From contig NZ_CP042912.1 of assembly GCF_008087665.1 (NCBI RefSeq), positions 5,518,001 to 5,582,000 of the forward strand: a stretch of DNA of 64,000 nucleotides, written 5' to 3'. Numbering within the stretch: position 1 is the first letter of the stretch; each line of letters begins with the position of its first letter. The translations under genes were made by a program, and so were the position numbers. Of the stretch, positions 1 to 64,000 are shown piece by piece. The notes under the pieces are model-generated. The model was not told the DNA's origin and made no database searches. It saw only the letters and a list, made by a program, of their open reading frames with translations. The stretch comes from Mariniblastus fucicola (GTDB lineage: Bacteria > Planctomycetota > Planctomycetia > Pirellulales > Pirellulaceae).

Positions 1-774
1 CTTGTTGCGGCCAACCTGTCCGCCCTTGCCGCCCTTGCCGCGCATTCCGCCCTGTTTCATCTTTTCGAAAGCGGATTTGAGTTCGTCAGCAGTGATGGTG
101 CCGCTTGAATCCGCGTCCAGTCGGTCGAAACGCTGCTTCAATCTTTCGGGAGCTTCGTCCAGCGAAATCGAGCCATCGTTGTTGGCGTCGGATCGTTCGA
201 TCATTGCTGCAGGATCCATCATCTGTCCTCGGCGCTGTTGGTTTCCTTTGCCAGCTCCGTCCTTGCCCTTGCCGCCACGTCTTCCTTTTCCAGCACCCTC
301 TTTACCTTTGCCGCCACGTCTTCCTTTGCCAGCGCCCTCTTTGCCTTTAGCGCCCTCGCCTCGATTCGCAAACGAAGCCTGAAACTCGTCTTTGGAAACG
401 GACTCGTCGCCGTTGGAGTCGAGCTTCGCGAAACGATCCTTCAACCGATCAGGTGCTTCGTCCAGAGAAATCGATCCGCTCTTGTCAGCGTCGAGTCGCG
501 TAAACAGCATCTCCATCATTTGGGCACTGCCACGACCTTCGCCTTGGCCACGTCGGCGGCCCTGACCTTGCTGCATTCCTTTACCCTGCTGGGCTCCGCG
601 GCGACCTCGATTTCCACGACGGCCTTTTCCACGCTGGCCTTCGCCGGCCGGATTGTCTTCGAGCTGTTCTGGCACAGGTTTGATGTCAGTTTCAGTATCG
701 TTTTGCTGTGCGTTCGCATCCGCTGCGATCCACATGGACACAGTCGCGATTGCGATGAAGGTGAATGTTCTCAT
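1..774 (-). CDS. Secreted EF-hand protein with basic Gly/Lys/Arg-rich linkers (3' end cut by window edge)
   Basis: The reading frame runs from ATG at 774 leftward off the window, giving 258 visible codons. An AGAGGA ribosome site lies 6 bases before the start. The N terminus is a signal peptide ending near AADANAQ. Four EF-hand loops are visible in two pairs: DADKSGSISLDE, DSNGDESVSKDE, DANNDGSISLDE and DADSSGTITADE. The pairs are separated by basic linkers made of repeats such as GKEGAGKGRRGGK. EF-hands of this type bind calcium, and secreted EF-hand proteins are common in planctomycetes. The specific role is unknown. The linker repeat is mirrored as a DNA repeat near 275-345. Confidence 0.85.
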   Translation of the reverse strand, partial: MRTFTFIAIATVSMWIAADANAQQNDTETDIKPVPEQLEDNPAGEGQRGKGRRGNRGRRGAQQGKGMQQGQGRRRGQGEGRGSAQMMEMLFTRLDADKSGSISLDEAPDRLKDRFAKLDSNGDESVSKDEFQASFANRGEGAKGKEGAGKGRRGGKGKEGAGKGRRGGKGKDGAGKGNQQRRGQMMDPAAMIERSDANNDGSISLDEAPERLKQRFDRLDADSSGTITADELKSAFEKMKQGGMRGKGGKGGQVGRNK

Positions 775-1005
775 GGGAAATCCTCTATATTGTGAAAAAT
801 GGTTGTGTTCAAAGTTGCGGGCCATTCGTCTGCCCATTCTCTTACACGCAACCATTGAAACTTCAGGACAGGGTTTGACAAGAAAATTCAAAAACGCTGT
901 TTTCCCCGAAAATTACTGGCTTTTCATCGAGGCCAACCCAGGACAGGCCATGCGTGTCCAGCATTTTGTTTCGTCACGTGATAGCGATAGCAAGCAGAGA
1001 TATTT

Positions 1006-1635
1006 ATGACGCAAGAATTGCCCGAACAGTCCGAAATCATCAAGCAGCTTCAAAGCGGTCGCGAAGAAGCCCTGGCGGAGCTGTACTTGCTGGTTCGCGA
1101 AAGGCTTCGACGCGTTATCGATTTTCGCCTCGACTATCGGCTGGGCGGACGCGTTTCGCACTCGGATGTATTGCAGGAAACCTATGTCCGCGCGGCTCAG
1201 CGGATTGAGAGCTATCTGCAAAAGCCCGACATGCCATTTTTCGTTTGGCTGCGACTCGAGGCCAATCAGCGACTTCAGGAAATTCATCGCTTTCATTTTA
1301 GCGCGGAGAAACGTGACATTCGCCGCGAAGTCAAACTTCAGGGCAAACCGAAAGAGCAGGGCAATACTTCGGTGCAATTGGCGGCTCACATCGTCGCACA
1401 GATGACTTCTGCCAGCGGACTGTTTCAGAAAGCTCGCCAAATCGAAGCCCTGGAAAAGACTCTGTCTGAGATGAACGAAACCGATCGTGAGGTTATCGCA
1501 CTACGACACTTCGAAGAACTTTCTAACATCGAGACCGCTAAAGTTCTGGACATCGCGCCCGAAGCCGCAAGCAAACGATACATTCGGGCGCTCAAGCGGT
1601 TAAAAGAGATAATGCAACAGCACGCCGCGTTTTAG
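1006..1635 (+). CDS. ECF-type RNA polymerase sigma factor
   Basis: This 209-residue protein has the sigma-70 region 2 and region 4 layout of planctomycete ECF sigma factors. The N-terminal half carries the core-binding segment with SHSDVLQETYVRAAQRI. The C-terminal half has a region 4 helix-turn-helix: LSEMNETDREVIALRHFEELSNIETAKVL is split over the recognition helices, followed by a KRYIRALKRLKE ending. It directs RNA polymerase to a specific promoter set. The kinase gene starts 11 bases after its stop, so the two are almost certainly co-transcribed and the kinase may control the sigma factor. Its regulon cannot be read from the sequence. Confidence 0.9.
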   Translation: MTQELPEQSEIIKQLQSGREEALAELYLLVRERLRRVIDFRLDYRLGGRVSHSDVLQETYVRAAQRIESYLQKPDMPFFVWLRLEANQRLQEIHRFHFSAEKRDIRREVKLQGKPKEQGNTSVQLAAHIVAQMTSASGLFQKARQIEALEKTLSEMNETDREVIALRHFEELSNIETAKVLDIAPEAASKRYIRALKRLKEIMQQHAAF

Positions 1636-1645
1636 GGGCTCTGAA

Positions 1646-4462
1646 TTGGGAAAGAACATCAGCAAAGATGAACTGCTGGACAAAATCGTCGAGGACTACA
1701 CTCGGCGTACGCGCGCTGGCAAGACTCCCGAGATCGCTGTTTACAAACGGAAGTACCCTGATCTGGCTGACGAGATCGATGACTTGCTGTCATCAGTCGC
1801 CATGATCGAAGGGCTCAAAGCCGAAACGAAAAGCCGCAGCGACGATGGCAACTCAAAACGCAACGCTGACCTGTCTGGGCTGAAACAGCTTGGCGACTAC
1901 GTCCTGATTCGCGAAGTCGGCCGTGGCGGCATGGGCGTCGTCTTTGAAGCCGTCCATCAGTCTCTTGGGCGGCGCGTCGCAATCAAGGTCATGCTTGAAC
2001 AGGAACTGGAAAGCGAAAAACAGATCGCTCGATTTCGCCGAGAAGCTCAAGCCGCCGCGAAGCTGCACCACACAAATATCGTCAGCGTCTTTGGCGTCGG
2101 TGAAACCAGAGGCTATCACTATTATGTGATGGAGTATATCGATGGCATCAGTCTCAAGTCCGCAGTTCACTCGCTGACCAGAGTGCGTCATCCCAAAGTC
2201 GACTCACAATCGCAGGCGACTTTCGATTCCGAATTGGCGACCGGCGACAACAGCGAACTTTTCGAAGTGGATGAACTCGAAACAGTTTCCGGCGCAGGCA
2301 CGCAGAACACCCAGGAGATCCTGTTTCCGCAAACTGCGTCGCCGGCGGCAGGGCAGGGCGATCGCAATCGTTATCAATGGGTCGGCAGAATCGGAGCCCA
2401 GGTCGCTGACGCGCTTGGCTATTCTCATCAAATGGGGATCCTGCATCGCGACATCAAACCTGCGAACCTGATGCTGGACGACAAAGGCCAGGTTTGGATC
2501 ACCGATTTCGGATTGGTCAAGCTGTCGGATGACAAACAGATTACGAAAACCGGCGCGATCCTTGGCACGCCGCAATATCTCGCTCCGGAATCGTTAAAGG
2601 GACACTACGACCAGCAAAGTGAAACTTACTGCCTGGGGTTGTCATTGTACGAACTGGCAACGCTGAAGCCTGCTTTTGCTCCGGGTTCCCATGCGGAAGT
2701 TTTTCACCGAGTGATCCATGACTCGCCCGTCCCACCTCGAAAACTCGATCCGGCAATCCCACGCGATCTTGCAACGATTATCGAGAAAGCCATCAGCAAG
2801 GATCCCAAAGATCGCTACAAGAGTGCATTCGCGTTGCGCGATGATTTGCGCGCGTTCCTGGATGACCGACCGATTTCTGCACGGCGTCCTTCCGTTGTCG
2901 AACAGGCAATGCGGTGGGCGCGCAAGAATCCTGTCGTTGCATCGCTTGCGGCGCTTTCAGCGCTGCTGGTGTGCGCGACCGCAGTCGTGGCGTCCTCCGC
3001 CTGGGCGATGACCAATCAGGCATATTCTGATCTGAAGATCGAATCACGGAAAACGGAAACGGCCAGAGAACTGGCTGTCGAGAACGAGCGGCAGGCCAGC
3101 GCGAACGAAAAACGTGCCGTTGCCAACGAACGACTCGCAATTGCAAACTTCAATCGTGCCGAGGCCAACGTCAAGCTGATGGTGGAAACGTTTGATGAGC
3201 TCTTCGTTGAGTTTTTGCACAAGGATTCCAAAGACGTTTCAGAGCGATTCGACTTCGATGGCTTCAACGAGCTTGCTGGAATTGAGATTTCGATCGATGA
3301 GGGAGACGCCGTTTATCTGAAAAAGATGGCGGACTTCTATGAACGTTTCGCTCGACAGAACGCCGATAACAAAGACCTGCTCAGCAATGCGGCCAAAGGC
3401 TGGCGACGCGTCGCGAACATTAATTTTCTGATCGGCGACGATGAAGCCGCAATCACGTCCTACGAAAAAGCCGTATCGTGCTGCCTCGAAATTCTGGAAC
3501 AGAACCCGGATTCGACAGAAGCATTGCTCAGTCTGGTTTCAACGCGGTCCGAAATGAGCAACGCTGTTCGGCGCAGCAGGCAGTACGTAAAACGGTACTC
3601 CCAACCGCTGTCTTTGATCAAAGAAAATCTGAAAGTGATCGAGCAACACGCTGACCGGGATCAACCGCAGGTGCGTTTTGCACTGGCGGAAACACTGACG
3701 GCGTTGGCGTCGGCTGAAGTCACGCGTCTGGCTGCCGAGAACGTAGTTGATCTTGATCGACTGGACGACGATCGACGCCCCCAATCGAAGAAGCCTCCAA
3801 AGCTCTACGACGAACAGGCCAAGCGTTATGTCGAACGCGCTGTCAAGATTGCTGATGAGCTCATCCAGTCAGATTCGGACAACATTGAATATCGTTTGCT
3901 TCTGGGCAAAAGCCATTGCAGCCTCGGTGCGTTGGAAGGAAATTTTGGCGAAGTGGATGCCGCGGCTGAGTCGCTCAACAAGGCCGCTTCGCTGTTTCGG
4001 TCTCTGGCGGAGCAACATCCTGAAAGCCCGGACTATCAGTACCAGTTAGCAGTGACACTGATCCTGATGCCAACAGAAAATGCCAACGCTATTTCGCGTT
4101 CCCAGATTTTGGAAGTTCAAAAAATCGCAAACTCGCTCGTCCAACGAGTACCGAATCCGGAATACATCCAACTTAAAATCGTCTCCCGATTGAAAATGGC
4201 TGACTTTCATCTGGCCAGCAACAAACCGCGGGCGGCGATCGTGGATTTGCAGGAAGCTGCTGATCTTTTGAATTCAAGCGATTTGAAAGGGCCGGCAATG
4301 TCTTCGATGATTCGTGCCATTTTTCAAACCGTACACGGGATTGGCAGAAGTCTGCCGCCGAATCAGCGCCGCGAGTTTTACAACGGAATTCGTGCAAAAC
4401 TCAAGCAACAAATCGACCGTGATTTTCGCTGGGGACGGCGCAGAGGGCAGGGCAGAAAGTAA
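1646..4462 (+). CDS. Membrane-anchored Ser/Thr protein kinase with C-terminal TPR-like region
   Basis: This 938-residue protein starts at TTG 1646, right after the sigma factor gene. The kinase domain spans about residues 80-405. It has a glycine loop GRGGMGVVFEA, a VAIKV lysine, the catalytic HRDIKPAN near residue 267 and DFG near 287, so it should be active. An acidic insert of about 70 residues (about 185-250) interrupts the domain before the catalytic loop. One membrane helix (about 429-451) follows. The external part begins with an Ala/Asn/Glu-rich coiled coil and continues as helical repeats resembling TPRs. This is the usual planctomycete Pkn-type architecture: an outer sensing region, a cytoplasmic kinase and a partner sigma factor. 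Confidence 0.9.
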   Translation: MGKNISKDELLDKIVEDYTRRTRAGKTPEIAVYKRKYPDLADEIDDLLSSVAMIEGLKAETKSRSDDGNSKRNADLSGLKQLGDYVLIREVGRGGMGVVFEAVHQSLGRRVAIKVMLEQELESEKQIARFRREAQAAAKLHHTNIVSVFGVGETRGYHYYVMEYIDGISLKSAVHSLTRVRHPKVDSQSQATFDSELATGDNSELFEVDELETVSGAGTQNTQEILFPQTASPAAGQGDRNRYQWVGRIGAQVADALGYSHQMGILHRDIKPANLMLDDKGQVWITDFGLVKLSDDKQITKTGAILGTPQYLAPESLKGHYDQQSETYCLGLSLYELATLKPAFAPGSHAEVFHRVIHDSPVPPRKLDPAIPRDLATIIEKAISKDPKDRYKSAFALRDDLRAFLDDRPISARRPSVVEQAMRWARKNPVVASLAALSALLVCATAVVASSAWAMTNQAYSDLKIESRKTETARELAVENERQASANEKRAVANERLAIANFNRAEANVKLMVETFDELFVEFLHKDSKDVSERFDFDGFNELAGIEISIDEGDAVYLKKMADFYERFARQNADNKDLLSNAAKGWRRVANINFLIGDDEAAITSYEKAVSCCLEILEQNPDSTEALLSLVSTRSEMSNAVRRSRQYVKRYSQPLSLIKENLKVIEQHADRDQPQVRFALAETLTALASAEVTRLAAENVVDLDRLDDDRRPQSKKPPKLYDEQAKRYVERAVKIADELIQSDSDNIEYRLLLGKSHCSLGALEGNFGEVDAAAESLNKAASLFRSLAEQHPESPDYQYQLAVTLILMPTENANAISRSQILEVQKIANSLVQRVPNPEYIQLKIVSRLKMADFHLASNKPRAAIVDLQEAADLLNSSDLKGPAMSSMIRAIFQTVHGIGRSLPPNQRREFYNGIRAKLKQQIDRDFRWGRRRGQGRK

Positions 4463-4569
4463 ACTTTTTCCGGCTGAACTGACGACGAGCCTGACTCGCA
4501 GCGCGATTGCTGATCTGGAAAAAATTGACCACAATCTCAACGGAAAATGCTTCTTTGGGATAGAACAAA

Positions 4570-5046
4570 ATGAATCAGGCCTGGAACTACGACGAGCTTT
4601 GGGATGAAGTTGCTCAGCAATTCCACGGCGGCGCTCACTCCATCCATGGCCCGCGACACTGGAATCGCGTCTTGCAGTTTGGGTTGAAAATTGCAGAAGA
4701 AAGCGGAGCCGATTTGATGGTGGTCAAGCTGTTTGCTCTTTTTCATGACAGCCGCCGAGAGAATGATGGCCACGATCCTGAGCACGGATTTCGCGGCGCC
4801 GAGTTCGCCAAAGAACTACGTTCTGCCGGAAAGTTTTCACTGGACGATGCGCAGTTCGAGAAACTTCATTATGCCTGCCACTGGCATACCGACCAGCATC
4901 ACCACGATGACGTCACAATCGGTACCTGCTGGGATGCCGATCGCCTGGATTTGGGGCGAGTTTATATCACTCCAGATCCAAAATTCCTGAACACTGCGGC
5001 GGCTAAACGGGCCGCAACAACTGGCCCGGACTCGTTCCTGGATTGA
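4570..5046 (+). CDS. HD-superfamily hydrolase-like protein
   Basis: This 158-residue soluble protein has the histidine/aspartate pattern of an HD metal-dependent phosphohydrolase. Metal ligands could be the His of HGPRHW near residue 27, the His-Asp pair in FHDSRR near residue 58, and a later HTDQHHHDD/CWDADRLDLGR segment. The substrate is unknown. HD proteins usually act on nucleotides or other phosphomonoesters. It starts at ATG with a GGGATAG site just upstream and lies 107 bases after the kinase gene on the same strand. It ends in TGA, which shows TGA acts as a normal stop here. Confidence 0.7.
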   Translation: MNQAWNYDELWDEVAQQFHGGAHSIHGPRHWNRVLQFGLKIAEESGADLMVVKLFALFHDSRRENDGHDPEHGFRGAEFAKELRSAGKFSLDDAQFEKLHYACHWHTDQHHHDDVTIGTCWDADRLDLGRVYITPDPKFLNTAAAKRAATTGPDSFLD

Positions 5047-5175
5047 GTATTTGCCAGGATTGGCGTCATTCGACCAGGGCTTACCCGCAAATGGCAGATC
5101 GGTCAATCTTACCATTCGAATCGCATTCTAGGCTCTCCTTAGAAGTCGTCAGAAACCCAGACAGGAGAACTTGGG

Positions 5176-6180
5176 ATGCCAATCCGCAATCACCGCAATC
5201 GCGATCGCCGCGGCGCAACCGTTGTCGAATATCTTGCGGTGGCTTACCTCATCATTGCGGGAACCGTGTGCCTGTACTCTCTTTTCCAACCGACTCTGCA
5301 AAGCAGTTTGAGTCAAGTCGACCATTCGCTCGACGAACACCAGGTCGCCAAAGGCCCGGCAGCAATACTTGCCGAATCATCGCCAGAAAACAGAGAAACG
5401 TCTCTGAAGGCGATGCAACAGGATCGTCGAATCTGGTACGTCGCCGTTTTCGCGGTGCTGGGGCTGATTGGAATCGGCATCATGTATTTGCGACTGGCCC
5501 AAAAACGGCACAAGGAAAAAGAAACCCTTGGTGCGGCGATGCGAGCCGAACCAGTCAGCGAAAAAAGAATCTCGGCGGCCCTTCAAAAAGTTTTCCGCAA
5601 ACGCGTCAGCATGAGACGCAGCCTGTCAGACAACTGGAAGGTGCTGTTTGAAGGTAAAGCCAGGGTCAGCGACTTCATGACCGAGAATCTGATTACGATC
5701 AGGCCAGACAATACTCCTGGAGAAGCCAGAAGTATTCTGGGCGAAGCTGGCTATCGTCGGATGGTAGTCGTGGACGAATCCAATATTGTCGTCGGTGTTG
5801 TCAGCGTCAAAGACCTCGCACGAAAATCCGGTAGACTGGTGAGCGATGTCATGTCCAGGAACCCGATTACGGTCGGAAAAGATCTTCCGATCGGACGCGC
5901 CGTTTCAATTTTACTGAAGTCTCGCATCTCCTGTTTGCCAGTCGTCGAAAATGGACGCCTGGCTGGATTGATTACGTCCTCCGATCTGATCATGATGCTG
6001 CAATGCGTACTGATGATTCTGGAGGAAGTTCCTTTTCAACAAGCTGCGTCAGAACAACAAGTTGCGTCAGAAGGACTTCCGCTGGCCGAATTGAGCTGTG
6101 CCGACAACTCGCGTATGCTCGCGCCCCAGGTTTTCGGATCAGAAACCGAGCCCTTCCAGTCGGCCGGCCTCGATTCCTGA
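5176..6180 (+). CDS. Pilin-like N terminus fused to tandem CBS domains, two membrane segments
   Basis: This 334-residue protein starts at ATG 5176, eight bases after AGGAG. The first 40 residues look like a Flp/TadE-type pseudopilin leader: a basic stretch, then RRGATVVEYL and a hydrophobic helix. A second hydrophobic helix lies at about residues 86-106. The remainder is cytoplasmic, with two CBS domains starting near VSDFMTENLITI (165) and LVSDVMSRNPITV (221). CBS pairs bind adenosyl ligands and regulate attached modules. Here no catalytic module follows, only about 45 unstructured C-terminal residues. Alternatively the N terminus is simply a signal-anchor that happens to resemble a pilin. 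Confidence 0.75.
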   Translation: MPIRNHRNRDRRGATVVEYLAVAYLIIAGTVCLYSLFQPTLQSSLSQVDHSLDEHQVAKGPAAILAESSPENRETSLKAMQQDRRIWYVAVFAVLGLIGIGIMYLRLAQKRHKEKETLGAAMRAEPVSEKRISAALQKVFRKRVSMRRSLSDNWKVLFEGKARVSDFMTENLITIRPDNTPGEARSILGEAGYRRMVVVDESNIVVGVVSVKDLARKSGRLVSDVMSRNPITVGKDLPIGRAVSILLKSRISCLPVVENGRLAGLITSSDLIMMLQCVLMILEEVPFQQAASEQQVASEGLPLAELSCADNSRMLAPQVFGSETEPFQSAGLDS

Positions 6181-6358
6181 AATCAACGCGAGCCCGATTT
6201 CTCGACGCTTGATCATGGCGAATGATTGCACGACCGGTAACAACAGCCGATGACGCACAGAGAGCTACGAGGCGTTACAATACCTGACGCGGCGGTAATC
6301 TCACCCCCAGGCATTGTTTGAAAAGTTGATTTTCATGTCGTCAACGCGGCCAAACATG

Positions 6359-6384
6359 AGCGGCAAGGCGCTCACATTTACCAA
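6359..6384 (+). repeat. REP-like hairpin repeat, copy 1
   Basis: A 6-bp stem TGAGCG/CGCTCA (6357-6362 with 6369-6374) encloses the loop GCAAGG. It is directly followed by CATTTACCAA (6375-6384). The 14-base core AGCGGCAAGGCGCT recurs exactly at 50613-50626, where the inverse complement of the 10-base box abuts the other side. It lies in the intergenic region before the PNPOx-like gene. Confidence 0.6.
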
Positions 6385-6441
6385 TCAGTGCCCAGTCTGG
6401 TTGCGTCGTTTTGTTTGCTCATAGAGAGGCAGGTATATTCC

Positions 6442-6990
6442 GTGGGAAAAGTTTTCGAATCCATCACCGAATCTCTCCGCGAGTTTATCGCCAGGCAGAA
6501 GATGTTTTTCGTCGCAACAGCACCTATCGCTGCAAACGGACATCTGAACCTGTCCCCGAAAGGACTCAATTCGTTTCTGATCCTCGACGAGCATACCGTG
6601 GCGTACGCCGATTTGATTGGCAGCGGCATCGAAACGGTTGCGCACCTAAAAGAGAACGGCCGAATCGTGCTGATGTTCTGTGCGTTTGAAGGCGCACCAA
6701 ACATCGTTCGATTTCATGGAACCGGCGAAGTCGTCGAACCGGGCGACACAGAGTTTGAAACGTTGTCCGGGATGTTCCCGGAGCTTTCTGGCTTGCGTAG
6801 CGTCATTCGCGTTCACTGCACACGGATCTCTGACTCCTGCGGATTCGGCGTTCCGCTTTTCAATTTCCAGGGCAATCGCGATCAACTCGAACGCTGGATC
6901 GAAAGTAAATCCATGGAACAACGAGCCGACTATATCCGCGAAAAGAATTCCGCCAGCATCGACGCATTACCCGGGGCAAGGCCTGACTGA
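6442..6990 (+). CDS. Pyridoxamine 5'-phosphate oxidase-like flavin-binding protein
   Basis: The protein has 182 residues from GTG 6442. An upstream in-frame ATG at 6388 would add 18 unlikely residues. The segment around FIARQKMFFVATAPIAANGH, the motif LNLSPKG and a VRFHGTGEVVEP strand fit the split-barrel flavin/heme-binding fold of the PNPOx-like family. Members bind FMN, F420 or heme and reduce small molecules or detoxify; the substrate cannot be told. The gene stands alone between a repeat-bearing gap and the thioredoxin-like gene. Confidence 0.8.
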   Translation: MGKVFESITESLREFIARQKMFFVATAPIAANGHLNLSPKGLNSFLILDEHTVAYADLIGSGIETVAHLKENGRIVLMFCAFEGAPNIVRFHGTGEVVEPGDTEFETLSGMFPELSGLRSVIRVHCTRISDSCGFGVPLFNFQGNRDQLERWIESKSMEQRADYIREKNSASIDALPGARPD

Positions 6991-7262
6991 ATGAGCTCCT
7001 TGGTGACCAACATCGTTCAGCGTCGTTTCGCTGGTCACAGCAGGAAATTGCGGTATTCCCCGTGATTCAGAGGGCTCTAACCGAACATAAGAAACATTAT
7101 CAGACGTTGAATTGACTCGCATTTTCCCGCCCCTGCTTTATTAAACGACTTTCGATGACGTCGCAAGTTCACCAAGACAGACGCGACGATTTGAGTTCCG
7201 CTAGAATTGAAAACGTCAGTCAATTGTCTCTCTGTCCGAACACAGAACTGAGGATCCGATTC

Positions 7263-8447
7263 ATGAATTATCGATGGCTCCTGCTTCTCGCGTGTCTGTT
7301 GTTGCCGGCATGCGACAATTCAGAAAACACAACGGTTGAATCTGACGAATCAAAACCTAACGCTTCCGCAAGCGACGCAGTGATTTCTGACAGCGAATCT
7401 GCAAAGTCGGCTGCGCAAATGGCTTTCGAATCTGCAGACAAGGAATACGCCGAATCCTACGAATCGTTTCTGAAAGAGATTCGAGCTTTGCCTGAATCGG
7501 AACAAGCCGCATTTGCATCAAACGCGCCAGAACCCGAAGCCTACGTCGACAGGTTCATGGCGATCGCGGAAGAGCATCCTGATGACCCCGCGGCTTTCGA
7601 CTCACTATTCTGGATCGCTCGAAGTCGCATTGGGGGCGACGCTGCCAAGCGAGTCTTCAAGATTCTGCTCGAAGATCACATTGAAAATAAAAAACTTGGC
7701 GACCTTTGTTTCGGACTGATGTACTCGAAACCTTCTCCGGAAATCGAAGCGCGGATCAAGACGTTGCTGGAAAGGTCGCCTCACGAACAGGTCAAAGCGA
7801 TGGCGACGTTTGCCTTGGCAAACTACTACGTCAGACTCGACGCCGGTTCGGTCAAGGAATCCGAAATCGAAGCACTCTATAAAAGCCTGATCTCGAACTA
7901 TTCCGAAATCAAAATGCACGAACAAAGCAATCAAACGTTTGGGCAGATGGCCGAGCGTTCGATTTTCGAGCTGCAAAATCTGAGTGTCGGAAAAATCGCT
8001 CCTGACATCGAAGGCGAAGACCTTGACGGCATAACTTTCAAACTGAGCGACTATCGCGGCAAGATTGTGGTCCTGGATTTCTGGGGCGATTGGTGAGGAC
8101 CATGCCGGGCCATGTACCCACACGAGCGGTCGCTCGCAAAGAAACTTTCTGACAAACCTTTTGCAATTATTGGCGTTAACAGTGACAAAGATCGCGACAG
8201 CATTCGCGAGATAGTCAAAGAGAAAAACATTACCTGGCGTAGTTTTTGGAACGGCGCAAATGGCACTCAAGGACCGATTTCATCCGCGTGGAATGTTTCC
8301 AGTTGGCCAACAATCTACATCTTGGATGCAGAAGGAAAGATTCGCTTCAAAAACAAACGCGGCTCCGACATGGATAAAGCGCTCACGTTGTTGATGAGAG
8401 AAATGGGACATGAAGTTGACCTCACTGTCCACGATGAGAAAGACTGA
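7263..8447 (+). CDS. Selenocysteine-containing TlpA/thioredoxin-like lipoprotein (U-G-P-C active site)
   Basis: The frame runs from ATG 7263 (GAGG site nine bases upstream) to TGA 8445-8447, 394 residues, with one in-frame TGA at 8094-8096 (codon 278). A lipoprotein signal ends in LLLPAC. About 210 helical residues follow, then a redoxin domain from IAPDIEGEDLDG onward. At the active site, where the family has W-C-G-P-C, the sequence is DFWGDW-UGA-GPCRAMYPHERS. The frame then continues through the expected strands: PFAIIGVNSDKD, SSWPTIYILDAEGK with its cis-proline, and FKNKRG. UGA replaces exactly the nucleophilic cysteine, the usual place for Sec in thioredoxin-fold selenoproteins. A hairpin 31 bases after the UGA fits a bacterial SECIS. 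The gene also ends in TGA, so the two UGAs must be read differently. A frameshift or pseudogene is unlikely because nothing else is damaged. Confidence 0.85.
8094..8136 (+). promoter_or_regulatory. UGA-Sec codon and candidate bacterial SECIS hairpin
   Basis: After the in-frame UGA (8094-8096), a perfect 5-bp stem CGAGC/GCTCG (8123-8127 with 8132-8136) closes the tetraloop GGTC (8128-8131), 31 bases after the UGA. Bacterial SECIS elements lie just inside the coding region, with a small apical loop starting with G about 16-37 bases after UGA. The loop GGUC equals the apical loop of E. coli fdhF as I recall it. The stem is short and its lower part is not obvious by eye. Confidence 0.6.
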
Positions 8448-8542
8448 TCCGCAATCGCGGCCGCATCAAGTTCCTGCGACGGCTTAAGTGGACTTCGCCG
8501 ACGGACGGCCCGCTCATCGATCGATTGAACATGGTGATGCAT

Positions 8543-10564
8543 TTAGTTCCGCGGCAGCTTGCGAGGCATCTCACCGATACAGCCAACGCTGATCTCAAAC
8601 GCGGTCGGCTCAATCACACGTCCCGCCCAGCCCCATTCCTGGCGGTCGTTGTGATCGTAGCGATGTCCGAACCCCCATCCTCCCTGGCCGAACCGGGTTT
8701 CGACCTCCTGCGGAAGATGATTCGCGCACACACCGATGTGTCGTCCACCGAAGAAAACTTCACACGAACCATTCCAACCATTGATGTCTGGATCGCCGCT
8801 GGCGAATATTTGATCTTTGGTCATCGGAATCACCACGGACTCGCGAGTATCAACGCGACGAATTCGCAGGTAATTGATATCACTGCGAATCGAATCAAAG
8901 CTCAACGCGGAGACCGCACCGTCGTCGGAATCACAATCGTCGCGGCCCCACACCTCCGGATTCTCACCACGGAAAATGACTTGCTCTGAATAGGCAACCA
9001 GTCTGGCTCCGTCAAATACCCCGTCTGCAATTTGAGGCAACTGGATTCCATGAATTGAACCCATCGCATACGTCTGGCCCGCTTCCGCAGTCGTATCGAT
9101 GCCTCGCCCCCATGCATAGATGCAACGTCGCCAGTCAGCAACATCAGCATCGCGAATCTGAAAGTTCTCAACAAGCAAAGTGATTTGACTGTCATCCAGT
9201 TCCTTAAGCTGATCAAATCTGAAGATTCCAGCGGCATTGAGCCTTGCCGCAGTTTCAGCGTCGATTCCAGCAAGTCGAGTCAGATCATCCGGATCCATTG
9301 GGGTAGACGTGTAGTTGAACCCGAATGATTCGACCATGTGGCGGTCGCCCTCCGCGAGCGTCGGCGAAACCGAACCAGAGAGAATGTCCGGGCTGGACGC
9401 TGACTGCGGCGTGACTGCCTGGACCAATCGAGCCGAAGATTCGGCGACGGGATGTACTAACGTATCCACCACGGTTGGTATCGACGCGTTTTTAGCATTG
9501 GAGGCAGCGACAGATTCTGGTTTCAAACCGCCCTGCCCTGCTGGAACGGCGACATTTTCTTCAGAACTGCCCTGCGTTTCTGTTGGACGATGAAATTTCG
9601 GCGGTCGCAACGCTGACGTCGCTGACGCTTCGTCCACCCGGATTGCGGCGTTTTTCTGTCGGGACACATGATCGCCATCGTGGAATTGTTCGGATGCGGT
9701 TCCGTCAGAACCACGTTCATTGACTGAATGAACGTTCGACTGTTTGACTTGGCCTGCTTCGCTTTCGGCCAAACCGGAAAATGGTTCTGACGTCTCCAGA
9801 GCATTTCGTGACTCGGTCGCCAAACTCGTCGCCGCGATGCCGCTCAATCCGGTAAGCGAATACCAGCGGATGCCGGGAAGATTCAACTTTTGCTGCAGAT
9901 TGGTTCGTTGCTGAACGGTCATGTTTCGGAGTTGGCTGTACTGCCAAACTCCAGCTTCGTTGAGCCTTCGCGCATCGTTTGAGTCGACGCCTCCGATTTT
10001 GGTCAGGTCGTCGACCAGTTTCGGCTTAGCGGGAAAGACCTGTCCGAATTTTGAACTTTTCGCTTTGCCCTGATTCGAAATTGAATCTGTCGCCCCACCG
10101 CGTTTGGCGCTCGATTTGGGAGTCATCAATGCCAACAGCCATGTCAAAAAACAGACTGCGAGAAACAGAATGATCAGCGGATTGATCAACTTGGTGACGA
10201 TTTCAGGCGACAGAAACTGGTACACGGCGGCTTCAGCGACGGGTTGACCGGAAGCTGCGACCGCAGCTACAAGCTCGACGTCTGCAACGCCCTCGTTCTC
10301 GGCGGCCAAGTCACTCTGCTCAGCAGCAGCAACAACTGCGGCCCCGTCATCGACCTCATCATCGACCGTTTGTTCGCTCGTTGCTTCAGGCCGATCGTTC
10401 TGATCAACGACTTCGGCGCCCGGTTCGTCGACGGTGACCGTAGCCTCGCTTGATTCCTGTCGCAATGAAGCGGCCGACAGACCTGAGCCAGCGATGAGAC
10501 TGCAGGACAAAAACACAGCGATATAAAGCAACGTGGTGGCGGACGTTTGCAAATCCTTTGACAT
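8543..10564 (-). CDS. Exported membrane protein with two helix-hairpin-helix-like domains
   Basis: This 673-residue protein has an N-terminal signal sequence, an acidic Ala/Glu/Asp-rich segment and a membrane helix near 126-147 (INPLIILFLAVCFLTWLLALM region). Two similar helical domains then follow at about 185-235 and 420-470. Each reads like DLTKIGGVDSNDARRLNEAGVW or DLTRLAGIDAETAARLNAAG, the pattern of the short HhH-type domains often called DUF4332-like. A low-complexity linker separates them. The last 190 residues (around WGRDDCDSDDG and FFGGRHIGVCANHLPQE) resemble no family I know. Function unknown; such HhH-like domains may mediate protein contacts rather than DNA binding. The next gene upstream on this strand, the FAD oxidoreductase, ends 119 bases before this start. 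Confidence 0.75.
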   Translation of the reverse strand: MSKDLQTSATTLLYIAVFLSCSLIAGSGLSAASLRQESSEATVTVDEPGAEVVDQNDRPEATSEQTVDDEVDDGAAVVAAAEQSDLAAENEGVADVELVAAVAASGQPVAEAAVYQFLSPEIVTKLINPLIILFLAVCFLTWLLALMTPKSSAKRGGATDSISNQGKAKSSKFGQVFPAKPKLVDDLTKIGGVDSNDARRLNEAGVWQYSQLRNMTVQQRTNLQQKLNLPGIRWYSLTGLSGIAATSLATESRNALETSEPFSGLAESEAGQVKQSNVHSVNERGSDGTASEQFHDGDHVSRQKNAAIRVDEASATSALRPPKFHRPTETQGSSEENVAVPAGQGGLKPESVAASNAKNASIPTVVDTLVHPVAESSARLVQAVTPQSASSPDILSGSVSPTLAEGDRHMVESFGFNYTSTPMDPDDLTRLAGIDAETAARLNAAGIFRFDQLKELDDSQITLLVENFQIRDADVADWRRCIYAWGRGIDTTAEAGQTYAMGSIHGIQLPQIADGVFDGARLVAYSEQVIFRGENPEVWGRDDCDSDDGAVSALSFDSIRSDINYLRIRRVDTRESVVIPMTKDQIFASGDPDINGWNGSCEVFFGGRHIGVCANHLPQEVETRFGQGGWGFGHRYDHNDRQEWGWAGRVIEPTAFEISVGCIGEMPRKLPRN

Positions 10565-10683
10565 AACAGCGGCCTCAAGAAGTTGGAATCAGGGAGTGGC
10601 AACTCGGCGTCGAAAAGTTCCGACGCAGCATTTTTACAGTTTGCACGCCGCCGGGCAAACAGATCATTGCCAGCAAGACTCCG

Positions 10684-12741
10684 TTACTTCTTGATGAACT
10701 GCACCGCGTCAACGACAACGTACCCATCAGCGCCCTTGTTGGACACAACCAGTTCAGTTTTCTGTTCCGGTGCGATAACTTTGCAGCTGCCAATCCTGAC
10801 GAAACCATTAGGTTGATCGGGCTTGATTCGCATATTGACAGTGGCGTCGGCCTGTTCGGAAAAATCGCCGCCGTTGAGCTGCACGGAAACTTTGGTGGCA
10901 CGATTTTTGTTCGGCGTATAGGCCAGCAAAATGTCGTACTCGCCAGGCTCCAGAGTCGTCGCAAAAATGGCTTTCTTCTCACCATGATCGAGGTTGCCGT
11001 CATGATGGTAGCCACTTTCGATGAACGGTCCGACAGCACTGCTCTTTGACCATGCCCCAACAAAGGTCGCTTCGTCGTCGTCGACAACAATGCCATCGAG
11101 TTTCGATTTCCGAATTCGGATCATCGCAGAAGATCCTTCTGGAATATCCAACGCCTGCTTGTCGGCCAACAATCGTTCACGCAGTTTGTCGTAAGGCACG
11201 TCCTGAACCGACTGATTTGAATCGATCGCAAGCGCGGCTGCAGTTGCTGCGGATTGGCCAAGAACCATAAAGACTGGTTCCATTCTGATCGAGCCGTATG
11301 CGATATGAGAAGAAGACAAACAGACGGGAACGAACAGATTTTGAATTTCGTCACGTTTGGGAACGATGGCTTTGTAGCTGATCGCGTAAGCACCGCCAGG
11401 CGATTCTTGCACGTCGCCTTCGTTCTGCACAAACCCTTCGGGAGTGACGTACCGTTGGACGTTATGTGAATCCATGTTGTACGAACCGAGGCCAACGCTG
11501 TCGTCGGCAATGCGAATGCGGCGACAGTCTTTCTCGGTTTGCACGTAGTCGGAGATCATCCGCCTGCCTTCCCGGACATAAATTTGATACGGCCAGTTCT
11601 CGTTGTCGGTGAACTCGTCTGCAGCCAGCCCCCATTTGCTCATGCTGCTCCGAATCGATTCCGGCACACGTTCGTGGTTCGCAAGCGTCCACATCAGCCC
11701 TTTTTGATATCGCTCATGCTCAGCAAGAATCTTTTCACGTTCGGCGTAGCTGGCCGCCGGGAAGTCGTAGTTCAAACCGATCGCGTCGGTGCTGAAGGCA
11801 CAATTGTTGTTCGTATCTGTTTTGCCATTGGGCATCATGTCAGGCTTCAATGGAAACCTCAGGTCACCGGCTTCAAAGTTCCGAAACAGCAACTCAAACT
11901 GTGACTCGTCATAGCCATCCGGTTTGGGGAACGGAGTGCTATTGGCTGGCACGTTAGACATACACATGCGGTAACAGTAAGCCTGAAGTCGATTGTCGCC
12001 TTCTCCATCTTTTCCCGGCGGATTGTTGTGAACGCCCCAAACCAAACCGCTTGCTGGATCACCTGGCACGACGTACGGGTCGACTTTGGCCGTGAACAGA
12101 TGGTGTCGCATTCTTGTTTTCTGAACGCCGTTGAGCGTTTCATCGTAGACATCGTTTCCTTCGCGACCGATGGTAAACGACACGCCCGCCGCGGCGAGCA
12201 AGTCACCTTCGTAGGTGGCGTCGACAAACATTTTCCCGCGAAAGATCTTGCCAGACGTGGTGCGAAATGAAGTGATGCGGCCGCCAGTTTTACTGACACC
12301 CGTTGCTCCGCGATCAAGTCTTTCATTTTTGAAGACAAGAATGCCGTTTTCGGAAACGAAGGACTCAAAAATCGATTCCGCGACTTTGGGTTCAAAAGTC
12401 CACATTGCATCAGCGTTCGGACGATAGCGATCGTACTTCGCACGGTCGACGTGGTGCCAGGACGCCGGATTGTTGTAGTGCGTTTGAATCCGCTGATAGA
12501 ACTCTCGTGAGATGCCGCCGATCGCGTTCTTGTTCCCGCTGTCAGTCCAACCAAGCCCGTTGCTGCTCAGGCCCCCAAGGTGCGATGTCGGCTCGACAAT
12601 GATCGCGGTCTTGCCCATCCGTCGAGCCTGAACAGCGGCAACAACTCCCGCCGACGTGCCTCCGTAAATGACGACATCCGCGGAGTTCTCCTGTTCGGGT
12701 GCAGAGAGAATTGAAAACAGCGCGAGCAGAAGCTTTACCAT
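10684..12741 (-). CDS. Secreted FAD-dependent oxidoreductase with C-terminal golvesin/xanthan-lyase-type domain
   Basis: The protein has 685 residues from ATG 12741, preceded by GGGG at good spacing; an upstream ATG at 12756 lacks a ribosome site. A short signal peptide precedes the dinucleotide-binding motif ADVVIYGGTSAGVVAAVQA and an acidic end IIVEPTSHLGG, placing it in the pfam12831-type FAD oxidoreductases common in planctomycetes. Conserved FAD-family segments include FVDATYEGDLLAAAGV. The last 140 residues (from VVDDDEATFVGAW to VVVDAVQFIKK) form a beta-sandwich of the type found beside xanthan lyases and golvesin, suggesting polysaccharide binding. Likely a periplasmic enzyme of sugar or polymer oxidation; substrate unknown. 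Confidence 0.85.
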   Translation of the reverse strand: MVKLLLALFSILSAPEQENSADVVIYGGTSAGVVAAVQARRMGKTAIIVEPTSHLGGLSSNGLGWTDSGNKNAIGGISREFYQRIQTHYNNPASWHHVDRAKYDRYRPNADAMWTFEPKVAESIFESFVSENGILVFKNERLDRGATGVSKTGGRITSFRTTSGKIFRGKMFVDATYEGDLLAAAGVSFTIGREGNDVYDETLNGVQKTRMRHHLFTAKVDPYVVPGDPASGLVWGVHNNPPGKDGEGDNRLQAYCYRMCMSNVPANSTPFPKPDGYDESQFELLFRNFEAGDLRFPLKPDMMPNGKTDTNNNCAFSTDAIGLNYDFPAASYAEREKILAEHERYQKGLMWTLANHERVPESIRSSMSKWGLAADEFTDNENWPYQIYVREGRRMISDYVQTEKDCRRIRIADDSVGLGSYNMDSHNVQRYVTPEGFVQNEGDVQESPGGAYAISYKAIVPKRDEIQNLFVPVCLSSSHIAYGSIRMEPVFMVLGQSAATAAALAIDSNQSVQDVPYDKLRERLLADKQALDIPEGSSAMIRIRKSKLDGIVVDDDEATFVGAWSKSSAVGPFIESGYHHDGNLDHGEKKAIFATTLEPGEYDILLAYTPNKNRATKVSVQLNGGDFSEQADATVNMRIKPDQPNGFVRIGSCKVIAPEQKTELVVSNKGADGYVVVDAVQFIKK

Positions 12742-12867
12742 GGTGGTGGTCCCCATCTATTGGTTAACGCGCGGCCCAAGCAGTCTTCATCGAGAGCCAA
12801 AAGCCGCATCAAAACTCGACCAGCATTTTTAACTGGTATTGGATCAAGCAATCAGGCAGGTACGGAT

Positions 12868-13866
12868 TCAGGCAATGCCAGCGGCAAGCATTTCACGTAC
12901 TTGAGTCAAAACCTGATTCTGGACTTCCTCAAACGAATCGCTCTCGATGAAAGCGCCGGCAGCAGCGCGATGGCCTCCGCCGCCAAACGCCTTGGCGACT
13001 TCATTGGCAGCAACGTCGCAGCGACTGCGGAAGCTCATTTTGTAGCCACCACTGACCTGCCCTACCATGATCACGGCGAAAACGGTGCCTTCGATTTCCA
13101 ACGCGAGATTGATCAGATCTTCGGTGTCGGTTGGATGAGCACCCGTTTTTTCATAGTCATCGGGCTTGATGTACGTGTGTGCCAATCGTCCGTCGAGTTC
13201 TGTTTCGATTCGAGCCAGAACTGTTCCGCGAAGTCGAACGCGCCCAACAGTTTCACGTTCATAAAGCTGACCGTAAAGTTTGGCTGGCTGGGCTCCGGCT
13301 TCCAGCAATTTGGCAGCCGCCCGAAACGTTCCCGGGTTCACGCTGCCGAATCGGAACCAGCCAGTATCGGTTGCCAGAGCGGCGAGCACCGGTTGAGCAA
13401 TCGCAGGAGTCATCTCAACTTTAAGATACTCGGCGGCGTCAACAATCATTCGCCCAACCGCTTCTGCAGTCGTGTTCTTGAACAGCTCCGCATCGATATC
13501 GTCTTCGCCTTCGTGGTGATCGAAGATGATTTTCTTGTAGCTTGAGTTTCGAATCACATCCGCCATGTCGCCCAGCTGAATCCAGGCACTGGTATCGAGA
13601 ATGATATGCAAATCGGCATCGGCAAACTCCTCCGCCACGATATCCTTGCCGATGCACTTGATGCGGTCATCGGGGTCGATAAATTTCAGACTCTCGGGTA
13701 CCTCCTGACCGCAAACGATGCGTACTTTCTTGCCAAGGCTCTCTAACAATCCGGCCATGCCAAGGCAACTACCAAGCGCATCACAGTCCGGACGAATGTG
13801 GCTGGTAAGGATGATGTTATTGGACGCTTCAATGACTTCGCTGAATCTTTTCCAGTCAACTTGCAT
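12868..13866 (-). CDS. nrnA: DHH/DHHA1 phosphoesterase, oligoribonuclease NrnA-like
   Basis: The protein has 332 residues starting at ATG 13866; a longer start at 13941 would add 25 unlikely residues. The N-terminal DHH domain shows SHIRPDCDALGS, the Asp of IILDTSAW and the DHHEGEDD motif. The C-terminal DHHA1 domain ends with GGGHRAAAG. These residues bind two Mn ions and the nucleic acid end. NrnA degrades very short RNAs and dephosphorylates 3'-phosphoadenosine 5'-phosphate, a by-product of PAPS-dependent sulfate reduction. This genome appears to use APS reductase (see cysH), so the oligoribonuclease role may dominate. ribF lies 71 bases upstream on the same strand. Confidence 0.88.
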   Translation of the reverse strand: MQVDWKRFSEVIEASNNIILTSHIRPDCDALGSCLGMAGLLESLGKKVRIVCGQEVPESLKFIDPDDRIKCIGKDIVAEEFADADLHIILDTSAWIQLGDMADVIRNSSYKKIIFDHHEGEDDIDAELFKNTTAEAVGRMIVDAAEYLKVEMTPAIAQPVLAALATDTGWFRFGSVNPGTFRAAAKLLEAGAQPAKLYGQLYERETVGRVRLRGTVLARIETELDGRLAHTYIKPDDYEKTGAHPTDTEDLINLALEIEGTVFAVIMVGQVSGGYKMSFRSRCDVAANEVAKAFGGGGHRAAAGAFIESDSFEEVQNQVLTQVREMLAAGIA

Positions 13867-13937
13867 TTTGGTTTCTTTCTTGAACTTCGTGAGCAACTGG
13901 CAAACTGAAAATCTCCTGGAACCCGTTTGAGAATACT

Positions 13938-14864
13938 TCAATGGGTTCGAAGGATCTTTCGAGCGTCAGCAATATCGTTATTAAGTTGTGATTTTAGTTT
14001 TTCAGGTGAATCGAATTCACAAATATCACGCAGACGGCTGATAAAATCAACCTCGATCGGCATCCCATAGATCGACTGGTCGAAATCGAGGATGTGAACT
14101 TCGACCTTCGACATCCGGTCACCGAAAGTCGGGTTGGGCCCAATGTGGATCGCGGCCCAGTGGCTTTTTCGATCAACGGTTGCCCGTCCAGCATAAACAC
14201 CGTTGGCAGGAATCAAGGTATCAATCGCGTCGACGTTGGCTGTCGGAAATCCGATCTGCCTGCCACGAGCCGCTCCGTGCGTCACCATGCCGCGAATGCG
14301 ATATGGCCGAGTCAACATCTCTCTCGCCTTGTCAACGTTTCCGTCGCGGACCAGGTTTCTGATTCTGCTGCTGGAAATGTACTCGCCGCCGTCGATGGAT
14401 GGATCGAGAATCGTCAGCTCGATATCGTTGTCGCGACAAAGCCCAGCCAGCTTCTCCGGCGTACCCGCCCTGCCCTTTCCAAAGTGAAAGTTCGGACCTT
14501 CAACCATTGCGCACGCGTTGACTTTTTGCTTAATAATCTGGTCAAAGAACCCCTGATACGTCAGCGACAACAAGCTCAGATCTGTCGGATAGGCGATGAC
14601 CGCATCGACGCCAAGTTCCGCCAACAATTTGGCCTTGCGATCGATCCAGGTCAACGGAGGTGGCGCTGCTTCGGGCTTGAGAATCCGAACTGGATGGGGC
14701 TCGAAAGTGAAAACGACAGCCATCGCATCGTGTTTGGTGGCCAGCCGTTTCAGTTCGTCTATGACGACGCAATGACCACGATGAACACCGTCGAAGTTTC
14801 CGATCGTCAGAGCACTACGGCGATCAGAAATGGGAAAGTCATCAAGTGAGTGATAGAGTTTCAT
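13938..14864 (-). CDS. ribF: Bifunctional riboflavin kinase/FAD synthetase
   Basis: The protein has 308 residues, the usual length, from ATG 14864. A longer frame to 15083 overlaps the histidine kinase gene and is not believed. The N-terminal adenylyltransferase has GNFDGVHRGH, PHPV and the SSSRIRNLV motif. The C-terminal flavokinase has the conserved GFPTANV stretch with GVYAG. It phosphorylates riboflavin to FMN and adenylates FMN to FAD in the cytoplasm, supplying the several flavoproteins nearby. It lies in a same-strand run with the histidine kinase gene upstream and nrnA downstream. Confidence 0.95.
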   Translation of the reverse strand: MKLYHSLDDFPISDRRSALTIGNFDGVHRGHCVVIDELKRLATKHDAMAVVFTFEPHPVRILKPEAAPPPLTWIDRKAKLLAELGVDAVIAYPTDLSLLSLTYQGFFDQIIKQKVNACAMVEGPNFHFGKGRAGTPEKLAGLCRDNDIELTILDPSIDGGEYISSSRIRNLVRDGNVDKAREMLTRPYRIRGMVTHGAARGRQIGFPTANVDAIDTLIPANGVYAGRATVDRKSHWAAIHIGPNPTFGDRMSKVEVHILDFDQSIYGMPIEVDFISRLRDICEFDSPEKLKSQLNNDIADARKILRTH

Positions 14865-14943
14865 GGGTTCGATTCGTACTGATAAAATCCCCGCCCTAAC
14901 AAGAATCTGCAACGGCGACGATCGGAAGGCTTGCGGCTTGCGA

Positions 14944-15672
14944 CTATTCAGGCAACCTCGCCGGCGTTGGAAACTCAACGGTAAAACAGGTTCCCGTCCC
15001 GACTTCACTTTGGACGTTGATTCGACCGGAGTGGGCTTCGATAATTTTCCTGGCGGTAGGAAGACCGAGGCCTGTTCCGCCATCCTTGCTGGTGTAAAAC
15101 TCCTTGAACATGTTCAGCAGTGCATTGGCTTCCATTCCGCAACCAGTGTCAATCACATCCAAGGCAACACCATTGCGGACCAGTCGTGTTCTGACCAGCA
15201 ACTGACCGCCGTTGGGCATTGCTTCCAACGCATTCTTTACAAGGTTGGTGAGCGCCTGTTGCAGAGTTTGCGAATCGAGTTTGATGCTCGGAAGAGCCGC
15301 GTCAAGATGGCGATCGATCTTGACGCCCTGCTCTTCAGCCTTTCGCAAGAAAAAATCCAAAACCTGTTCAATCTGATCGTTCAGGCTACCGGCCTTGAGT
15401 TCGAGACTGGTAAAGCGAGTGAACTCCAGAAAGTCCTTGAGATAGGTATCGAGACGCTGACACTGACGGTTCACCGTTTCGATTCGCTCAACCGCACGCC
15501 GCGCCAACGGCAGGTTAATTTCCTCAAAGTCTTCATGGAGCAGCTCCATGTTCATACGGATAACAGAGAGCGGATTCTTGATCTCATGAGCAAGTTCTCC
15601 TGCTAACGCCGCCAATTGCGCGTATCGGCGGCGCCATTGGTCGATCGTCTCGTCCTGTTCCTGTTCGTTCAT
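14944..15672 (-). CDS. Soluble sensor-less histidine kinase
   Basis: This 242-residue protein consists almost wholly of a HisKA dimerisation domain and a HATPase_c domain. The H-box is GELAHEIKNPLSVIRMN with the phospho-acceptor His near residue 29. The N-box reads LTNLVKNALEAM, the G1 box DTGCGM and the G2 box GGTGLGLPTARK. No membrane helix or PAS/GAF sensor domain is present, so input must come from a partner protein. No response regulator is adjacent. It resembles the NtrB-type kinase core. 79 bases separate it from ribF. Confidence 0.9.
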   Translation of the reverse strand: MNEQEQDETIDQWRRRYAQLAALAGELAHEIKNPLSVIRMNMELLHEDFEEINLPLARRAVERIETVNRQCQRLDTYLKDFLEFTRFTSLELKAGSLNDQIEQVLDFFLRKAEEQGVKIDRHLDAALPSIKLDSQTLQQALTNLVKNALEAMPNGGQLLVRTRLVRNGVALDVIDTGCGMEANALLNMFKEFYTSKDGGTGLGLPTARKIIEAHSGRINVQSEVGTGTCFTVEFPTPARLPE

Positions 15673-15809
15673 TGAGTGCTAAAAGATAGTGTTTGGGTTC
15701 GTTCGTTTTCGTTCAAAAGCCAGCCGCAGGCGACGCCGCTTGCTCATTCAATCACACAGTCGCCTGCATTTAACATCGAACGACTGTTGCCGCCCGGGTA
15801 CTCAAAGGC

Positions 15810-15848
15810 AAAAAAAACGCCCGGCGGAATCAATCGTTCCGTCGGGCG
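15810..15848 (-). terminator. Rho-independent terminator of pnp
   Basis: Read on the minus strand, a 12-bp stem CGCCCGACGGAA/TTCCGCCGGGCG with one A-C mismatch and a 7-base loop is followed by eight Ts. It lies 42 bases after the pnp stop. Confidence 0.85.
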
Positions 15849-15889
15849 AAATTATAACTTAAGTTGACGATGCAACTTGGCTGAAGCGA

Positions 15890-18676
15890 TTAATCGCGGT
15901 AACCCCGGTCACCACCGCCACTGCTGCGACCACCGCCGCCGTCACGCGAACGACCGCCGCCACCGCCGCCTGAACCGCCACGGCCGCGTCCACCGCTGCG
16001 ACCACGGCCTCGACCGCCGCCGCCACGAGGACGATCATAGTCTCCGCCACCGCCGCCCGAGCCACCTCGGTTGCCGCGATCACCTTCTGTGCGTTCACCG
16101 CGATCACTATCGCTGCGTCCACCACGATCACTATCGCCACGACCGCGTCCGCCGCGATCACTGTCGCTGCGTCCACCACGATCGCTATCGCCACGACTAC
16201 GACCACCTCGGTCACTATCGCTACGACCCCGACCACCTCGGTCACTGTCGCTACGACCACGACCACCTCGGTCACTATCGCTACGGCCTCCACGATCGCT
16301 GTCGCCGCGTCCGCCACGATCGCTGTCTCCACGGCCACCGCGACCACGTCCACCGCCGCCGCCACTGCGACCGCGTCCACCACGGTCTCCGCCGCCACTG
16401 CGACCACGACCACCGCCGCCACCGCTGCGACCACGATCACTTCCGCCACGACCACCTCGGTCGCCACCGCGATCACGATCTGAGCGTCCGCCGCGATCAT
16501 TGTCGTCGCCTTCATCGTCGCCGTCGAAGTCATCGTCGCTTCCGCCATCGAAATCGTCGTTGTCTTCCTCTTCGGCGAATTCGTCTTCGAGACCAAGCTC
16601 TTCCAAAGCACGACGACGGCTGAGCTTGACGCGATCGTTGCCATCGACATCGATCACGAGAACTTTCATCTCATCGCCAACGGTGCAAACGTCTGAAACA
16701 TCACTGATGTAGCCGTTAGAAAGTTCGCTGATGTGACACAATCCGTCACGACCAGGAAGGATCTCAACAAAGGCACCGAATTCTTTGGTGCTGCTGACAA
16801 CGCCATCGTAGATCTTGCCGACCTGAACCGTTGCCGTGCAAGCTTCAACTTTCTTGAGTGCGATATCAGCGAGTTCGCCGTTGGTACCGGAAATTGTTAC
16901 CTTGCCGTCTTCAGCAACTTCGATAACGGTTTCTGTTTCTTCCTGAATGGCACGAATGTTCTTTCCGCCAGGACCGATCAGCATGCCGATCTTGTCAGAC
17001 TGAATCTGAGTCTGCAGCAAGCGTGGAGCGTACTGAGAAAGTGATTCTGCCGGACGTGGCTTGGCCGTCAGCATCTTGCGAAGGATCTCAAGGCGAGCTT
17101 CTTTCGATTGAGCCAGCGCGTCTTTGATCAAGTCGTTGCTGATTCCGCGAATTTTCAGGTCCAGCTGGATGCCAGTGATACCTTTTTGCGAACCAGCGAC
17201 CTTGAAGTCCATGTCGCCGAAGTGATCTTCGCTGCCCAGAATGTCGGTCAGCAAAACGTGGCGATCGTCTTCTTTGACCAGGCCAACTGAGATACCAGCA
17301 ACCGGGTTTTTGATTTTTACGCCAGTCGCCATCAGGGCCAAAGTCGTACCGCAAACTGTCGCCATGGAAGACGAACCGTTTGATTCAAGGATGTCCGACA
17401 CAACGCGAATTGTGTACGGGAAATCGTCAACATCTGGCAGCACAGGCTTGATCGAGCGTTCCGCCAAAGCACCATGGCCAATTTCGCGACGACCAGGGCC
17501 GCGAATCGGACGACACTCACCAACGCTGAAGCTTGGGAAGTTGTAGTCCAACATGAATTTCTTGGAGTACTCGTCCTGCAAGCCGTCGACACGCTGTTCG
17601 TCACGTCCGGTTCCCAGCGTGACCGTGATCATCGCCTGAGTTTCACCGCGTTGGAAAACGGCCGAACCGTGAACGCGAGGAATGACGTCGACGTGGCATT
17701 CGATGTCACGAAGGTCATCCAGACCGCGACCGTCAGTACGCTTGCCGTCGAGGATCGATTCGCGGATGACAGCAGCTTCAAGTTTGTAGAGTGCTTTCTT
17801 GAGAGCATCCGCACAGATTGCATTATCTGCTTCCGGGTCCGGAATCATCTCAGCGATGACTTTGTCCTTGAACTCGGACTTCGCCGCGCCGCGGTCTTTC
17901 TTGGAAGGCGTCAGGATGGCTTCGCTGAATCCGTCGAAATATTTGGCTTTGACTTTTTCGAACAGTCCGTTGTCCGAAGGCGACTCGAATTTGACTTTTT
18001 CGACAGGGAATTTATCCGCCAGCTCACGCATCAGCCCGATGACTTCTTTGCAAATGCCATGAGCGAATTCGATTGCGGCCAGCATGTCGTCTTCGGCGAC
18101 TTCGCGAGCGAAGCCTTCGATCATGGTGACGGCACCGTCGGTGCCGGACACGATGATGTCCATGTCGCTTTCTTCGAGTTGCTCGAAGGTCGGGAACGCA
18201 ACGAATTCACCATCGACGCGACCAACGCGAGTGGAAGCAACAGCGTCTTCAAACGGCAATGCCGAGATAAAACAGGCTGCTGCAACGCCGTTCATGGCCA
18301 GCACGTCGCCGTCGTTTTGACGATCGCTTGAAAGCACGAACGACTGACATTGAACTTCGTCCTTGAAGCCATCGGCGAACATTGGACGAATGGGACGGTC
18401 GATCAAACGAGCCGTCAACGTTTCCTTGGTCGTTGGTCGGCCTTCACGTTTCATGAATCCGCCAGGGAACTTACCCGCTGCGATCGTTCGCTCGCGGTAA
18501 TCACACATCAGGGGGAAGAAATCCAGTCCTGGTCGCGGTGCTCCGGTGGCCGCTGTGCAAATCACGGAAGTTTCGCCGTACTGAATAACAACGGCCGCGG
18601 CAGCAAGCTTCGCGAGCTGTCCGGTTTCGAGCGACATCGTTTGGTCGCCAATTTTCTTTTCTACTCTTACTTTCAC
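15890..18676 (-). CDS. pnp: Polyribonucleotide nucleotidyltransferase (PNPase) with long RG-rich tail
   Basis: 928 residues from GTG 18676; typical PNPases have about 700. Two RNase PH domains (with the FPLMCDYRERTIAAGKFPGG and GTGRDEQRVDGL regions) precede the KH domain (KIGMLIGPGGKNIRAIQEE) and the S1 domain (GKIYDGVVSSTKEFGAFVEI, then GRDGLCHISEL). From about residue 705, an acidic patch is followed by about 220 residues of SDRGGRGR-type repeats ending GGGDRGYRD. PNPase degrades RNA 3'-to-5' with phosphate and joins the degradosome. The RG tail is like RNA-binding RGG boxes and may retain or cluster RNA; that is inference. Gene order rpsO-pnp is the classic bacterial order. Confidence 0.97.
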   Translation of the reverse strand: MKVRVEKKIGDQTMSLETGQLAKLAAAAVVIQYGETSVICTAATGAPRPGLDFFPLMCDYRERTIAAGKFPGGFMKREGRPTTKETLTARLIDRPIRPMFADGFKDEVQCQSFVLSSDRQNDGDVLAMNGVAAACFISALPFEDAVASTRVGRVDGEFVAFPTFEQLEESDMDIIVSGTDGAVTMIEGFAREVAEDDMLAAIEFAHGICKEVIGLMRELADKFPVEKVKFESPSDNGLFEKVKAKYFDGFSEAILTPSKKDRGAAKSEFKDKVIAEMIPDPEADNAICADALKKALYKLEAAVIRESILDGKRTDGRGLDDLRDIECHVDVIPRVHGSAVFQRGETQAMITVTLGTGRDEQRVDGLQDEYSKKFMLDYNFPSFSVGECRPIRGPGRREIGHGALAERSIKPVLPDVDDFPYTIRVVSDILESNGSSSMATVCGTTLALMATGVKIKNPVAGISVGLVKEDDRHVLLTDILGSEDHFGDMDFKVAGSQKGITGIQLDLKIRGISNDLIKDALAQSKEARLEILRKMLTAKPRPAESLSQYAPRLLQTQIQSDKIGMLIGPGGKNIRAIQEETETVIEVAEDGKVTISGTNGELADIALKKVEACTATVQVGKIYDGVVSSTKEFGAFVEILPGRDGLCHISELSNGYISDVSDVCTVGDEMKVLVIDVDGNDRVKLSRRRALEELGLEDEFAEEEDNDDFDGGSDDDFDGDDEGDDNDRGGRSDRDRGGDRGGRGGSDRGRSGGGGGRGRSGGGDRGGRGRSGGGGGRGRGGRGDSDRGGRGDSDRGGRSDSDRGGRGRSDSDRGGRGRSDSDRGGRSRGDSDRGGRSDSDRGGRGRGDSDRGGRSDSDRGERTEGDRGNRGGSGGGGGDYDRPRGGGGRGRGRSGGRGRGGSGGGGGGRSRDGGGGRSSGGGDRGYRD

Positions 18677-19050
18677 AATTCGTTCCTGTACTAAGGATTA
18701 TCTATCAATCAATCATTCAAACAATTTGGTTGCTTCAAAAGCGTGCAATCAACGCTACAGAACCGTAAAGAAACGGATCGCTCTGACTCAAAGCGGAAAT
18801 GAACTTGCGCAGCCACGAAATATGACTTAAGAGAAGCACAAGTTGGGGCCATTCCATTTGGCACGAAGACGTTCCTGCCGAAGGAACCTGGTCACAAGGA
18901 AATTGTTCGCACAAAACGACAACGCATTGCTTTGTCAAAGAATCACAAAGCAGTTAAGGGAGTCGAAGTGTCGCGACATCACGGAGGTCACGAAGCCAGT
19001 TCAAAAAACAAAGCGGACTCCACAATAACTGAAGTCCGCAAGTGACTGGC
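18677..19050. other. Intergenic region between rpsO and pnp
   Basis: This 374-base gap holds the rpsO terminator at 19003-19039. The remainder carries the presumed pnp leader and promoter, but I cannot assign a promoter confidently and see no gene in it. Confidence 0.5.
19003..19039 (-). terminator. Terminator after rpsO
   Basis: On the minus strand, stem GCGGACTTCA/TGGAGTCCGC (10 bp, one G-T wobble) with a 7-base loop is followed by TTTGTTTTTTG. It begins about 12 bases after the rpsO stop, so pnp probably has its own promoter or receives read-through. Confidence 0.8.
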
Positions 19051-19320
19051 TTATTTACGAATTCCGAGACGCTCAAGGAGGTCAAGGTAACGATCAGGAT
19101 CATGATCACGGACATAGTCCAGCAAACGACGACGGCGCGAGACCATCCCAAGGAGGCCACGTCGTGTCGAGTAATCTTTGGGGTTGGCTCGCATGTGTTC
19201 TGTCAAGCTATTGATTCGCTTGGTCAGAATTGCGATCTGGACATCGGGAGAACCGTTGTCCTTATCATTCTTCTGGAATTCCCCAATGACTTCTGCTTTT
19301 GCTTCTTTCGTGATGGTCAT
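19051..19320 (-). CDS. rpsO: 30S ribosomal protein S15
   Basis: This 89-residue protein has the standard S15 length and conserved segments: GSPDVQIAILTKRINSLTEH, HPKDYSTRRGL-like NPKDYSTRRGLL, and RRRRLLDYV. It binds 16S rRNA helices in the central domain of the small subunit. ATG at 19320. It precedes pnp on the same strand, as in many bacteria. Confidence 0.97.
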   Translation of the reverse strand: MTITKEAKAEVIGEFQKNDKDNGSPDVQIAILTKRINSLTEHMRANPKDYSTRRGLLGMVSRRRRLLDYVRDHDPDRYLDLLERLGIRK

Positions 19321-19888
19321 ATTTACTGTCTTACTGATTACCCTGTCGCGGTCATCCGAGCCTTTGCCAACAATTTGGCGATCCGAACACCTACAATCTT
19401 TTTCCTAACAGGCTCTTCGTTTTCTTTCTGGGTCCAATACGGTCACATTACTACTTCACAACACACCGACGCGATCGATTCTTACGTTCGAGTCGAGCCA
19501 AGATGATACTGATTGACCTATTTGCGCCAAGAAGAGAAATGCTGGCTAGCCCCATTTAAAGTAATGTTGCTCCGCCCGATTGGAACTTAAATCATCGTAG
19601 AAACCGGACGATATCGAGAGTCGGAATCTCAAAGCCGTCAGATTTTCCCGAAAAACTTCGTGTTCCGAGATGCGAAATGGCACCCGAACTCAGATTTCTG
19701 GCTGATTCCTGGTTAAATGTGGCCGAGATTTATAGGTAATACGGTGCTGCAGCAAGTCGCTGCGGTCCTATCGCTTACACTTACTGGCGGTTCTGTAGGC
19801 TGCGGGCTGCGTTTTACGGTTGCCTGGTTTTGGGTTGGCGGAACCATCAAGTGAACTTTTTTACCTAATCTCTACTTGGAGAAACACA
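19321..19888. other. Intergenic region between divergent rpsO and selenoprotein gene
   Basis: 568 bases without a convincing reading frame in either direction. It must contain the divergent promoters of rpsO and the HMA-domain lipoprotein gene. I see no clear hairpin, repeat or RNA gene. Confidence 0.5.
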
Positions 19889-20278
19889 ATGCGACTACTT
19901 CGCTTAGTTGCTGTTGTCTGTATGGCAGCAGTTAGCGTGGCGAGTCTTGGTTGCGGTGAAACGAAGGAAGCACCTGCTCCGCCGGCGGATACGCCAGCAG
20001 CAACGAGCAGCAGTACTCCGTCGACCACCGACGCACCTGAGACCGCTACCACAGGCACGACTGCGGTCAGCCTGACGATCACAGGAATGGTCTGAGCAGG
20101 CGGCTGAGGCGCCAAAGTTACCGAAGCTTTGGACAAGCTGGCTCTACCGGGTGTAGAGTTTGACCTGAACGGTTCCACATTGATGCTCAAAGGAGACAAT
20201 GTTGGTCCCGAATCGATTGAAAAAATCAAAGAAGCAATTAAAGCTCTTAATTTTGGGTGCGAAGAAAAGTCCGCCTAA
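19889..20278 (+). CDS. Lipoprotein with HMA metal-binding domain containing two predicted selenocysteines (U-A-G-G-U)
   Basis: 129 residues from ATG 19889 (GGAG site 7 bases upstream) to TAA 20276-20278, with in-frame TGA codons at 20093-20095 (codon 69) and 20105-20107 (codon 73). A lipoprotein signal ends in ASLGC (lipidated Cys 22), followed by a Pro/Ala/Thr/Ser-rich linker to about residue 58. The rest reads as a heavy-metal-associated domain: SLTITGMV, U, AGG, U, GAKVTEALDKL, then LPGVEFDL, STLMLKGDNVGPESIEKIKEAI and KALNFGC. HMA domains bind soft metals through two Cys after a GM motif; here both fall at UGA. The spacing UxxxU is one longer than the usual CxxC. The frame and family signature persist for 57 codons past the first UGA. 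Likely binds or reduces a soft metal or disulfide outside the cytoplasm; the target is unknown. A pseudogene with two stops exactly at both metal ligands is improbable. Confidence 0.85.
20093..20158 (+). promoter_or_regulatory. Two UGA-Sec codons with candidate SECIS hairpins
   Basis: Three possible hairpins follow the UGAs at 20093 and 20105. First, stem CCAAAG/CTTTGG (20112-20117 with 20127-20132), 22 bases from loop start to the first UGA's end. Second, overlapping and mutually exclusive, AGCTT/AAGCT with loop TGGAC (20125-20139), whose loop is 34 bases after the first and 22 after the second UGA, so one element could serve both. Third, CTCTAC/GTAGAG with loop CGGGT (20142-20158), 40 bases after the second UGA. 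Which one acts cannot be decided by eye. Confidence 0.5.
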
Positions 20279-20753
20279 AACTGGTGCATCACTTGCTGAT
20301 TTACCAAACCTGTTGGTTTTAGCGAATGTATGACGCTTTTTACCAATACCTGAATCATCCTGATTCAAACGAACATCCTTTCTGTGAGAAATCACAGAGA
20401 GGATTTTTCGTGCGCGTCCTGCACCATGGCCCTGGAACTTTTTCCCGGACCACCTGGCGTTCGCGAGGCCGCGACATGAACTCGGCAACTTTTTGGGACG
20501 CAACCATCTGTTTGTGACGAAGTTGCGGAGTTGCGAAACCTGCGGTTGGAAATCAGGTTTAATAACGGTTGAGGGCTTCTTTCGAATTGCGACGGCTTGC
20601 AGAGGCAAACTGTCCTCAAATCACGTGCTTTTAGGGGTTAGAGCAGCTCCATCAGCCGATTTTCTGGTTGTGTACGTGAGTTTCTGAATAGAATCGCACC
20701 TTGCTCTTTTCCACCATTCATCTTCATTCTTGCGGATTCGTCCGAGGCTTGCC
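20279..20753. other. Intergenic region after the double-UGA gene
   Basis: 475 bases with a strong terminator at 20375-20408 and, beyond it, the presumed promoter region of the efflux adaptor gene. No further gene is apparent. Confidence 0.5.
20375..20408 (+). terminator. Strong rho-independent terminator
   Basis: A 13-bp stem ATCCTTTCTGTGA/TCACAGAGAGGAT with one G-T wobble closes a GAAA tetraloop and runs into TTTTT. It ends the HMA selenoprotein transcript about 100 bases after its stop, separating it from the efflux genes. Confidence 0.9.
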
Positions 20754-22589
20754 ATGAACCGTCAACGAACTCATCGTCGTGGCGTCGTATCGTCCGTGCT
20801 CCTGGTTGGAGCAGCCATTTGCGCGATCATCGGCGCGATCGCCTGGTTTTACTTCAATACAGGATCTTCGACTCCCAATCTCAACCTGATGACTGCCAAA
20901 GTCGAGCGTGGCAGTTTCGTGGCCAAGGTGCTCGATCAGGGCGAAGTCCAAAGTAGCGAGAACGTCGAGATTCGCTGCGAAGTACGTGCTCGCAACGGTC
21001 AACTGACCGTGATCAGCCTGGTGACCGAAGGAACCAAGGTCGAAGCAGGCGATTTCCTGGTGCGACTGGACTCGACGGCTTTTGAGCAGGAACGCGAAAG
21101 CCAACGCATCGCTGTCGCCAACGCCAAAGCGAACGTCATCCAGGCGGACGCAAATCTGAAGACCGCTCAAACGACGCTGAAAGAGTTCGAAGAAGGAACG
21201 TACAAGGCTCAGGTGCAGGACATCGTCAATCAGATCACTGACGCCGAGGGCCTGATCAAGACTTCCGAATCGGAATTGCTCCAGTCGGAAGACGTGCTGA
21301 AGAACAGCATGGAACTTCAGGCAAAGGGCTTTATCACCAGTCGCCAACTGGAATCTGATCAGTTCGCAGTCGATCGTGCCAAGCTGGCGTTGAAGCGAAA
21401 CAAAAACATTCTCGATTTGGCAAAGCAGAACCTGACTGTGCTGGAAAAGTACACGCTGGAAAAAGAAACCGTTCAGCTCAAGAGCAATATCGAAGCAGCG
21501 CTGGTGAAACTGGAATCTGAAAAAGACGCCCTTCGCGTGCAGGAACGCCAGATGGCTGAAATCGAAGAGATGATTACGAAATGCGAAGTCGTCGTTCCTG
21601 AAGGAGTCTCTGGTCAGGTCGTTTATGCCAAGGAGCAGCGTGGTCGCGGTGGCGACGAATGGATCCTCGAAGAAGGTGCCAACGTTCGTGAATCACAAGT
21701 TCTGATTCGACTCCCCGACACCACCAAGATGGAAGTCAAGGCACTGGTGAACGAGCAGAACATTACGCAGATCGAAACTGGCATGCCGTGCTCGATCAAG
21801 GTCGACGCGTTGACTGACAAAACACTTAAAGGCGTCGTGACGAAAGTGAATGCGTACGCCGAGTCCGCCGGCTGGGGTGGCTCATCGGTTCGAAAGTACG
21901 CCGTTAAAGTTCGCATCTTTGATCCACCAGAAGCTCTCAAGCCTGGCATGAATGCTTCGGTTTCGATTCAAACGAAGTATCAGGAAGATGCCTTGATGGT
22001 CCCCATTCAAACCATTTACGGTGTACAGGAACGTCAGTTCTGCCTCGCAAAAGTCGGCGAACGGTATGAGACTCGCGAGATCAAAATCGGCGGTAACAAT
22101 TCACAGATGGCTCTGGTTTTGGAAGGCCTTGAAGAAGGCGAGGAACTGGTCATGAATCCGGGTGCCCAGAAGGACCTGATGGAACTCCCTGAAGTGAAAC
22201 TGGACAAGCGAATCGACATTCCGGAAGAGGAAGCCAAACGTGCTGCGGATGATGCGGCCAAAGCGGCTCCCGAAAAAGAGGCTACTGGCGGCCCTCCCGG
22301 TGGACAAGGTGGTGCTCCAGATCCTACGGCGATTGCTGACAGGGTGATGCAACGGTCGGACACCAACGGCGATGGAAAACTTGACAAAACGGAAATCGCC
22401 AATTTGGACGATCGTTCCAAGTCTTGGGCGGGTACGGCGGACAAAAATGGAGACGGCGACATCTCGAAAGAAGAAGTGGTTAACGCCATGAAGAAAGTCA
22501 TGAAGTCGTTTGGCGGAGGCCGACCAGGCGGCGGAGGTCGACAAGGCGGCGGCGGAGGAGGTCGCCCTGGTGGCGGAGGCGGTCGCTAG
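20754..22589 (+). CDS. Efflux periplasmic adaptor (MacA/HlyD family) with C-terminal EF-hands and Gly-rich tail
   Basis: 611 residues from ATG 20754; a TTG at 20730 would add eight residues. One N-terminal membrane helix (about 14-32) is followed by a lipoyl-like half (VEAGDFLVRLDST), a long helical hairpin (about 100-260) and beta-barrel strands (MEVKALVNEQNI, GMPCSIKVDAL, LKPGMNASVSI). It would link the inner-membrane transporter encoded next to an outer-membrane channel. Unusually, two EF-hand loops, DTNGDGKLDKTE and DKNGDGDISKEE, and an Arg/Gly-rich end follow the adaptor proper. The ABC ATPase gene starts 136 bases downstream. Confidence 0.9.
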   Translation: MNRQRTHRRGVVSSVLLVGAAICAIIGAIAWFYFNTGSSTPNLNLMTAKVERGSFVAKVLDQGEVQSSENVEIRCEVRARNGQLTVISLVTEGTKVEAGDFLVRLDSTAFEQERESQRIAVANAKANVIQADANLKTAQTTLKEFEEGTYKAQVQDIVNQITDAEGLIKTSESELLQSEDVLKNSMELQAKGFITSRQLESDQFAVDRAKLALKRNKNILDLAKQNLTVLEKYTLEKETVQLKSNIEAALVKLESEKDALRVQERQMAEIEEMITKCEVVVPEGVSGQVVYAKEQRGRGGDEWILEEGANVRESQVLIRLPDTTKMEVKALVNEQNITQIETGMPCSIKVDALTDKTLKGVVTKVNAYAESAGWGGSSVRKYAVKVRIFDPPEALKPGMNASVSIQTKYQEDALMVPIQTIYGVQERQFCLAKVGERYETREIKIGGNNSQMALVLEGLEEGEELVMNPGAQKDLMELPEVKLDKRIDIPEEEAKRAADDAAKAAPEKEATGGPPGGQGGAPDPTAIADRVMQRSDTNGDGKLDKTEIANLDDRSKSWAGTADKNGDGDISKEEVVNAMKKVMKSFGGGRPGGGGRQGGGGGGRPGGGGGR

Positions 22590-22725
22590 ACCCAGTTTCA
22601 GAACCCAAGTTTGTAGAACTGGCTACGAAAAGTATGCAATTTCGCCTGAAGGCGGTGCTACGAACGGATCGCCTCAGTTTTGCAACGGGTTCTAGTCAAC
22701 TCACTTCTGCATCAGGTTCAAGTTC

Positions 22726-23523
22726 ATGTCATCCACAATCGACCCGAAAACCAAACCAAAACTCGCGGCACAAATTCGCGACCTCACCAAGCATTACGTG
22801 CTCAAGAGTGAAACAGTCCGAGCACTACGCGGAGTCTCATTTGATGTTCCCGAAGGAGACTACGTCGCCATCATGGGTCCGTCCGGATCCGGGAAAAGTA
22901 CACTGCTGAACCTGCTGGGGTGTCTCGATCGCCCGACCAGCGGTTCTTTCATGCTTGGCGGTGACGACGTTGCTCGCATGACGGACGATGAACTTTCAGG
23001 TATCCGTGCGTCGCGGATTGGTTTCGTGTTTCAATCGTACAATCTGATCGCCCAACTGAGCGTTGTGGAGAACATTGAAGTTCCCCTGTATTACATGGGA
23101 CGTCTCACGCGTGAGTCCCGCAAACGCAGCACTGCTCTGGCCGCCATGGTTGGACTTGGGCAGCGTCTCGACCATCGCCCGACTCAGCTTTCTGGTGGTC
23201 AACAACAACGCGTCGCGATCGCCCGCTCGTTGGTCAACGATCCCTACTTCATCCTTGCCGACGAAGCGACAGGCAACCTTGACTCGGTGACAACCGAAGA
23301 AATCCTGGCTCTTTTCCAGCGGCTTAACGATGAAGGCCGAACGATCATTATGGTGACGCACGAAGACGAAGTCGCCGAGCATGCGAAACGGATCATTCGA
23401 CTGAAAGACGGCAATGTTCAAGTCGACGAACCGATCGAGGATCGCAAAACGTTCTCGCCTGAGCAGATTGAGCAAATCTCAAAGAACGCCCATCTCGCGA
23501 ACCAACCTGACGAGGGGAACTAG
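22726..23523 (+). CDS. ABC transporter ATP-binding protein, MacB/LolD type
   Basis: 265 residues from ATG 22726. It has Walker A GPSGSGKST, a Q-loop in FVFQSYNLIAQLSV, signature LSGGQQQR, Walker B FILADEATGNLD and the H-loop MVTHEDE. The MacB/LolD subgroup drives mechanotransmission transporters that work on periplasmic substrates. It is followed two bases later by the permease gene and preceded by the adaptor, so the three form a MacAB-like efflux or lipoprotein-handling system; the outer-membrane channel is not here. Confidence 0.93.
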   Translation: MSSTIDPKTKPKLAAQIRDLTKHYVLKSETVRALRGVSFDVPEGDYVAIMGPSGSGKSTLLNLLGCLDRPTSGSFMLGGDDVARMTDDELSGIRASRIGFVFQSYNLIAQLSVVENIEVPLYYMGRLTRESRKRSTALAAMVGLGQRLDHRPTQLSGGQQQRVAIARSLVNDPYFILADEATGNLDSVTTEEILALFQRLNDEGRTIIMVTHEDEVAEHAKRIIRLKDGNVQVDEPIEDRKTFSPEQIEQISKNAHLANQPDEGN

Positions 23524-23525
23524 CC

Positions 23526-24866
23526 ATGCTTTCTCTTCGCACCTGGATTTTGGGCGTCAAAAGCCTGCTGCTGCACCCGATGCGGTCAGCGCTGACGATT
23601 CTTGGTATTTTCATCGGCGTAGCCAGCGTGATCTGGCTGTTGGCGATCGGGGAAGGTATCAGCCAGGAAGCTCAAAAGCAGATTGAAGAATTGGGCGCCG
23701 AGAACATTATCGTTCGCTCGATCAAGCCACCGGACGACGCCGGGGCAAGCGTGCGGAACGTCGACCTGTACGGTGTCACCCGTGCTGAAATGGCAACGAT
23801 CGAGATGACGATTCCGACCGTTGAACAAGTCGTTCCCGTCCGGGAACTGAAACAGAAATTCATCTACGCCGGAAACCAGAACGCGACGCCGCTCGATGGT
23901 CGATTGGTCGGTTGCTCTCCGGCCTATGCCGAGGTGACCAAGCTCAAAACGGCGCGCGGAAGATTCATATCTTCTACTGATGTGGAAACCAATGACTCTG
24001 TTTGCGTGATCGCTGCCGTGCTGGCCCGCAAACTTTTCCCATCGGAAGATCCGTTGGAGAAAGCCGTTTTTCTGCCAGAGAAGAAAGAGTACTTCAAGGT
24101 TGTCGGCGTACTCGAACCGAGGAATGCAACCGCAGCAATCGGGGGCTCGCTGGCCGCGCAGGATTTCTCTCTCGACGTCTACATCCCGATCACCACGATG
24201 CGGGTCAAGATGGGAGACGAGGAAACTCGACGGGCATCCGGTAGCTTTAGCCGTGAACTGTTCGAGCTCTCCCAAATCACGATCGAAGTCAAGTCTCCCG
24301 AGGAAGTCCCGCGTACTGCCGAAATCATCGAAGCGACATTGCGCATGAACGATGATCAGCGTCAGGACATTGCCGTGATTGTTCCATACGAATTGCTTGA
24401 ACAGGCGAAAACAACGCGGCTGATGTTTATGATGTTCATGGGACTGATCGCCGCAATTTCACTGATCGTTGGTGGTATTGGCATTATGAACATCATGCTC
24501 GCCACCGTGACAGAGCGGACCCGGGAAATCGGAATTCGACGTGCACTTGGTGGCAAACGCAGTGATATCACGAACCAGTTCCTCGTGGAAACCATCTCTT
24601 TGTCTGTGGTCGGCGGTGTGATTGGGATCCTTGTCGGACTGCTGTGCCCGTTGACCATTCGGTTGGCACGGGCGGCGTTTCAGCGAGTTCAACCTGACAT
24701 GTATGCCAATCTTCCCGACGTCGCCAAGGTAATGGAGCCGCAAATTGTCACGATGTCGATTCCGCTGGCGTTCGGAATCTCAGTTGTCGTCGGCGTCCTG
24801 TTCGGACTATACCCGGCCATTCGGGCAGCCAAAATGGACCCGATCGAAGCTCTTCGTCACGAGTAA
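23526..24866 (+). CDS. ABC transporter permease, MacB family
   Basis: 446 residues with the MacB layout: an N-terminal membrane helix (LTILGIFIGVASVIWLLAI), a periplasmic domain of about 230 residues and three C-terminal helices containing the FtsX segment. The segment GGIGIMNIMLATVTERTREI is diagnostic for MacB-like permeases, and the end IRAAKMDPIEALRHE is typical. It pairs with the ATPase two bases upstream. Cargo could be a peptide, a drug-like molecule or a lipoprotein; not decidable. Confidence 0.93.
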   Translation: MLSLRTWILGVKSLLLHPMRSALTILGIFIGVASVIWLLAIGEGISQEAQKQIEELGAENIIVRSIKPPDDAGASVRNVDLYGVTRAEMATIEMTIPTVEQVVPVRELKQKFIYAGNQNATPLDGRLVGCSPAYAEVTKLKTARGRFISSTDVETNDSVCVIAAVLARKLFPSEDPLEKAVFLPEKKEYFKVVGVLEPRNATAAIGGSLAAQDFSLDVYIPITTMRVKMGDEETRRASGSFSRELFELSQITIEVKSPEEVPRTAEIIEATLRMNDDQRQDIAVIVPYELLEQAKTTRLMFMMFMGLIAAISLIVGGIGIMNIMLATVTERTREIGIRRALGGKRSDITNQFLVETISLSVVGGVIGILVGLLCPLTIRLARAAFQRVQPDMYANLPDVAKVMEPQIVTMSIPLAFGISVVVGVLFGLYPAIRAAKMDPIEALRHE

Positions 24867-24874
24867 TTTTTGCC

Positions 24875-24907
24875 TGTGGCAAACCGGTTTTTCAGTTTGC
24901 CACATTT
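24875..24907 (+). terminator. Terminator after macB-like permease
   Basis: A perfect 10-bp stem TGTGGCAAAC/GTTTGCCACA with a 10-base T-rich loop starts nine bases after the stop. Only TTT follows, so termination may be partial. Confidence 0.7.
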
Positions 24908-25068
24908 CGGTGCAACCACATGTATTTGCAGCTCACGCAAAGAAGGTTTTCAGCTCGCCTTGTGGCATGACGATCGGATCATCACACCATGGCTTCATTA
25001 GTGGCTTGGGATCCTGAAATGATTAGCGTTTCATCCGATAAATAGAACCCTGTGACTTCGATTTATCG

Positions 25069-25503
25069 CTAAGGGGCTTCGTTGATACGATTGAAATTCG
25101 TTTCTGTGACGTACGATTCTGGAGAATTATCCATTTCGTTTGATTCACTTCTATTCTCGACGCTCACATTCGCCTCCGGGCCGAGCGAATCCCGCATTTG
25201 AATAATGCGTAGCACCACACCAACACGATTGGAAACCGCCAATTTCTGGTGGATATGCTCCATATAGTGACGCACCGTTCGCGGCTTGATCCCAAGGTGT
25301 TCAGCAATTTCGTTTCGCGTATTCCCTTCAAAGAGCTCCTGACAAACCTCGCGTTCGCGGTTCGTTAGTCGCAGTTTCTGCGCTGTCAGGGTCCACTGAA
25401 CCTGTGTTAGCATTTCGCTACCAGGTTTTGCGGTTGCCGCGTTTGCTTTCGCAAGCAGCTTTTGATGGATAGTGTGATTCTTTGCAATCATTGATTCGCT
25501 CAT
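25069..25503 (-). CDS. LuxR-family (GerE-type) DNA-binding regulator
   Basis: 144 residues. The centre has a LuxR helix-turn-helix: LTNREREVCQELFEGNTRNE, then IAEHLGIKPRTVRHYMEHIHQKL. No receiver or ligand-binding domain is visible in the roughly 45 N-terminal residues, so it may be a stand-alone DNA-binding unit. The tail is Glu/Asn-rich. It is divergent from the ECF sigma gene across 152 bases and may regulate it; that is inference. Confidence 0.85.
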   Translation of the reverse strand: MSESMIAKNHTIHQKLLAKANAATAKPGSEMLTQVQWTLTAQKLRLTNREREVCQELFEGNTRNEIAEHLGIKPRTVRHYMEHIHQKLAVSNRVGVVLRIIQMRDSLGPEANVSVENRSESNEMDNSPESYVTETNFNRINEAP

Positions 25504-25655
25504 GGAGGTCTCTATTTATACAATCCCAAATTTGCCATGATGGACATTGGATAAAACGATCGAGTCTGTCACGCTTCCTGTGTATACTTTCAACACGGCG
25601 TGTAACTCTGCTTTTTTGCCCACCCTTCCCTGCCTCAACGGCCAGCAGCGATTTC

Positions 25656-26309
25656 ATGACAGAGAGAAACGTTTCCAACTCCAAAGAGGGGCTCGAATCT
25701 ACCAATGTCTCATTGTTAGCCAGAGTTCGATGCAACGAGGGAACCGCGTGGGAAATGCTTGTCGAGCTTTATGCTCCGATGATCTATTCACGTTGCCGTC
25801 ATCACTGGGGGCTGGATCCTGCCGACGCCGAGAACGTAGGCCAGGAGGTTTTTCGAGCCGTTGCCAGAAGCATTACCGGCTTTCGACGACAACGTGAAGG
25901 ATCGTTCAGAAAGTGGCTGCGAGTCATCATCGACAACAAATGCCGCGATCACTTTCGGAAACAATCCGTGGATGTGGCTGAGGGAGGAACTCAAGCATTC
26001 GACCTTATCAAATCGATTGCGGATGAGATCAACGACGACAGCGTCTCTGATGGGGACGCCGAAATTGGAGAGAAATCAATCCTGATGCGACAGGCAATGA
26101 GGATGGTGCAGGACGAGTTTTCAACTCGCGACTGGAAGATCTTTTGGGACGTCATCATCGAAGACAAACACCGATCGGATACGGCGCAAAACTTTGACGT
26201 CTCCGAGAACGTGGTTTACCTCGCTATTTCACGAATTCAAAAACGTCTCAGACAGGTCTTTGAGGACCTGCTTGATGACGACATTTACCCGAATGAAAAA
26301 TTTGACTGA
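25656..26309 (+). CDS. ECF-type RNA polymerase sigma factor
   Basis: 217 residues from ATG 25656. An upstream frame to 25482 crosses the divergent promoter region and lacks family similarity. Region 2 shows LVELYAPMIYSRC and ADAENVGQEVFRAV; region 4 shows the late helices SENVVYLAISRIQKRLRQ. It overlaps the kinase-like gene by 35 bases in another frame, a sign of tight co-expression. It is a different ECF group from the sigma factor at 1006. Confidence 0.9.
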   Translation: MTERNVSNSKEGLESTNVSLLARVRCNEGTAWEMLVELYAPMIYSRCRHHWGLDPADAENVGQEVFRAVARSITGFRRQREGSFRKWLRVIIDNKCRDHFRKQSVDVAEGGTQAFDLIKSIADEINDDSVSDGDAEIGEKSILMRQAMRMVQDEFSTRDWKIFWDVIIEDKHRSDTAQNFDVSENVVYLAISRIQKRLRQVFEDLLDDDIYPNEKFD

Positions 26310-27291
26310 GAAACGAAAATTTGAATTTCCGGATGAGCTCTTCGATGAAGCTGAGTTCAATCGTTTGGTTTCGTTTTCGAAAAGTCTTGGAGAATCATCG
26401 ACGCTCGGCGGTTCCACGCTCGGCGATCCGCTTTCCGTCGAAACCCTGCCTCGAAAATTCGGCAAGTTCAATCTGATGCGTTTGCTGGGGCACGGGAAAA
26501 CTGGTCGAACCTATCTGGCTCACGAAGATGGAACGACGCGAGAAGTCGCTTTGAAGACGATCCATCGTGAACTGGTGCACCGCACCGGGATTGCAGAATT
26601 CGAAAAGCGACTTGAACAGCTTCGCCTGGAGTCGACGTCTGCGAGAGTGATTGATTTGGACAGCGTACTGCCTGCCGTGCAAATCGGTGAAATCGACGGC
26701 GACTACTTTATCGCGACGCAGTACGTCAAAGGCAAATCTCTGGCGAGGTTGATCAACTCAAACACGCTCTCCAATCGCCAGGCCGCGAAAACCATTCGAA
26801 GGATCGCGGATTCCATTCAAAGTTTGCACCGAATCGGCATCTATCATCGCGACATCCAACCTGAAAACATCCTATTGGACGAAAGCAACCGGCCACAAAT
26901 ACTTGAACTCGGAGCATGGCCGCTAAAGGCCAACCGGACAAACCAAAACGCAAACACATGCTCTCCATTTCAGGCCCCGGAACTGGTCGCCGATCCGGAC
27001 AGCTCGCCAGCGACTGCCGAAATTTGGTCGATCGGAGCAACACTTTACAATTGCCTGGTCGGTGAACCACCGCAGGATGTTGTTCAACCGCCGCGTAAAC
27101 TCAATCCACGAGTTGCGAAAGATCTTGAAACGATCTGTCTGAAATGCCTACAAAAAAAGCCAGCGCAACGCTACTCGAGCGTTGCTGAACTGGCTGAAGA
27201 TTTGGAGCTGTTTTTGGAATACCAACCAATCAAAGCTGTACCAAGTGGATGGTTTGCAAGATTGGTCGGCAAGTTCTCCCAACGCGGTTAA
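26275..27291 (+). CDS. Ser/Thr kinase-like protein, probable pseudokinase
   Basis: 338 residues from ATG 26275, with GAGG nine bases before. The fold is kinase-like: a degenerate glycine loop LLGHGKTGRTYLA, VALKT lysine, then HRDIQPENILLD near residue 191, where the usual Lys of HRDxKxxN is Gln. The Asp of DFG is replaced by Glu in LELGAWPL (near 211). Loss of the Mg-binding Asp predicts weak or no catalysis. No membrane helix follows, unlike the kinase at 1646. Its overlap with the sigma gene suggests it binds or holds that sigma factor. It ends 4 bases into the convergent nagB-like gene. Confidence 0.85.
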   Translation: MTTFTRMKNLTEKRKFEFPDELFDEAEFNRLVSFSKSLGESSTLGGSTLGDPLSVETLPRKFGKFNLMRLLGHGKTGRTYLAHEDGTTREVALKTIHRELVHRTGIAEFEKRLEQLRLESTSARVIDLDSVLPAVQIGEIDGDYFIATQYVKGKSLARLINSNTLSNRQAAKTIRRIADSIQSLHRIGIYHRDIQPENILLDESNRPQILELGAWPLKANRTNQNANTCSPFQAPELVADPDSSPATAEIWSIGATLYNCLVGEPPQDVVQPPRKLNPRVAKDLETICLKCLQKKPAQRYSSVAELAEDLELFLEYQPIKAVPSGWFARLVGKFSQRG

Positions 27292-29231
27292 CCTTCTTCC
27301 GAAAGGCCTTTCCACTTCACGAAGCCTTCGATTGCCTGATACTGTGCCAGCCCAAGCTCGTCGTAGATTCGGGCTGTATCCGCATTGCGAGCCTCCGCCC
27401 GCTGCCAGAATTCTCGAGCATCCGGTCCAGGAAACAGAGCTCGGTCTTTCTGGGATTCGTGACTGAAAATCGCAGACCGTTTGATTTGCACTTCCTGCGG
27501 ACTTAGCGGCACCGCCATCTCGATTTCGTGAGGCGGCCACTCTTGCCATGCCCCGCGATACATCCAGACTTCGCATTCTTTCATCCAGTCCTCATTTCGC
27601 AGCTCACGGCAGGCCTGAAAGATCACATCCAAACAAACACGATGCGTTCCATGAGGATCGCTCAGGTCGCCCGCGGCGTAGATCTGATGTGGCTTCACTT
27701 CCTGCAACAGTTCCGTCGTAATGCGAACGTCATCGGGACCGATCGGCTTCTTTCGAACCACACCTGTTTCGTAAAACGGAAGATCAAGATAGTGCAATCG
27801 ATCGTCCTGGACGCCGCAGATTCGAGCACCCGCTCTGGCTTCACCGCGGCGGATCAGCCCTTTAAGCAGCTGCATCTCGGGAGTATCAATTTCTCCCGCA
27901 CCTTTGCGAGCCAGAAACTTGACCATTGCATCGGTCAGTTCGGCAACAGGTTCATTGGAGATATTGAACGTCTTGCAAAAGTCTGCAGCGAACTCCGCAA
28001 AACGAAGCGCGTCGACGTCGAACACGGCAATGTTGCCCGACGTCTGGTAAGCCACATGAACTTCATGGCCCTGCTCCGCCAATCGTGTCAGCGTGCCGCC
28101 CATCGAGATCACGTCGTCGTCGGGATGCGGTGAGAAAAGCACGATTCGTTTCGGATAGACCTCACCAGGTTGCCCCGGTTTTCCAGCCGCCCAACCGGTA
28201 ATCGTATTCTGAAGCTGCCGAAAGACGCGAAGATTGATCTCGTAAGCCGATCCGTACTCTGCCAACAGGTCCTGCAAACCATTTTCGTTGTAGTCCGCAT
28301 CTGTCAGAATCAAGACAGGTTTACCGAGCGCCAACGAAAGATCGATGACAGCGTGCCGCACCATCGCGCTATCCCAGTCAACGCTACGGAAGAGCCACGG
28401 CGATTTGATTTCGCCTAACTCGGCCGCGGCGGCCTGGTCAAGCACGAATTCCGTGTCCGGATGCTGCTGCAAAAATGTTGCCGGGATGGTCGGCGTCATT
28501 TCGCCTTCGATGGAACTGCGAATGACGCGAGCTTTGTTCTCTCCAAACGCCAAAAGCAGGATTTTGCGGGCCTTTAGAATTGTCCCCACGCCCATCGTGA
28601 TAGCGCGACGCGGAACGTTTTCAATGCCGAAGAAATCACTGGCCGCATCGATTCGCGTCAGCCGATCCAGCGTAATCAACCGGGTCTGGCTTTCGGTTCC
28701 CGAACCCGGCTCGTTGAATCCGATGTGACCGGTCCGGCCGATTCCCAGAAGCTGGATATCGATACCGCCGAGCGATTCAATTTTCGCTTCGTAGTTCCGA
28801 CACCAGTCTGCGACTTGCTCGACATCCAGCGTACCGTCCGGAATATTGATGTTCTCTTTCGGAATATCCACCAGATCGAACAGATGCTCGTTCATAAATC
28901 GAACGTAGCTCTGCAAACAATCCGGCTGCATCGGAAAGTACTCGTCGAGGTTGAACGTAACCACGTTCGCCAGCGACAGCCCTTCTTCCTTATGTAGCCG
29001 CACCAGTTCGGCGTAGACATTCACCGGAGTCGATCCGGTCGCCAGGCCCAAGACGCAATGCTTGCCTTCGGCTGCACGCTGTCGAACAAGGTCAGCGATC
29101 TCGCTGGCGACAGCCAGGCTTACCAATTTCGAATCTTCGTAAACTCTGAAAGGGACCTTCCCTTTTCCTGAAATAACAGGACTCCCCTGCCCTGCCTTGA
29201 TTCCTGAAGAATCACTCAATCCCGCGGTCAT
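27288..29231 (-). CDS. nagB: Glucosamine-6-phosphate deaminase fused to PIG-L/LmbE deacetylase domain
   Basis: 647 residues from ATG 29231 (GGAG eight bases before); a TTG at 29291 is less likely. The first 270 residues are a NagB domain: LGLATGSTPVNVYAELVRLH, VVTFNLDEY and GIGRTGHIGFNEPGS. The C-terminal half has the PIG-L/LmbE zinc motif LFSPHPDDDVISMGGT with a later DPHGTHR histidine. The deaminase converts glucosamine 6-phosphate to fructose 6-phosphate and ammonia. The PIG-L-like part could deacetylate an N-acetyl-sugar. The same two-domain design is known from planctomycetes and Bacteroidetes. It fits amino-sugar catabolism. Confidence 0.92.
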   Translation of the reverse strand: MTAGLSDSSGIKAGQGSPVISGKGKVPFRVYEDSKLVSLAVASEIADLVRQRAAEGKHCVLGLATGSTPVNVYAELVRLHKEEGLSLANVVTFNLDEYFPMQPDCLQSYVRFMNEHLFDLVDIPKENINIPDGTLDVEQVADWCRNYEAKIESLGGIDIQLLGIGRTGHIGFNEPGSGTESQTRLITLDRLTRIDAASDFFGIENVPRRAITMGVGTILKARKILLLAFGENKARVIRSSIEGEMTPTIPATFLQQHPDTEFVLDQAAAAELGEIKSPWLFRSVDWDSAMVRHAVIDLSLALGKPVLILTDADYNENGLQDLLAEYGSAYEINLRVFRQLQNTITGWAAGKPGQPGEVYPKRIVLFSPHPDDDVISMGGTLTRLAEQGHEVHVAYQTSGNIAVFDVDALRFAEFAADFCKTFNISNEPVAELTDAMVKFLARKGAGEIDTPEMQLLKGLIRRGEARAGARICGVQDDRLHYLDLPFYETGVVRKKPIGPDDVRITTELLQEVKPHQIYAAGDLSDPHGTHRVCLDVIFQACRELRNEDWMKECEVWMYRGAWQEWPPHEIEMAVPLSPQEVQIKRSAIFSHESQKDRALFPGPDAREFWQRAEARNADTARIYDELGLAQYQAIEGFVKWKGLSEEG

Positions 29232-29388
29232 ATTTTCTGCTCCAAGTGAGAGTGGAGCCGTCCATTGGAAAGGAACTTTCCACGCTTGCAATCCCTGAGT
29301 TCGTCAACTTGCTGGAATTGAGCCAGGTTAATTTTCACAGCCGCCTGTCAATGGCCATTAACGCATCGGAACGGGCTCGATACTGGTT

Positions 29389-31332
29389 TCAACGCTGGCT
29401 TAGCTCGTGAACCGCGTCGACCAATGCAATGGCGTTGTCGACCGGTGTCTGGGGGAGAATCCCGTGCCCAAGATTGAAGATGTGTCCAGGTCGCCCCGCA
29501 GCCTGGTCCAAAATTGACTTGGCGTGAGAGCGAATCGTTGCCGGGTCAGTTAGCAGAATCGTCGGATCGAGATTTCCCTGCACGGCTCGATCGTGTCCGA
29601 CCGTTTCCCACGCTTCGTCAAGCTGGACTCGCCAGTCAATTCCAATCACTGAGGCCTCAGTGTCGGCGTACAGCGGCAGCAGCGCCGGATTTCCGGTTCC
29701 GAAATTTATTACAGGAACTTCACTCGGTAGCGCCGCGATAATTTGCTGCACGAACGGAAGCACCAGTTCACGGTAGTGCTGCACGTTGAGGCAACCAGCC
29801 CACGAATCAAACAACTGGACGCATTGAGCGCCCGCATCGATCTGACCTTTCAGGTATACGATGATCGAATCCGTAAGCCGCTGCATAAGCTCTTTCCAGG
29901 CCCCGGGGTCGCCAAACATCAGGGCTTTGGCGTGGGCGTAGTTGCGACTGGAACCGCCTTCGACGATGTAGCTCGCAAGTGTAAACGGTGCTCCAGAAAA
30001 CCCGATCAGCGGCATGTCGGCCGGCAGATCGGCACGCGTTTGCGTGACCGTTTCCATCACGAACTGAAGTTCGTCATTGGAATCCAATGGCTTGATGCGA
30101 TCGATGTCCTCGGCAGACCGCACGGGATTGTGAATGACCGGTCCGTCGCCTTTGACGAACTCCAAATCACACCCCATGGGAACGAGCATCGGTAGCAGGT
30201 CGGAAAAAATGATCGCCGCATCAACGCCCAATCGGTTGACCGCCGTGCACATGACTTCGCTGCACAGTTGCGGATTCGCACAAAGATCCAGAAACGAAAC
30301 TTTCGCGCGGACCTCTCTGTATTCGCTCATGTATCGCCCCGCTTGTCGCATCATCCAGATTGGAGTCACGTCAGTGTCTTCGCCGCGACAGGCTTTCATG
30401 AAGGGGCTATCGTACCAGGGCGCGTTGGTATCGTCGGAAGGTGCGTTGGGCCCGGACATATTCATAATCAGTTTCTGTTTTCGTGCGACGAGTAAATCGA
30501 GATTGGAAGCAAGCTGTTGAGCAGCGGTTTGCAGGTCGGGGTCGGCCACCAGCTCAACCGCGACTCCGTTTTGGACCAGAAAGTCGGCTGTTTCGACTCC
30601 CAGAGCCACGACAATATGATGGTCAAGCGTTGGGTTCGTCAAACGGGCTGCGACCAGATTGCGACACAGGCTTCTCGCGGCCAGCACGGACGAGACGACC
30701 AGCACCGTCGGGGTTGCAGGTTCTGGCGACACGAAACCTGAAAGTTCATAAGGCTCAACTGCAACTCCGAGCGAAACGCTGCGAACCTGAACGCCGCGAG
30801 ATTCCAGCCCTGCAACCAACCCGCTGTCTTGCAACGTGGACTCAAGGACAATTCGCTGGTGAGGCAACTCAAAACTGGATTCCAGCCACCTCAACGATTC
30901 GCGCCATCCGGGGAGCCGACCCGTCTTCAGGTCCGGCGTCAAATCATGTTTGGCCAACGCGGCGGTCGTCGCTGCACTTCCGGACACAAGCCGACAATCC
31001 TGCAACGCGTGAAGCAGTCGATCGCGATCCGTCGTCGCACTGGCCAATTCGATCAGCGAGTTGACGCCCGAAGCGGTCATCACCACAACAACGTCAACAC
31101 CACCGGTCAAGAGCTCGCCGACGAAGTCCGATATCTGGCCGGCCGTCCTGGCTGGCGGCGGCTCAATTGATTGAGAATCCGATGAGGATTTCGACGAACT
31201 CTTCCGCGGCCGCACGACTTGCAAATTCAGGCCGACCGAATCGAAGGCGCCAATAACGTCCTCAGACTGCTGCGATCCAGTTACCTGCTCCGAACCAGAG
31301 ACCATTATAATTTTTGCTGGTTGCTGATTCAA
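29389..31332 (-). CDS. hemE: Uroporphyrinogen-III synthase / uroporphyrinogen decarboxylase fusion
   Basis: 647 residues from TTG 31332; ATG 31305 is an alternative. Residues about 1-290 follow the HemD pattern: VVVVMTASGVNSLIEL, a second half with TVLVVSSVLAARSL and VVALGVETADFLVQNGV. From about residue 300 the protein is HemE, with PIWMMRQAGRYMSEYREVR, CANPQLCSEVM, the IIFSDLLPML segment and VINFGTGNPALLPL. HemD closes hydroxymethylbilane to uroporphyrinogen III, and HemE decarboxylates it to coproporphyrinogen III, so the fusion joins consecutive steps of heme synthesis. Uroporphyrinogen III is also the substrate of cobA at 54140. Confidence 0.9.
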   Translation of the reverse strand: MNQQPAKIIMVSGSEQVTGSQQSEDVIGAFDSVGLNLQVVRPRKSSSKSSSDSQSIEPPPARTAGQISDFVGELLTGGVDVVVVMTASGVNSLIELASATTDRDRLLHALQDCRLVSGSAATTAALAKHDLTPDLKTGRLPGWRESLRWLESSFELPHQRIVLESTLQDSGLVAGLESRGVQVRSVSLGVAVEPYELSGFVSPEPATPTVLVVSSVLAARSLCRNLVAARLTNPTLDHHIVVALGVETADFLVQNGVAVELVADPDLQTAAQQLASNLDLLVARKQKLIMNMSGPNAPSDDTNAPWYDSPFMKACRGEDTDVTPIWMMRQAGRYMSEYREVRAKVSFLDLCANPQLCSEVMCTAVNRLGVDAAIIFSDLLPMLVPMGCDLEFVKGDGPVIHNPVRSAEDIDRIKPLDSNDELQFVMETVTQTRADLPADMPLIGFSGAPFTLASYIVEGGSSRNYAHAKALMFGDPGAWKELMQRLTDSIIVYLKGQIDAGAQCVQLFDSWAGCLNVQHYRELVLPFVQQIIAALPSEVPVINFGTGNPALLPLYADTEASVIGIDWRVQLDEAWETVGHDRAVQGNLDPTILLTDPATIRSHAKSILDQAAGRPGHIFNLGHGILPQTPVDNAIALVDAVHELSQR

Positions 31333-31616
31333 TTTTCATTCACTGAAATGTTTTCAAGGAAACGCCCCGATTCGAGAGCGAAACGTATCTGGATCGAAGC
31401 GAGCCGTGGAAACAACATGAACAACGAAAACGGCCCCAGCGGACTCCTTGGCAAACTGGAGGCTATCGCGATTCATGCCGTTGCGGCGATAATGGACAAC
31501 GTCACCACCGCAGCACCCCTGCGAGCAACGCATCGACAACTCATTTGCCCGGCATTCGTCGAAGTGGCTCATTGTATCGAAATCCTTCACCTGTGCGTGG
31601 ACGCACGAAAGTTCAA

Positions 31617-32780
31617 ATGATCGATCCCCAAACGCTACAGCAGTTTCAGGCTTCCGCCGAAAATGGAATTGATGAAGCACTTGAATTCCTGCACCAGCAG
31701 TTTTTGAACAGCGGACAATTCCACCGCCTGTTCGACGTCTTGAAGATGAAAGCCAGACGGTCACTGGGGCTGAGGCTGCTGCACAGCGAGTCCGATCCGG
31801 CGCTTGGCGAAAAGGATCAGGAAAAACTGGAAACGAAACTGCTTGAAGCTTGCCGCACGGTTGCCAAGCTGTACTTTGCCGAAGGAAACCTGAATGACGG
31901 CTGGGTGTATCTTCAACCACTTGGCGACGAACCACTCGCCAAAGAACTGATCGAAGGCGTCGCTGTAACGGAAGACAACTTCGGATCCATCATCGAAGTC
32001 GCGTTCAACAACGGCGTTTCTCCGCTGCACGGATATCGATTGATGCTGGAGAAAACAGGCACTTGCAACGGCATCACGGCTTTCGATGTCCACGCGACAC
32101 AGTTTGACCGGCAGACGATCTCTGGCCTCGCATCGGTGCTGCTAAACCACTTTCATGACGAGATCCTTGCCAACGTCATCGACCATGTCGCCAGGATTGA
32201 AAAGGACGTCGATCGCTCTGCGACGCTGGAAGAGTTGCTACAACAACATCAATGGCTGGTTCGCGAAGGCGGACACCATGCGGACGCAACGCATCTGGCG
32301 TCGATCATTCGAATCGCGAGACAAACGACAACGGTGGAGGACCATCGACTGGCGCTTTCCCTGGCAAACTATGGATGTCGATTGGGCGAGGACTTTAAAT
32401 TTTCCAGCGATCCGCCGTTCGAAGATCTCTATGTAGACCATCGAATCTGGTTCGAAGCCCTGTCAGGCTTGAACGTTGATCAGGCGATCGAACACTTCAC
32501 GGCCAAAGCGGACAGCTGCAAGGGCGAGTTCCATGAGATGTCGGCGGCCGAAGCGTTAGTTGACTTACAGATTCGCACAGGAGACCGCGACTCGGCCGTG
32601 GAGTCGGTCGTGCAGCGGTTGCTGGGCCAGACCGATCAGGACAACCTGCCGGCTTCGGCTTTCGAGATTGCGAGAACACCTTCGCAGTACGAAAAGATCG
32701 CCGCCGTATTTCGGGACCAGGGAAACTTCGCAGGGTTGGCGTTTGCAAAACTTTGCGGAGCAGAATCAGAGTCCGAATAA
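31617..32780 (+). CDS. Conserved-looking soluble protein of unknown function
   Basis: 387 residues from ATG 31617; an in-frame start at 31545 adds 24 unlikely residues. It is entirely helical by composition, with repeated Leu/Ala heptad-like segments (ALEFLHQQFLNSGQFHRLFDVLKMKARR) resembling superhelical repeat proteins. There are no signal, membrane or catalytic motifs. It is divergent from hemDE across 284 bases and convergent with the Cys-rich gene. No family recognised. Confidence 0.8.
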   Translation: MIDPQTLQQFQASAENGIDEALEFLHQQFLNSGQFHRLFDVLKMKARRSLGLRLLHSESDPALGEKDQEKLETKLLEACRTVAKLYFAEGNLNDGWVYLQPLGDEPLAKELIEGVAVTEDNFGSIIEVAFNNGVSPLHGYRLMLEKTGTCNGITAFDVHATQFDRQTISGLASVLLNHFHDEILANVIDHVARIEKDVDRSATLEELLQQHQWLVREGGHHADATHLASIIRIARQTTTVEDHRLALSLANYGCRLGEDFKFSSDPPFEDLYVDHRIWFEALSGLNVDQAIEHFTAKADSCKGEFHEMSAAEALVDLQIRTGDRDSAVESVVQRLLGQTDQDNLPASAFEIARTPSQYEKIAAVFRDQGNFAGLAFAKLCGAESESE

Positions 32781-32816
32781 ATCGTTCTGCCCTGAGGGAG
32801 TCGAAGGCGCAAAATA

Positions 32817-32852
32817 AAAAGCGGCCTGCCGACGAATCAGCAGACCGCTTTT
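32817..32852. terminator. Bidirectional terminator between convergent genes
   Basis: A 13-bp stem AAAAGCGGCCTGC/GCAGACCGCTTTT with one mismatch has A-rich and T-rich flanks on both sides, so it can end both the unknown + strand gene and the Cys-rich − strand gene. Confidence 0.85.
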
Positions 32853-32876
32853 ATTGAACTTCAATCGAAGCTTCAA

Positions 32877-34337
32877 TTAGCCACGCACGTTTCCGTTGCG
32901 GATAATGAAAGCATTCGGATCGACAGCTGGAGTATCAGCTCCTTCAGTCGATGGAGCTTTTTCGATGACGTCAGTTCCGGCTCCAGCTTCAACTGGAGAT
33001 TCCATGATGACGCCTTGGCCTGTTGAGTCACCGTAGATGACTTCGCCAGCCATTGGAGCTGTCATAACAGAGCTACCGCAAGATGAGCAGCCTGTAGCAA
33101 CAGGAGCAGCAATCGCTCCACAGCCACAATCGTTGGTGTTTGGGCACGGAGGATTGCAACCATCGTTGCAGCCGGCACCGATAACACGACCTGTGCGATC
33201 TCGTGCGATACGATTGCCACGAAGGCGATCGAGCAGTGAAAGACGACCACGTGCAGATGTTCCGCAAGCCGGAGCTGCATCGCAACCACAAGCTGGAGCA
33301 GCTTCGCAACCGCATGATGGAGCTGGAGCAACTTCGCAGCCGCAACCAACTGAACTGCGACGCTGAAGCAGTCCGCCAACTTTCGCACGAACGCGTCCAC
33401 CAGAGTTGCAACCACAGTCAGAAACTGGTGCTGCATCGCAACCGCAAGGAGCAGGTGCGAGTACTGGAGTTACGCAAGGTGCTGGAGCCGGTGCTGCACA
33501 ACCGCAGTCGTCAGCAATCGGAGCCGCTGCACATCCGCAACCGCCGCCACCAAGAGAAGACATGCGCCCCTTGAGTCGGTCAAGCAATCCGCCGCCACAT
33601 GATGGGGCAGCATCGCAACCGCAAGGGTCAGCCACTGGAGCTGCACAAGGGATTGCAACCGGAGCTGCACATGGGATGGCAACAGGAGCTGCACATGGAG
33701 CAACTACTGGAGCGACTTCGCAACCGCAATCGGCAGCAGGAGTACCGCAACCGATTGAAGAGAAACGTCCCTTGATCTTGTCAAGCAATCCGCCACCGCA
33801 TGCTGTAGCTGCATCGCAACCGCATGGAGCAGGAGCATCGCAACCGCATGGCTCTGCAACGATCATTGGAGCGATTTCGCAACCGCAATCCGCTGCAGGA
33901 GCTGCACAACCGCATCCGCTGCCGACTGATGAAAGGCGAGCTTTCAACTTGTCGAGCAAACCAGGTCCGCTGCAAGATGGTGCTGGTGCCACATCGCAAC
34001 CACATGGTTCGATGACAGGCTCAACACATCCGCAAGGCTCAGCGATTGGCTGGCATCCGCCACCGCAACCGACTTTGCCCAAACGACCTTTAATTTTGTC
34101 AAGAATGCCTGGTCCACCGCTGCAGCCGCATGAATCGACTACACCGCAACCACCAGACAAAACTTCCATGCCGCAGCCAGTGTCGCATCCAGTGTTGCAT
34201 GCGAGACGTGCGCTCGCGTTTTCACAAACTGTACAACCGACTTTAGACAGCATTCGGTCAATCAATTGACCTTCGCTGACGCTGCAGCTCATTGCAACAC
34301 CGCAGAAGAGTGTTACCAAAGCTAACTTAATGTTCAT
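32877..34337 (-). CDS. Secreted Cys-rich repeat protein
   Basis: 486 residues from ATG 34337, which has AGGAG upstream and is followed by a signal peptide (MNIKLALVTLFCGVAMSCS). Longer frames to 34571 add unlikely residues. The mature chain is built of repeats: an amphipathic unit such as LLDKLKARLSSVG, then short runs GCGCAAPAADCGCE and ACDAAPSCGGG. Dozens of Cys residues occur mainly as CGC pairs. The C terminus is acidic and Pro-rich. No catalytic domain is visible. It may be a disulfide-crosslinked wall or appendage component. Planctomycetes have proteinaceous, Cys-rich envelopes; the link is inference. A smaller protein at 52038 has a similar style. Confidence 0.85.
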   Translation of the reverse strand: MNIKLALVTLFCGVAMSCSVSEGQLIDRMLSKVGCTVCENASARLACNTGCDTGCGMEVLSGGCGVVDSCGCSGGPGILDKIKGRLGKVGCGGGCQPIAEPCGCVEPVIEPCGCDVAPAPSCSGPGLLDKLKARLSSVGSGCGCAAPAADCGCEIAPMIVAEPCGCDAPAPCGCDAATACGGGLLDKIKGRFSSIGCGTPAADCGCEVAPVVAPCAAPVAIPCAAPVAIPCAAPVADPCGCDAAPSCGGGLLDRLKGRMSSLGGGGCGCAAAPIADDCGCAAPAPAPCVTPVLAPAPCGCDAAPVSDCGCNSGGRVRAKVGGLLQRRSSVGCGCEVAPAPSCGCEAAPACGCDAAPACGTSARGRLSLLDRLRGNRIARDRTGRVIGAGCNDGCNPPCPNTNDCGCGAIAAPVATGCSSCGSSVMTAPMAGEVIYGDSTGQGVIMESPVEAGAGTDVIEKAPSTEGADTPAVDPNAFIIRNGNVRG

Positions 34338-34851
34338 TGAGACTCGTCTCCTTGAGTATTGAACTTTCGATTTCACTTCAAACCCTCCAACAAAGTTGTT
34401 CGATTGGCCGCCTCTTAAACTCCGGTAGGACCAGATTACTACTGGCCTTGGACGAGGCTTGAAATTTGCGCTGAAATCCAGGTTCGACCAGAATCCGGCC
34501 CACACCATCCATTTGTGTGTATATAACCGCATCCTGTTTTGGGTTGGGCAGAAGCCCTGTCCCGCATTCAATATGTCAGGTCTTTAATCGACGCCGCTGT
34601 CAAATCGCTGCATCCGCAATAACCGAATGACGCTGGTGACTGATGGCACTGTCGTAACGGACATACTGGCATTTCGTCGAGCATAAGGTTTGCGGACTGG
34701 GCGACCCTTAACTATCTTGGGGAATTCCGGAACCTCGCCGCTTGCGTTGAGTGCGTCAAAACGCCAGTTTGTCAAAGCCGTCTCTTCGACTAAAAACATG
34801 CTACGTGTTGGTCGATATAGTTAAGCGTCTCCCTCGAATTTTGGAATCAAG
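34338..34851. other. Divergent intergenic region
   Basis: 514 bases between the Cys-rich gene and the YRG-repeat lipoprotein gene, which are divergent. It should hold both promoters. A 71-codon frame on the minus strand at 34584-34799 lacks a ribosome site and is not annotated. Nothing else stands out. Confidence 0.5.
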
Positions 34852-35346
34852 TTGACTCACGCATTTGAAAACCTCGCCCTCTCTGGACGCCGAACGCGTA
34901 TCGCTGTCGTTGCCGCGTGTTTGGTCTGTATGACGTTGACATTCGCTGGATGCGAAGAGACCTATGAGCCAGCCGCCTACAAGGCCGCACCACGTGTCGA
35001 ACCTGGTAGCGAAAAGGCGTCCGCTAAAAACAACGGTCAGGCAAAGTTGCCGGACATCAGAAACTGGACTTCGCCGGATGCGATTCGCGGCGGAACAGGA
35101 ACCGCAGGAGCTCGGGGATACCGCGGCATCGGAGGCTATCGAGGAATCGGGGCCTATCGAGGAATCGGAGTCTATCGGGGTATTGGTGCTTATCGGGGCA
35201 TCGGAGCATATCGTGGGATTTCCCTGCGAGGGTATTCTGGAATCGCAAACGGCTATCGCGGCGACAGCAATCGCGTCTATCGCGGATTCAGCCAGCCGGA
35301 TTCGTATCGCGGATACGGGCAACAGCGCGGCTATCAGGGCAACTAG
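34852..35346 (+). CDS. Lipoprotein with YRGIG repeats
   Basis: 164 residues from TTG 34852. A lipoprotein signal ends LTFAGC (lipidated Cys 34). From about residue 88 the chain is six or more tandem copies of YRGIGA/YRGIGV, then looser YRG units to the end. The repeat is basic and aromatic, likely disordered or adhesive. Function unknown. If the ATG at 34930 were used, the lipoprotein signal would be lost, so TTG is preferred. Confidence 0.75.
   Translation: MTHAFENLALSGRRTRIAVVAACLVCMTLTFAGCEETYEPAAYKAAPRVEPGSEKASAKNNGQAKLPDIRNWTSPDAIRGGTGTAGARGYRGIGGYRGIGAYRGIGVYRGIGAYRGIGAYRGISLRGYSGIANGYRGDSNRVYRGFSQPDSYRGYGQQRGYQGN
35115..35222 (+). repeat. Tandem 18-base coding repeat (YRGIGx)
   Basis: Six consecutive 18-base units code for Tyr-Arg-Gly-Ile-Gly-x. 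They are near-identical in DNA as well as protein, implying recent expansion by slippage or unequal crossing over. Confidence 0.8.
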
Positions 35347-35632
35347 CCAGATTTTCAGGCGAAAACATCGTTACTCCGGCTGAATCCGGTATTACGAGCA
35401 CCGGTTTGAAAATGGCTCTTCCGTGAAAACGGGACGGGGATTGAATCTGGCGAAGGCGGCGAGATCGAGACAAACGCATTTTGTTTGTTTGGACTACTCA
35501 ACGCAAATGCGACCTTCGCAATTCTGCAACCCAACAATGGTTTAGCCAGCCATTTACCCGGGTATTCCTCTATCCAAATCGTGCAAAACCACTAAAATTT
35601 CGCGTTTTCGAAACCTCACCCTCGCGAATGCC

Positions 35633-36388
35633 ATGCGACGTCCACTGATTGCCGGAAACTGGAAAATGAACCTTACGCGCGACGAAGCTGTCAATCTTGC
35701 GCGTGGAGTTGGTGCTGCTGCCGGAGACGGAGAAGTCGACGTGCTAGTTTGCCCGACGTTTGTTCATCTCGAAGGCGTCATCTCGGCTGTCGAAGGCAGC
35801 AAAGTCGCAGTCGGCGGGCAGGACGTTTACTTTGAAAGCAACGGAGCCTTCACTGGCGAAACCAGCACGGCGATGCTTGGCGACCTCGGTTGCCAGTATG
35901 TGATCCTCGGCCACAGCGAACGACGCAACGTGATCGGTGAATCAGACAAACTTATCAACCAGAAGCTTCACGCGGCTCTTGCTGCAGGACTTAAACCGAT
36001 TTTGTGCGTCGGCGAATTGCTTGAACAACGAGAAGCCAACGAGACGATGGCAGTCGTCAAGTCTCAGCTTGATGGATCGCTTGAAAACGTGACCGCTGAG
36101 CAAATGGCCAATGTTGTGATTGCTTATGAGCCAGTTTGGGCGATCGGCACCGGGAAAACGGCTTCCCCAGAGCAGGCTCAGGAGGTCCATGCTGATCTTC
36201 GCAGCCTTTTGGCAACCCGTTATAATCAGGAAGTCTCAGATGGGGTTCGAATCCTTTATGGCGGCAGTGTCAAACCAGCCAACGCCGCTGACTTGATGGC
36301 TTGCCCGGACATCGACGGCGCTCTCGTTGGAGGCGCGGCACTCAAGGCGGACAGCTTCGCCGAAATTATTGCTGCCGCGGGCGCCTAA
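35633..36388 (+). CDS. tpiA: Triosephosphate isomerase
   Basis: 251 residues, normal length. Begins MRRPLIAGNWKMNLTRDEA with the catalytic Lys of the GNWKMN motif; the catalytic His is in ILGHSERR and the Glu in VIAYEPVWAIGTGKTA. It interconverts dihydroxyacetone phosphate and glyceraldehyde 3-phosphate. It heads the run to secG and beyond; 67 bases separate it from secG. Confidence 0.97.
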   Translation: MRRPLIAGNWKMNLTRDEAVNLARGVGAAAGDGEVDVLVCPTFVHLEGVISAVEGSKVAVGGQDVYFESNGAFTGETSTAMLGDLGCQYVILGHSERRNVIGESDKLINQKLHAALAAGLKPILCVGELLEQREANETMAVVKSQLDGSLENVTAEQMANVVIAYEPVWAIGTGKTASPEQAQEVHADLRSLLATRYNQEVSDGVRILYGGSVKPANAADLMACPDIDGALVGGAALKADSFAEIIAAAGA

Positions 36389-36455
36389 GCCGAACGGAAT
36401 TCCGGCTGACACTTTTAACATCCACGCGTTGTCGCGTTTTAGTATCGAGTTAATC

Positions 36456-37004
36456 ATGATCGTTGACTTTCCATTGGCATTTATCCTTCAACCAGTTTTG
36501 GCAGACATTGGTTTGTCATTGCTGCAACTGCTTCTGTTTTTCTGTTCGTTGTGGCTGATCTTTCTGATCCTGATCCAGCGAGGAAAAGGGGGCGGATTGA
36601 CGGCGGCCTTCGGTGGCGGCGGTGGAGACAGCGCATTCGGCGCCAAAGCCGGTGATGCATTCACCAAGATCACGATCGTGACTGCTCTGGTTTGGATCAC
36701 GCTCTGCATGGTCACGATTGCTCGCTACAACCCGCCAGAACAGGCTGACAATCCGTTCGCTCAAGCCAATGAGCAAACGCTCGAAAATCAGACTCCATCC
36801 GCCGATGGCGGAGCTTCCCTGTCCGGCGGTGACGAAGCCGAAAACGTGGATGGAGATGCGGCAAACGAAGGCAGTGCCGACGAAAACGCTGCCGACGAAA
36901 ACGCTGCCGACGAAACCGAAACTCCAGCGGACGGCGAAGCCGGTGCTGCAACCGATGGTGAGCCCGCTGAAGGCGAATCGTCTGACGGCGAATCTGGCCA
37001 GTAA
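36456..37004 (+). CDS. secG: Protein translocase subunit SecG with acidic tail
   Basis: 182 residues from ATG 36456. Two membrane helices flank the hallmark IQRGKGGGLTAAFGGGGGDSAFG, so it is SecG of the SecYEG channel. The usual length is 75-120; here about 85 residues of Asp/Glu/Ala-rich repeats (SADENAADENAADETET) extend the C terminus, which should be cytoplasmic. It speeds SecA-driven export. Confidence 0.93.
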   Translation: MIVDFPLAFILQPVLADIGLSLLQLLLFFCSLWLIFLILIQRGKGGGLTAAFGGGGGDSAFGAKAGDAFTKITIVTALVWITLCMVTIARYNPPEQADNPFAQANEQTLENQTPSADGGASLSGGDEAENVDGDAANEGSADENAADENAADETETPADGEAGAATDGEPAEGESSDGESGQ

Positions 37005-37088
37005 GCGTACTCAGCCAGACTTTTCCGGAGGCTCGTTCGCAACTCGTCGAACCAGCTTCCTACCTACCGTTTGAACCGAAGGTGTTCC

Positions 37089-37952
37089 GTGCTGGTAAGC
37101 ATGACGGGGCACGGGCAAGCCCGTTTCCACAACGACCAATTGCAAATTGCGGTCGAAATTCGCACTGTTAACAATCGCCATCTCAAACTGAATGTGCATT
37201 CGGATCTTGATGCGGAGACGCAGGCTAAAATCGAAGCCTTGCTTCGCAGCCGACTACATCGCGGATCGGTGACGCTACGAATTTCGGTGAAGTCTATTGG
37301 CGAAGGTCAGTATGAACTCAACGAAGAACTGATCCGCGCGTATTGGCTCCAGCTTTCCGAGATCGCGGGATCGAGTCAAAGCGTTAACGTCGAATCCATT
37401 CTTGCGTTGCCCGGTGCCGTCATTGAGAAAACAGGCGCCGATCGTGATGAGATTTGGCCACACATCGAGTCGACGCTTGATGAGGCACTCGCCAACCTCG
37501 AAGCCATGCGGGCTCAGGAAGGCCAAGCCATGCAGGCGGATATGCTCGGCAACATCGAAACGATTGCCAGTCGACTGGAATCGGTCCGCGAACTGGCTCC
37601 GAAGATTTCCGAAGCCTATTCGAAACGTCTGACCGATCGAATCCAGGCTCTGCTCGAAAAACACAATATAGAAAGTGCTCAGGTCGATATCCTTCGCGAA
37701 GTTGGAATCTTTGCCGAACGCGTCGACATCGCGGAGGAAACGGTTCGCTTGGGAACGCACTTGGACCATTTTCGCGATACGATTTCGTCCACGGCCAAAG
37801 CCGGTCGCAAGCTGGATTTTCTGGTGCAGGAAATCTTGCGAGAAACGAACACGATCGGTTCCAAGGCAAACGATAGCGAGATCGCGACACACGTTGTGGA
37901 GATCAAAACAGCCATCGAACGAATTCGCGAAATGGTGCAAAATGTGGAGTAA
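37089..37952 (+). CDS. YicC family endoribonuclease-like protein
   Basis: 287 residues from GTG 37089, with AAGG six bases upstream; homologues start at this point. It opens VLVSMTGHGQARF and ends IKTAIERIREMVQNVE, matching YicC. The internal KLDFLVQEILRETNTIGSKAND is the family signature. YicC proteins are RNA-related: E. coli YicC has been described as an endoribonuclease. It lies 2 bases before gmk, and yicC-gmk-rpoZ is a widespread order. Confidence 0.93.
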   Translation: MLVSMTGHGQARFHNDQLQIAVEIRTVNNRHLKLNVHSDLDAETQAKIEALLRSRLHRGSVTLRISVKSIGEGQYELNEELIRAYWLQLSEIAGSSQSVNVESILALPGAVIEKTGADRDEIWPHIESTLDEALANLEAMRAQEGQAMQADMLGNIETIASRLESVRELAPKISEAYSKRLTDRIQALLEKHNIESAQVDILREVGIFAERVDIAEETVRLGTHLDHFRDTISSTAKAGRKLDFLVQEILRETNTIGSKANDSEIATHVVEIKTAIERIREMVQNVE

Positions 37953-37954
37953 CG

Positions 37955-38545
37955 ATGAGTGAAAGCGGCGCCCCAAAAGGTCGACTGATCATCTTCTCCG
38001 GACCCTCTGGAGTTGGCAAAACGACGATCCTGAAGCAGCTTCACGAGCGCTGCGATCTTCCGCTTCTCGAAAGTGTCTCTGCGACCACCCGGCCTCGACG
38101 CCCCGGTGAAACGGATGGCGTCAGCTATCATTACATGGCCAAGGACGAGTTTCTGACTCACGTCGAAAACGACGATTTCCTTGAATATACGGAGGTTTTC
38201 GGCCGCGGAGACCTCTACGGAACGCTGCGAGCTCCGGTAATCGAGGCGATAGCGGACGGGAAATGGATAATCCTTGAGTTAGATGTAGTCGGGGCGTTGA
38301 AAGTCCTTAAAATTCACCCCGACGCAATTACAATCTTCGTTCATCCCGGTTCGGTCGAAGAACTGGAACGACGCCTTCGCGGGCGCGGAACCGAGTCCGA
38401 AGAAGCTCTCTCTCGTCGACTTGAAGTTGCCAAAGGTGAACTCGAAGCGTCAAGTCACTACGAACACATTGTTTACAACACGTCGGTTCAGCAGACCGTC
38501 GATGAAATCTGTCAGCTGCTAATCGCAATCGCGGAGAAATCCTAA
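37955..38545 (+). CDS. gmk: Guanylate kinase
   Basis: 196 residues, the usual length. The P-loop is FSGPSGVGKTTIL; the GMP-binding part includes SVSATTRPRRPGE and VSYHYM. It makes GDP from GMP. GGAG precedes the ATG at good spacing. Co-transcribed with yicC (2-base gap) and rpoZ. Confidence 0.97.
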   Translation: MSESGAPKGRLIIFSGPSGVGKTTILKQLHERCDLPLLESVSATTRPRRPGETDGVSYHYMAKDEFLTHVENDDFLEYTEVFGRGDLYGTLRAPVIEAIADGKWIILELDVVGALKVLKIHPDAITIFVHPGSVEELERRLRGRGTESEEALSRRLEVAKGELEASSHYEHIVYNTSVQQTVDEICQLLIAIAEKS

Positions 38546-38549
38546 CACT

Positions 38550-38810
38550 ATGTACGATGCACTCAAAGAAGAAGAAATTGTCCGCAAAGTCGGTGGTCGT
38601 TTCAAACTTTCAACACTGATCCAAAAACGTCTGGTCCAGTTGAATCAGGGATCGCGTCCGCTGGTCGAAGACAACGGCGGAGACAAAATGTCTTTGGTCC
38701 TGGAAGAGATCCTTCAGGACAAAATCTACCTGGACGAAAACAGCAATATCGGCACCGGAAGCTCGCCCGATTTTGAATCCGCGCCAGAACTCGATTTGGA
38801 CGCCATGTAG
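38550..38810 (+). CDS. rpoZ: DNA-directed RNA polymerase omega subunit
   Basis: 86 residues. The segment IVRKVGGRFKLSTLIQKRLVQLNQG is the conserved omega core that clamps the beta' subunit. The acidic tail varies between groups. Four bases after gmk, the classic order. Confidence 0.9.
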   Translation: MYDALKEEEIVRKVGGRFKLSTLIQKRLVQLNQGSRPLVEDNGGDKMSLVLEEILQDKIYLDENSNIGTGSSPDFESAPELDLDAM

Positions 38811-38863
38811 ATCTCTCGGCGATGGCTTCGGCCGTTGCCATCATGAACTATCAAGAGCCCGTA

Positions 38864-39400
38864 ATGCCATCGATTGACATCATCATTGCCGTCACCGGTG
38901 GCATTGCTGCTTTCAAGGCCGCGTCGCTGACGAGTCTGTTGGTTCAGAACGACCACAGCGTTCAAGCCGTGATGACTCAGTCCGCTCAAAAGTTTCTTGG
39001 TGCGGCAACACTGATGGCGCTGACCGGACGCCCCGTTGCAACGGAACTTTTTGATCCCGCGATGCCATTGGGGGCACACATCGAACTGGCGCGAGATGCG
39101 AAACTGCTTTGCGTCGCCCCTGCAACGGCGAACTTTCTGGCCAACGCCGCCAACGGCCAGGCCGACGATCTGCTTTCCACGCTCTATCTGTGCTTTACCG
39201 GTCCGGTCATCGTTGCACCAGCCATGAATGTGGAAATGTGGAACCAGCCATCGGTTCAACGTAACATCAAGATTCTTCGGGACGATGGTGTTCACATTGT
39301 CGATCCACAAGAAGGTTGGTTGAGCTGCCGACAAAAGGGAATGGGACGGATGGCTGATCCAGAGACCATTGCCAAGACGATCGCGGAGCATCTCAAGTGA
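38864..39400 (+). CDS. coaC: Phosphopantothenoylcysteine decarboxylase (CoaC domain)
   Basis: 178 residues from ATG 38864, where homology begins (IDIIIAVTGGIAAFKA); longer starts at 38822 or 38843 exist. FMN-dependent flavoprotein fold with ELARDAKLLCVAPATANFLA, PVIVAPAMNVEMW and the substrate-clamp Cys in GWLSCRQKGMGRM. It decarboxylates 4'-phosphopantothenoylcysteine. Its stop overlaps the next gene by 4 bases; the usual bifunctional coaBC is thus split here. Confidence 0.93.
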   Translation: MPSIDIIIAVTGGIAAFKAASLTSLLVQNDHSVQAVMTQSAQKFLGAATLMALTGRPVATELFDPAMPLGAHIELARDAKLLCVAPATANFLANAANGQADDLLSTLYLCFTGPVIVAPAMNVEMWNQPSVQRNIKILRDDGVHIVDPQEGWLSCRQKGMGRMADPETIAKTIAEHLK

Positions 39401-40032
39401 CCGTCCGGCGTCTATTGATTACGTCAGGGCCGACGCGAGAGTATCTAGATCCCGTGCGTTATTTCAGCAATGGTTCTAGCGGCCAGATGGGACGCGCCCT
39501 CGCGACAGCAGCGATCGATCAGGGCTATGAAGTCATCATCGTTTCCGGTCCCGTCTCGATCGAATATCCTGATGACGCTACGGTCGTTCGTGTCGTTTCG
39601 ACTCAACAAATGCATGACGCCGTGATGAACGTGTGGCCTGAATGTATTGGTTTGATCGCCGCCGCGGCACCTTCAGACTTTCGGCCGGCCCAGTATTCCA
39701 AATCGAAGATCAAAAAGTCGTCGGACTCGGACAGGCTATCAATCGAAATGGTTTCGAACGTTGACATTGTCGCCGAAGCCGGAAAACGCAAATCGGAAGG
39801 TCAGTGGACAATCGGATTCGCTCTTGAGACCGACAACGCGATCGAAAACGCGTTGGCAAAACTGAAACGCAAGAACACCGATTTCATTGTGCTCAACGAT
39901 CCGACCGCGATTGATGCGAACGAAAGCAGTGTACGGATCATCGACGGTGATGGCGAAATCACCGATTCGATTTCCGGATCAAAGCAGGTAATCGCCGCAC
40001 GGATCCTCGCCCTGAAGCCGCTTGAGCAATAA
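39397..40032 (+). CDS. coaB: Phosphopantothenate-cysteine ligase (CoaB domain)
   Basis: 211 residues from GTG 39397, overlapping coaC. It opens RRLLITSGPTREYLDPVRYFSNGSSGQMG, the CoaB signature, and contains TIGFALETD plus the nucleotide lysine region KRKNTDFIVLNDP. It joins cysteine to 4'-phosphopantothenate using CTP. With coaC it supplies the middle steps of coenzyme A synthesis. Confidence 0.94.
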   Translation: MTVRRLLITSGPTREYLDPVRYFSNGSSGQMGRALATAAIDQGYEVIIVSGPVSIEYPDDATVVRVVSTQQMHDAVMNVWPECIGLIAAAAPSDFRPAQYSKSKIKKSSDSDRLSIEMVSNVDIVAEAGKRKSEGQWTIGFALETDNAIENALAKLKRKNTDFIVLNDPTAIDANESSVRIIDGDGEITDSISGSKQVIAARILALKPLEQ

Positions 40033-40056
40033 ATGCTCGCGGTGCAGGCTCGATCT

Positions 40057-42495
40057 TCAAACGCCGGGCTTAACCTTGAGTGCCCGCTCCAGTTCAACCA
40101 GCTGACTTTCGATCGAGCTCCGCTCCTTTGAGTCCAGGCTCTGCAACCCGAAACGGACGCGATTGAACGCGTCCGTAATTTCCTTGAGCGAACTGGAAAT
40201 CAAATCCGATGACGGATGTGACGCAAACGTGGAACTGACTTCGCTGGCGAACTCGCGGTGAGTTTGATTGTGTTCGCGAATCAGATCATGGTCTTTCAGG
40301 ATGTCCGACAATTTTTTGTAGAACGCAGTCTCCGAATCGTAACCGATCACCCACTCGCGGAGGTCTGAACTGATCAGCCCAATGGCATCGGCGAAAAAAC
40401 GCTTGATCTTGCCGACAGCAGTTTCCGGCTGTTTCTCCTGGTATCCTGCATTCACAATCAGCACTCGCAACATGCCGATCAATCCGGCGACGATCAACAG
40501 CACTACAACCAGAGGCTGCAGAATCGAGATCAATCCGTGTTCTCGTGACGCGGCCAACTGATCAGAAAACTCATCCAGATCAAACTTGTCAAGCAAACTA
40601 ACGACGGCCGCGGTCATCGTCGCCTCTTCACCCGAGTCTTCCCCCGGTTCCATGCCAAGAACGTAATCCTGCCAAACCGTTCGAGCCAATTCGATTGCAT
40701 CGTCCGCGCCAATTCCATCATCCAAACCTGGTTGAGTCGGCGTCGGATCAGCCATCAGCCAGGCCCCTCCGTCGCCATATTGCCACGATTCCAGCCCGGC
40801 GATTTCGCATTCGTTTCTGTCAAGATAGACCTCCACCCATGCATGAGCATGTTGGGCACGAACGATGTAAGACTGGCTGTACTCGTTGTATTCACCGCCG
40901 TGAAACCCAACGACCAAACGCGACGGAATCCCCTGACTTCGCAGCATCAACGTCATCGCGGATGCGAATGCCTCGCAGTGCCCGGTCCTGAAATTGGCGA
41001 CAAAGTCTTCGTTCGGATCAATGTCAAGATTTCGCTTTACGTCGGTGTAGTCCAGCGTATAGGAATAGCGAGACGGGTCCAGAAAGTGGTCTTCGATCGC
41101 TCTAACCAGATCGAATCGACTACCGTTGGACTCGTTTACTTTTCTGGAAATACGATTGGCTGTTTCGACGAGGGTCGGATAGTTTTGAGGATCTATCCGC
41201 GTCAGCCAGCGATACTGAGCCGGATCGTTAGCCATCGGCTTGTTGGCATAGAGATAGGTATTTGAGACATAGGGCCAGGCCTGAGCTGGCACGTTGGTTC
41301 TCGACAGCGGAATTATCAGCTCGTAGCTAAACGGCGCGAAATCAATTTTCTCGTTTTCGCGACATCGGGTGAAAGCCGAAATCTCGTGGCAGAATTTGAG
41401 CTTGCCATTCGTATTCTCTGAGATACCAGCAGGCATCACGGTGTACAGCAGTGGCTCGGTCGTTTTTTCCAGAGTCACATTCATCGTCGCGTAGCGAACG
41501 TCGGCTTGCCCGGTAATGTCCCGGATCGACTGATAGGTGTGCGAATTGACCCGCTCGTAAGCCGCGTTCCAATTTGTCTTTCCGTTATTAAACGTCAGAT
41601 TCGAAAGCGCGATGCCGCGGAAGTACGGCAACTGGCTAAGCTGAAGTGGCTCCGGCGACGCTGCGGCGCTAGGGTAGAATTCGGCTTCGAAAATTCGTTG
41701 CTTGGAATTGGTTATTTTCCCCGTCTCTTCGAGATCGACCTGCTTGGTGATCCCGGTCGAGTTCACTTTGTAAGAGATCGGACTGAACCACGGATCAACA
41801 TGCCGGGGCGCGGTCAGGAACACGACCAGAGTGAACATGGCTGCAACCAGGCCAACGCCAGGCAGCATTCCAAGAGGCGACAGCTGAAACTTTTGAGTTG
41901 CCTCAAGCGACGTCACCGTTGGCAGGGGTCGTGAGTCGTATCGCCAGAAAGCCAGTTTCTTGCCAGTGGAAGTATTCTCCTCAATCTGTTTTCGTGATTC
42001 GAGACTGGCTTCGTTCCGCTCCTCGATCGCGTAGTCGTTGGAGAAACAGTTCTGTAACACGAGCGTGAGGCCACTGACCAAAAAGTAAATCAGGAACAGC
42101 AATCCTCCTTCAAACTGAATGCTGAAAATCGTCGTAATGACCACCTGAAGCAGGCTCAGCACCATGATCTGCCAATTTAATCGCGGAGTCTTCACCTGAA
42201 AGACAAGCACTGCCTGAAGGTAGACCAACAGCTTGGCCACTGCGATCAGTTTGCCGGCACTGTCCGCGGGGTAGAACTCATACATCGAATAGGCCAGGAT
42301 GCCGATCGATGCGACATTCGCAATCCAGCCTTCGATCGAAATCCATTTCAAAACGTCGGTCAACCAGAACGCCCCGAAGGTCGCCACGAAGGCGATGGGA
42401 ATCAGGTAAAAGTGATTGATGCTGATGGCCAACATGGTGGTGCTGGTCAGGATCATGATCAGCAACAACACTTGCAGTACGCGGCGATTGGTCAT
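40057..42495 (-). CDS. Transglutaminase-like membrane protein (DUF3488/TgpA type)
   Basis: 812 residues. About six membrane helices occupy the first 260 residues. The external core has the transglutaminase triad: Cys in RTGHCEAFASAMT, His in RAQHAHAWVEVY, Asp in WLMADPTPTQ. A membrane helix follows (LISILQPLVVVLLIVAGLIGML), then a cytoplasmic helical tail. TgpA-like proteins occur with MoxR and DUF58 genes, as here, and are linked to envelope protein processing. It overlaps the DUF58 gene by 4 bases. Confidence 0.93.
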   Translation of the reverse strand: MTNRRVLQVLLLIMILTSTTMLAISINHFYLIPIAFVATFGAFWLTDVLKWISIEGWIANVASIGILAYSMYEFYPADSAGKLIAVAKLLVYLQAVLVFQVKTPRLNWQIMVLSLLQVVITTIFSIQFEGGLLFLIYFLVSGLTLVLQNCFSNDYAIEERNEASLESRKQIEENTSTGKKLAFWRYDSRPLPTVTSLEATQKFQLSPLGMLPGVGLVAAMFTLVVFLTAPRHVDPWFSPISYKVNSTGITKQVDLEETGKITNSKQRIFEAEFYPSAAASPEPLQLSQLPYFRGIALSNLTFNNGKTNWNAAYERVNSHTYQSIRDITGQADVRYATMNVTLEKTTEPLLYTVMPAGISENTNGKLKFCHEISAFTRCRENEKIDFAPFSYELIIPLSRTNVPAQAWPYVSNTYLYANKPMANDPAQYRWLTRIDPQNYPTLVETANRISRKVNESNGSRFDLVRAIEDHFLDPSRYSYTLDYTDVKRNLDIDPNEDFVANFRTGHCEAFASAMTLMLRSQGIPSRLVVGFHGGEYNEYSQSYIVRAQHAHAWVEVYLDRNECEIAGLESWQYGDGGAWLMADPTPTQPGLDDGIGADDAIELARTVWQDYVLGMEPGEDSGEEATMTAAVVSLLDKFDLDEFSDQLAASREHGLISILQPLVVVLLIVAGLIGMLRVLIVNAGYQEKQPETAVGKIKRFFADAIGLISSDLREWVIGYDSETAFYKKLSDILKDHDLIREHNQTHREFASEVSSTFASHPSSDLISSSLKEITDAFNRVRFGLQSLDSKERSSIESQLVELERALKVKPGV

Positions 42496-43808
42496 GCGAC
42501 AACCTCCTTGGCAGACGTCACCGACTCAGCAACCCGCGAAACGGCCGATGATTGCCCCTCAATCGAATACAGTTCCGTGAACTCTTTCGAACCGACGCGT
42601 ACCCAACGCACCAGTTGACGAACAGAACTCAGCGCCGGGCTTACTTCAACCGATTCGTTTGATGTGAGCCAGACAGGTTTGTCCCGCGTGCTGAAGCAAT
42701 AAAGAGGCGTCCCCATACTGATCTGGCCGGCGACCTCGACAACCGATGCGTCGATGTCAGGATTTTCAGTCGGATGCGCGACTGCCAATCGTCTCATGAC
42801 GCTGTTATGCGTGGCTCGACTTTGTCGACCGCAAACCAGATGGTTTTCTTCGCCACAAACAGCAACCGCCAACTGGCCCTGAACTTCGGATCCGACCTGC
42901 GAGAGCGCCGTCGCTGCGAAACTCAAAATCGTCTCGCACTGCAACCGCGTGGCCTCATCCTCATGATGCAAATCCAGCAGCAATGCAAAATCGCGGTCGT
43001 TGGGTTCGTCAAATTGCTTGACCATTGGATGCCCCAAGCGAGCGGTCGATCGCCAATGAATGTTTCGGCGACTGTCTCCGGATCGCCACTTTCGCATCGC
43101 GTAAAACTCGTCCTGCTCCATTCCACGACGTCGCATTTGCGACTGGCCACCGGTTTCCATCGAGTTAATTCTTCGCTCCCACGTCGGATGCAAAACTCCC
43201 AATGGCGGCGCAACGTAAACCGTATCTTTCTGAGGCAGCGGAATGCTGCAGGCGACCAGCCCGAACGGATAGGACGTCCTCAATTCTGCCGGACCCAAAT
43301 CGTACTTTCCGCGGCCAGGAAAAAAGCACTGATATGTGACGATGCCCGGATCCATCGTTGATACGCTACGGAAACAGACGTGTGCATAGTCGTCGTCAAG
43401 ATTCCTTGTTCGAAAAGCTGCTTCAAATTTGGCAACGATGCTTTGCACCACCCTTCCAAAGAAGCCTTTTCCCAATTCCGGTTTTCGCGTTCGCCTGAGT
43501 CGATCGTTCAGAATCAAGTTTCGCGCTGTGAGCCGACCTCCAATATTGCTGCAGGTCCACGAAACGTTGACCGGGGTCTGAGCATGAACGCGCTCCGGGA
43601 CGACTCGTTTGGCAGACAGCGAACGCAAGTTCACGACGCAAACCCGCCAGTTGAAGATCAGCGGTGCCAGCAGCATCCCCGTCGCCAAAATCAGCAGATT
43701 CACATTCCTCAGAATCGCACCGACGGCGATAAAGCAAACGATGACGATGTAGACCCATCCTTCGGGCGTCACCTTGCACTGGCGAACTGGTTTTCTTTTG
43801 CTGGCCAT
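42492..43808 (-). CDS. DUF58 domain protein
   Basis: 438 residues with two N-terminal membrane helices (YIVIVCFIAVGAIL and LLILATGMLLAPLIF) and the DUF58 hallmark RRNIHWRSTARLGHPMVKQF. The C-terminal part has a degenerate von Willebrand-like fold. DUF58 genes are partners of MoxR ATPases, which are thought to act as chaperones for them. It lies 26 bases after moxR and overlaps the transglutaminase gene. Confidence 0.93.
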   Translation of the reverse strand: MASKRKPVRQCKVTPEGWVYIVIVCFIAVGAILRNVNLLILATGMLLAPLIFNWRVCVVNLRSLSAKRVVPERVHAQTPVNVSWTCSNIGGRLTARNLILNDRLRRTRKPELGKGFFGRVVQSIVAKFEAAFRTRNLDDDYAHVCFRSVSTMDPGIVTYQCFFPGRGKYDLGPAELRTSYPFGLVACSIPLPQKDTVYVAPPLGVLHPTWERRINSMETGGQSQMRRRGMEQDEFYAMRKWRSGDSRRNIHWRSTARLGHPMVKQFDEPNDRDFALLLDLHHEDEATRLQCETILSFAATALSQVGSEVQGQLAVAVCGEENHLVCGRQSRATHNSVMRRLAVAHPTENPDIDASVVEVAGQISMGTPLYCFSTRDKPVWLTSNESVEVSPALSSVRQLVRWVRVGSKEFTELYSIEGQSSAVSRVAESVTSAKEVVA

Positions 43809-43834
43809 TTTGTATCTAACGAACAGGGGCAGCC

Positions 43835-44809
43835 TTAGCCGGGCAGCGATTGCCGCGAGAGAATCTCAACGATTGCAGCCTCTGACTCTTTACGTCGAGC
43901 GCCCTGAAATCCGCCTCGCAGCTGGATCCGATGCGGAAGCACATGCAGCGCCAATGTTCTGGCATCGTCGGGAATCGCGAAGTTGCGGCCTTCCAAAAAT
44001 GCCAACGCCTGAATCGCGTGATACCACGCCAGTGCACCACGTGTTGAAATACCGACACTGATATCAGGAGCTTCTCGCGTCGCGTTGACGACGTTCATCA
44101 TGTACGTGACCAAAGACTCCTCAACGGTAACATCCCGTACTGCGGCACGGATTTGCACAATGTCTTCGACAGGGCAAACAGGCGAAATGCTTTCCACAGG
44201 ATCGCCGCCCTTGTGGTTCAGCATGATCTGCGATTCGTATCCGCGATCCGGATAGCCCATCGACAGCCGCATCAAAAAACGGTCCAACTGACTCTCGGGC
44301 AGAACGTAAGTTCCCTCGAACTCGAAAGGGTTTTGCGTGGCAATCACCATGAACGGATCGGGTAACTCGTACGTCGTACCGTCGACGCTGATTTGATTGT
44401 CGCTCATCGCCTCAAGCAAAGCCGACTGTGTTCGCGGAGGAGCCCGATTGATCTCGTCGGCCAGCACGAAATTACTGAACACCGCGCCGTAGTTGAATAC
44501 GAACGAGCCTTTTTCGGTGTTGTATACCGAGCTTCCAAGGATGTCGCTGGGAAGCAGATCCGGCGTGAACTGCACGCGGCTAAAGTTGGCATCGATACTT
44601 CGAGCGATAGCCTTCGCCATCATGGTCTTGCCGACGCCCGGAACGTCTTCCAGCAAAACGTGCTCGCCAGCGATCAGAGCAACAACGCACAGTCGAGCGA
44701 CGGACTCCTTGCCCAGAACAACGGAATTGATGTTGTCCAATATCTTTTGCGACGTCGCTTGCAGAACGCCGACGTCATCGTTTGCAGAATCTGCGATAGG
44801 TTTGTCCAC
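43835..44809 (-). CDS. MoxR family AAA+ ATPase
   Basis: 324 residues. Walker A is LLEDVPGVGKTMMAKAIA, Walker B and the following motif are FVLADEINRAPPRTQSALLEAM, the sensor VIATQNPFEFEGTY. MoxR proteins assemble or activate partner complexes bearing VWA/DUF58 domains. Genes for DUF58 and transglutaminase partners follow directly. Cytoplasmic. Confidence 0.95.
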   Translation of the reverse strand: MDKPIADSANDDVGVLQATSQKILDNINSVVLGKESVARLCVVALIAGEHVLLEDVPGVGKTMMAKAIARSIDANFSRVQFTPDLLPSDILGSSVYNTEKGSFVFNYGAVFSNFVLADEINRAPPRTQSALLEAMSDNQISVDGTTYELPDPFMVIATQNPFEFEGTYVLPESQLDRFLMRLSMGYPDRGYESQIMLNHKGGDPVESISPVCPVEDIVQIRAAVRDVTVEESLVTYMMNVVNATREAPDISVGISTRGALAWYHAIQALAFLEGRNFAIPDDARTLALHVLPHRIQLRGGFQGARRKESEAAIVEILSRQSLPG

Positions 44810-44969
44810 TGACTCGTTCTCCGTCCCACGGTTAACGCTCAGTGTAACACCAAACCGCCACAGCCTCCACAGTCAGCGTTGCGGGGCCGAGGTCTGTATG
44901 AATCCGAACCAGACAAAAAGCAAAAATCCCTCCAAATGGACGGGCTTGCTATCAGATGCGTCAGTTGAT

Positions 44970-45200
44970 CTAGACGTTCCAGGGAGCGTCCGTGATCGAA
45001 CCAAAGCGATCGATCAAGTGCCAGATCAGCAGCATCGAAGACAAAGTGATCAGCAGAAAGGAGATCAACAGCAGCGTGTTGAACAGGTCCAGTTGGTACC
45101 AGGGACGACTCGGAGCTTCAGGACTTACCATTTCAGCGGAAGTCGAGCCAACTTCACTGACGTCATCGGGAGCTTCGAAGTCGTTTGAGATATCAGACAT
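44970..45200 (-). CDS. Small single-pass membrane protein, unknown
   Basis: 76 residues with an acidic N-terminal half (DDVSEVGSTSAEM) and one helix, DLFNTLLLISFLLITLSSMLLIWHLI. No family known to me. It lies 160 bases before moxR and 38 bases after the next small gene on the same strand. Confidence 0.7.
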   Translation of the reverse strand: MSDISNDFEAPDDVSEVGSTSAEMVSPEAPSRPWYQLDLFNTLLLISFLLITLSSMLLIWHLIDRFGSITDAPWNV

Positions 45201-45238
45201 TTGCTTTTCGGAAGTTGTCGGCGGAGACGGCGGTGAGC

Positions 45239-45451
45239 TTACAGTTGGTAGTTGCCAAGGTTGGCAAACAGGAAGATTGCACCCGCGGTCAGAAACAGCA
45301 GCGAGAGAATCAACATCAGCGTGTAGATGTTGATGCCCTTCTTGCGATAAACCGGAGCAGGAGCAAGTTGTGGCATCGCTTCAGCAGGCTGGCTTGAGTC
45401 GTACTCAAGAGCACCGCCGAAGTCATCCATATCAGAGTTCGCTTGTGACAT
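45239..45451 (-). CDS. Small single-pass membrane protein, unknown
   Basis: 70 residues with an N-terminal acidic, Gln/Pro-rich part and a C-terminal helix INIYTLMLILSLLFLTAGAIF. Its layout resembles that of the preceding small protein, so the two may be diverged paralogues. It overlaps the coiled-coil gene by 20 bases in a different frame, indicating translational coupling. Confidence 0.7.
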   Translation of the reverse strand: MSQANSDMDDFGGALEYDSSQPAEAMPQLAPAPVYRKKGINIYTLMLILSLLFLTAGAIFLFANLGNYQL

Positions 45452-46259
45452 AGTCGCCTTCCTGTACAGGGCTTTGCATCAGACCATCAACCGATTTCAG
45501 TACAGCAACGTCCTGACGAACCATGGTCACTTCTGCGCGACCAATGAACCGGTTCGAACGATAGATATCGAACTGGTGACCGTCGCGAATTCCGTCGTCG
45601 GATCCAAGCTTGATCGCGAACGTGCTACGATTTTGACCGATTTCGGCAACGGTTGCAGTCAGCTTTGGAACAACGTCACGAGTACGATAGTTGTCATCCA
45701 GGCCAAGTGAATTCATGATCTTGGACTTCACTGCAAGAGCCGCATTGAGATCACCAACGGTTTGCTCAAGCGTGTCCAGCTTTGTCTGTTGCTCGAACGT
45801 TTCCTGAGTCAGGTTTTTAACCTTGGCAAACTGTTCGGCGATATTGTTCTTGAGGTCTTTATTGAGAGTCTTCACGGCTTCAAGCTCTTTGTCTTGCTGA
45901 GCCACACGTGCTTCTGCTTCGCGAAGCCGGGCAAGTCGAGCCTGGTTTGATTCGATTTCGGCTTTGAGAACCTTGTTGCGTTCTTCAAGCTGTTGGTTCA
46001 GTTGGCGTGTTTGCGAAAAGAGGTTCGCGAGTTGTTGGGCACGAGCGACTTTCTCGCGCTCGATGTTCATCGCCTGTTCCTTGGTTGCGTTCTTGGCGTC
46101 GTTGACTTGACGCTCAGCAGCTTCCGCACGATTCTGAAGTTGGGCAACTTCAGCTTTCCAGTTTCGCTGAGCGGCACCGACCATCAATGCGGCTGCGAAA
46201 AAGAAACAGCTCATCAACAAAATCAAAACCGTCAGTGTATTTCCGATCAGGTTTTTCAT
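45432..46259 (-). CDS. Membrane-anchored coiled-coil protein
   Basis: 275 residues. An N-terminal helix (TLVLILLMSCFFFAAALMVG-like region, residues about 8-30) is followed by a long coiled coil (about 35-170) rich in Ala, Glu, Gln and Lys. The C-terminal 100 residues form beta strands (GQNRSTFAIKLGSDDGIRDGHQFDIYR). The C-terminal strand pattern resembles that of some cell-shape and envelope proteins of the MreC-like kind, but I would not assign that. Function unknown. Confidence 0.75.
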   Translation of the reverse strand: MKNLIGNTLTVLILLMSCFFFAAALMVGAAQRNWKAEVAQLQNRAEAAERQVNDAKNATKEQAMNIEREKVARAQQLANLFSQTRQLNQQLEERNKVLKAEIESNQARLARLREAEARVAQQDKELEAVKTLNKDLKNNIAEQFAKVKNLTQETFEQQTKLDTLEQTVGDLNAALAVKSKIMNSLGLDDNYRTRDVVPKLTATVAEIGQNRSTFAIKLGSDDGIRDGHQFDIYRSNRFIGRAEVTMVRQDVAVLKSVDGLMQSPVQEGDYVTSEL

Positions 46260-46665
46260 ATCTCTTCCTCTTTGAAACGAAACGACACGAGACCGCGCCG
46301 CTACTTCTGCGGATGTTTGGTTTGACTGGGTCGGTAAACTCTACGACAAGTTTCCACACGTCAGCGTGCGAAATCGGTCGATCGTCCACGAATTGAGAAA
46401 GCCCGGAAAGAACTCACCCCCAACCCAAAAAATTATAGTTGCGAGTATTTTTGAGTGTCAACGAAATTCCGAAAAACCCGTTTTACTCCGCGAAACTGCT
46501 GGGTTGATGATGCTTCGATTACCAGACTCTATACACGAATTTGATATCGTCCCGATCAGCAGCTGGCTGCAAAATCCGCCGCGATAGACCAATAAAGCCG
46601 ATTGCGTCGGCAATCGAAGTCGCCACAGGACATTTTCATCCGCATAACCGGCTCAATCCGAGTCT
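46260..46665. other. Intergenic region between holA and the coiled-coil gene
   Basis: 406 bases on the same-strand path from holA to the coiled-coil gene. No gene, terminator-grade hairpin or RNA is visible; a promoter for the downstream membrane cluster is likely but not identifiable. Confidence 0.4.
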
Positions 46666-47736
46666 TTACCCGACCGGCGACAACTCGCGGCTCATCTTTA
46701 TCAACAGTTTTTCCAGAGCCAATCGGCCTCGACTTTCGGAAGTATGCGTCCGCTTTAACGCTGCATCGGTTTCGTTCAGCCAATCCAAAATCTGGGCTGC
46801 CCTACCCCGCCCCAACTGTTTCAGTCGGTCCTGCGCCAAATCTGCTTCGCCCCCCCAAGGCTTGAAGCCAGCCGCGCTGATGGCACTCGAAAGATCAGGG
46901 CGCTTCCCTTGCCGAACCTGACGAAGCACAATTTCCGTAGCCGTCGAATAGCGTCGCAGCGACCAGGACAGCTGCCCGAACAACGCCAGCGGATGCTCTC
47001 CGGTCTTCAAAAGCTGGTCCAAAAGCCGCACGGCTTCGCCAGCATCGCCATCGCAAGCCGCGCCGATCGCGTCCCACATCGTTCGCGTCCGCCAGCCGCC
47101 CACCACTTCGGCGACCTGATCGGCGGTGACTTTCTTGTTTTTGTCAGCGTAAAGAGCAAGCTTCTGAAGCTCCTGATCCATCCGGCCAAACTCGCAATCA
47201 GCGAGGTCGATCAACAACGCTGCGCCGGTGTTGGGCAGCTTGAAATCGTGGGTATTTTCAGCCCGCTGGACCAGCCACGAGGCAATTCGTTTGGTATCAG
47301 GATTCTTCGAGCGACCCGACAATGGAGCGTCGCAGCGGATCTGAAAGCCTTTCTTGTCGACCAACTTATATAGACGCGTGTTGGCGGCCCAGGAATCGAC
47401 GACCAGCACCAACAGGTTTGAACCGCCGCTTTCGACTGCACTTTCGAGGCGATCGCGATGCTGTTTTACGAAGCTGTCGGCGTCGTCGACCAGCACGATT
47501 TTGGGCGCTCCGCCTCCGAAAAGGCTCTGCGTCGCAAGCTCGTCCATGACTTCGGCAAACTGAGCTGTTGGCCCGTCGATTCGTGTGACAGAATACTCAT
47601 TCCCGTCGGCGGAAATTGCCTTGATCGCGAGCTGTTTGAGAAAACGCTCCGAACCAAATAGCACACAAACGCCACCGGTCGGGGAGGCGGAGTCCTGTTC
47701 AAGGAAATCGAATACGTGAACGGTGTTTTTGGCCAT
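46666..47736 (-). CDS. holA: DNA polymerase III delta subunit
   Basis: 356 residues, close to the family length. It has the clamp-loader layout: an N-terminal nucleotide-fold-like domain (CVLFGSERFLKQLAIKAI), the LVLVVDSWAANTRLYKLVDKKG segment, a three-helix lid (DCEFGRMDQELQKLALYAD), and the C-terminal collar with LALFGQLSWSLRRY. It opens the beta clamp with the gamma/tau and delta' subunits. First gene of a minus-strand series ending in the MoxR set. Confidence 0.88.
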   Translation of the reverse strand: MAKNTVHVFDFLEQDSASPTGGVCVLFGSERFLKQLAIKAISADGNEYSVTRIDGPTAQFAEVMDELATQSLFGGGAPKIVLVDDADSFVKQHRDRLESAVESGGSNLLVLVVDSWAANTRLYKLVDKKGFQIRCDAPLSGRSKNPDTKRIASWLVQRAENTHDFKLPNTGAALLIDLADCEFGRMDQELQKLALYADKNKKVTADQVAEVVGGWRTRTMWDAIGAACDGDAGEAVRLLDQLLKTGEHPLALFGQLSWSLRRYSTATEIVLRQVRQGKRPDLSSAISAAGFKPWGGEADLAQDRLKQLGRGRAAQILDWLNETDAALKRTHTSESRGRLALEKLLIKMSRELSPVG

Positions 47737-48036
47737 GGCGGCTTTTTAACAGATGTTTGCCGTTTCGAAGAGCCTTTAAACGGCCGTTTTGCAGCTCCAA
47801 AGGGGATTTGATGAACCCAACGGTTGCCTGTGAACTTAGTTCGCCAAAATGTGTCGATTTATGCATGCACTCACAAGATTGACATGGACTTTTGACGAAA
47901 ACAGTGCAGAATTCAGAAACTTAACGACAGGCAAAAGGCCAAGTTCGCTCAAAAACATCAATTTTCAGCCAACCAGCCACCGCCAAACACCCCATCTTTC
48001 AACTTTTTCACCAAACTTCAACTATCAAGCAAGACC
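47737..48036. other. Divergent intergenic region before ilvB
   Basis: 300 bases between holA (minus) and ilvB (plus). It is AT-richer than the flanking genes and should hold the ilvBN promoter. I see no attenuator-type hairpin and no leader peptide rich in Ile, Leu or Val. Confidence 0.4.
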
Positions 48037-49761
48037 ATGAGCGATCAATTGGACGGTGCCCAGGCTTTAATCAAGACTCTCGATGATCTGGGAATCGAGT
48101 ACATCTTTGGATACTCCGGCGGAGCCGCGATTCCGATTTTTGATGCTCTTGAGACCGTGAACACCAACCTCAAGTTCGTTCTTGTGCGACATGAGCAGGG
48201 TGCAACCCATATGGCCGACGGTTACGCGCGAGCCACTGGTAAGCCCGCTGCCGTTTTGGTGACTTCGGGCCCTGGAGCCGGAAATACTGTCACCGGCTTG
48301 ATGACGGCGATGATGGATTCGGTTCCGATGCTGGTGATCTGCGGCCAACAGGTGACCTGGATGCTGGGTAAGGATGCTTTCCAGGAAGCCGACATTTTTG
48401 GAATCACGATCCCGGTTGTTAAGCACAACTATCTGGTCAAGGATTCGAACGATCTGGTTCGCGTGGCAAAAGAGGCCTATCACATCGCGACCACGGGGCG
48501 ACCGGGTCCGGTTCTGATCGATGTTCCCAAGAACGTTTCGTCGGGCGACTTTACTGCCGAGATGGATCCGGAAATCGAACTGCCAGGATACAACCCGGAC
48601 AGCTGTTTCAAGATCGACTCGACGTCTCTCGAAGAAGCCGTTCAATTGATCAAGAGCGCGGAACGTCCGGTGATTCTTGCAGGCCAAGGCTGCATGATCT
48701 CGCGTGCGGACAAGGAGCTGATGGAACTGGCGACGACGCTGGGGGCACCGGTGACTTCGACGTTGCTGGGGAAAGGTGTCTTTCCGGAAACGCATGAGCT
48801 TTCGCTTGGGATGCTGGGAATGCACGGAACGGCATACGCCAACAAGGCGATGATTGAATGCGACATGTTGTTAAATATCGGTTCCCGTTTTGACGACCGT
48901 ATCATCGGCAACCCGGAGAAGTTTTGTGCGGACGCGAAGATCGTTCACATCGACATTGATCCGGCAGAGATGAACAAGATGATTCGCCCGGATGTTCAAA
49001 TCGTCGGCGATGCGAAAACCGTTCTGCAACAGTTGAACAAGAAGATCAAACCGCTGTCGACCGAGTCATGGTTGAAGAAGCTCGATGGCTACAAAACCAA
49101 GTACCCTCTTTCCTACAAAAAGCAGGGTGGCTTGCGGATGCAGCAAGTGATTCAGGAGATGTTCGAGTACACCAAGGGCGATGCAATCGTCGCGACCGAC
49201 GTTGGCCAACATCAAATGTGGGCGGCTCAGTTCTTCCGCACCAACGAACCATATTCGTGGCTGTCTTCCGGCGGCGCAGGCACAATGGGTTTTGGTTTTC
49301 CAGCCGCGATCGGAGCCCAGTTTGGCAACCCGGACAAGACGGTCATTGCGATCTGTGGTGACGGTGGTTTCCAGATGACGATGTTCGAACTGGCGACGGC
49401 TCAGATTCACAAGCTGCCGATCAAGATTGTCGTTCTGAACAATCATTATCTTGGAATGGTTCGCCAGTGGCAGGAGCTGTTCTTTGACAATCGCGAATCG
49501 GGAGTTGATCTCGATGGCAATCCTGACTTCTGCAAGATGGCGGCAGCGTACGGTATTCCGAGCGTCAACATCAAGCGACCGGCTGATGTGAAACGAAAGA
49601 TCGAAGAAGCTTTCGAGTACAACGATGGTCCAATTCTGATCCATGCCGAGTGCGTCAAGAATGAGAACGTGTTCCCGATGATTCCTGCGGGCTCGGCTCT
49701 GGAAGACATGCTGGTCGAGCCACCTACGACGAAGTTGGCCAAGCCAGTTGGATCAACGTAG
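48037..49761 (+). CDS. ilvB: Acetolactate synthase large subunit
   Basis: 574 residues. ThDP enzyme: the catalytic Glu of VLVRHEQGATHMADGYARATG, a FAD/central domain, and the ThDP/Mg motif ICGDGGFQMTMFELATA ... NNHYLGMVRQWQELFF. It condenses two pyruvates (or pyruvate and 2-oxobutyrate) in the branched-chain amino acid pathway. ilvN follows 132 bases later. Confidence 0.97.
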   Translation: MSDQLDGAQALIKTLDDLGIEYIFGYSGGAAIPIFDALETVNTNLKFVLVRHEQGATHMADGYARATGKPAAVLVTSGPGAGNTVTGLMTAMMDSVPMLVICGQQVTWMLGKDAFQEADIFGITIPVVKHNYLVKDSNDLVRVAKEAYHIATTGRPGPVLIDVPKNVSSGDFTAEMDPEIELPGYNPDSCFKIDSTSLEEAVQLIKSAERPVILAGQGCMISRADKELMELATTLGAPVTSTLLGKGVFPETHELSLGMLGMHGTAYANKAMIECDMLLNIGSRFDDRIIGNPEKFCADAKIVHIDIDPAEMNKMIRPDVQIVGDAKTVLQQLNKKIKPLSTESWLKKLDGYKTKYPLSYKKQGGLRMQQVIQEMFEYTKGDAIVATDVGQHQMWAAQFFRTNEPYSWLSSGGAGTMGFGFPAAIGAQFGNPDKTVIAICGDGGFQMTMFELATAQIHKLPIKIVVLNNHYLGMVRQWQELFFDNRESGVDLDGNPDFCKMAAAYGIPSVNIKRPADVKRKIEEAFEYNDGPILIHAECVKNENVFPMIPAGSALEDMLVEPPTTKLAKPVGST

Positions 49762-49893
49762 GACAAACGTCTGTCCGCTGAATGCTGTTTCAGACAGGAA
49801 GAAATGCGTTCTTGGCCGGTTGAGGGACTTGGTGGTCCTTCGACTCGAGCCATCAGATTTAACAAGTCAAACACCCAATCATTTGCCAGAACA

Positions 49894-50433
49894 ATGCCAC
49901 AAACGATCGACACTGCGGAATCGCAAGTTTCAACTTTCTCACGACCTGACCGTCACACTCTCTCAATCAGAACGAAGAATGAACCCGGCGTTCTGATGCG
50001 GATTTGCCAGGTGTTTGCCCGGCGAGGTTTTAACATTGACTCACTGGTCGTTGCTGAAAGCCGCGACAGCAATTTTGCCAGAATGACGATCGGCATGACC
50101 GGTGCTCCGGAAGGTTTGGAACAGATCATCAAGCAAGTCAACAAGCTGATTGATGTCATCCATTGCTTCGAGCACACTTCGGACGATTCGGTCTCCAAGG
50201 AGATGGTGATGGCGAAGTTTTTGGTGCCGAAAGAAGAGCGCACCGACGCGATCAACATCATCGAACATTTCGACGGCAAGACGATCGATCTGACTCACAC
50301 TTCGATTATCGCCATGATCATTGGCGAGTCAGCCATCATCGATTCGGCGATCGAGATGCTTTCTCAGTTCGAAATCATCGAAACCGTTCGCACCGGCCAA
50401 GTGGTCATGGCTCGCGGCGAACTTGAGACCTAA
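49894..50433 (+). CDS. ilvN: Acetolactate synthase small (regulatory) subunit
   Basis: 179 residues from ATG 49894; an in-frame start at 49804 would add 30 unlikely residues. ACT domain opens HTLSIRTKNEPGVLMRICQVFARRGFNIDSL, and the C-terminal half has MAKFLVPKEERTD. It confers valine feedback on IlvB. Confidence 0.95.
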   Translation: MPQTIDTAESQVSTFSRPDRHTLSIRTKNEPGVLMRICQVFARRGFNIDSLVVAESRDSNFARMTIGMTGAPEGLEQIIKQVNKLIDVIHCFEHTSDDSVSKEMVMAKFLVPKEERTDAINIIEHFDGKTIDLTHTSIIAMIIGESAIIDSAIEMLSQFEIIETVRTGQVVMARGELET

Positions 50434-50750
50434 ACCAGTCGGCACGTGTGGACGACGTTCCCTATTAACGCCGTCCAACGCCCGATTTCCGCTGAGGATG
50501 TCGTCAGGACTTCCGAGAGCCCGATGTGGCTTTGCAATTCCTGACGAGATCCTTGCTTGTTTCGCTCGCCCGTCGAAGGCAAATGCGAACAGGGCACTGT
50601 TTGGTAAATGTTAGCGGCAAGGCGCTAGCTGCCGGTCCGTTGCGCTTTTAACGGCGGCCAGGGCCGTGCCGCTCATGTTTGGTCGCGTTGACGACATGAA
50701 AATCAACTTGTCAAACAGTGCTTGGCGTCCAGCGAAGCCTTGGGCAACAT
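50434..50750. other. Intergenic region after ilvN
   Basis: 317 bases between convergent genes. It holds the second REP-like hairpin (50601-50628) and nothing else that I can name. Confidence 0.5.
50601..50628 (+). repeat. REP-like hairpin repeat, copy 2
   Basis: The box TTGGTAAATG (50601-50610) directly abuts a hairpin TTAGCG/CGCTAG (one G-T pair) with loop GCAAGG. The 14-base core AGCGGCAAGGCGCT (50613-50626) is identical to copy 1, where the box lies inverted on the other flank. Confidence 0.6.
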
Positions 50751-51386
50751 CTACCGGAGCAAATCGCCCTGCCCCGAAGCCACGCTTGGAGATTCTTCCT
50801 GTCGCTGCAATACGATTCTCGGATTGCACTGCCCCAGCAGGCCGGGAAGATCGACCAACAGTGTCAGCTGCTGACCGTTCGTTGAAACGCGATACGTTTT
50901 GTGATCCGTCACGCTTGAGCCGTCTGCCTGAACCTCGACCGCACTGACGCGGTACTCGCCCGGAGTAACTGTTGGCGTGGCTTCCCAGGCTGCGATTCCC
51001 ATGCCGGATTCGCGTTGGCCGGTCTGGCTGATGACTTCGACCGCAGTTTCCATTTGGCCGTCGACTTTGAACTCGATCGCCATCTCGGTCGCCAGAAAAG
51101 ATTCAGCCGCAGCAGAAACCTGCCGCTGGGTCTCGGGGGAAAGTCCTTCGACAGCCTGAGCTACGGAAGTCTGGTCGAGGACACCGGTTCCCCACCAAAC
51201 TCCGATCAGTTCATGCCGTGTAGCAGCTTCTTCCTTCACGTGCCCGGCCATCGCGACCGGAGTCGAACGTGACTCCTCGGGCGATGAAGCGGCTTCAGGT
51301 GCAGGCCTGGCACAGCCGGTAGTTAGGACAGATGCTGCCAGAGCAATTGTTACGCCAAGTTGAAAAATCGTCTTCGATATCGACAT
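50751..51386 (-). CDS. Lipoprotein, unknown
   Basis: 211 residues. Lipoprotein signal ends LTTGC (Cys 25). The mature part starts with a Pro/Ser/Glu linker, then HELIGVWWGTGVLD, a LIGxW opening also seen in the adjacent lipoprotein and typical of lipocalin-like small barrels. The rest alternates beta strands (MAIEFKVDGQMETAVEVIS). Encoded 48 bases after its neighbour on the same strand. Confidence 0.75.
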   Translation of the reverse strand: MSISKTIFQLGVTIALAASVLTTGCARPAPEAASSPEESRSTPVAMAGHVKEEAATRHELIGVWWGTGVLDQTSVAQAVEGLSPETQRQVSAAAESFLATEMAIEFKVDGQMETAVEVISQTGQRESGMGIAAWEATPTVTPGEYRVSAVEVQADGSSVTDHKTYRVSTNGQQLTLLVDLPGLLGQCNPRIVLQRQEESPSVASGQGDLLR

Positions 51387-51434
51387 GGAAATCCTTTGCC
51401 ATGTTTGAATTTTTGTTCGCGGATGGAAGTTGAA

Positions 51435-51881
51435 TTACTCCCGACGAAAGCTCAGCTTCGATTTCGTGCCGGCCATGTTGGGTGGCACCAGACGAATCAG
51501 GTCTTTCTCGATGAAGCGAACTTCGTGTTCGGTTTGCTGCCCCATCAACTCGCAACTGATCTTCATCACTGCTTCTTCTTCGTCAAATTCGATCACTTTC
51601 CACAAACCATTCTTCTCGCGATTTACTTCGCCCATGCGGGTTTTCGTTTGCAGGGCTCCGCTGGCGTAAAACGAAAGCTTCATCCTTTCGCCCAAATCCT
51701 CGATTTCTTCGACGTCGCCATCGATTTGATTGACGCGTTTGGTCAGTTTTTCACCGTGCTCAATCTTCCAGGTTCCAATGAGTTTTGCGCGAATCGGATC
51801 CTGATAGCACCCGGTGCTCGCAAGGAAAACCGACGCGATCAAGAGGCAAAGAGAAATCCTTGCGAAGTCCGTGAAATGCAT
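51435..51881 (-). CDS. Lipoprotein with LIGTW lipocalin-like opening
   Basis: 148 residues. Signal ends ASTGC (Cys 25). The segment RAKLIGTWKIEHGEK begins the mature domain, followed by strands such as MKLSFYASGALQTKTR and GLWKVIEFDEEEAVMKIS. This order is typical of small lipocalin-like domains that detect or bind a ligand in the periplasm. Upstream partner of the 50751 gene. Confidence 0.75.
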   Translation of the reverse strand: MHFTDFARISLCLLIASVFLASTGCYQDPIRAKLIGTWKIEHGEKLTKRVNQIDGDVEEIEDLGERMKLSFYASGALQTKTRMGEVNREKNGLWKVIEFDEEEAVMKISCELMGQQTEHEVRFIEKDLIRLVPPNMAGTKSKLSFRRE

Positions 51882-52037
51882 GGCCGTTTATCGTTTGTGT
51901 GTGAATGTACTCAATGTGAATCTTTACCAATTGTAGTGGTTTTACTGATTGCTGCTGAGTTTGAGGACGATAGATGAAGCGTGACAATAATCTCAAATGC
52001 TTAAATGATTGGTCTGGAAACAGGTCGGGGGGACGAA

Positions 52038-52667
52038 ATGAGCAAGCTTTGTCTTGGTCTTGCATCAGCTTTTTTTCTGGTAGCAATTTCTTTTAGCGGT
52101 TGTTGTGCACCAATGGGCCCCATCGGTCCGGGTTGCACTGACCTTGGTTGTAATGACTGCAGTGGCTGCGGATCGACGACTCAATACATTGCCAACGGAC
52201 CTCTCGACGCCATCCGAAATGCGCGTCGAAAAATGGTTTGCGGATCCGGTTGTGGTGAAGCTTATGTCGGCGAATGGATCAGCACGCCACCTGATGCTGC
52301 CGATCCATGCTGCGGAGACCAGTTTGTTGGTGGCGCAACCAAGTGCCGTCCTTTCTGCTGGCAGCCCGGCAACCTGTTTCGCGGACTCTATGGCCAACGT
52401 CTATGTAGTGGCGATGCGTCGTCGACTCCATGTGGCTGCGGAAGCAATGTTTGCGACGGAGGCTGCGGAACCGTCGTCTCCGGGCCGATTGTCGGCGGTA
52501 GTGTGATGGCTGCACCAGCGTCTTCCTCTTGCGGGTGTTCTGCAAGTGCACAGCCTGTTCAGCAAACGACGACGCGGATCGTCAACAGCCGACCAGCAGT
52601 TGATCGGGCCACCTCAAAACGAACGGTCGTCGCGCAACAGGCTCGCCCCCGCACGACAACTCGCTAG
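52038..52667 (+). CDS. Cys-rich exported lipoprotein-like protein
   Basis: 209 residues from ATG 52038 with a GGGGGG stretch just upstream. The signal ends at ISFSGCC (Cys 22), which could be lipidated. The mature half has Cys in CGSGCGEAYVGEWIS, CCGDQFVG, TKCRPFCWQPGNLFRGLYGQR and CGCGSNVCDGGCG. A basic Thr/Arg tail ends the chain. In style it resembles the protein at 32877, but the sequence is distinct. Unknown function. Confidence 0.75.
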   Translation: MSKLCLGLASAFFLVAISFSGCCAPMGPIGPGCTDLGCNDCSGCGSTTQYIANGPLDAIRNARRKMVCGSGCGEAYVGEWISTPPDAADPCCGDQFVGGATKCRPFCWQPGNLFRGLYGQRLCSGDASSTPCGCGSNVCDGGCGTVVSGPIVGGSVMAAPASSSCGCSASAQPVQQTTTRIVNSRPAVDRATSKRTVVAQQARPRTTTR

Positions 52668-52748
52668 GCGATTGACTCGTAACGACTTGGCTGATCCTTC
52701 ATCTGGTCGGCAAGTCGGTCACTCAAGCGAGACCACAGCATTTCGTCT

Positions 52749-52787
52749 AAACTGGACGGCATTCGATTGGATGCCGTCCAGTTTTCG
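52749..52787 (+). terminator. Strong terminator after the Cys-rich gene
   Basis: Perfect 14-bp stem AAACTGGACGGCAT/ATGCCGTCCAGTTT with an 8-base loop; the stem ends in four Ts on the + strand. It lies 82 bases after the stop codon. Confidence 0.88.
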
Positions 52788-52866
52788 TTTCATGGGCGAC
52801 GCTCGACAAGACAAGCCAGCCGATTTCGTTGCATCGGACGGCGTATAAATTAACCAGGGTGTGCCC

Positions 52867-54105
52867 ATGCTTCGCCTACGACTGTTTGCCTTTCTGTTTG
52901 CAGCGCTGCTGAGCGCCGCAACAACGATCAACGCCCAGGAGGGCCTTTGGGACGCTCAGCTTGATTCTCCAGGCGGCCCAATCCGATTCGGTCTGAAGCT
53001 GGAAAGATCCAGTGAAGAGCATTGGTCTGCCTGGTTGGTCAACGGCAGTGAACAGATCGAAGTCCCAAGTGTGAAGCTCGCTGACAACGGCAATCTCGTT
53101 CTGTCGATCGATCACTACGATTCGCAGTTATCGCTGGTTCAGGTCCCCAAGACTGATGTTTCCGACACGTCGCTGACCGGGACCTGGAAGAAACGCCGAA
53201 AGGCAAACCAGTGGGTCGAGATGAGCCTCAACGCTTCTTTGGTAAAAGAGCAGAAACCAGATCAGACGGCGGCCCCACTTTCGTTTGACGGCCGGTGGAA
53301 AGTCAAGTTCTCCAGCAGCGATTCACCAGCGGTCGGCATTTTCAAATCGGACGCCAAGACAAACGTGCTCAGCGGAACGTTTCTGACAACGACCGGTGAC
53401 TATCGCTTTCTGGCCGGATCGGTTGTCGAGGACTCGATGGAACTAAGCTGTTTCGACGGCGCCCACGCTTTTCTGTTCAAAGCAAAACAGAATGACGATG
53501 GCTCACTCACGGGTGACTTCTGGTCTTCAAATACCTGGCACGAAACGTGGACGGCAACGCGCGATAAAGACGCGCAACTCCCGGACAGTTTTCAGCTGAC
53601 GACTGCTACCGCTGCCAACATCAACACTCTTTCATTTCCCGATCTCAACCAGAATGAAACGAGACTCGACGACGATCGCTTTGCTGCCCCCGTTCGCATC
53701 ATCCACATTTTTGGCAGCTGGTGTCCGAACTGTCACGATGCCGGAAAGTATCTGGCTGAGCTAAAAGCAAAATACGGCAACAAGATCTCGGTTGTCGGAA
53801 TCGCGTTTGAACTGACTGGCGATGCCAATCGCGATGCGGTTCAGGTTCGCAAGTACCTCAAACGCCACGGGCTCGACCACCCCGTGCTGATCGGCGGCGG
53901 TTCGTCATCGAAAGACAAAGCCTCAGAAGCGATGACCATTATCGACGAAGTGCGGTCTTACCCGACTACCGTTTTCGCAAACAAGGATGGAAAGATTGTC
54001 GCCGTTCATCAGGGCTTTTCTGGACCCGCGACAGGTGAAGCCTACACTGCACTGAAATCAGGATTCGAAGCCGTTATCGAAGGAATCCTGACGTCGAACA
54101 AATAA
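52867..54105 (+). CDS. TlpA-like secreted thiol-disulfide protein
   Basis: 412 residues from ATG 52867 (a GTG at 52861 is two codons earlier). Signal peptide; then about 240 residues of beta-rich repeats (GLWDAQLDSPGGPIRFGLKL, later WKVKFSSSDSP), and from about residue 265 a redoxin domain with WCPNC in HIFGSWCPNCHDAGKYLAE and cis-Pro in SYPTTVFANKDGK. It uses ordinary Cys, unlike the Sec protein at 7263. Likely a periplasmic reductant. Confidence 0.88.
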   Translation: MLRLRLFAFLFAALLSAATTINAQEGLWDAQLDSPGGPIRFGLKLERSSEEHWSAWLVNGSEQIEVPSVKLADNGNLVLSIDHYDSQLSLVQVPKTDVSDTSLTGTWKKRRKANQWVEMSLNASLVKEQKPDQTAAPLSFDGRWKVKFSSSDSPAVGIFKSDAKTNVLSGTFLTTTGDYRFLAGSVVEDSMELSCFDGAHAFLFKAKQNDDGSLTGDFWSSNTWHETWTATRDKDAQLPDSFQLTTATAANINTLSFPDLNQNETRLDDDRFAAPVRIIHIFGSWCPNCHDAGKYLAELKAKYGNKISVVGIAFELTGDANRDAVQVRKYLKRHGLDHPVLIGGGSSSKDKASEAMTIIDEVRSYPTTVFANKDGKIVAVHQGFSGPATGEAYTALKSGFEAVIEGILTSNK

Positions 54106-54139
54106 CGATCAACGGGGACTCAAAAAAGTCGCATCGCGA

Positions 54140-54913
54140 TCACCCCAGCACGGCGCGAACTTCCGGGATCTCAATCAGATCCTGATTCAACATTCCCGCG
54201 ACTTGACCGATGATCGTAACGACAGGGCTGTCGATTCCGACCTCTTTGACAACGTCGGAAATTGTCGAAACCGACCCATAAGCGACTCGTTGGTTTTCGC
54301 ATGTCGCGTTTTCGATACTGGCCGCCGGCGTGTCGGAGCCAAGTCCGGCGGCGATCAGGCCGGCGGTGATCTCAGCGAGATTCTTCCGAGCCATTAACAG
54401 AACGATCGTATCCATTCGAGCCAACGCATCGAAGTCGAACGAATAGCGACCAAGTGCAGGGTCCGTCTGACCGGTCACAACGGCGAACGAGCGGGCGACT
54501 CCTCTCGACGTCACCGGAATTCCGGCGCTGGCGGCCGCAGATATCGAACTGCTCACACCCGGCACAATAAAGCACGCAATTCCATGCTCACGGCAAACTT
54601 GCAGCTCTTCATAGCCGCGCCCGAACACAAACGGGTCGCCTCCCTTGAGCCGAACCACCATGCTACCTCTGGTCGCGTGGTGAACAAGAAGCTCGTTGAT
54701 CTGTTCCTGCGAAACCCGATGATGCTCAGGATACTTCCCAACATCGATCTTCTCCGCGCCTTCGCGGCACCAGTCCAACACTTCCATCGGAATCAGCCGA
54801 TCATGGATCACCACATCGGCCTCCGACAGTAGCCGAGCCCCCTTCATCGTCATCAGTTCGGGGTCACCAGGACCAGCACCAACCAAATGAACCACTCCCT
54901 GTCTGGCAATCAT
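54140..54913 (-). CDS. cobA: Uroporphyrinogen-III C-methyltransferase (SUMT)
   Basis: 257 residues from ATG 54913. Family motifs VHLVGAGPGDPELMTMKGARL, RLKGGDPFVFGRGYEE and VVPGVSSSISAAASAGIPVT. It makes precorrin-2 from uroporphyrinogen III with two S-adenosylmethionines. Overlaps sirB by 4 bases. Within this operon the product should go to siroheme for sulfite reductase. Confidence 0.95.
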   Translation of the reverse strand: MIARQGVVHLVGAGPGDPELMTMKGARLLSEADVVIHDRLIPMEVLDWCREGAEKIDVGKYPEHHRVSQEQINELLVHHATRGSMVVRLKGGDPFVFGRGYEELQVCREHGIACFIVPGVSSSISAAASAGIPVTSRGVARSFAVVTGQTDPALGRYSFDFDALARMDTIVLLMARKNLAEITAGLIAAGLGSDTPAASIENATCENQRVAYGSVSTISDVVKEVGIDSPVVTIIGQVAGMLNQDLIEIPEVRAVLG

Positions 54914-55731
54914 ACGATCTCCAGTTCTGGAAGCGTCAGGCGACTGTTTGAATCGACAGCTTCGGTCGCAATTTCGATGCAGATGTCTGTCATTTCCGGA
55001 TAGTAGGCCATCGGTTGCTCGCAAACTGTGACTCGAACACCGCCACGCGACTCGGTCTTTTGAATGATTGGAAACTGAACGCCCGGCCCGGAGGGCAAAC
55101 CAAACGCCACGGGAACATCGACCGTTGTGTGTGGCCCGCGGCTGATCAGGAACGGGACCACGACAGTGTGGCCTTCGACGATCGATGCTGCGACCAGATT
55201 GGCTTCGGGATCCTGATCGAGAAACGCAACGCGGTTGCGGGCAGCAGGAAAGGCCAGCTTGATTTTTTCAAAGAGTGCAAACGTTGACCTGGCACTGTTT
55301 CGATTTCGCCGCGTGCCATGCCCAACCAGCACGATCGTCGTGTCGGACTCTGCGATCTCGTTCTGACTCAAACGCAAGTTGACTCGCTCGACCATCAACT
55401 GTGCGACCCGTTCGTGCATACCAGCCACGGAACTGATCAACCAATCGATGTTTCCAGCGTCGGCATTTTCGGCCAGCTTTTTGGGAATGACCAAATTCAG
55501 GTAATAGCCCGAACTGGTCATCAGCGGCACAACAACGACCTTCGGAGTCGTTACTTTCTCAAGCACGTTGGTCATATTTGGCTGACCAAGCAAAAACGCA
55601 GGAACGACGTTCGCGAACACGTCCGCAGAACGAATTTGTGTCGCCAAATCCTCAACCGGCGCGTTGGAATCCGTAGCGGCTTCAGATCCGTGTGCTCCAA
55701 GAACCAAAGTTACATCGTCAAACTTTGCCAT
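54910..55731 (-). CDS. CbiX/SirB-like chelatase
   Basis: 273 residues. Two CbiX repeats: LVLGAHGSEAATDSN with VVVVPLMTSSGYYL, and IVLVGHGTRRNRNS with HTVVVPFLISRGPHT. His residues of the GHG motifs bind the metal. In a sulfite reductase operon it most likely inserts iron (SirB) into sirohydrochlorin, though cobalt insertion is possible. Dehydrogenation of precorrin-2 is not encoded here. Confidence 0.85.
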   Translation of the reverse strand: MAKFDDVTLVLGAHGSEAATDSNAPVEDLATQIRSADVFANVVPAFLLGQPNMTNVLEKVTTPKVVVVPLMTSSGYYLNLVIPKKLAENADAGNIDWLISSVAGMHERVAQLMVERVNLRLSQNEIAESDTTIVLVGHGTRRNRNSARSTFALFEKIKLAFPAARNRVAFLDQDPEANLVAASIVEGHTVVVPFLISRGPHTTVDVPVAFGLPSGPGVQFPIIQKTESRGGVRVTVCEQPMAYYPEMTDICIEIATEAVDSNSRLTLPELEIV

Positions 55732-55734
55732 GCG

Positions 55735-57471
55735 TTATCCGATCTGAACCAGCGGAGCTACGGCGTCCAACGTCTGCTCTTCTTTACCGGTAACAAGCTT
55801 TCGCGGAGTGTCACGCTCGAGAATCCGTTGATAGAAATCGCCCAACCCTTCGTTCTCTTTCCTGTCCGCAGCGAACTTGCTCAACAGCGGCGTCAGCACC
55901 TCGATGGCGTCTTCGATTTTGACATCGCCGGCGAACAGATCGGCCATGCGATCGCCTGTCAAGCGACCACCAACGAACAGGTGATAGACACCGGGACGGC
56001 GGCCAACGAAAGCAATGTCAGCCGTGTAGGGCCGAGCGCAACCGTTGGGGCATCCAGTCATGCGGATCGTCAGCGGAACGTCTGCCAAGCCGAGTTCGGC
56101 AAGCTTTGTTTCGATTGCTCCGACGACGTCGTGAGATACGCGTTCTGATTCCGCAACCGCCAAACCACAGGTCGGCATCGCGGGGCAAGCCATCGAATAG
56201 CGTTTTGCGTTGGAAAGCGTATCGACGGTGGGGACATCGAACTCTTTGAGGATGGCTTCGAGTTCCGCGACCTGCGACTCTTTCAAGTTGCTAAAGATGA
56301 TGCTTTGCTGAGCAGTGAACACTGCGTCGCAACCGATCTCTTTGGCAATTTTCCGAAACGCACTGCGGCAGCGTGTTCGATCGTTGTCGATGATTCGTCC
56401 GTTTTCAACAAACACGCCATAGAACCAAAGGTCATCATTCTGTTTGTGCGGACCCAACCAGTCTTCGATACCGATTGTCGGCATGACCTTGGGCGGTTGG
56501 ATGTCAAAACTTGCTCGTTTGGCAAATTCCTCACGGAACCAGTCGACACCTTTTTCGTTGACCAGATACTTCAATCGAGCCTGTTTGCGATCGTTTCGAT
56601 TTCCGAAATCGCGATAGATCGCGCACACGATGCGAATCGCTTCGACTCCGTTTTCGACTGCCACAAAACCGATCTCGTCGGCGATGCGGGCGAACGTGTT
56701 GGGGCGTCCGTGGCTCATCCCCAGCCCACCACCGGCAACCACGTTGTAGCCAGTCAGCTTTCCGTCTTCGGTGAATCCGACCAACCCCGCGTCGTAGGAG
56801 TACACGTCGATCTGGTTTTCACCAGCGAGCGTAACACCGACTTTATATTTTCGGGGCAAGTAGGTTTCGCCGTAGAACGGTTCCGTCTCTTTCGGAATGT
56901 CCTGCTTTTGGCCGTCGATCCACAACTCGTAGTAGGCTTTGGTGGCGGGGCGCAAGTCGACTGCGATCTCTTCGGTAGTCTTGCGAATCTGCGTATAAAC
57001 TTCGTCGGTAAACGGAGCCGCACTGGCCATCACGTTTCGGCAAACATCACCACAGGCTGCCAGCGTCGTCATCATCGACGCATTGATTTGACGCATCGTC
57101 TCCCGCAGTTCATCCTTGACGACACCGTGAAACTGTACGGCCTGGCGAGTCGTGATTCGAATTGAACCGTTGGCAAATTCGTCAGCCATTCGATCCAGGT
57201 CGAGATACTGTGAGTTGGAAACGACGCCACCGGGCAAAGCGACGCGGATCATGAAACTGTAGGCTTTGCCCAGACCTTCTTTGCGTCGTTCGGCGCGCAA
57301 ATCACGATCGTCCTGCTGATAAGTTCCGTGAAACTTCAATAGTTGCAAGTCGTCGTGCTCAAAGCTGTCCTGACTTTCGTCCCTAAGCACTTCGTCAATT
57401 GTTCCGCGTAGAAGTTTGCCGGCAACTTTTGCTTTTTCAACTTTCGACGGCGCGTTCTTGTCCTTGGCCAT
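55735..57471 (-). CDS. sir: Assimilatory sulfite reductase hemoprotein
   Basis: 578 residues, the usual length of siroheme/4Fe-4S reductases. Two ferrite-like halves carry the Cys ligands CPAMPTC and TGCPNGC of the bridged siroheme cluster and the siroheme-binding QAVQFHG, RNVMASAA regions. It reduces sulfite to sulfide with six electrons; without a flavoprotein gene nearby, ferredoxin is the probable donor. Three bases after it comes sirB. Confidence 0.93.
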   Translation of the reverse strand: MAKDKNAPSKVEKAKVAGKLLRGTIDEVLRDESQDSFEHDDLQLLKFHGTYQQDDRDLRAERRKEGLGKAYSFMIRVALPGGVVSNSQYLDLDRMADEFANGSIRITTRQAVQFHGVVKDELRETMRQINASMMTTLAACGDVCRNVMASAAPFTDEVYTQIRKTTEEIAVDLRPATKAYYELWIDGQKQDIPKETEPFYGETYLPRKYKVGVTLAGENQIDVYSYDAGLVGFTEDGKLTGYNVVAGGGLGMSHGRPNTFARIADEIGFVAVENGVEAIRIVCAIYRDFGNRNDRKQARLKYLVNEKGVDWFREEFAKRASFDIQPPKVMPTIGIEDWLGPHKQNDDLWFYGVFVENGRIIDNDRTRCRSAFRKIAKEIGCDAVFTAQQSIIFSNLKESQVAELEAILKEFDVPTVDTLSNAKRYSMACPAMPTCGLAVAESERVSHDVVGAIETKLAELGLADVPLTIRMTGCPNGCARPYTADIAFVGRRPGVYHLFVGGRLTGDRMADLFAGDVKIEDAIEVLTPLLSKFAADRKENEGLGDFYQRILERDTPRKLVTGKEEQTLDAVAPLVQIG

Positions 57472-57489
57472 GGTCGGTAACCTGAATCC

Positions 57490-58377
57490 TTAAATGGAGA
57501 AATGCAGTCCGCATTCGTCTTTGTCTTTGCCTTCCCAGCGACCATCTCTGGCATCAGAATCCGGAGTCGATCCGGGAACTGGTCGCGTGCAATGAAAGCA
57601 ACTAACGGTGGGGTAGTTTTGAAGATGTAGTCGGTTGAACGGGACTTCGTTTTGCTGAACGTATTGCCAAACCTGAGCACGTGTCCAGGTTGCCAGCGGG
57701 CAGAACTTGAGCAGCTGATAGCGCCAGTCCCATCCGAGGACCGGCGTTTTCGCACGAGCCTCGGTTTGGCTTCGTCGCAGTCCAGTCATCCAGACGTCAA
57801 AGCCGCCGATGTTCTCTTTCATCGGAACGACTTTCCGGATGTGGCAGCAGAGGTTTGGATTGTTCTTCCATAGCTCGTTGCCGTAGGTCTCTTTTTGCTG
57901 TTCGACAGAAACGTCCGTGGACCAGCGAACGATCTCGATGTTGGAATACTTCGCCTCGAGTTTCTCACGAAGCTGGTACGTTTCTGGAAAGAAGAACCCG
58001 GTGTCGATCCACGCGACTTGCAACTTTGGCAAATCGTTCTGTTCGATCGCTTTGGAGCACATATCGATCAGAGTGCAACCTTCCATGCCAAAGGAAGTTG
58101 TCATGATCTTCTTTTGGTCAAGAAACCGCTTTAGGCCCCACGCGACGATCTCCAACGGTGTGCTCTCTTCCGAGATCAGCGCCATCGAATCTTCGTCCTG
58201 CTGAAAAGCCGTTTCGGCCGTTTCAGACATCGCAGCGGACTCCGACGACGACATTCGGCCGTCCGGCAACGCTGTCAGCGGAACCAGTTGGGGCTCTGTG
58301 TTTTCGGTGGATTCTATAGCGGGATCGCTTCCGCTTGAGCCTTCCGAGCTCTGGGAATTGTCTGGAGTTGGATTCAT
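57490..58377 (-). CDS. cysH: Assimilatory adenylyl-sulfate reductase, CysH family
   Basis: 295 residues. About 70 low-complexity N-terminal residues precede the PAPS-reductase fold (TTSFGMEGCTLIDM, WIDTGFFFPETYQL). The pairs NLCCHIRK and SCFHCTRPV are the [4Fe-4S] ligands that mark APS rather than PAPS reductases. The catalytic Cys is in DECGLHFSI at the end. It makes sulfite and AMP using thioredoxin. First gene of the operon, 18 bases before sir. Confidence 0.9.
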   Translation of the reverse strand: MNPTPDNSQSSEGSSGSDPAIESTENTEPQLVPLTALPDGRMSSSESAAMSETAETAFQQDEDSMALISEESTPLEIVAWGLKRFLDQKKIMTTSFGMEGCTLIDMCSKAIEQNDLPKLQVAWIDTGFFFPETYQLREKLEAKYSNIEIVRWSTDVSVEQQKETYGNELWKNNPNLCCHIRKVVPMKENIGGFDVWMTGLRRSQTEARAKTPVLGWDWRYQLLKFCPLATWTRAQVWQYVQQNEVPFNRLHLQNYPTVSCFHCTRPVPGSTPDSDARDGRWEGKDKDECGLHFSI

Positions 58378-59007
58378 ATACGCGTTCGTTGGGTCAATAG
58401 TCCGCGCACGGACGAATGCTAATTTGGAAGGATGCGCAATTCACGTCAAGCGCAATGTGCTGTCAAAGTAGTCCCGATAGCCCGTTTCTTGGCGACTGGG
58501 AGTCCTAAAGGTCAAATCCATGGCACGCTTTGGCTACAACGGTTGTCTAACGACCGCAATTCATGGACTGGACTGGTTTGAATTCCTTACGAAAACTCTC
58601 AATTTGAGAAGACCGTCACGAATCAGGGCGCGATTCGCGTTGGTCCAAGATCTTGATCGAAGAAGGCCGGGCAGATTCAACGCCCCGCGGTATTGTTCCT
58701 CGATGGCACGCGAGTTGCCTTTGTCGAGTGACGTTATTCTGAGTCCGCAATCGTAACAATTTATACCCGCACTTCGTCCTGAGATGCAGTCTTTTCATTA
58801 CGCTTGACACCAATTGCCTCTGCAAGTTCGGCTTCGCGGTCGAAAACTCAGCAAGTGTGATTTACGTCGCGAACTCAAATGGCCAGCAGCCTGAGCACCT
58901 CCTCTCCCCAAGAGGACCGTGTTGGGTTGCTGGTTTTTTTATGCGCCTAACGCAGAAACTTTCGGGTTTGGTTACAATGTTTCGTTTCGATTCACGAACG
59001 ACGCTGC
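58378..59007. other. Intergenic region with orphan terminator before the CaCA gene
   Basis: 630 bases between cysH (minus) and the antiporter gene (plus). A + strand terminator sits at 58883-58940 although no + strand gene lies upstream for over 4 kb. The rest may hold a small RNA or a long leader; no known riboswitch signature was recognised. Confidence 0.45.
58883..58940 (+). terminator. Orphan terminator or attenuator
   Basis: Stem CCAGCAGCC/GGTTGCTGG (9 bp, one G-T) encloses a second hairpin TCCTCT/AGAGGA and is followed by TTTTTTT. It is 67 bases before the antiporter ATG and on its strand. Confidence 0.75.
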
Positions 59008-59979
59008 ATGGATATCGCTCTCAATATTGGCTGGGTAATTCTGGGACTGGCCGGGCTGTATTACGGCGCGGAATGGCTGGTTCGTGGAGCAGCAGGTATG
59101 GCGATCACGGCAGGGATTTCGACACTGGTCGTCGGCCTGACCGTCGTTGCGTTCGGCACGAGTATGCCGGAACTGATCGTCAGCATCCAGGCGAACCTCA
59201 AAGACAGCGGTGACATTGCGCTCGGCAACGTCATTGGCTCAAATATCTGCAACATTGGCTTGGTGCTTGCCATCGCTGCGGTGATGACTCCGATTGTCGT
59301 TCACATTCAGGTGATTCGACGGGAACTACCACTGCTGATCGCGGTTTCACTGGTGTTCGTGGTCATGCTTTTGATCGACGACAAAATCAGCCGTTTCGAA
59401 GGCCTGATCCTGGCATTGGGAATCACCATCTATTCTGTCAGCTGCATTCGGATCGCCAGCCGAAACCCGGACGATCCCATCGCGTCAATCGAAGATGAAG
59501 TGGCGGACTTGCAAGACGAAGGTGGTGAACCTCGCTACGGCTTGAACATTTTGCTCATCGTCGCTGGCTTGGTCGTGCTTGGTCTGGGAGCCGATCGATT
59601 GGTTGCCGGAGGCGAGTTTCTGGCTTTGAAATTCGGCGTTTCCAAAGCCGTCATTGGGCTAACGCTGATTGCGTTCGGCACCAGCTTGCCTGAGCTGGCG
59701 ACCACCTTCGTCGCCTGTGCGAAAAATGAGACAGAGCTGGCGGCCGGAAACGCAATCGGCTCCTGCCTTTTTAATCTGCTGTGCGTCGTGGGCTTCACAG
59801 CGTTGATCAAACCAATCAATTCGACTTCAATCGCGATGGAGGACCTTGCAGCGATGTTCGGTTTCGCACTCGCGACATTTTTGCTGATGCGAAAAGGACA
59901 AACGCTGGGTCGCGTCGGCGGAATCGGTCTGCTGGTGACATATCTTGCATATACCGCTTATGTCTGGATTCGAGGATAG
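59008..59979 (+). CDS. Ca/Na or related cation antiporter (CaCA family)
   Basis: 323 residues, about ten membrane helices. The two inverted alpha repeats have the ion-binding acidic residues: GTSMPELIVSIQAN with GNVIGSNICNIG, and GTSLPELATTFVAC with GNAIGSCLFNLL. It exchanges a divalent cation for Na+ or H+ (YrbG-like). The PII-like gene starts five bases after the stop, so the pair is one transcription unit. Confidence 0.93.
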   Translation: MDIALNIGWVILGLAGLYYGAEWLVRGAAGMAITAGISTLVVGLTVVAFGTSMPELIVSIQANLKDSGDIALGNVIGSNICNIGLVLAIAAVMTPIVVHIQVIRRELPLLIAVSLVFVVMLLIDDKISRFEGLILALGITIYSVSCIRIASRNPDDPIASIEDEVADLQDEGGEPRYGLNILLIVAGLVVLGLGADRLVAGGEFLALKFGVSKAVIGLTLIAFGTSLPELATTFVACAKNETELAAGNAIGSCLFNLLCVVGFTALIKPINSTSIAMEDLAAMFGFALATFLLMRKGQTLGRVGGIGLLVTYLAYTAYVWIRG

Positions 59980-59983
59980 AAAC

Positions 59984-60331
59984 GTGAAGTTGATCATCGC
60001 TATCGTTCAGCCGCACAAGCTGGACACGATCAAGCGGCGGCTGAATCGAATCGAGGTGACTCGACTGACGATCATGGATTGCCAGGGCTTTGGACGTCAG
60101 CAGGGAAAGTCCGACATGCCGGGCGCGAATGAAGTCCAACTGAACCTCCGTCGCAAGATTCAACTACAGATCGCGGTGAACGAAGAGTTCGTCGAACCGA
60201 CCATCGAAGCCCTCGTTGCCGGCGCCAAATCAGGGGAAGCCGGTACGATCGGCGATGGAAAGATCTTCGTGTTGCCGCTGGACGATTGCATTCGAGTGCG
60301 AACCGGTGAACGCGGGCCAGACGCGATTTAG
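59984..60331 (+). CDS. Variant PII signalling protein
   Basis: 115 residues from GTG 59984 (GAGG eight bases before). It opens VKLIIAIVQPHKLDTIKRRL and ends GKIFVLPLDDCIRVRTGERG, both PII signatures. The T-loop is atypical: FGRQQGKSDMPGANEV lacks the uridylylated Tyr of GlnB/GlnK (YRGAEY-like). PII proteins sense ATP, ADP and 2-oxoglutarate and bind transporters or enzymes. Coupling to the antiporter gene suggests it regulates that transporter rather than ammonium uptake. Confidence 0.9.
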   Translation: MKLIIAIVQPHKLDTIKRRLNRIEVTRLTIMDCQGFGRQQGKSDMPGANEVQLNLRRKIQLQIAVNEEFVEPTIEALVAGAKSGEAGTIGDGKIFVLPLDDCIRVRTGERGPDAI

Positions 60332-60441
60332 AAATTGCAAACTTTCCGAGCAGCCCCTGACGGGTTCGATAGTGCGGTCGCTCTGCCTGAACGCAGCGAC
60401 GTGATCTTGCAGGCAATGGTTCAGCTCATCGCGCATGGAGA

Positions 60442-60543
60442 TCAGGAAATCGGGTTCGGTGGACGGCCGTCCTGATTGCCCAGCCATGAAAATGCGATGA
60501 CGATCGCGAAACCGATGATCAAGATTATTTCTGTTTGCAACAT
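60442..60543 (-). CDS. 33-residue membrane peptide
   Basis: A short reading frame from ATG 60543 with AAGGGAG five bases upstream. It codes MLQTEIILIIGFAIVIAFSW followed by a polar Asn/Arg/Pro end. One helix spans nearly the whole peptide. This size and layout are like small subunits such as CydX or KdpF, but no family match is claimed. The strong ribosome site is the main support. Confidence 0.5.
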   Translation of the reverse strand: MLQTEIILIIGFAIVIAFSWLGNQDGRPPNPIS

Positions 60544-60775
60544 GTGGACTCCCTTCAAAATGTTGCTGCCAATTTTGGGCAGCGGAGTCCGTACGAAGCG
60601 ACCATCCTTTGGTTCGCTATCATAGCAAGATCGGTAAAAAGTACACGACGCAATTGCCAGCTGGAAACGATTTCACGTTTCGTTCTTTGGATAGCAATGC
60701 GACTAAAGCCAAGCTACACAGTCGAGGTAGCTGTACCCGCGCAAAGATGCGGCCAAACTAACAAATTCGTTTTTG

Positions 60776-62284
60776 CTATTCCTGAACTTGGAGGTTCAAA
60801 AGCTTGCGAAGAGCTCGCTGAACGTACTTGAATTTCAACGGCATCGAGAGCACGGCATTTTGGGGATCTTCCTGCCATTTCGGCTCGACGTGATCCTTCA
60901 ATTTATCAGTGATGACAAGGATGGCGGGCGTGCGAGCCATGCGATCGGAAGTAACAAATTCCTGAAAGGCCATGATTGCCTGTCCACCGAGTCCACCACA
61001 ACCAAAAATGACTGCGTCAGCTGGCGATCCTTCTGCCGGATCGAGGTCACGAAACCGTTCCAAACCACGTTGCGGGTCGCTGGTGATGAGAACGCGATAT
61101 CCGATTTTCTTAAGCTTCTCACGAAGGCTGTTCTGAACCTGTTGGTTCGAATCGATCACCATGACGGTTTTGTCTTTGCCTTCTTCGCGAGCCGAAATCA
61201 TTTTGGCGAAATCCTCCGCCTGTTGCCGGCTCATGTTCTCGTCAAACTTTTCAGCATCGCCACGCTCAACCGCTTCGAGCACATGCTCGATTTCCGTGTG
61301 CGCCAACTGTGGCGTTTGAATTCGCCTCGACGGATCGATATCCATCAAACGTGTCAACAACAGGACCACGCGATGCGGCAGGTTTGGCTCGTGAACGGTT
61401 ACCGGAGCAATCTCTTTGTATCGGTCCGCTGACAGACGCTTCATCCGCTCACGCGTTTCCAACATCGGCGGCACACCGGTCAGCATCTGATACAGCATGC
61501 ATCCGAGAAAGAAGATATCGCTTCGTTTGTCGTCGCGTTTGACGCCAGTGGTTCGTTCCAGACCCGCGTAATCGATACTGCGAGGTCCCCCAGTCAACTC
61601 GCCAGAGTCACCGGCAACGGTTGCCAATCCAAAGTCAACCAGCTTTGCCTGTCCACGACTGGACAGCAAAACGTTCGACAGCTTCATATCGCGGTGATTG
61701 ATTTTTTCTCCCGCCGCATACGCCAGACCAGCAGCGATGTCCCGGGTGATCCCGAGAGCTCGTGGAACGGAAAGCTTTCTGTGAGCTTTGACGTAGTCAC
61801 GCAGGTTCTGGCCTTCGACAAAGTCCATCACCATATAAATGCGACCGCGATCTTCGTCGACTTCGTAGATTGGCACGATGTTCGGATGCCGCAACTTCAT
61901 GACCATACGGCCTTCACGCAGAAAGTGCTCTCGCATCTCGTCGTTGGAACTGTGACGGGAACGAAGCACTTTGATCGCCTTGATGTCGCCAGACTTGACA
62001 TCGTAGGCGCGGTACACGCGAGCAAACGTACCGACACCGATCAGGTACAGGATCTTCCAATCGTTATAGAAGTATCCCTTGCGTTGACCTTCGACCAAAC
62101 GGGTCAACTGCCAGTTCGTAAGGTGCTCTCCACGCAGCAGCAGGCTGATGAACAGTTCGATATCGGCTTGGCCACGACCGCCTGCTTTGGCAAGCACGGC
62201 TTCAATTTCGCGAGTCTCCATTAGCCGGGCGTCATGGATTCGTTGCGCCAGTTTGTCGGCTTCTAGATTGGGAGGCAAGTCCAT
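60776..62284 (-). CDS. Ser/Thr kinase fused to a degenerate receiver domain
   Basis: 502 residues. An N-terminal helical domain of about 75 residues (LTNWQLTRLVEGQRKGYF) leads into the kinase: IGVGTFARVY, AIKVL lysine, HRDMKLSNVLL and VDFGLAT are all intact. From about residue 374 the chain reads like a response-regulator receiver: KTVMVIDSNQQVQ and LITSDPQRG. The usual phosphorylated Asp strand is instead DAVIFGCGGLGG. It should be an active kinase with a receiver that cannot be phosphorylated in the normal way. Cytoplasmic; no membrane helix. Confidence 0.9.
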   Translation of the reverse strand: MDLPPNLEADKLAQRIHDARLMETREIEAVLAKAGGRGQADIELFISLLLRGEHLTNWQLTRLVEGQRKGYFYNDWKILYLIGVGTFARVYRAYDVKSGDIKAIKVLRSRHSSNDEMREHFLREGRMVMKLRHPNIVPIYEVDEDRGRIYMVMDFVEGQNLRDYVKAHRKLSVPRALGITRDIAAGLAYAAGEKINHRDMKLSNVLLSSRGQAKLVDFGLATVAGDSGELTGGPRSIDYAGLERTTGVKRDDKRSDIFFLGCMLYQMLTGVPPMLETRERMKRLSADRYKEIAPVTVHEPNLPHRVVLLLTRLMDIDPSRRIQTPQLAHTEIEHVLEAVERGDAEKFDENMSRQQAEDFAKMISAREEGKDKTVMVIDSNQQVQNSLREKLKKIGYRVLITSDPQRGLERFRDLDPAEGSPADAVIFGCGGLGGQAIMAFQEFVTSDRMARTPAILVITDKLKDHVEPKWQEDPQNAVLSMPLKFKYVQRALRKLLNLQVQE

Positions 62285-62476
62285 CGATTTAGTGGTTGGA
62301 AGATCCAGAGATGTGGGAGACCGTCAAAGATAAGTCAGAAAAGCGCGGCCCTTGAAGGGACTTTCGATTTTATTCGATGCCCCGGAGAATAACAACGTTT
62401 TGCCGACAATATCAGTATAACCATTCCGGGCATTTGATATGTCAACGCAGATTCTGGGGTCCGCAAAGCAGTTGGA

Positions 62477-62767
62477 CTAACTGTCGCTGAATCCGCCGTC
62501 GCTGGAATTCTTGTACTCGTCACGTTCGCGGCGAGTCGCTTCAAGGTCAAACATCATGTACTTCATGTCCATACGAAGTTGACTGAGTGCTTCCTGGATC
62601 AGATTCAGGATACGTCGTCGACGGCGAGTGTACTCGACGACTCGATTGAGCGGTTTTTCAAGTTCGGCGCGATAACGTGGTGGGAGACTTTCGACAGCTG
62701 AGACAAGATCGTTGAGGTCGATTGGAAGCTGGTCGGTGTCTGCTGATTTCATTGGATTGGCGTTCAT
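62477..62767 (-). CDS. Small basic coiled-coil protein, unknown
   Basis: 96 residues; an ATG at 62752 would shorten it by five. Helical throughout, with PRYRAELEKPLNRVVEYTRRR, then a coiled coil to a short Ser/Gly/Asp tail. No family recognised. Same strand as the kinase, 192 bases upstream, so possibly co-expressed. Confidence 0.65.
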   Translation of the reverse strand: MNANPMKSADTDQLPIDLNDLVSAVESLPPRYRAELEKPLNRVVEYTRRRRRILNLIQEALSQLRMDMKYMMFDLEATRRERDEYKNSSDGGFSDS

Positions 62768-63123
62768 GGGTTTCCTGATCTATCGATTGAAGTTGAAGGC
62801 CGATAACGCACGCTCGATGCCAAAGCACGAAATTCAGAATTGATTTCTGTTTCGTGCGGTTATTTGCGACGTTTCACGCCATTGAAACCCGTGTCGCGAA
62901 AAAGCAACCGTTGCGAAAACGAAACGGCGTTTGTCTCCCAAACACCACGTGTTAACAAATCGCATCATGGAGCAGGACTCCATGCTATCAAACACCTTTC
63001 GAAATGGGGCCGATTTTCCGCAGGAAATTGAAGCCTGACAAATTGAACTGGCGGCAAATTCAGCATTTTGCTAACAGTCACAGCGAATCCCTGCCGGCAG
63101 TGCCATTTTCGAACGCAGCACCA
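62768..63123. other. Divergent intergenic region
   Basis: 356 bases between the coiled-coil gene and the last secreted-protein gene. Nothing recognisable beyond the presumed promoters. Confidence 0.4.
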
Positions 63124-64000
63124 ATGAATCAACTTATCGTGCTTTCCCAAACCATTGTTTTGCTAGTGGCGTTTTCAACCGCAATGCTGACACCGCACCC
63201 GTCGCTTGCTTTCCAAACAGACGAGACTTTCGATGGCGGTCAACCGAGTTGGTTTACTCTCACGGATGAGTCCGACTGCATGGTCGATTCGGGATCGTGG
63301 AAACAGAACCGGGTCGTAAACTCAAAAACGGAGGTCGGTTGCGAGCAGATCGAATTCACGGCAACTGCGGGCTCAGGGAAAAAGCTGATCCTCGCACACA
63401 CGGTGACTCCCTCTTTCGTGATTCCCGAACTGCAACCATCGGTTCGTATTCGCTCACAACGACGCGGTGTTCAGTTGCACGCGAGAGTCGTGTTGCCACA
63501 CAATCAATTGCCCGATGGCCGCACGATGACGGTCGTCCTGGACGGTCCGGTATCGAAACAGCAGGGACGTTTCGAGACGCTGACTTTCTCTGGACAACGC
63601 AGCCTGAACCAGTTGCTGCAGAATCAACTCTGGCTGTTGCGGAGCAAGCATCACCGCGAGGTCACTCTGCGCGACGCTTATATCGACCAGCTTTGGCTCA
63701 ACATCTACACCGGTCAGGGGCCTTCGATCGTCCAGGTCGAAAACCTGCAACTGGAAGGAGTCGTCGAAGCTTCGGAAATCGCTCAAAAGCAACAGCTGAA
63801 AAAGAATCAGGCCAGCTCCATCGATACGATTATGGCTGACGGTTCGGCAATTCAGCAGGTATCGGCAAGCTCTGGAAAGTCTCTGGTGGTTCGCGACGGC
63901 ACGGTGATTCTGGTCAACGACAAGCCATTTTTCCCGAGGATCATTGAGCATAACGGCGAGTCATTTGAGTATCTGAAGGCGATCGGTTTCAACACGATCG
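63124..64000 (+). CDS. Secreted protein, glycosidase-like (cut by window edge)
   Basis: 292 visible codons from ATG 63124, open at the right edge. A signal peptide (cleavage near SLAFQ) is followed by a beta-sandwich (WFTLTDESDCMVDSG, LHARVVLPHNQLPDGRTMT). The last part, VNDKPFFPRIIEHNGESFEYLKAIGFNTI, resembles the opening of GH family alpha/beta barrels in glycosidases. Likely a large exported carbohydrate-active or related enzyme; the catalytic part lies outside the window. Confidence 0.75.
   Translation, partial: MNQLIVLSQTIVLLVAFSTAMLTPHPSLAFQTDETFDGGQPSWFTLTDESDCMVDSGSWKQNRVVNSKTEVGCEQIEFTATAGSGKKLILAHTVTPSFVIPELQPSVRIRSQRRGVQLHARVVLPHNQLPDGRTMTVVLDGPVSKQQGRFETLTFSGQRSLNQLLQNQLWLLRSKHHREVTLRDAYIDQLWLNIYTGQGPSIVQVENLQLEGVVEASEIAQKQQLKKNQASSIDTIMADGSAIQQVSASSGKSLVVRDGTVILVNDKPFFPRIIEHNGESFEYLKAIGFNTI

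What the first reader, a model, noticed from the sequence alone, without database searches (positions are those of the whole stretch)
19889..20278. Double-selenocysteine HMA lipoprotein: both metal ligands encoded by UGA
In-frame UGA codons 69 and 73 stand exactly where a heavy-metal-associated domain carries its two cysteines after the GM motif (seen). Frame and family pattern continue for 57 codons to a TAA (seen). TGA is an ordinary stop in several neighbouring genes, so the code is not reassigned. HMA domains bind soft metals through paired Cys (known). Replacing both by Sec would give a metal or redox centre of unusual softness and low potential; the UxxxU spacing is also longer than CxxC. 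I know of no described domain with this pair, but cannot search.
Basis: partly seen in the sequence, partly recalled or inferred. Interest (0 to 1): 0.95.

Follow-up and report, generated by a model that had tools for sequence, protein, structure and literature searches.

The report
Double-selenocysteine metal-binding lipoprotein of Planctomycetota
A small surface-anchored protein in planctomycete bacteria appears to carry two atoms of selenium exactly where its relatives hold metal with two sulfur atoms, both written in as UGA codons that seem to share one RNA signal; the gene family looks real and widespread, and related double-selenium proteins have been listed before.

Summary
Confirmed. 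Window 19889-20278 encodes a 129-residue lipoprotein-like protein with in-frame UGA at codons 69 and 73 in an HMA (MerP/CopZ-type) domain. The genome has selA, selB, selD and tRNA-Sec(UCA). In a 30-row alignment both positions are only Cys or Sec. I read UxxxU in 15 genomes of the family, this one included, and in further Planctomycetota, besides UxxxC and CxxxC forms. SelB over cut-off: 27 of 29 TGA-form genomes, 1 of 19 Cys-form genomes. All 22 UxxxU/UxxxC genes read in the family carry an in-frame hairpin with loop CGGGU and covarying stem: a SECIS. Its loop starts 34-40 nt after the second codon and 46-52 nt after the first UGA, against 16-37 nt in the published model, and a second hairpin lies in the gap. 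One SECIS seems to serve two UGAs. Double-Sec HMA-like proteins are already a known kind (NCBIfam NF041115, UxxU), but this protein scores 16 bits there, cut-off 95. So: a new variant. Metal trapping is inferred; fusions to thioredoxin and a DsbD-like stretch hint at redox coupling.

The parts
19889..20278 (+). Double-Sec HMA lipoprotein gene (129 aa, TAA stop)
   Evidence: two UGA read as Sec
19878..19881 (+). GGAG ribosome-binding-site-like motif, 7 nt before ATG
   Evidence: read
19943..19954 (+). Lipobox-like SLGC (Cys22) at the end of the signal peptide
   Evidence: read; Cys at the same place in the TGA-form rows; no predictor run
20069..20272 (+). HMA domain (residues 61-128), predicted beta-alpha-beta-beta-alpha-beta
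   Evidence: AlphaFold model, block means of pLDDT 85-94 over residues 61-129, whole chain 71.8; best PDB match by fold MerP 1osd
20093..20095 (+). UGA codon 69 (Sec69)
   Evidence: Cys or Sec in all 30 rows
20105..20107 (+). UGA codon 73 (Sec73)
   Evidence: Cys or Sec in all 30 rows
20112..20132 (+). Helix 1: CCAAAG...CTTTGG hairpin between the second UGA and the SECIS hairpin
   Evidence: gap region z -2.1, P 0.033 against synonymous recoding; position
20140..20160 (+). SECIS hairpin, loop CGGGU (20148-20152), stem covarying; encodes L-P-G-V
20375..20404 (+). Terminator-like hairpin and T tail: gene looks monocistronic
   Evidence: 3 such sites found in the stretch, 1.6 expected
15890..19320 (-). 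pnp (15890-18676) and rpsO (19051-19320), divergent; pnp also beside the gene in G392, G386 and G385, not in G378 or G395
   Evidence: recognised by sequence, not by a family search
20754..24866 (+). HlyD/CusB-like adaptor, ABC ATPase, FtsX/MacB-like permease downstream, probably their own unit
   Evidence: adaptor by Pfam; ATPase and permease recognised by sequence

Best explanation
The gene encodes an exported, probably lipid-anchored HMA-fold selenoprotein in which both metal ligands are selenocysteine (U69 and U73, UxxxU). Shown by sequence: the frame, the Cys/Sec exchange at both positions, the Sec machinery, and a covarying SECIS hairpin. Inferred: SelB, held by the CGGGU hairpin whose loop starts 40 nt after the second UGA, inserts Sec at both UGAs; helix 1 takes up most of the intervening RNA and so brings the loop within reach. 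Also inferred: the two selenolates form a soft-metal site like that of MerP/CopZ (Hg(II), Cu(I), Ag(I) class) and can close to a diselenide, which is reduced by a thioredoxin/DsbD-type partner; two related proteins carry a thioredoxin domain (one) or a DsbD_N-like stretch (the other) on the same chain.
For: selA 555 bits, selB 356, selD 265, tRNA-Sec 70 bits with anticodon TCA. Positions 69 and 73 invariant Cys/Sec in 30 of 30 aligned sequences. SelB over cut-off in 27 of 29 TGA-form genomes against 1 of 19 Cys-form genomes (Fisher P 4.6e-10, kinship not corrected for). SECIS: 94.6% of pair cells formed, 33 cells with both sides changed, covariation score 0.621, each reached by 0 of 500 shuffles; inner six pairs kept in all 21 distinct rows; Cys homologues at the same place 35.2% paired. 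In-frame CCGGGNGTA in 22 of 22 UxxxU/UxxxC genes of the family, although GTA is used for 50 of 474 Val elsewhere in 37 of these genes and Cys homologues. Helix 1: gap region mean z -2.39 in 23 TGA genes against -0.74 in 15 Cys genes under protein-preserving recoding. HMA fold. Redox link: UxxU-HMA plus thioredoxin in the same genome, UxxxU-HMA plus a DsbD_N-like stretch in G445. Metal link: the double-Sec HMA of L108 lies on an 8-kb stretch with an RND pump and a chromate transporter.
Against: No protein or selenium data. For the window itself the SECIS hairpin is only mildly better than recoded versions (P 0.073; both hairpins together P 0.077), and in G392 the gap helix is not significant (z -0.4). 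In one search two of five measures do not exceed the shuffles (pairs with a change on both sides 417 of 500, further pair types 61 of 500). RNAalifold finds no common helix 1. The distance of the loop is outside the published 16-37 nt for both UGAs of the window gene. The Pfam HMA score of the window protein is below cut-off, and so is the DsbD_N match (21.2 against 25). The gene is not in a metal-resistance operon; neighbouring genes differ between and within genera. Two TGA-form genomes lack a SelB over cut-off (G395, 71% complete; G393, 89%), and one Cys-form genome has one (G366).
Confidence: 0.82

Rival explanations
1. The diselenide/selenol pair is a redox centre (electron carrier or oxidoreductase on an HMA scaffold), not a metal site. 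(Shares the double-Sec reading with the best explanation, so the odds overlap.)
For: UxxU-HMA fused to a thioredoxin domain with CSPC in the same genome; UxxxU-HMA fused to a DsbD_N-like stretch in G445; most families of the marine selenoproteome are thiol-oxidoreductase-like (PMC2398784, passages seen).
Against: The fold and the GM-x-C motif are those of metal carriers; one member lies by an RND pump and ChrA; the fusions can equally serve to keep a metal site reduced.
Confidence: 0.3
2. Only the first UGA is decoded as Sec; the second terminates or is read rarely, so a truncated or mixed product is made.
For: Closely related genes toggle UGA2 to a Cys codon (G385 UxxxU against G267 UxxxC), so one Sec suffices for function; two UGAs lower yield in general (recalled).
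Against: Coding-type substitution continues after UGA2; UxxxU is kept in many lineages; the SECIS lies nearer to UGA2 than to UGA1.
Confidence: 0.08
3. Pseudogene or sequencing artefact with two in-frame stops.
For: A standard reading of the code stops at codon 69 (ORF list).
Against: The same two TGAs in 15 genomes of the family and in other Planctomycetota, constrained codons downstream, covarying hairpin, co-occurrence with SelB.
Confidence: 0.01
4. UGA reassigned (Trp, Gly or Cys code) in this organism.
For: Two in-frame UGAs.
Against: UGA also stops genes (some homologues end in TGA); the tRNA with anticodon TCA in L031 is tRNA-Sec; the positions correspond to Cys. No scan of the whole genome for other UGA-reading tRNAs was made.
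Confidence: 0.01

Closest known systems
NCBIfam NF041115 UxxU_metal_bind (metal-binding (seleno)protein; 'putative mercuric reductase', UxxU, traced by the reviews to the Olavius symbiont selenoproteome)
   Same: HMA-like domain, model of 74 positions, with Sec at both ligand positions (2 Sec in the table of PMC13188914); window protein aligns to it over residues 57-89.
   Different: Spacing UxxU against UxxxU; score 16 bits against cut-off 95 for the window, at most 54 bits among 19 proteins scanned, three of them not listed at the E-value limit used; ours carries a lipoprotein-like signal and linker.
MerP / CopZ / N-terminal HMA domains of CopA, MerA (PF00403)
   Same: Fold and position of the two ligands; best solved structure by fold 1osd MerP.
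   Different: Cys ligands in CxxC; no Sec (recalled; one-residue insertion seen in the alignments).
Sec forms of MerP and MerT and of a cation ATPase listed in PMC2398784 and PMC13188914, and MerT/CopZ fusion-like selenoprotein NF045683
   Same: Sec in metal-transport proteins; Table 2 of PMC2398784 lists two Sec-containing MerP sequences.
   Different: NF045683 is a 235-position fusion model; the ATPase is listed with one Sec (UxxC); the table gives no motif for MerP, so its Sec number is not known to me.
Canonical bacterial SECIS (model in PMC13188914, Fig. 2 legend)
   Same: Small apical loop with G among its first two bases, stem of 6-8 bp in most genes, in the coding region.
   Different: Loop 34-40 nt after UGA2 and 46-52 nt after UGA1 (model: 16-37), with an extra hairpin in the gap; one element for two UGAs.

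Membership tests
Bacterial selenoprotein | Genome has SelA, SelB, SelD, tRNA-Sec | tested here: met
Bacterial selenoprotein | UGA aligned with Cys in homologues | tested here: met
   30 of 30 rows Cys/Sec at both sites
Bacterial selenoprotein | SECIS hairpin downstream of UGA | tested here: met
   covariation; Cys control
Bacterial selenoprotein | SECIS loop 16-37 nt after UGA (published model) | tested here: not met
   40 and 52 nt in the window; in 17 of 22 genes of the family 34 nt (within) after the second codon and 46 nt (outside) after UGA1
Bacterial selenoprotein | Selenium in the protein | not testable with these tools
   needs 75Se or mass spectrometry
HMA domain PF00403 | Profile score over 24.8 bits | tested here: inconclusive
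   window 21.5; 12 of 12 relatives scanned 28.6-50.2
HMA domain PF00403 | beta-alpha-beta-beta-alpha-beta fold | tested here: met
   (predicted model)
HMA domain PF00403 | CxxC ligand spacing | tested here: not met
   UxxxU; Cys relatives CxxxC
NF041115 UxxU_metal_bind | Score over 95 bits | tested here: not met
   16 bits
Lipoprotein | Signal peptide with lipobox Cys | tested here: inconclusive
   SLGC at residues 19-22 read by eye; no predictor available
Mercury or copper resistance system | Gene in a mer/cop operon | tested here: not met
   neighbours read; terminator-like site

The most novel reading that the evidence does not exclude
A long-reach, two-hairpin SECIS: helix 1 folds away the RNA between the UGAs and a CGGGU SelB hairpin, so that one element whose loop lies 46-52 nt downstream of the first UGA decodes two UGAs 12 nt apart. 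It builds a lipid-anchored diselenolate metal trap whose reduction is handed over by thioredoxin/DsbD modules, a selenium-based branch of periplasmic metal handling in Planctomycetota.
Probability: 0.4. Interest if true: 0.85.

Novelty: new variant of a known kind. Interest (0 to 1): 0.72.

Why it matters
It gives a family in which the same two ligands occur as Cys-Cys, Sec-Cys and Sec-Sec in relatives, so that the effect of Sec on soft-metal affinity and redox potential can be measured in one fold. It also stretches the accepted distance rule for bacterial SECIS elements, which would mean that searches built on that rule miss such genes and that a standard reading truncates them at the first UGA.

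Tried and rejected
Reassigned code, pseudogene and chance open frame: rejected. Peptide-pattern search of genome contigs found no relative; the DNA pattern worked. Several hits are not HMA proteins in the matched stretch and were dropped after reading them (L014, L018, L022, L023, L025, L026, L028, L030); L017 and L029 are HMA domains of other proteins. A common column-by-column helix 1 was not found by RNAalifold (predicts only the SECIS stem); I put this down to a register that shifts between genes; its support rests on single-sequence folding. The SECIS model finds only this gene with confidence in the own genome (E 2.9e-5; next 1.97; 150 of 997 candidates were scored), so other selenoproteins there probably use other hairpins. 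The CCGGG-type nonamer is absent from the four UxxC genes of the family read, from the three f3 genes and, among the rows, from 10 of 25 UxxxU and 15 of 22 UxxxC domains, which lie in other families of the phylum or in records of unknown family; they must use other SECIS forms, which I did not work out. L102, a Planctomycetia record of unknown family, has it. L116 was read in a wrong frame and dropped there; its UxxxU frame is. The gene tree of 76 domains has few resolved forks; it needs 12 changes among CxxxC, UxxxC and UxxxU, and starred branches force at least 3 for UxxxU. Literature: searches are listings; of the papers opened I saw passages only (PMC13188914; PMC2398784; PMC1794560; PMC4807772; PMC9312934; PMC12013277). 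PMC1976440 and PMC12013261, the likeliest places for a prior description, are not held, and supplementary tables (such as the selenoprotein list of PMC4807772) could not be read.

Full report
Observation. The frame at 19889-20278 reads MRLLRLVAVV...SLGC...SLTITGMVUAGGUGAKVTEAL...TAA with TGA at codons 69 and 73. A ribosome-binding motif precedes it, a terminator-like hairpin follows it at 20375-20404. Long flanks around two close TGAs are not rare by themselves (7 of 238 such pairs in the window, this gene included), so the case rests on comparison.

Machinery. The window lies in a 6.57-Mb single-contig genome (95% complete). It has SelA (555 bits, over cut-off), SelB (356, over), SelD (265, over) and a tRNA-Sec (70 bits, over) with anticodon TCA.

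Relatives. The search of 296 genomes of the order gave 17 with matches, some of them unrelated on reading. Reading the 24 shows UxxxU in 15 (G000, G264, G323, G378, G392, G395, G386, G385, G326, G401, G324, G325, G343, G212, G445), UxxxC in seven (G436, G464, G393, G469, G467, G267, G388) and UxxC in two (G446, G379); one search adds UxxC in G216 and G188 of the same family and UxxxC in three genomes of f3. CxxxC is seen in the loci without TGA that I read. In a 30-row alignment the two positions are only Cys or Sec. In genome contigs a DNA pattern for GMxU..GUG.K gave 23 stretches; 10 are HMA frames, all from Planctomycetota records (six of them the same contigs as, by length), and 13 are frames without an HMA pattern in other organisms. 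In the phylum search 216 of 392 genomes have a match, many of them ordinary HMA proteins; of these I held 30 loci and fetched 16 more stretches, and found further UxxxU and UxxxC genes. One search, which takes the loci held together, counts 25 UxxxU, 22 UxxxC, 29 CxxxC, 6 UxxC, 3 UxxU and 11 CxxC domains; its filter missed at least L102, L140 and L154, which are UxxxU by eye.

Co-occurrence. I asked for SelB in all 29 genomes with a TGA form and in 19 of the 26 genomes whose Cys-form loci I held. SelB over cut-off: 27 of 29 against 1 of 19 (G366) (Fisher P 4.6e-10; kinship is not corrected for). The two misses are incomplete assemblies (71% and 89%).

Coding constraint. In 14 of 14 pairs of related genes the third codon position has the most differences downstream of the second site (upstream of the first site in 12 of 14), e.g. 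G264/G323 3, 5, 26 and G469/G467 5, 4, 20. The pairs share members, and in several of them amino-acid-changing codons outnumber silent ones, so the protein evolves fast.

SECIS. All 22 UxxxU or UxxxC genes of the family, and L102, have the in-frame nonamer CCGGGNGTA (P-G-V codons) inside a hairpin of loop CGGGU (one gene each with CGGGC and CGGGG). The alignment A2 was made from genes with the nonamer, which fixes the loop, the innermost pair and the 3' side of the next two; the outer pairs are free. They covary: CG/AU/GC, GC/UA/CG and CG/UA/GU/GC at three successive pairs without a single broken cell, 33 cells with both sides changed, 0 of 500 shuffles as high for the share paired, these cells and the covariation score; the counts of pairs with double change and of pair types do not exceed the shuffles (417 and 61 of 500), and the outermost pair is broken in 8 of 21 rows. 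The same columns of 15 Cys homologues pair at 35.2%. The loop begins 34 nt (17 genes), 37 nt (2) or 40 nt (3, the window among them) after the second codon, i.e. 46-52 nt after the first UGA. The review PMC13188914 (passages seen) gives 16-37 nt for most bacterial elements. The f3 genes (UxxxC) lack this hairpin; in L024 the predicted fold has a hairpin with loop GGU 20 nt after its UGA; L020 and L027 have the same letters, but their predicted folds pair otherwise.

Helix 1. RNAfold gives a hairpin of -6.5 to -16.1 kcal/mol in the 27-33 nt between UGA2 (or its Cys codon) and the SECIS stem of 23 genes. Against recoding that keeps the protein, mean z of this gap is -2.39 for 23 TGA genes and -0.74 for 15 Cys genes; P is under 0.05 in 13 of 23 and in 2 of 15. 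The SECIS hairpin by the same test: mean z -1.44 against -0.14, P under 0.05 in 8 of 23 and 1 of 15; both together -1.64 against -0.57. For the window: gap z -2.1 (P 0.033), SECIS hairpin z -1.5 (P 0.073), both together P 0.077. I read helix 1 as a spacer that shortens the path to the SECIS; that is inference.

Protein. The model has block means of pLDDT 85-94 over residues 61-129 (whole chain 71.8, pTM 0.51) and the order E-H-E-E-H-E (30-sequence alignment, Cys in place of Sec). Among solved structures the best matches are MerP, ATP7B and HMA7 by fold and ATP7B, CopA and MerP by sequence profile. A lipobox-like SLGC and a low-complexity linker of about 38 residues precede the domain; no predictor was run.

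Context. The gene stands alone: divergent from rpsO-pnp, before an adaptor-ABC-permease unit with 475 nt between. The pnp linkage recurs in three of the five other UxxxU genomes of the genus (G392, G386, G385; not G378, G395) and is not seen in G264 and G323 of another genus. One relative outside the family, L108, has an AcrB-type pump (930 bits) and a chromate transporter (264 bits) on the same 8 kb. In G445 the UxxxU domain runs on into a stretch with a sub-threshold DsbD_N match. The own genome holds two more Sec-HMA genes: a lipoprotein-like one with UMAU fused to a thioredoxin domain (HMA 33.2, thioredoxin 58.8 bits) and a YceI-HMA protein with UxxC (105.6 and 35.8 bits). The UMAU gene has no full-length relative among the 40 genomes searched, itself apart.

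What is known. NCBIfam NF041115 (UxxU_metal_bind) and the entry 'metal-binding protein (putative mercuric reductase)', UxxU, 2 Sec, in PMC13188914, traced there to a 2007 paper that is not held, show that double-Sec HMA-like proteins are known; PMC2398784 lists two Sec-containing MerP sequences. None of 19 proteins that I scanned reaches the cut-off of NF041115 (at most 54 against 95). Ten searches of the literature library (numbers in Tried and rejected) brought up no description of a UxxxU HMA lipoprotein or of Sec-HMA proteins in Planctomycetota, within the limits told there. PMC4807772 reports selenoproteins in two planctomycetes without naming an HMA protein in the passages seen; its gene list is in a supplement I could not read.

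Verdict. It is a new variant of a known kind; the less expected part is the RNA, a distant, hairpin-bridged SECIS shared by two UGAs.

Noticed in passing
L178:1315-2058 (G000:C1:2437272-2438015): Second double-Sec HMA gene of the same genome: lipoprotein-like, UMAU motif, fused to a thioredoxin domain with CSPC; no full-length relative in the other genomes of a 40-genome search.
   Followed up: partly
L176:820-1701 (around G000:C1:6264740): YceI-domain protein fused to an HMA domain with UxxC (NMTUSGC); by eye a hairpin with its loop about 17 nt after the UGA.
   Followed up: partly
L095:4383-5390 (G445): UxxxU HMA lipoprotein fused to a DsbD_N-like stretch (21.2 bits, cut-off 25).
   Followed up: partly
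L158 (G846:C1:4238500-4243500): Three HMA matches in tandem, two with one TGA (UxxC and UxxxC read in L147) and one without stop.
   Followed up: no
L137, L146, L170: A further HMA gene with UxxU (GMDUGQU) beside the matched HMA gene in three genomes of the phylum.
   Followed up: no
window 15890-16650 (-): PNPase with a long C-terminal tail rich in Arg, Gly, Ser, Asp.
   Followed up: no
window 20754-22589 (+): HlyD/CusB-like adaptor with a C-terminal EF-hand and a Gly/Arg-rich tail.
   Followed up: no
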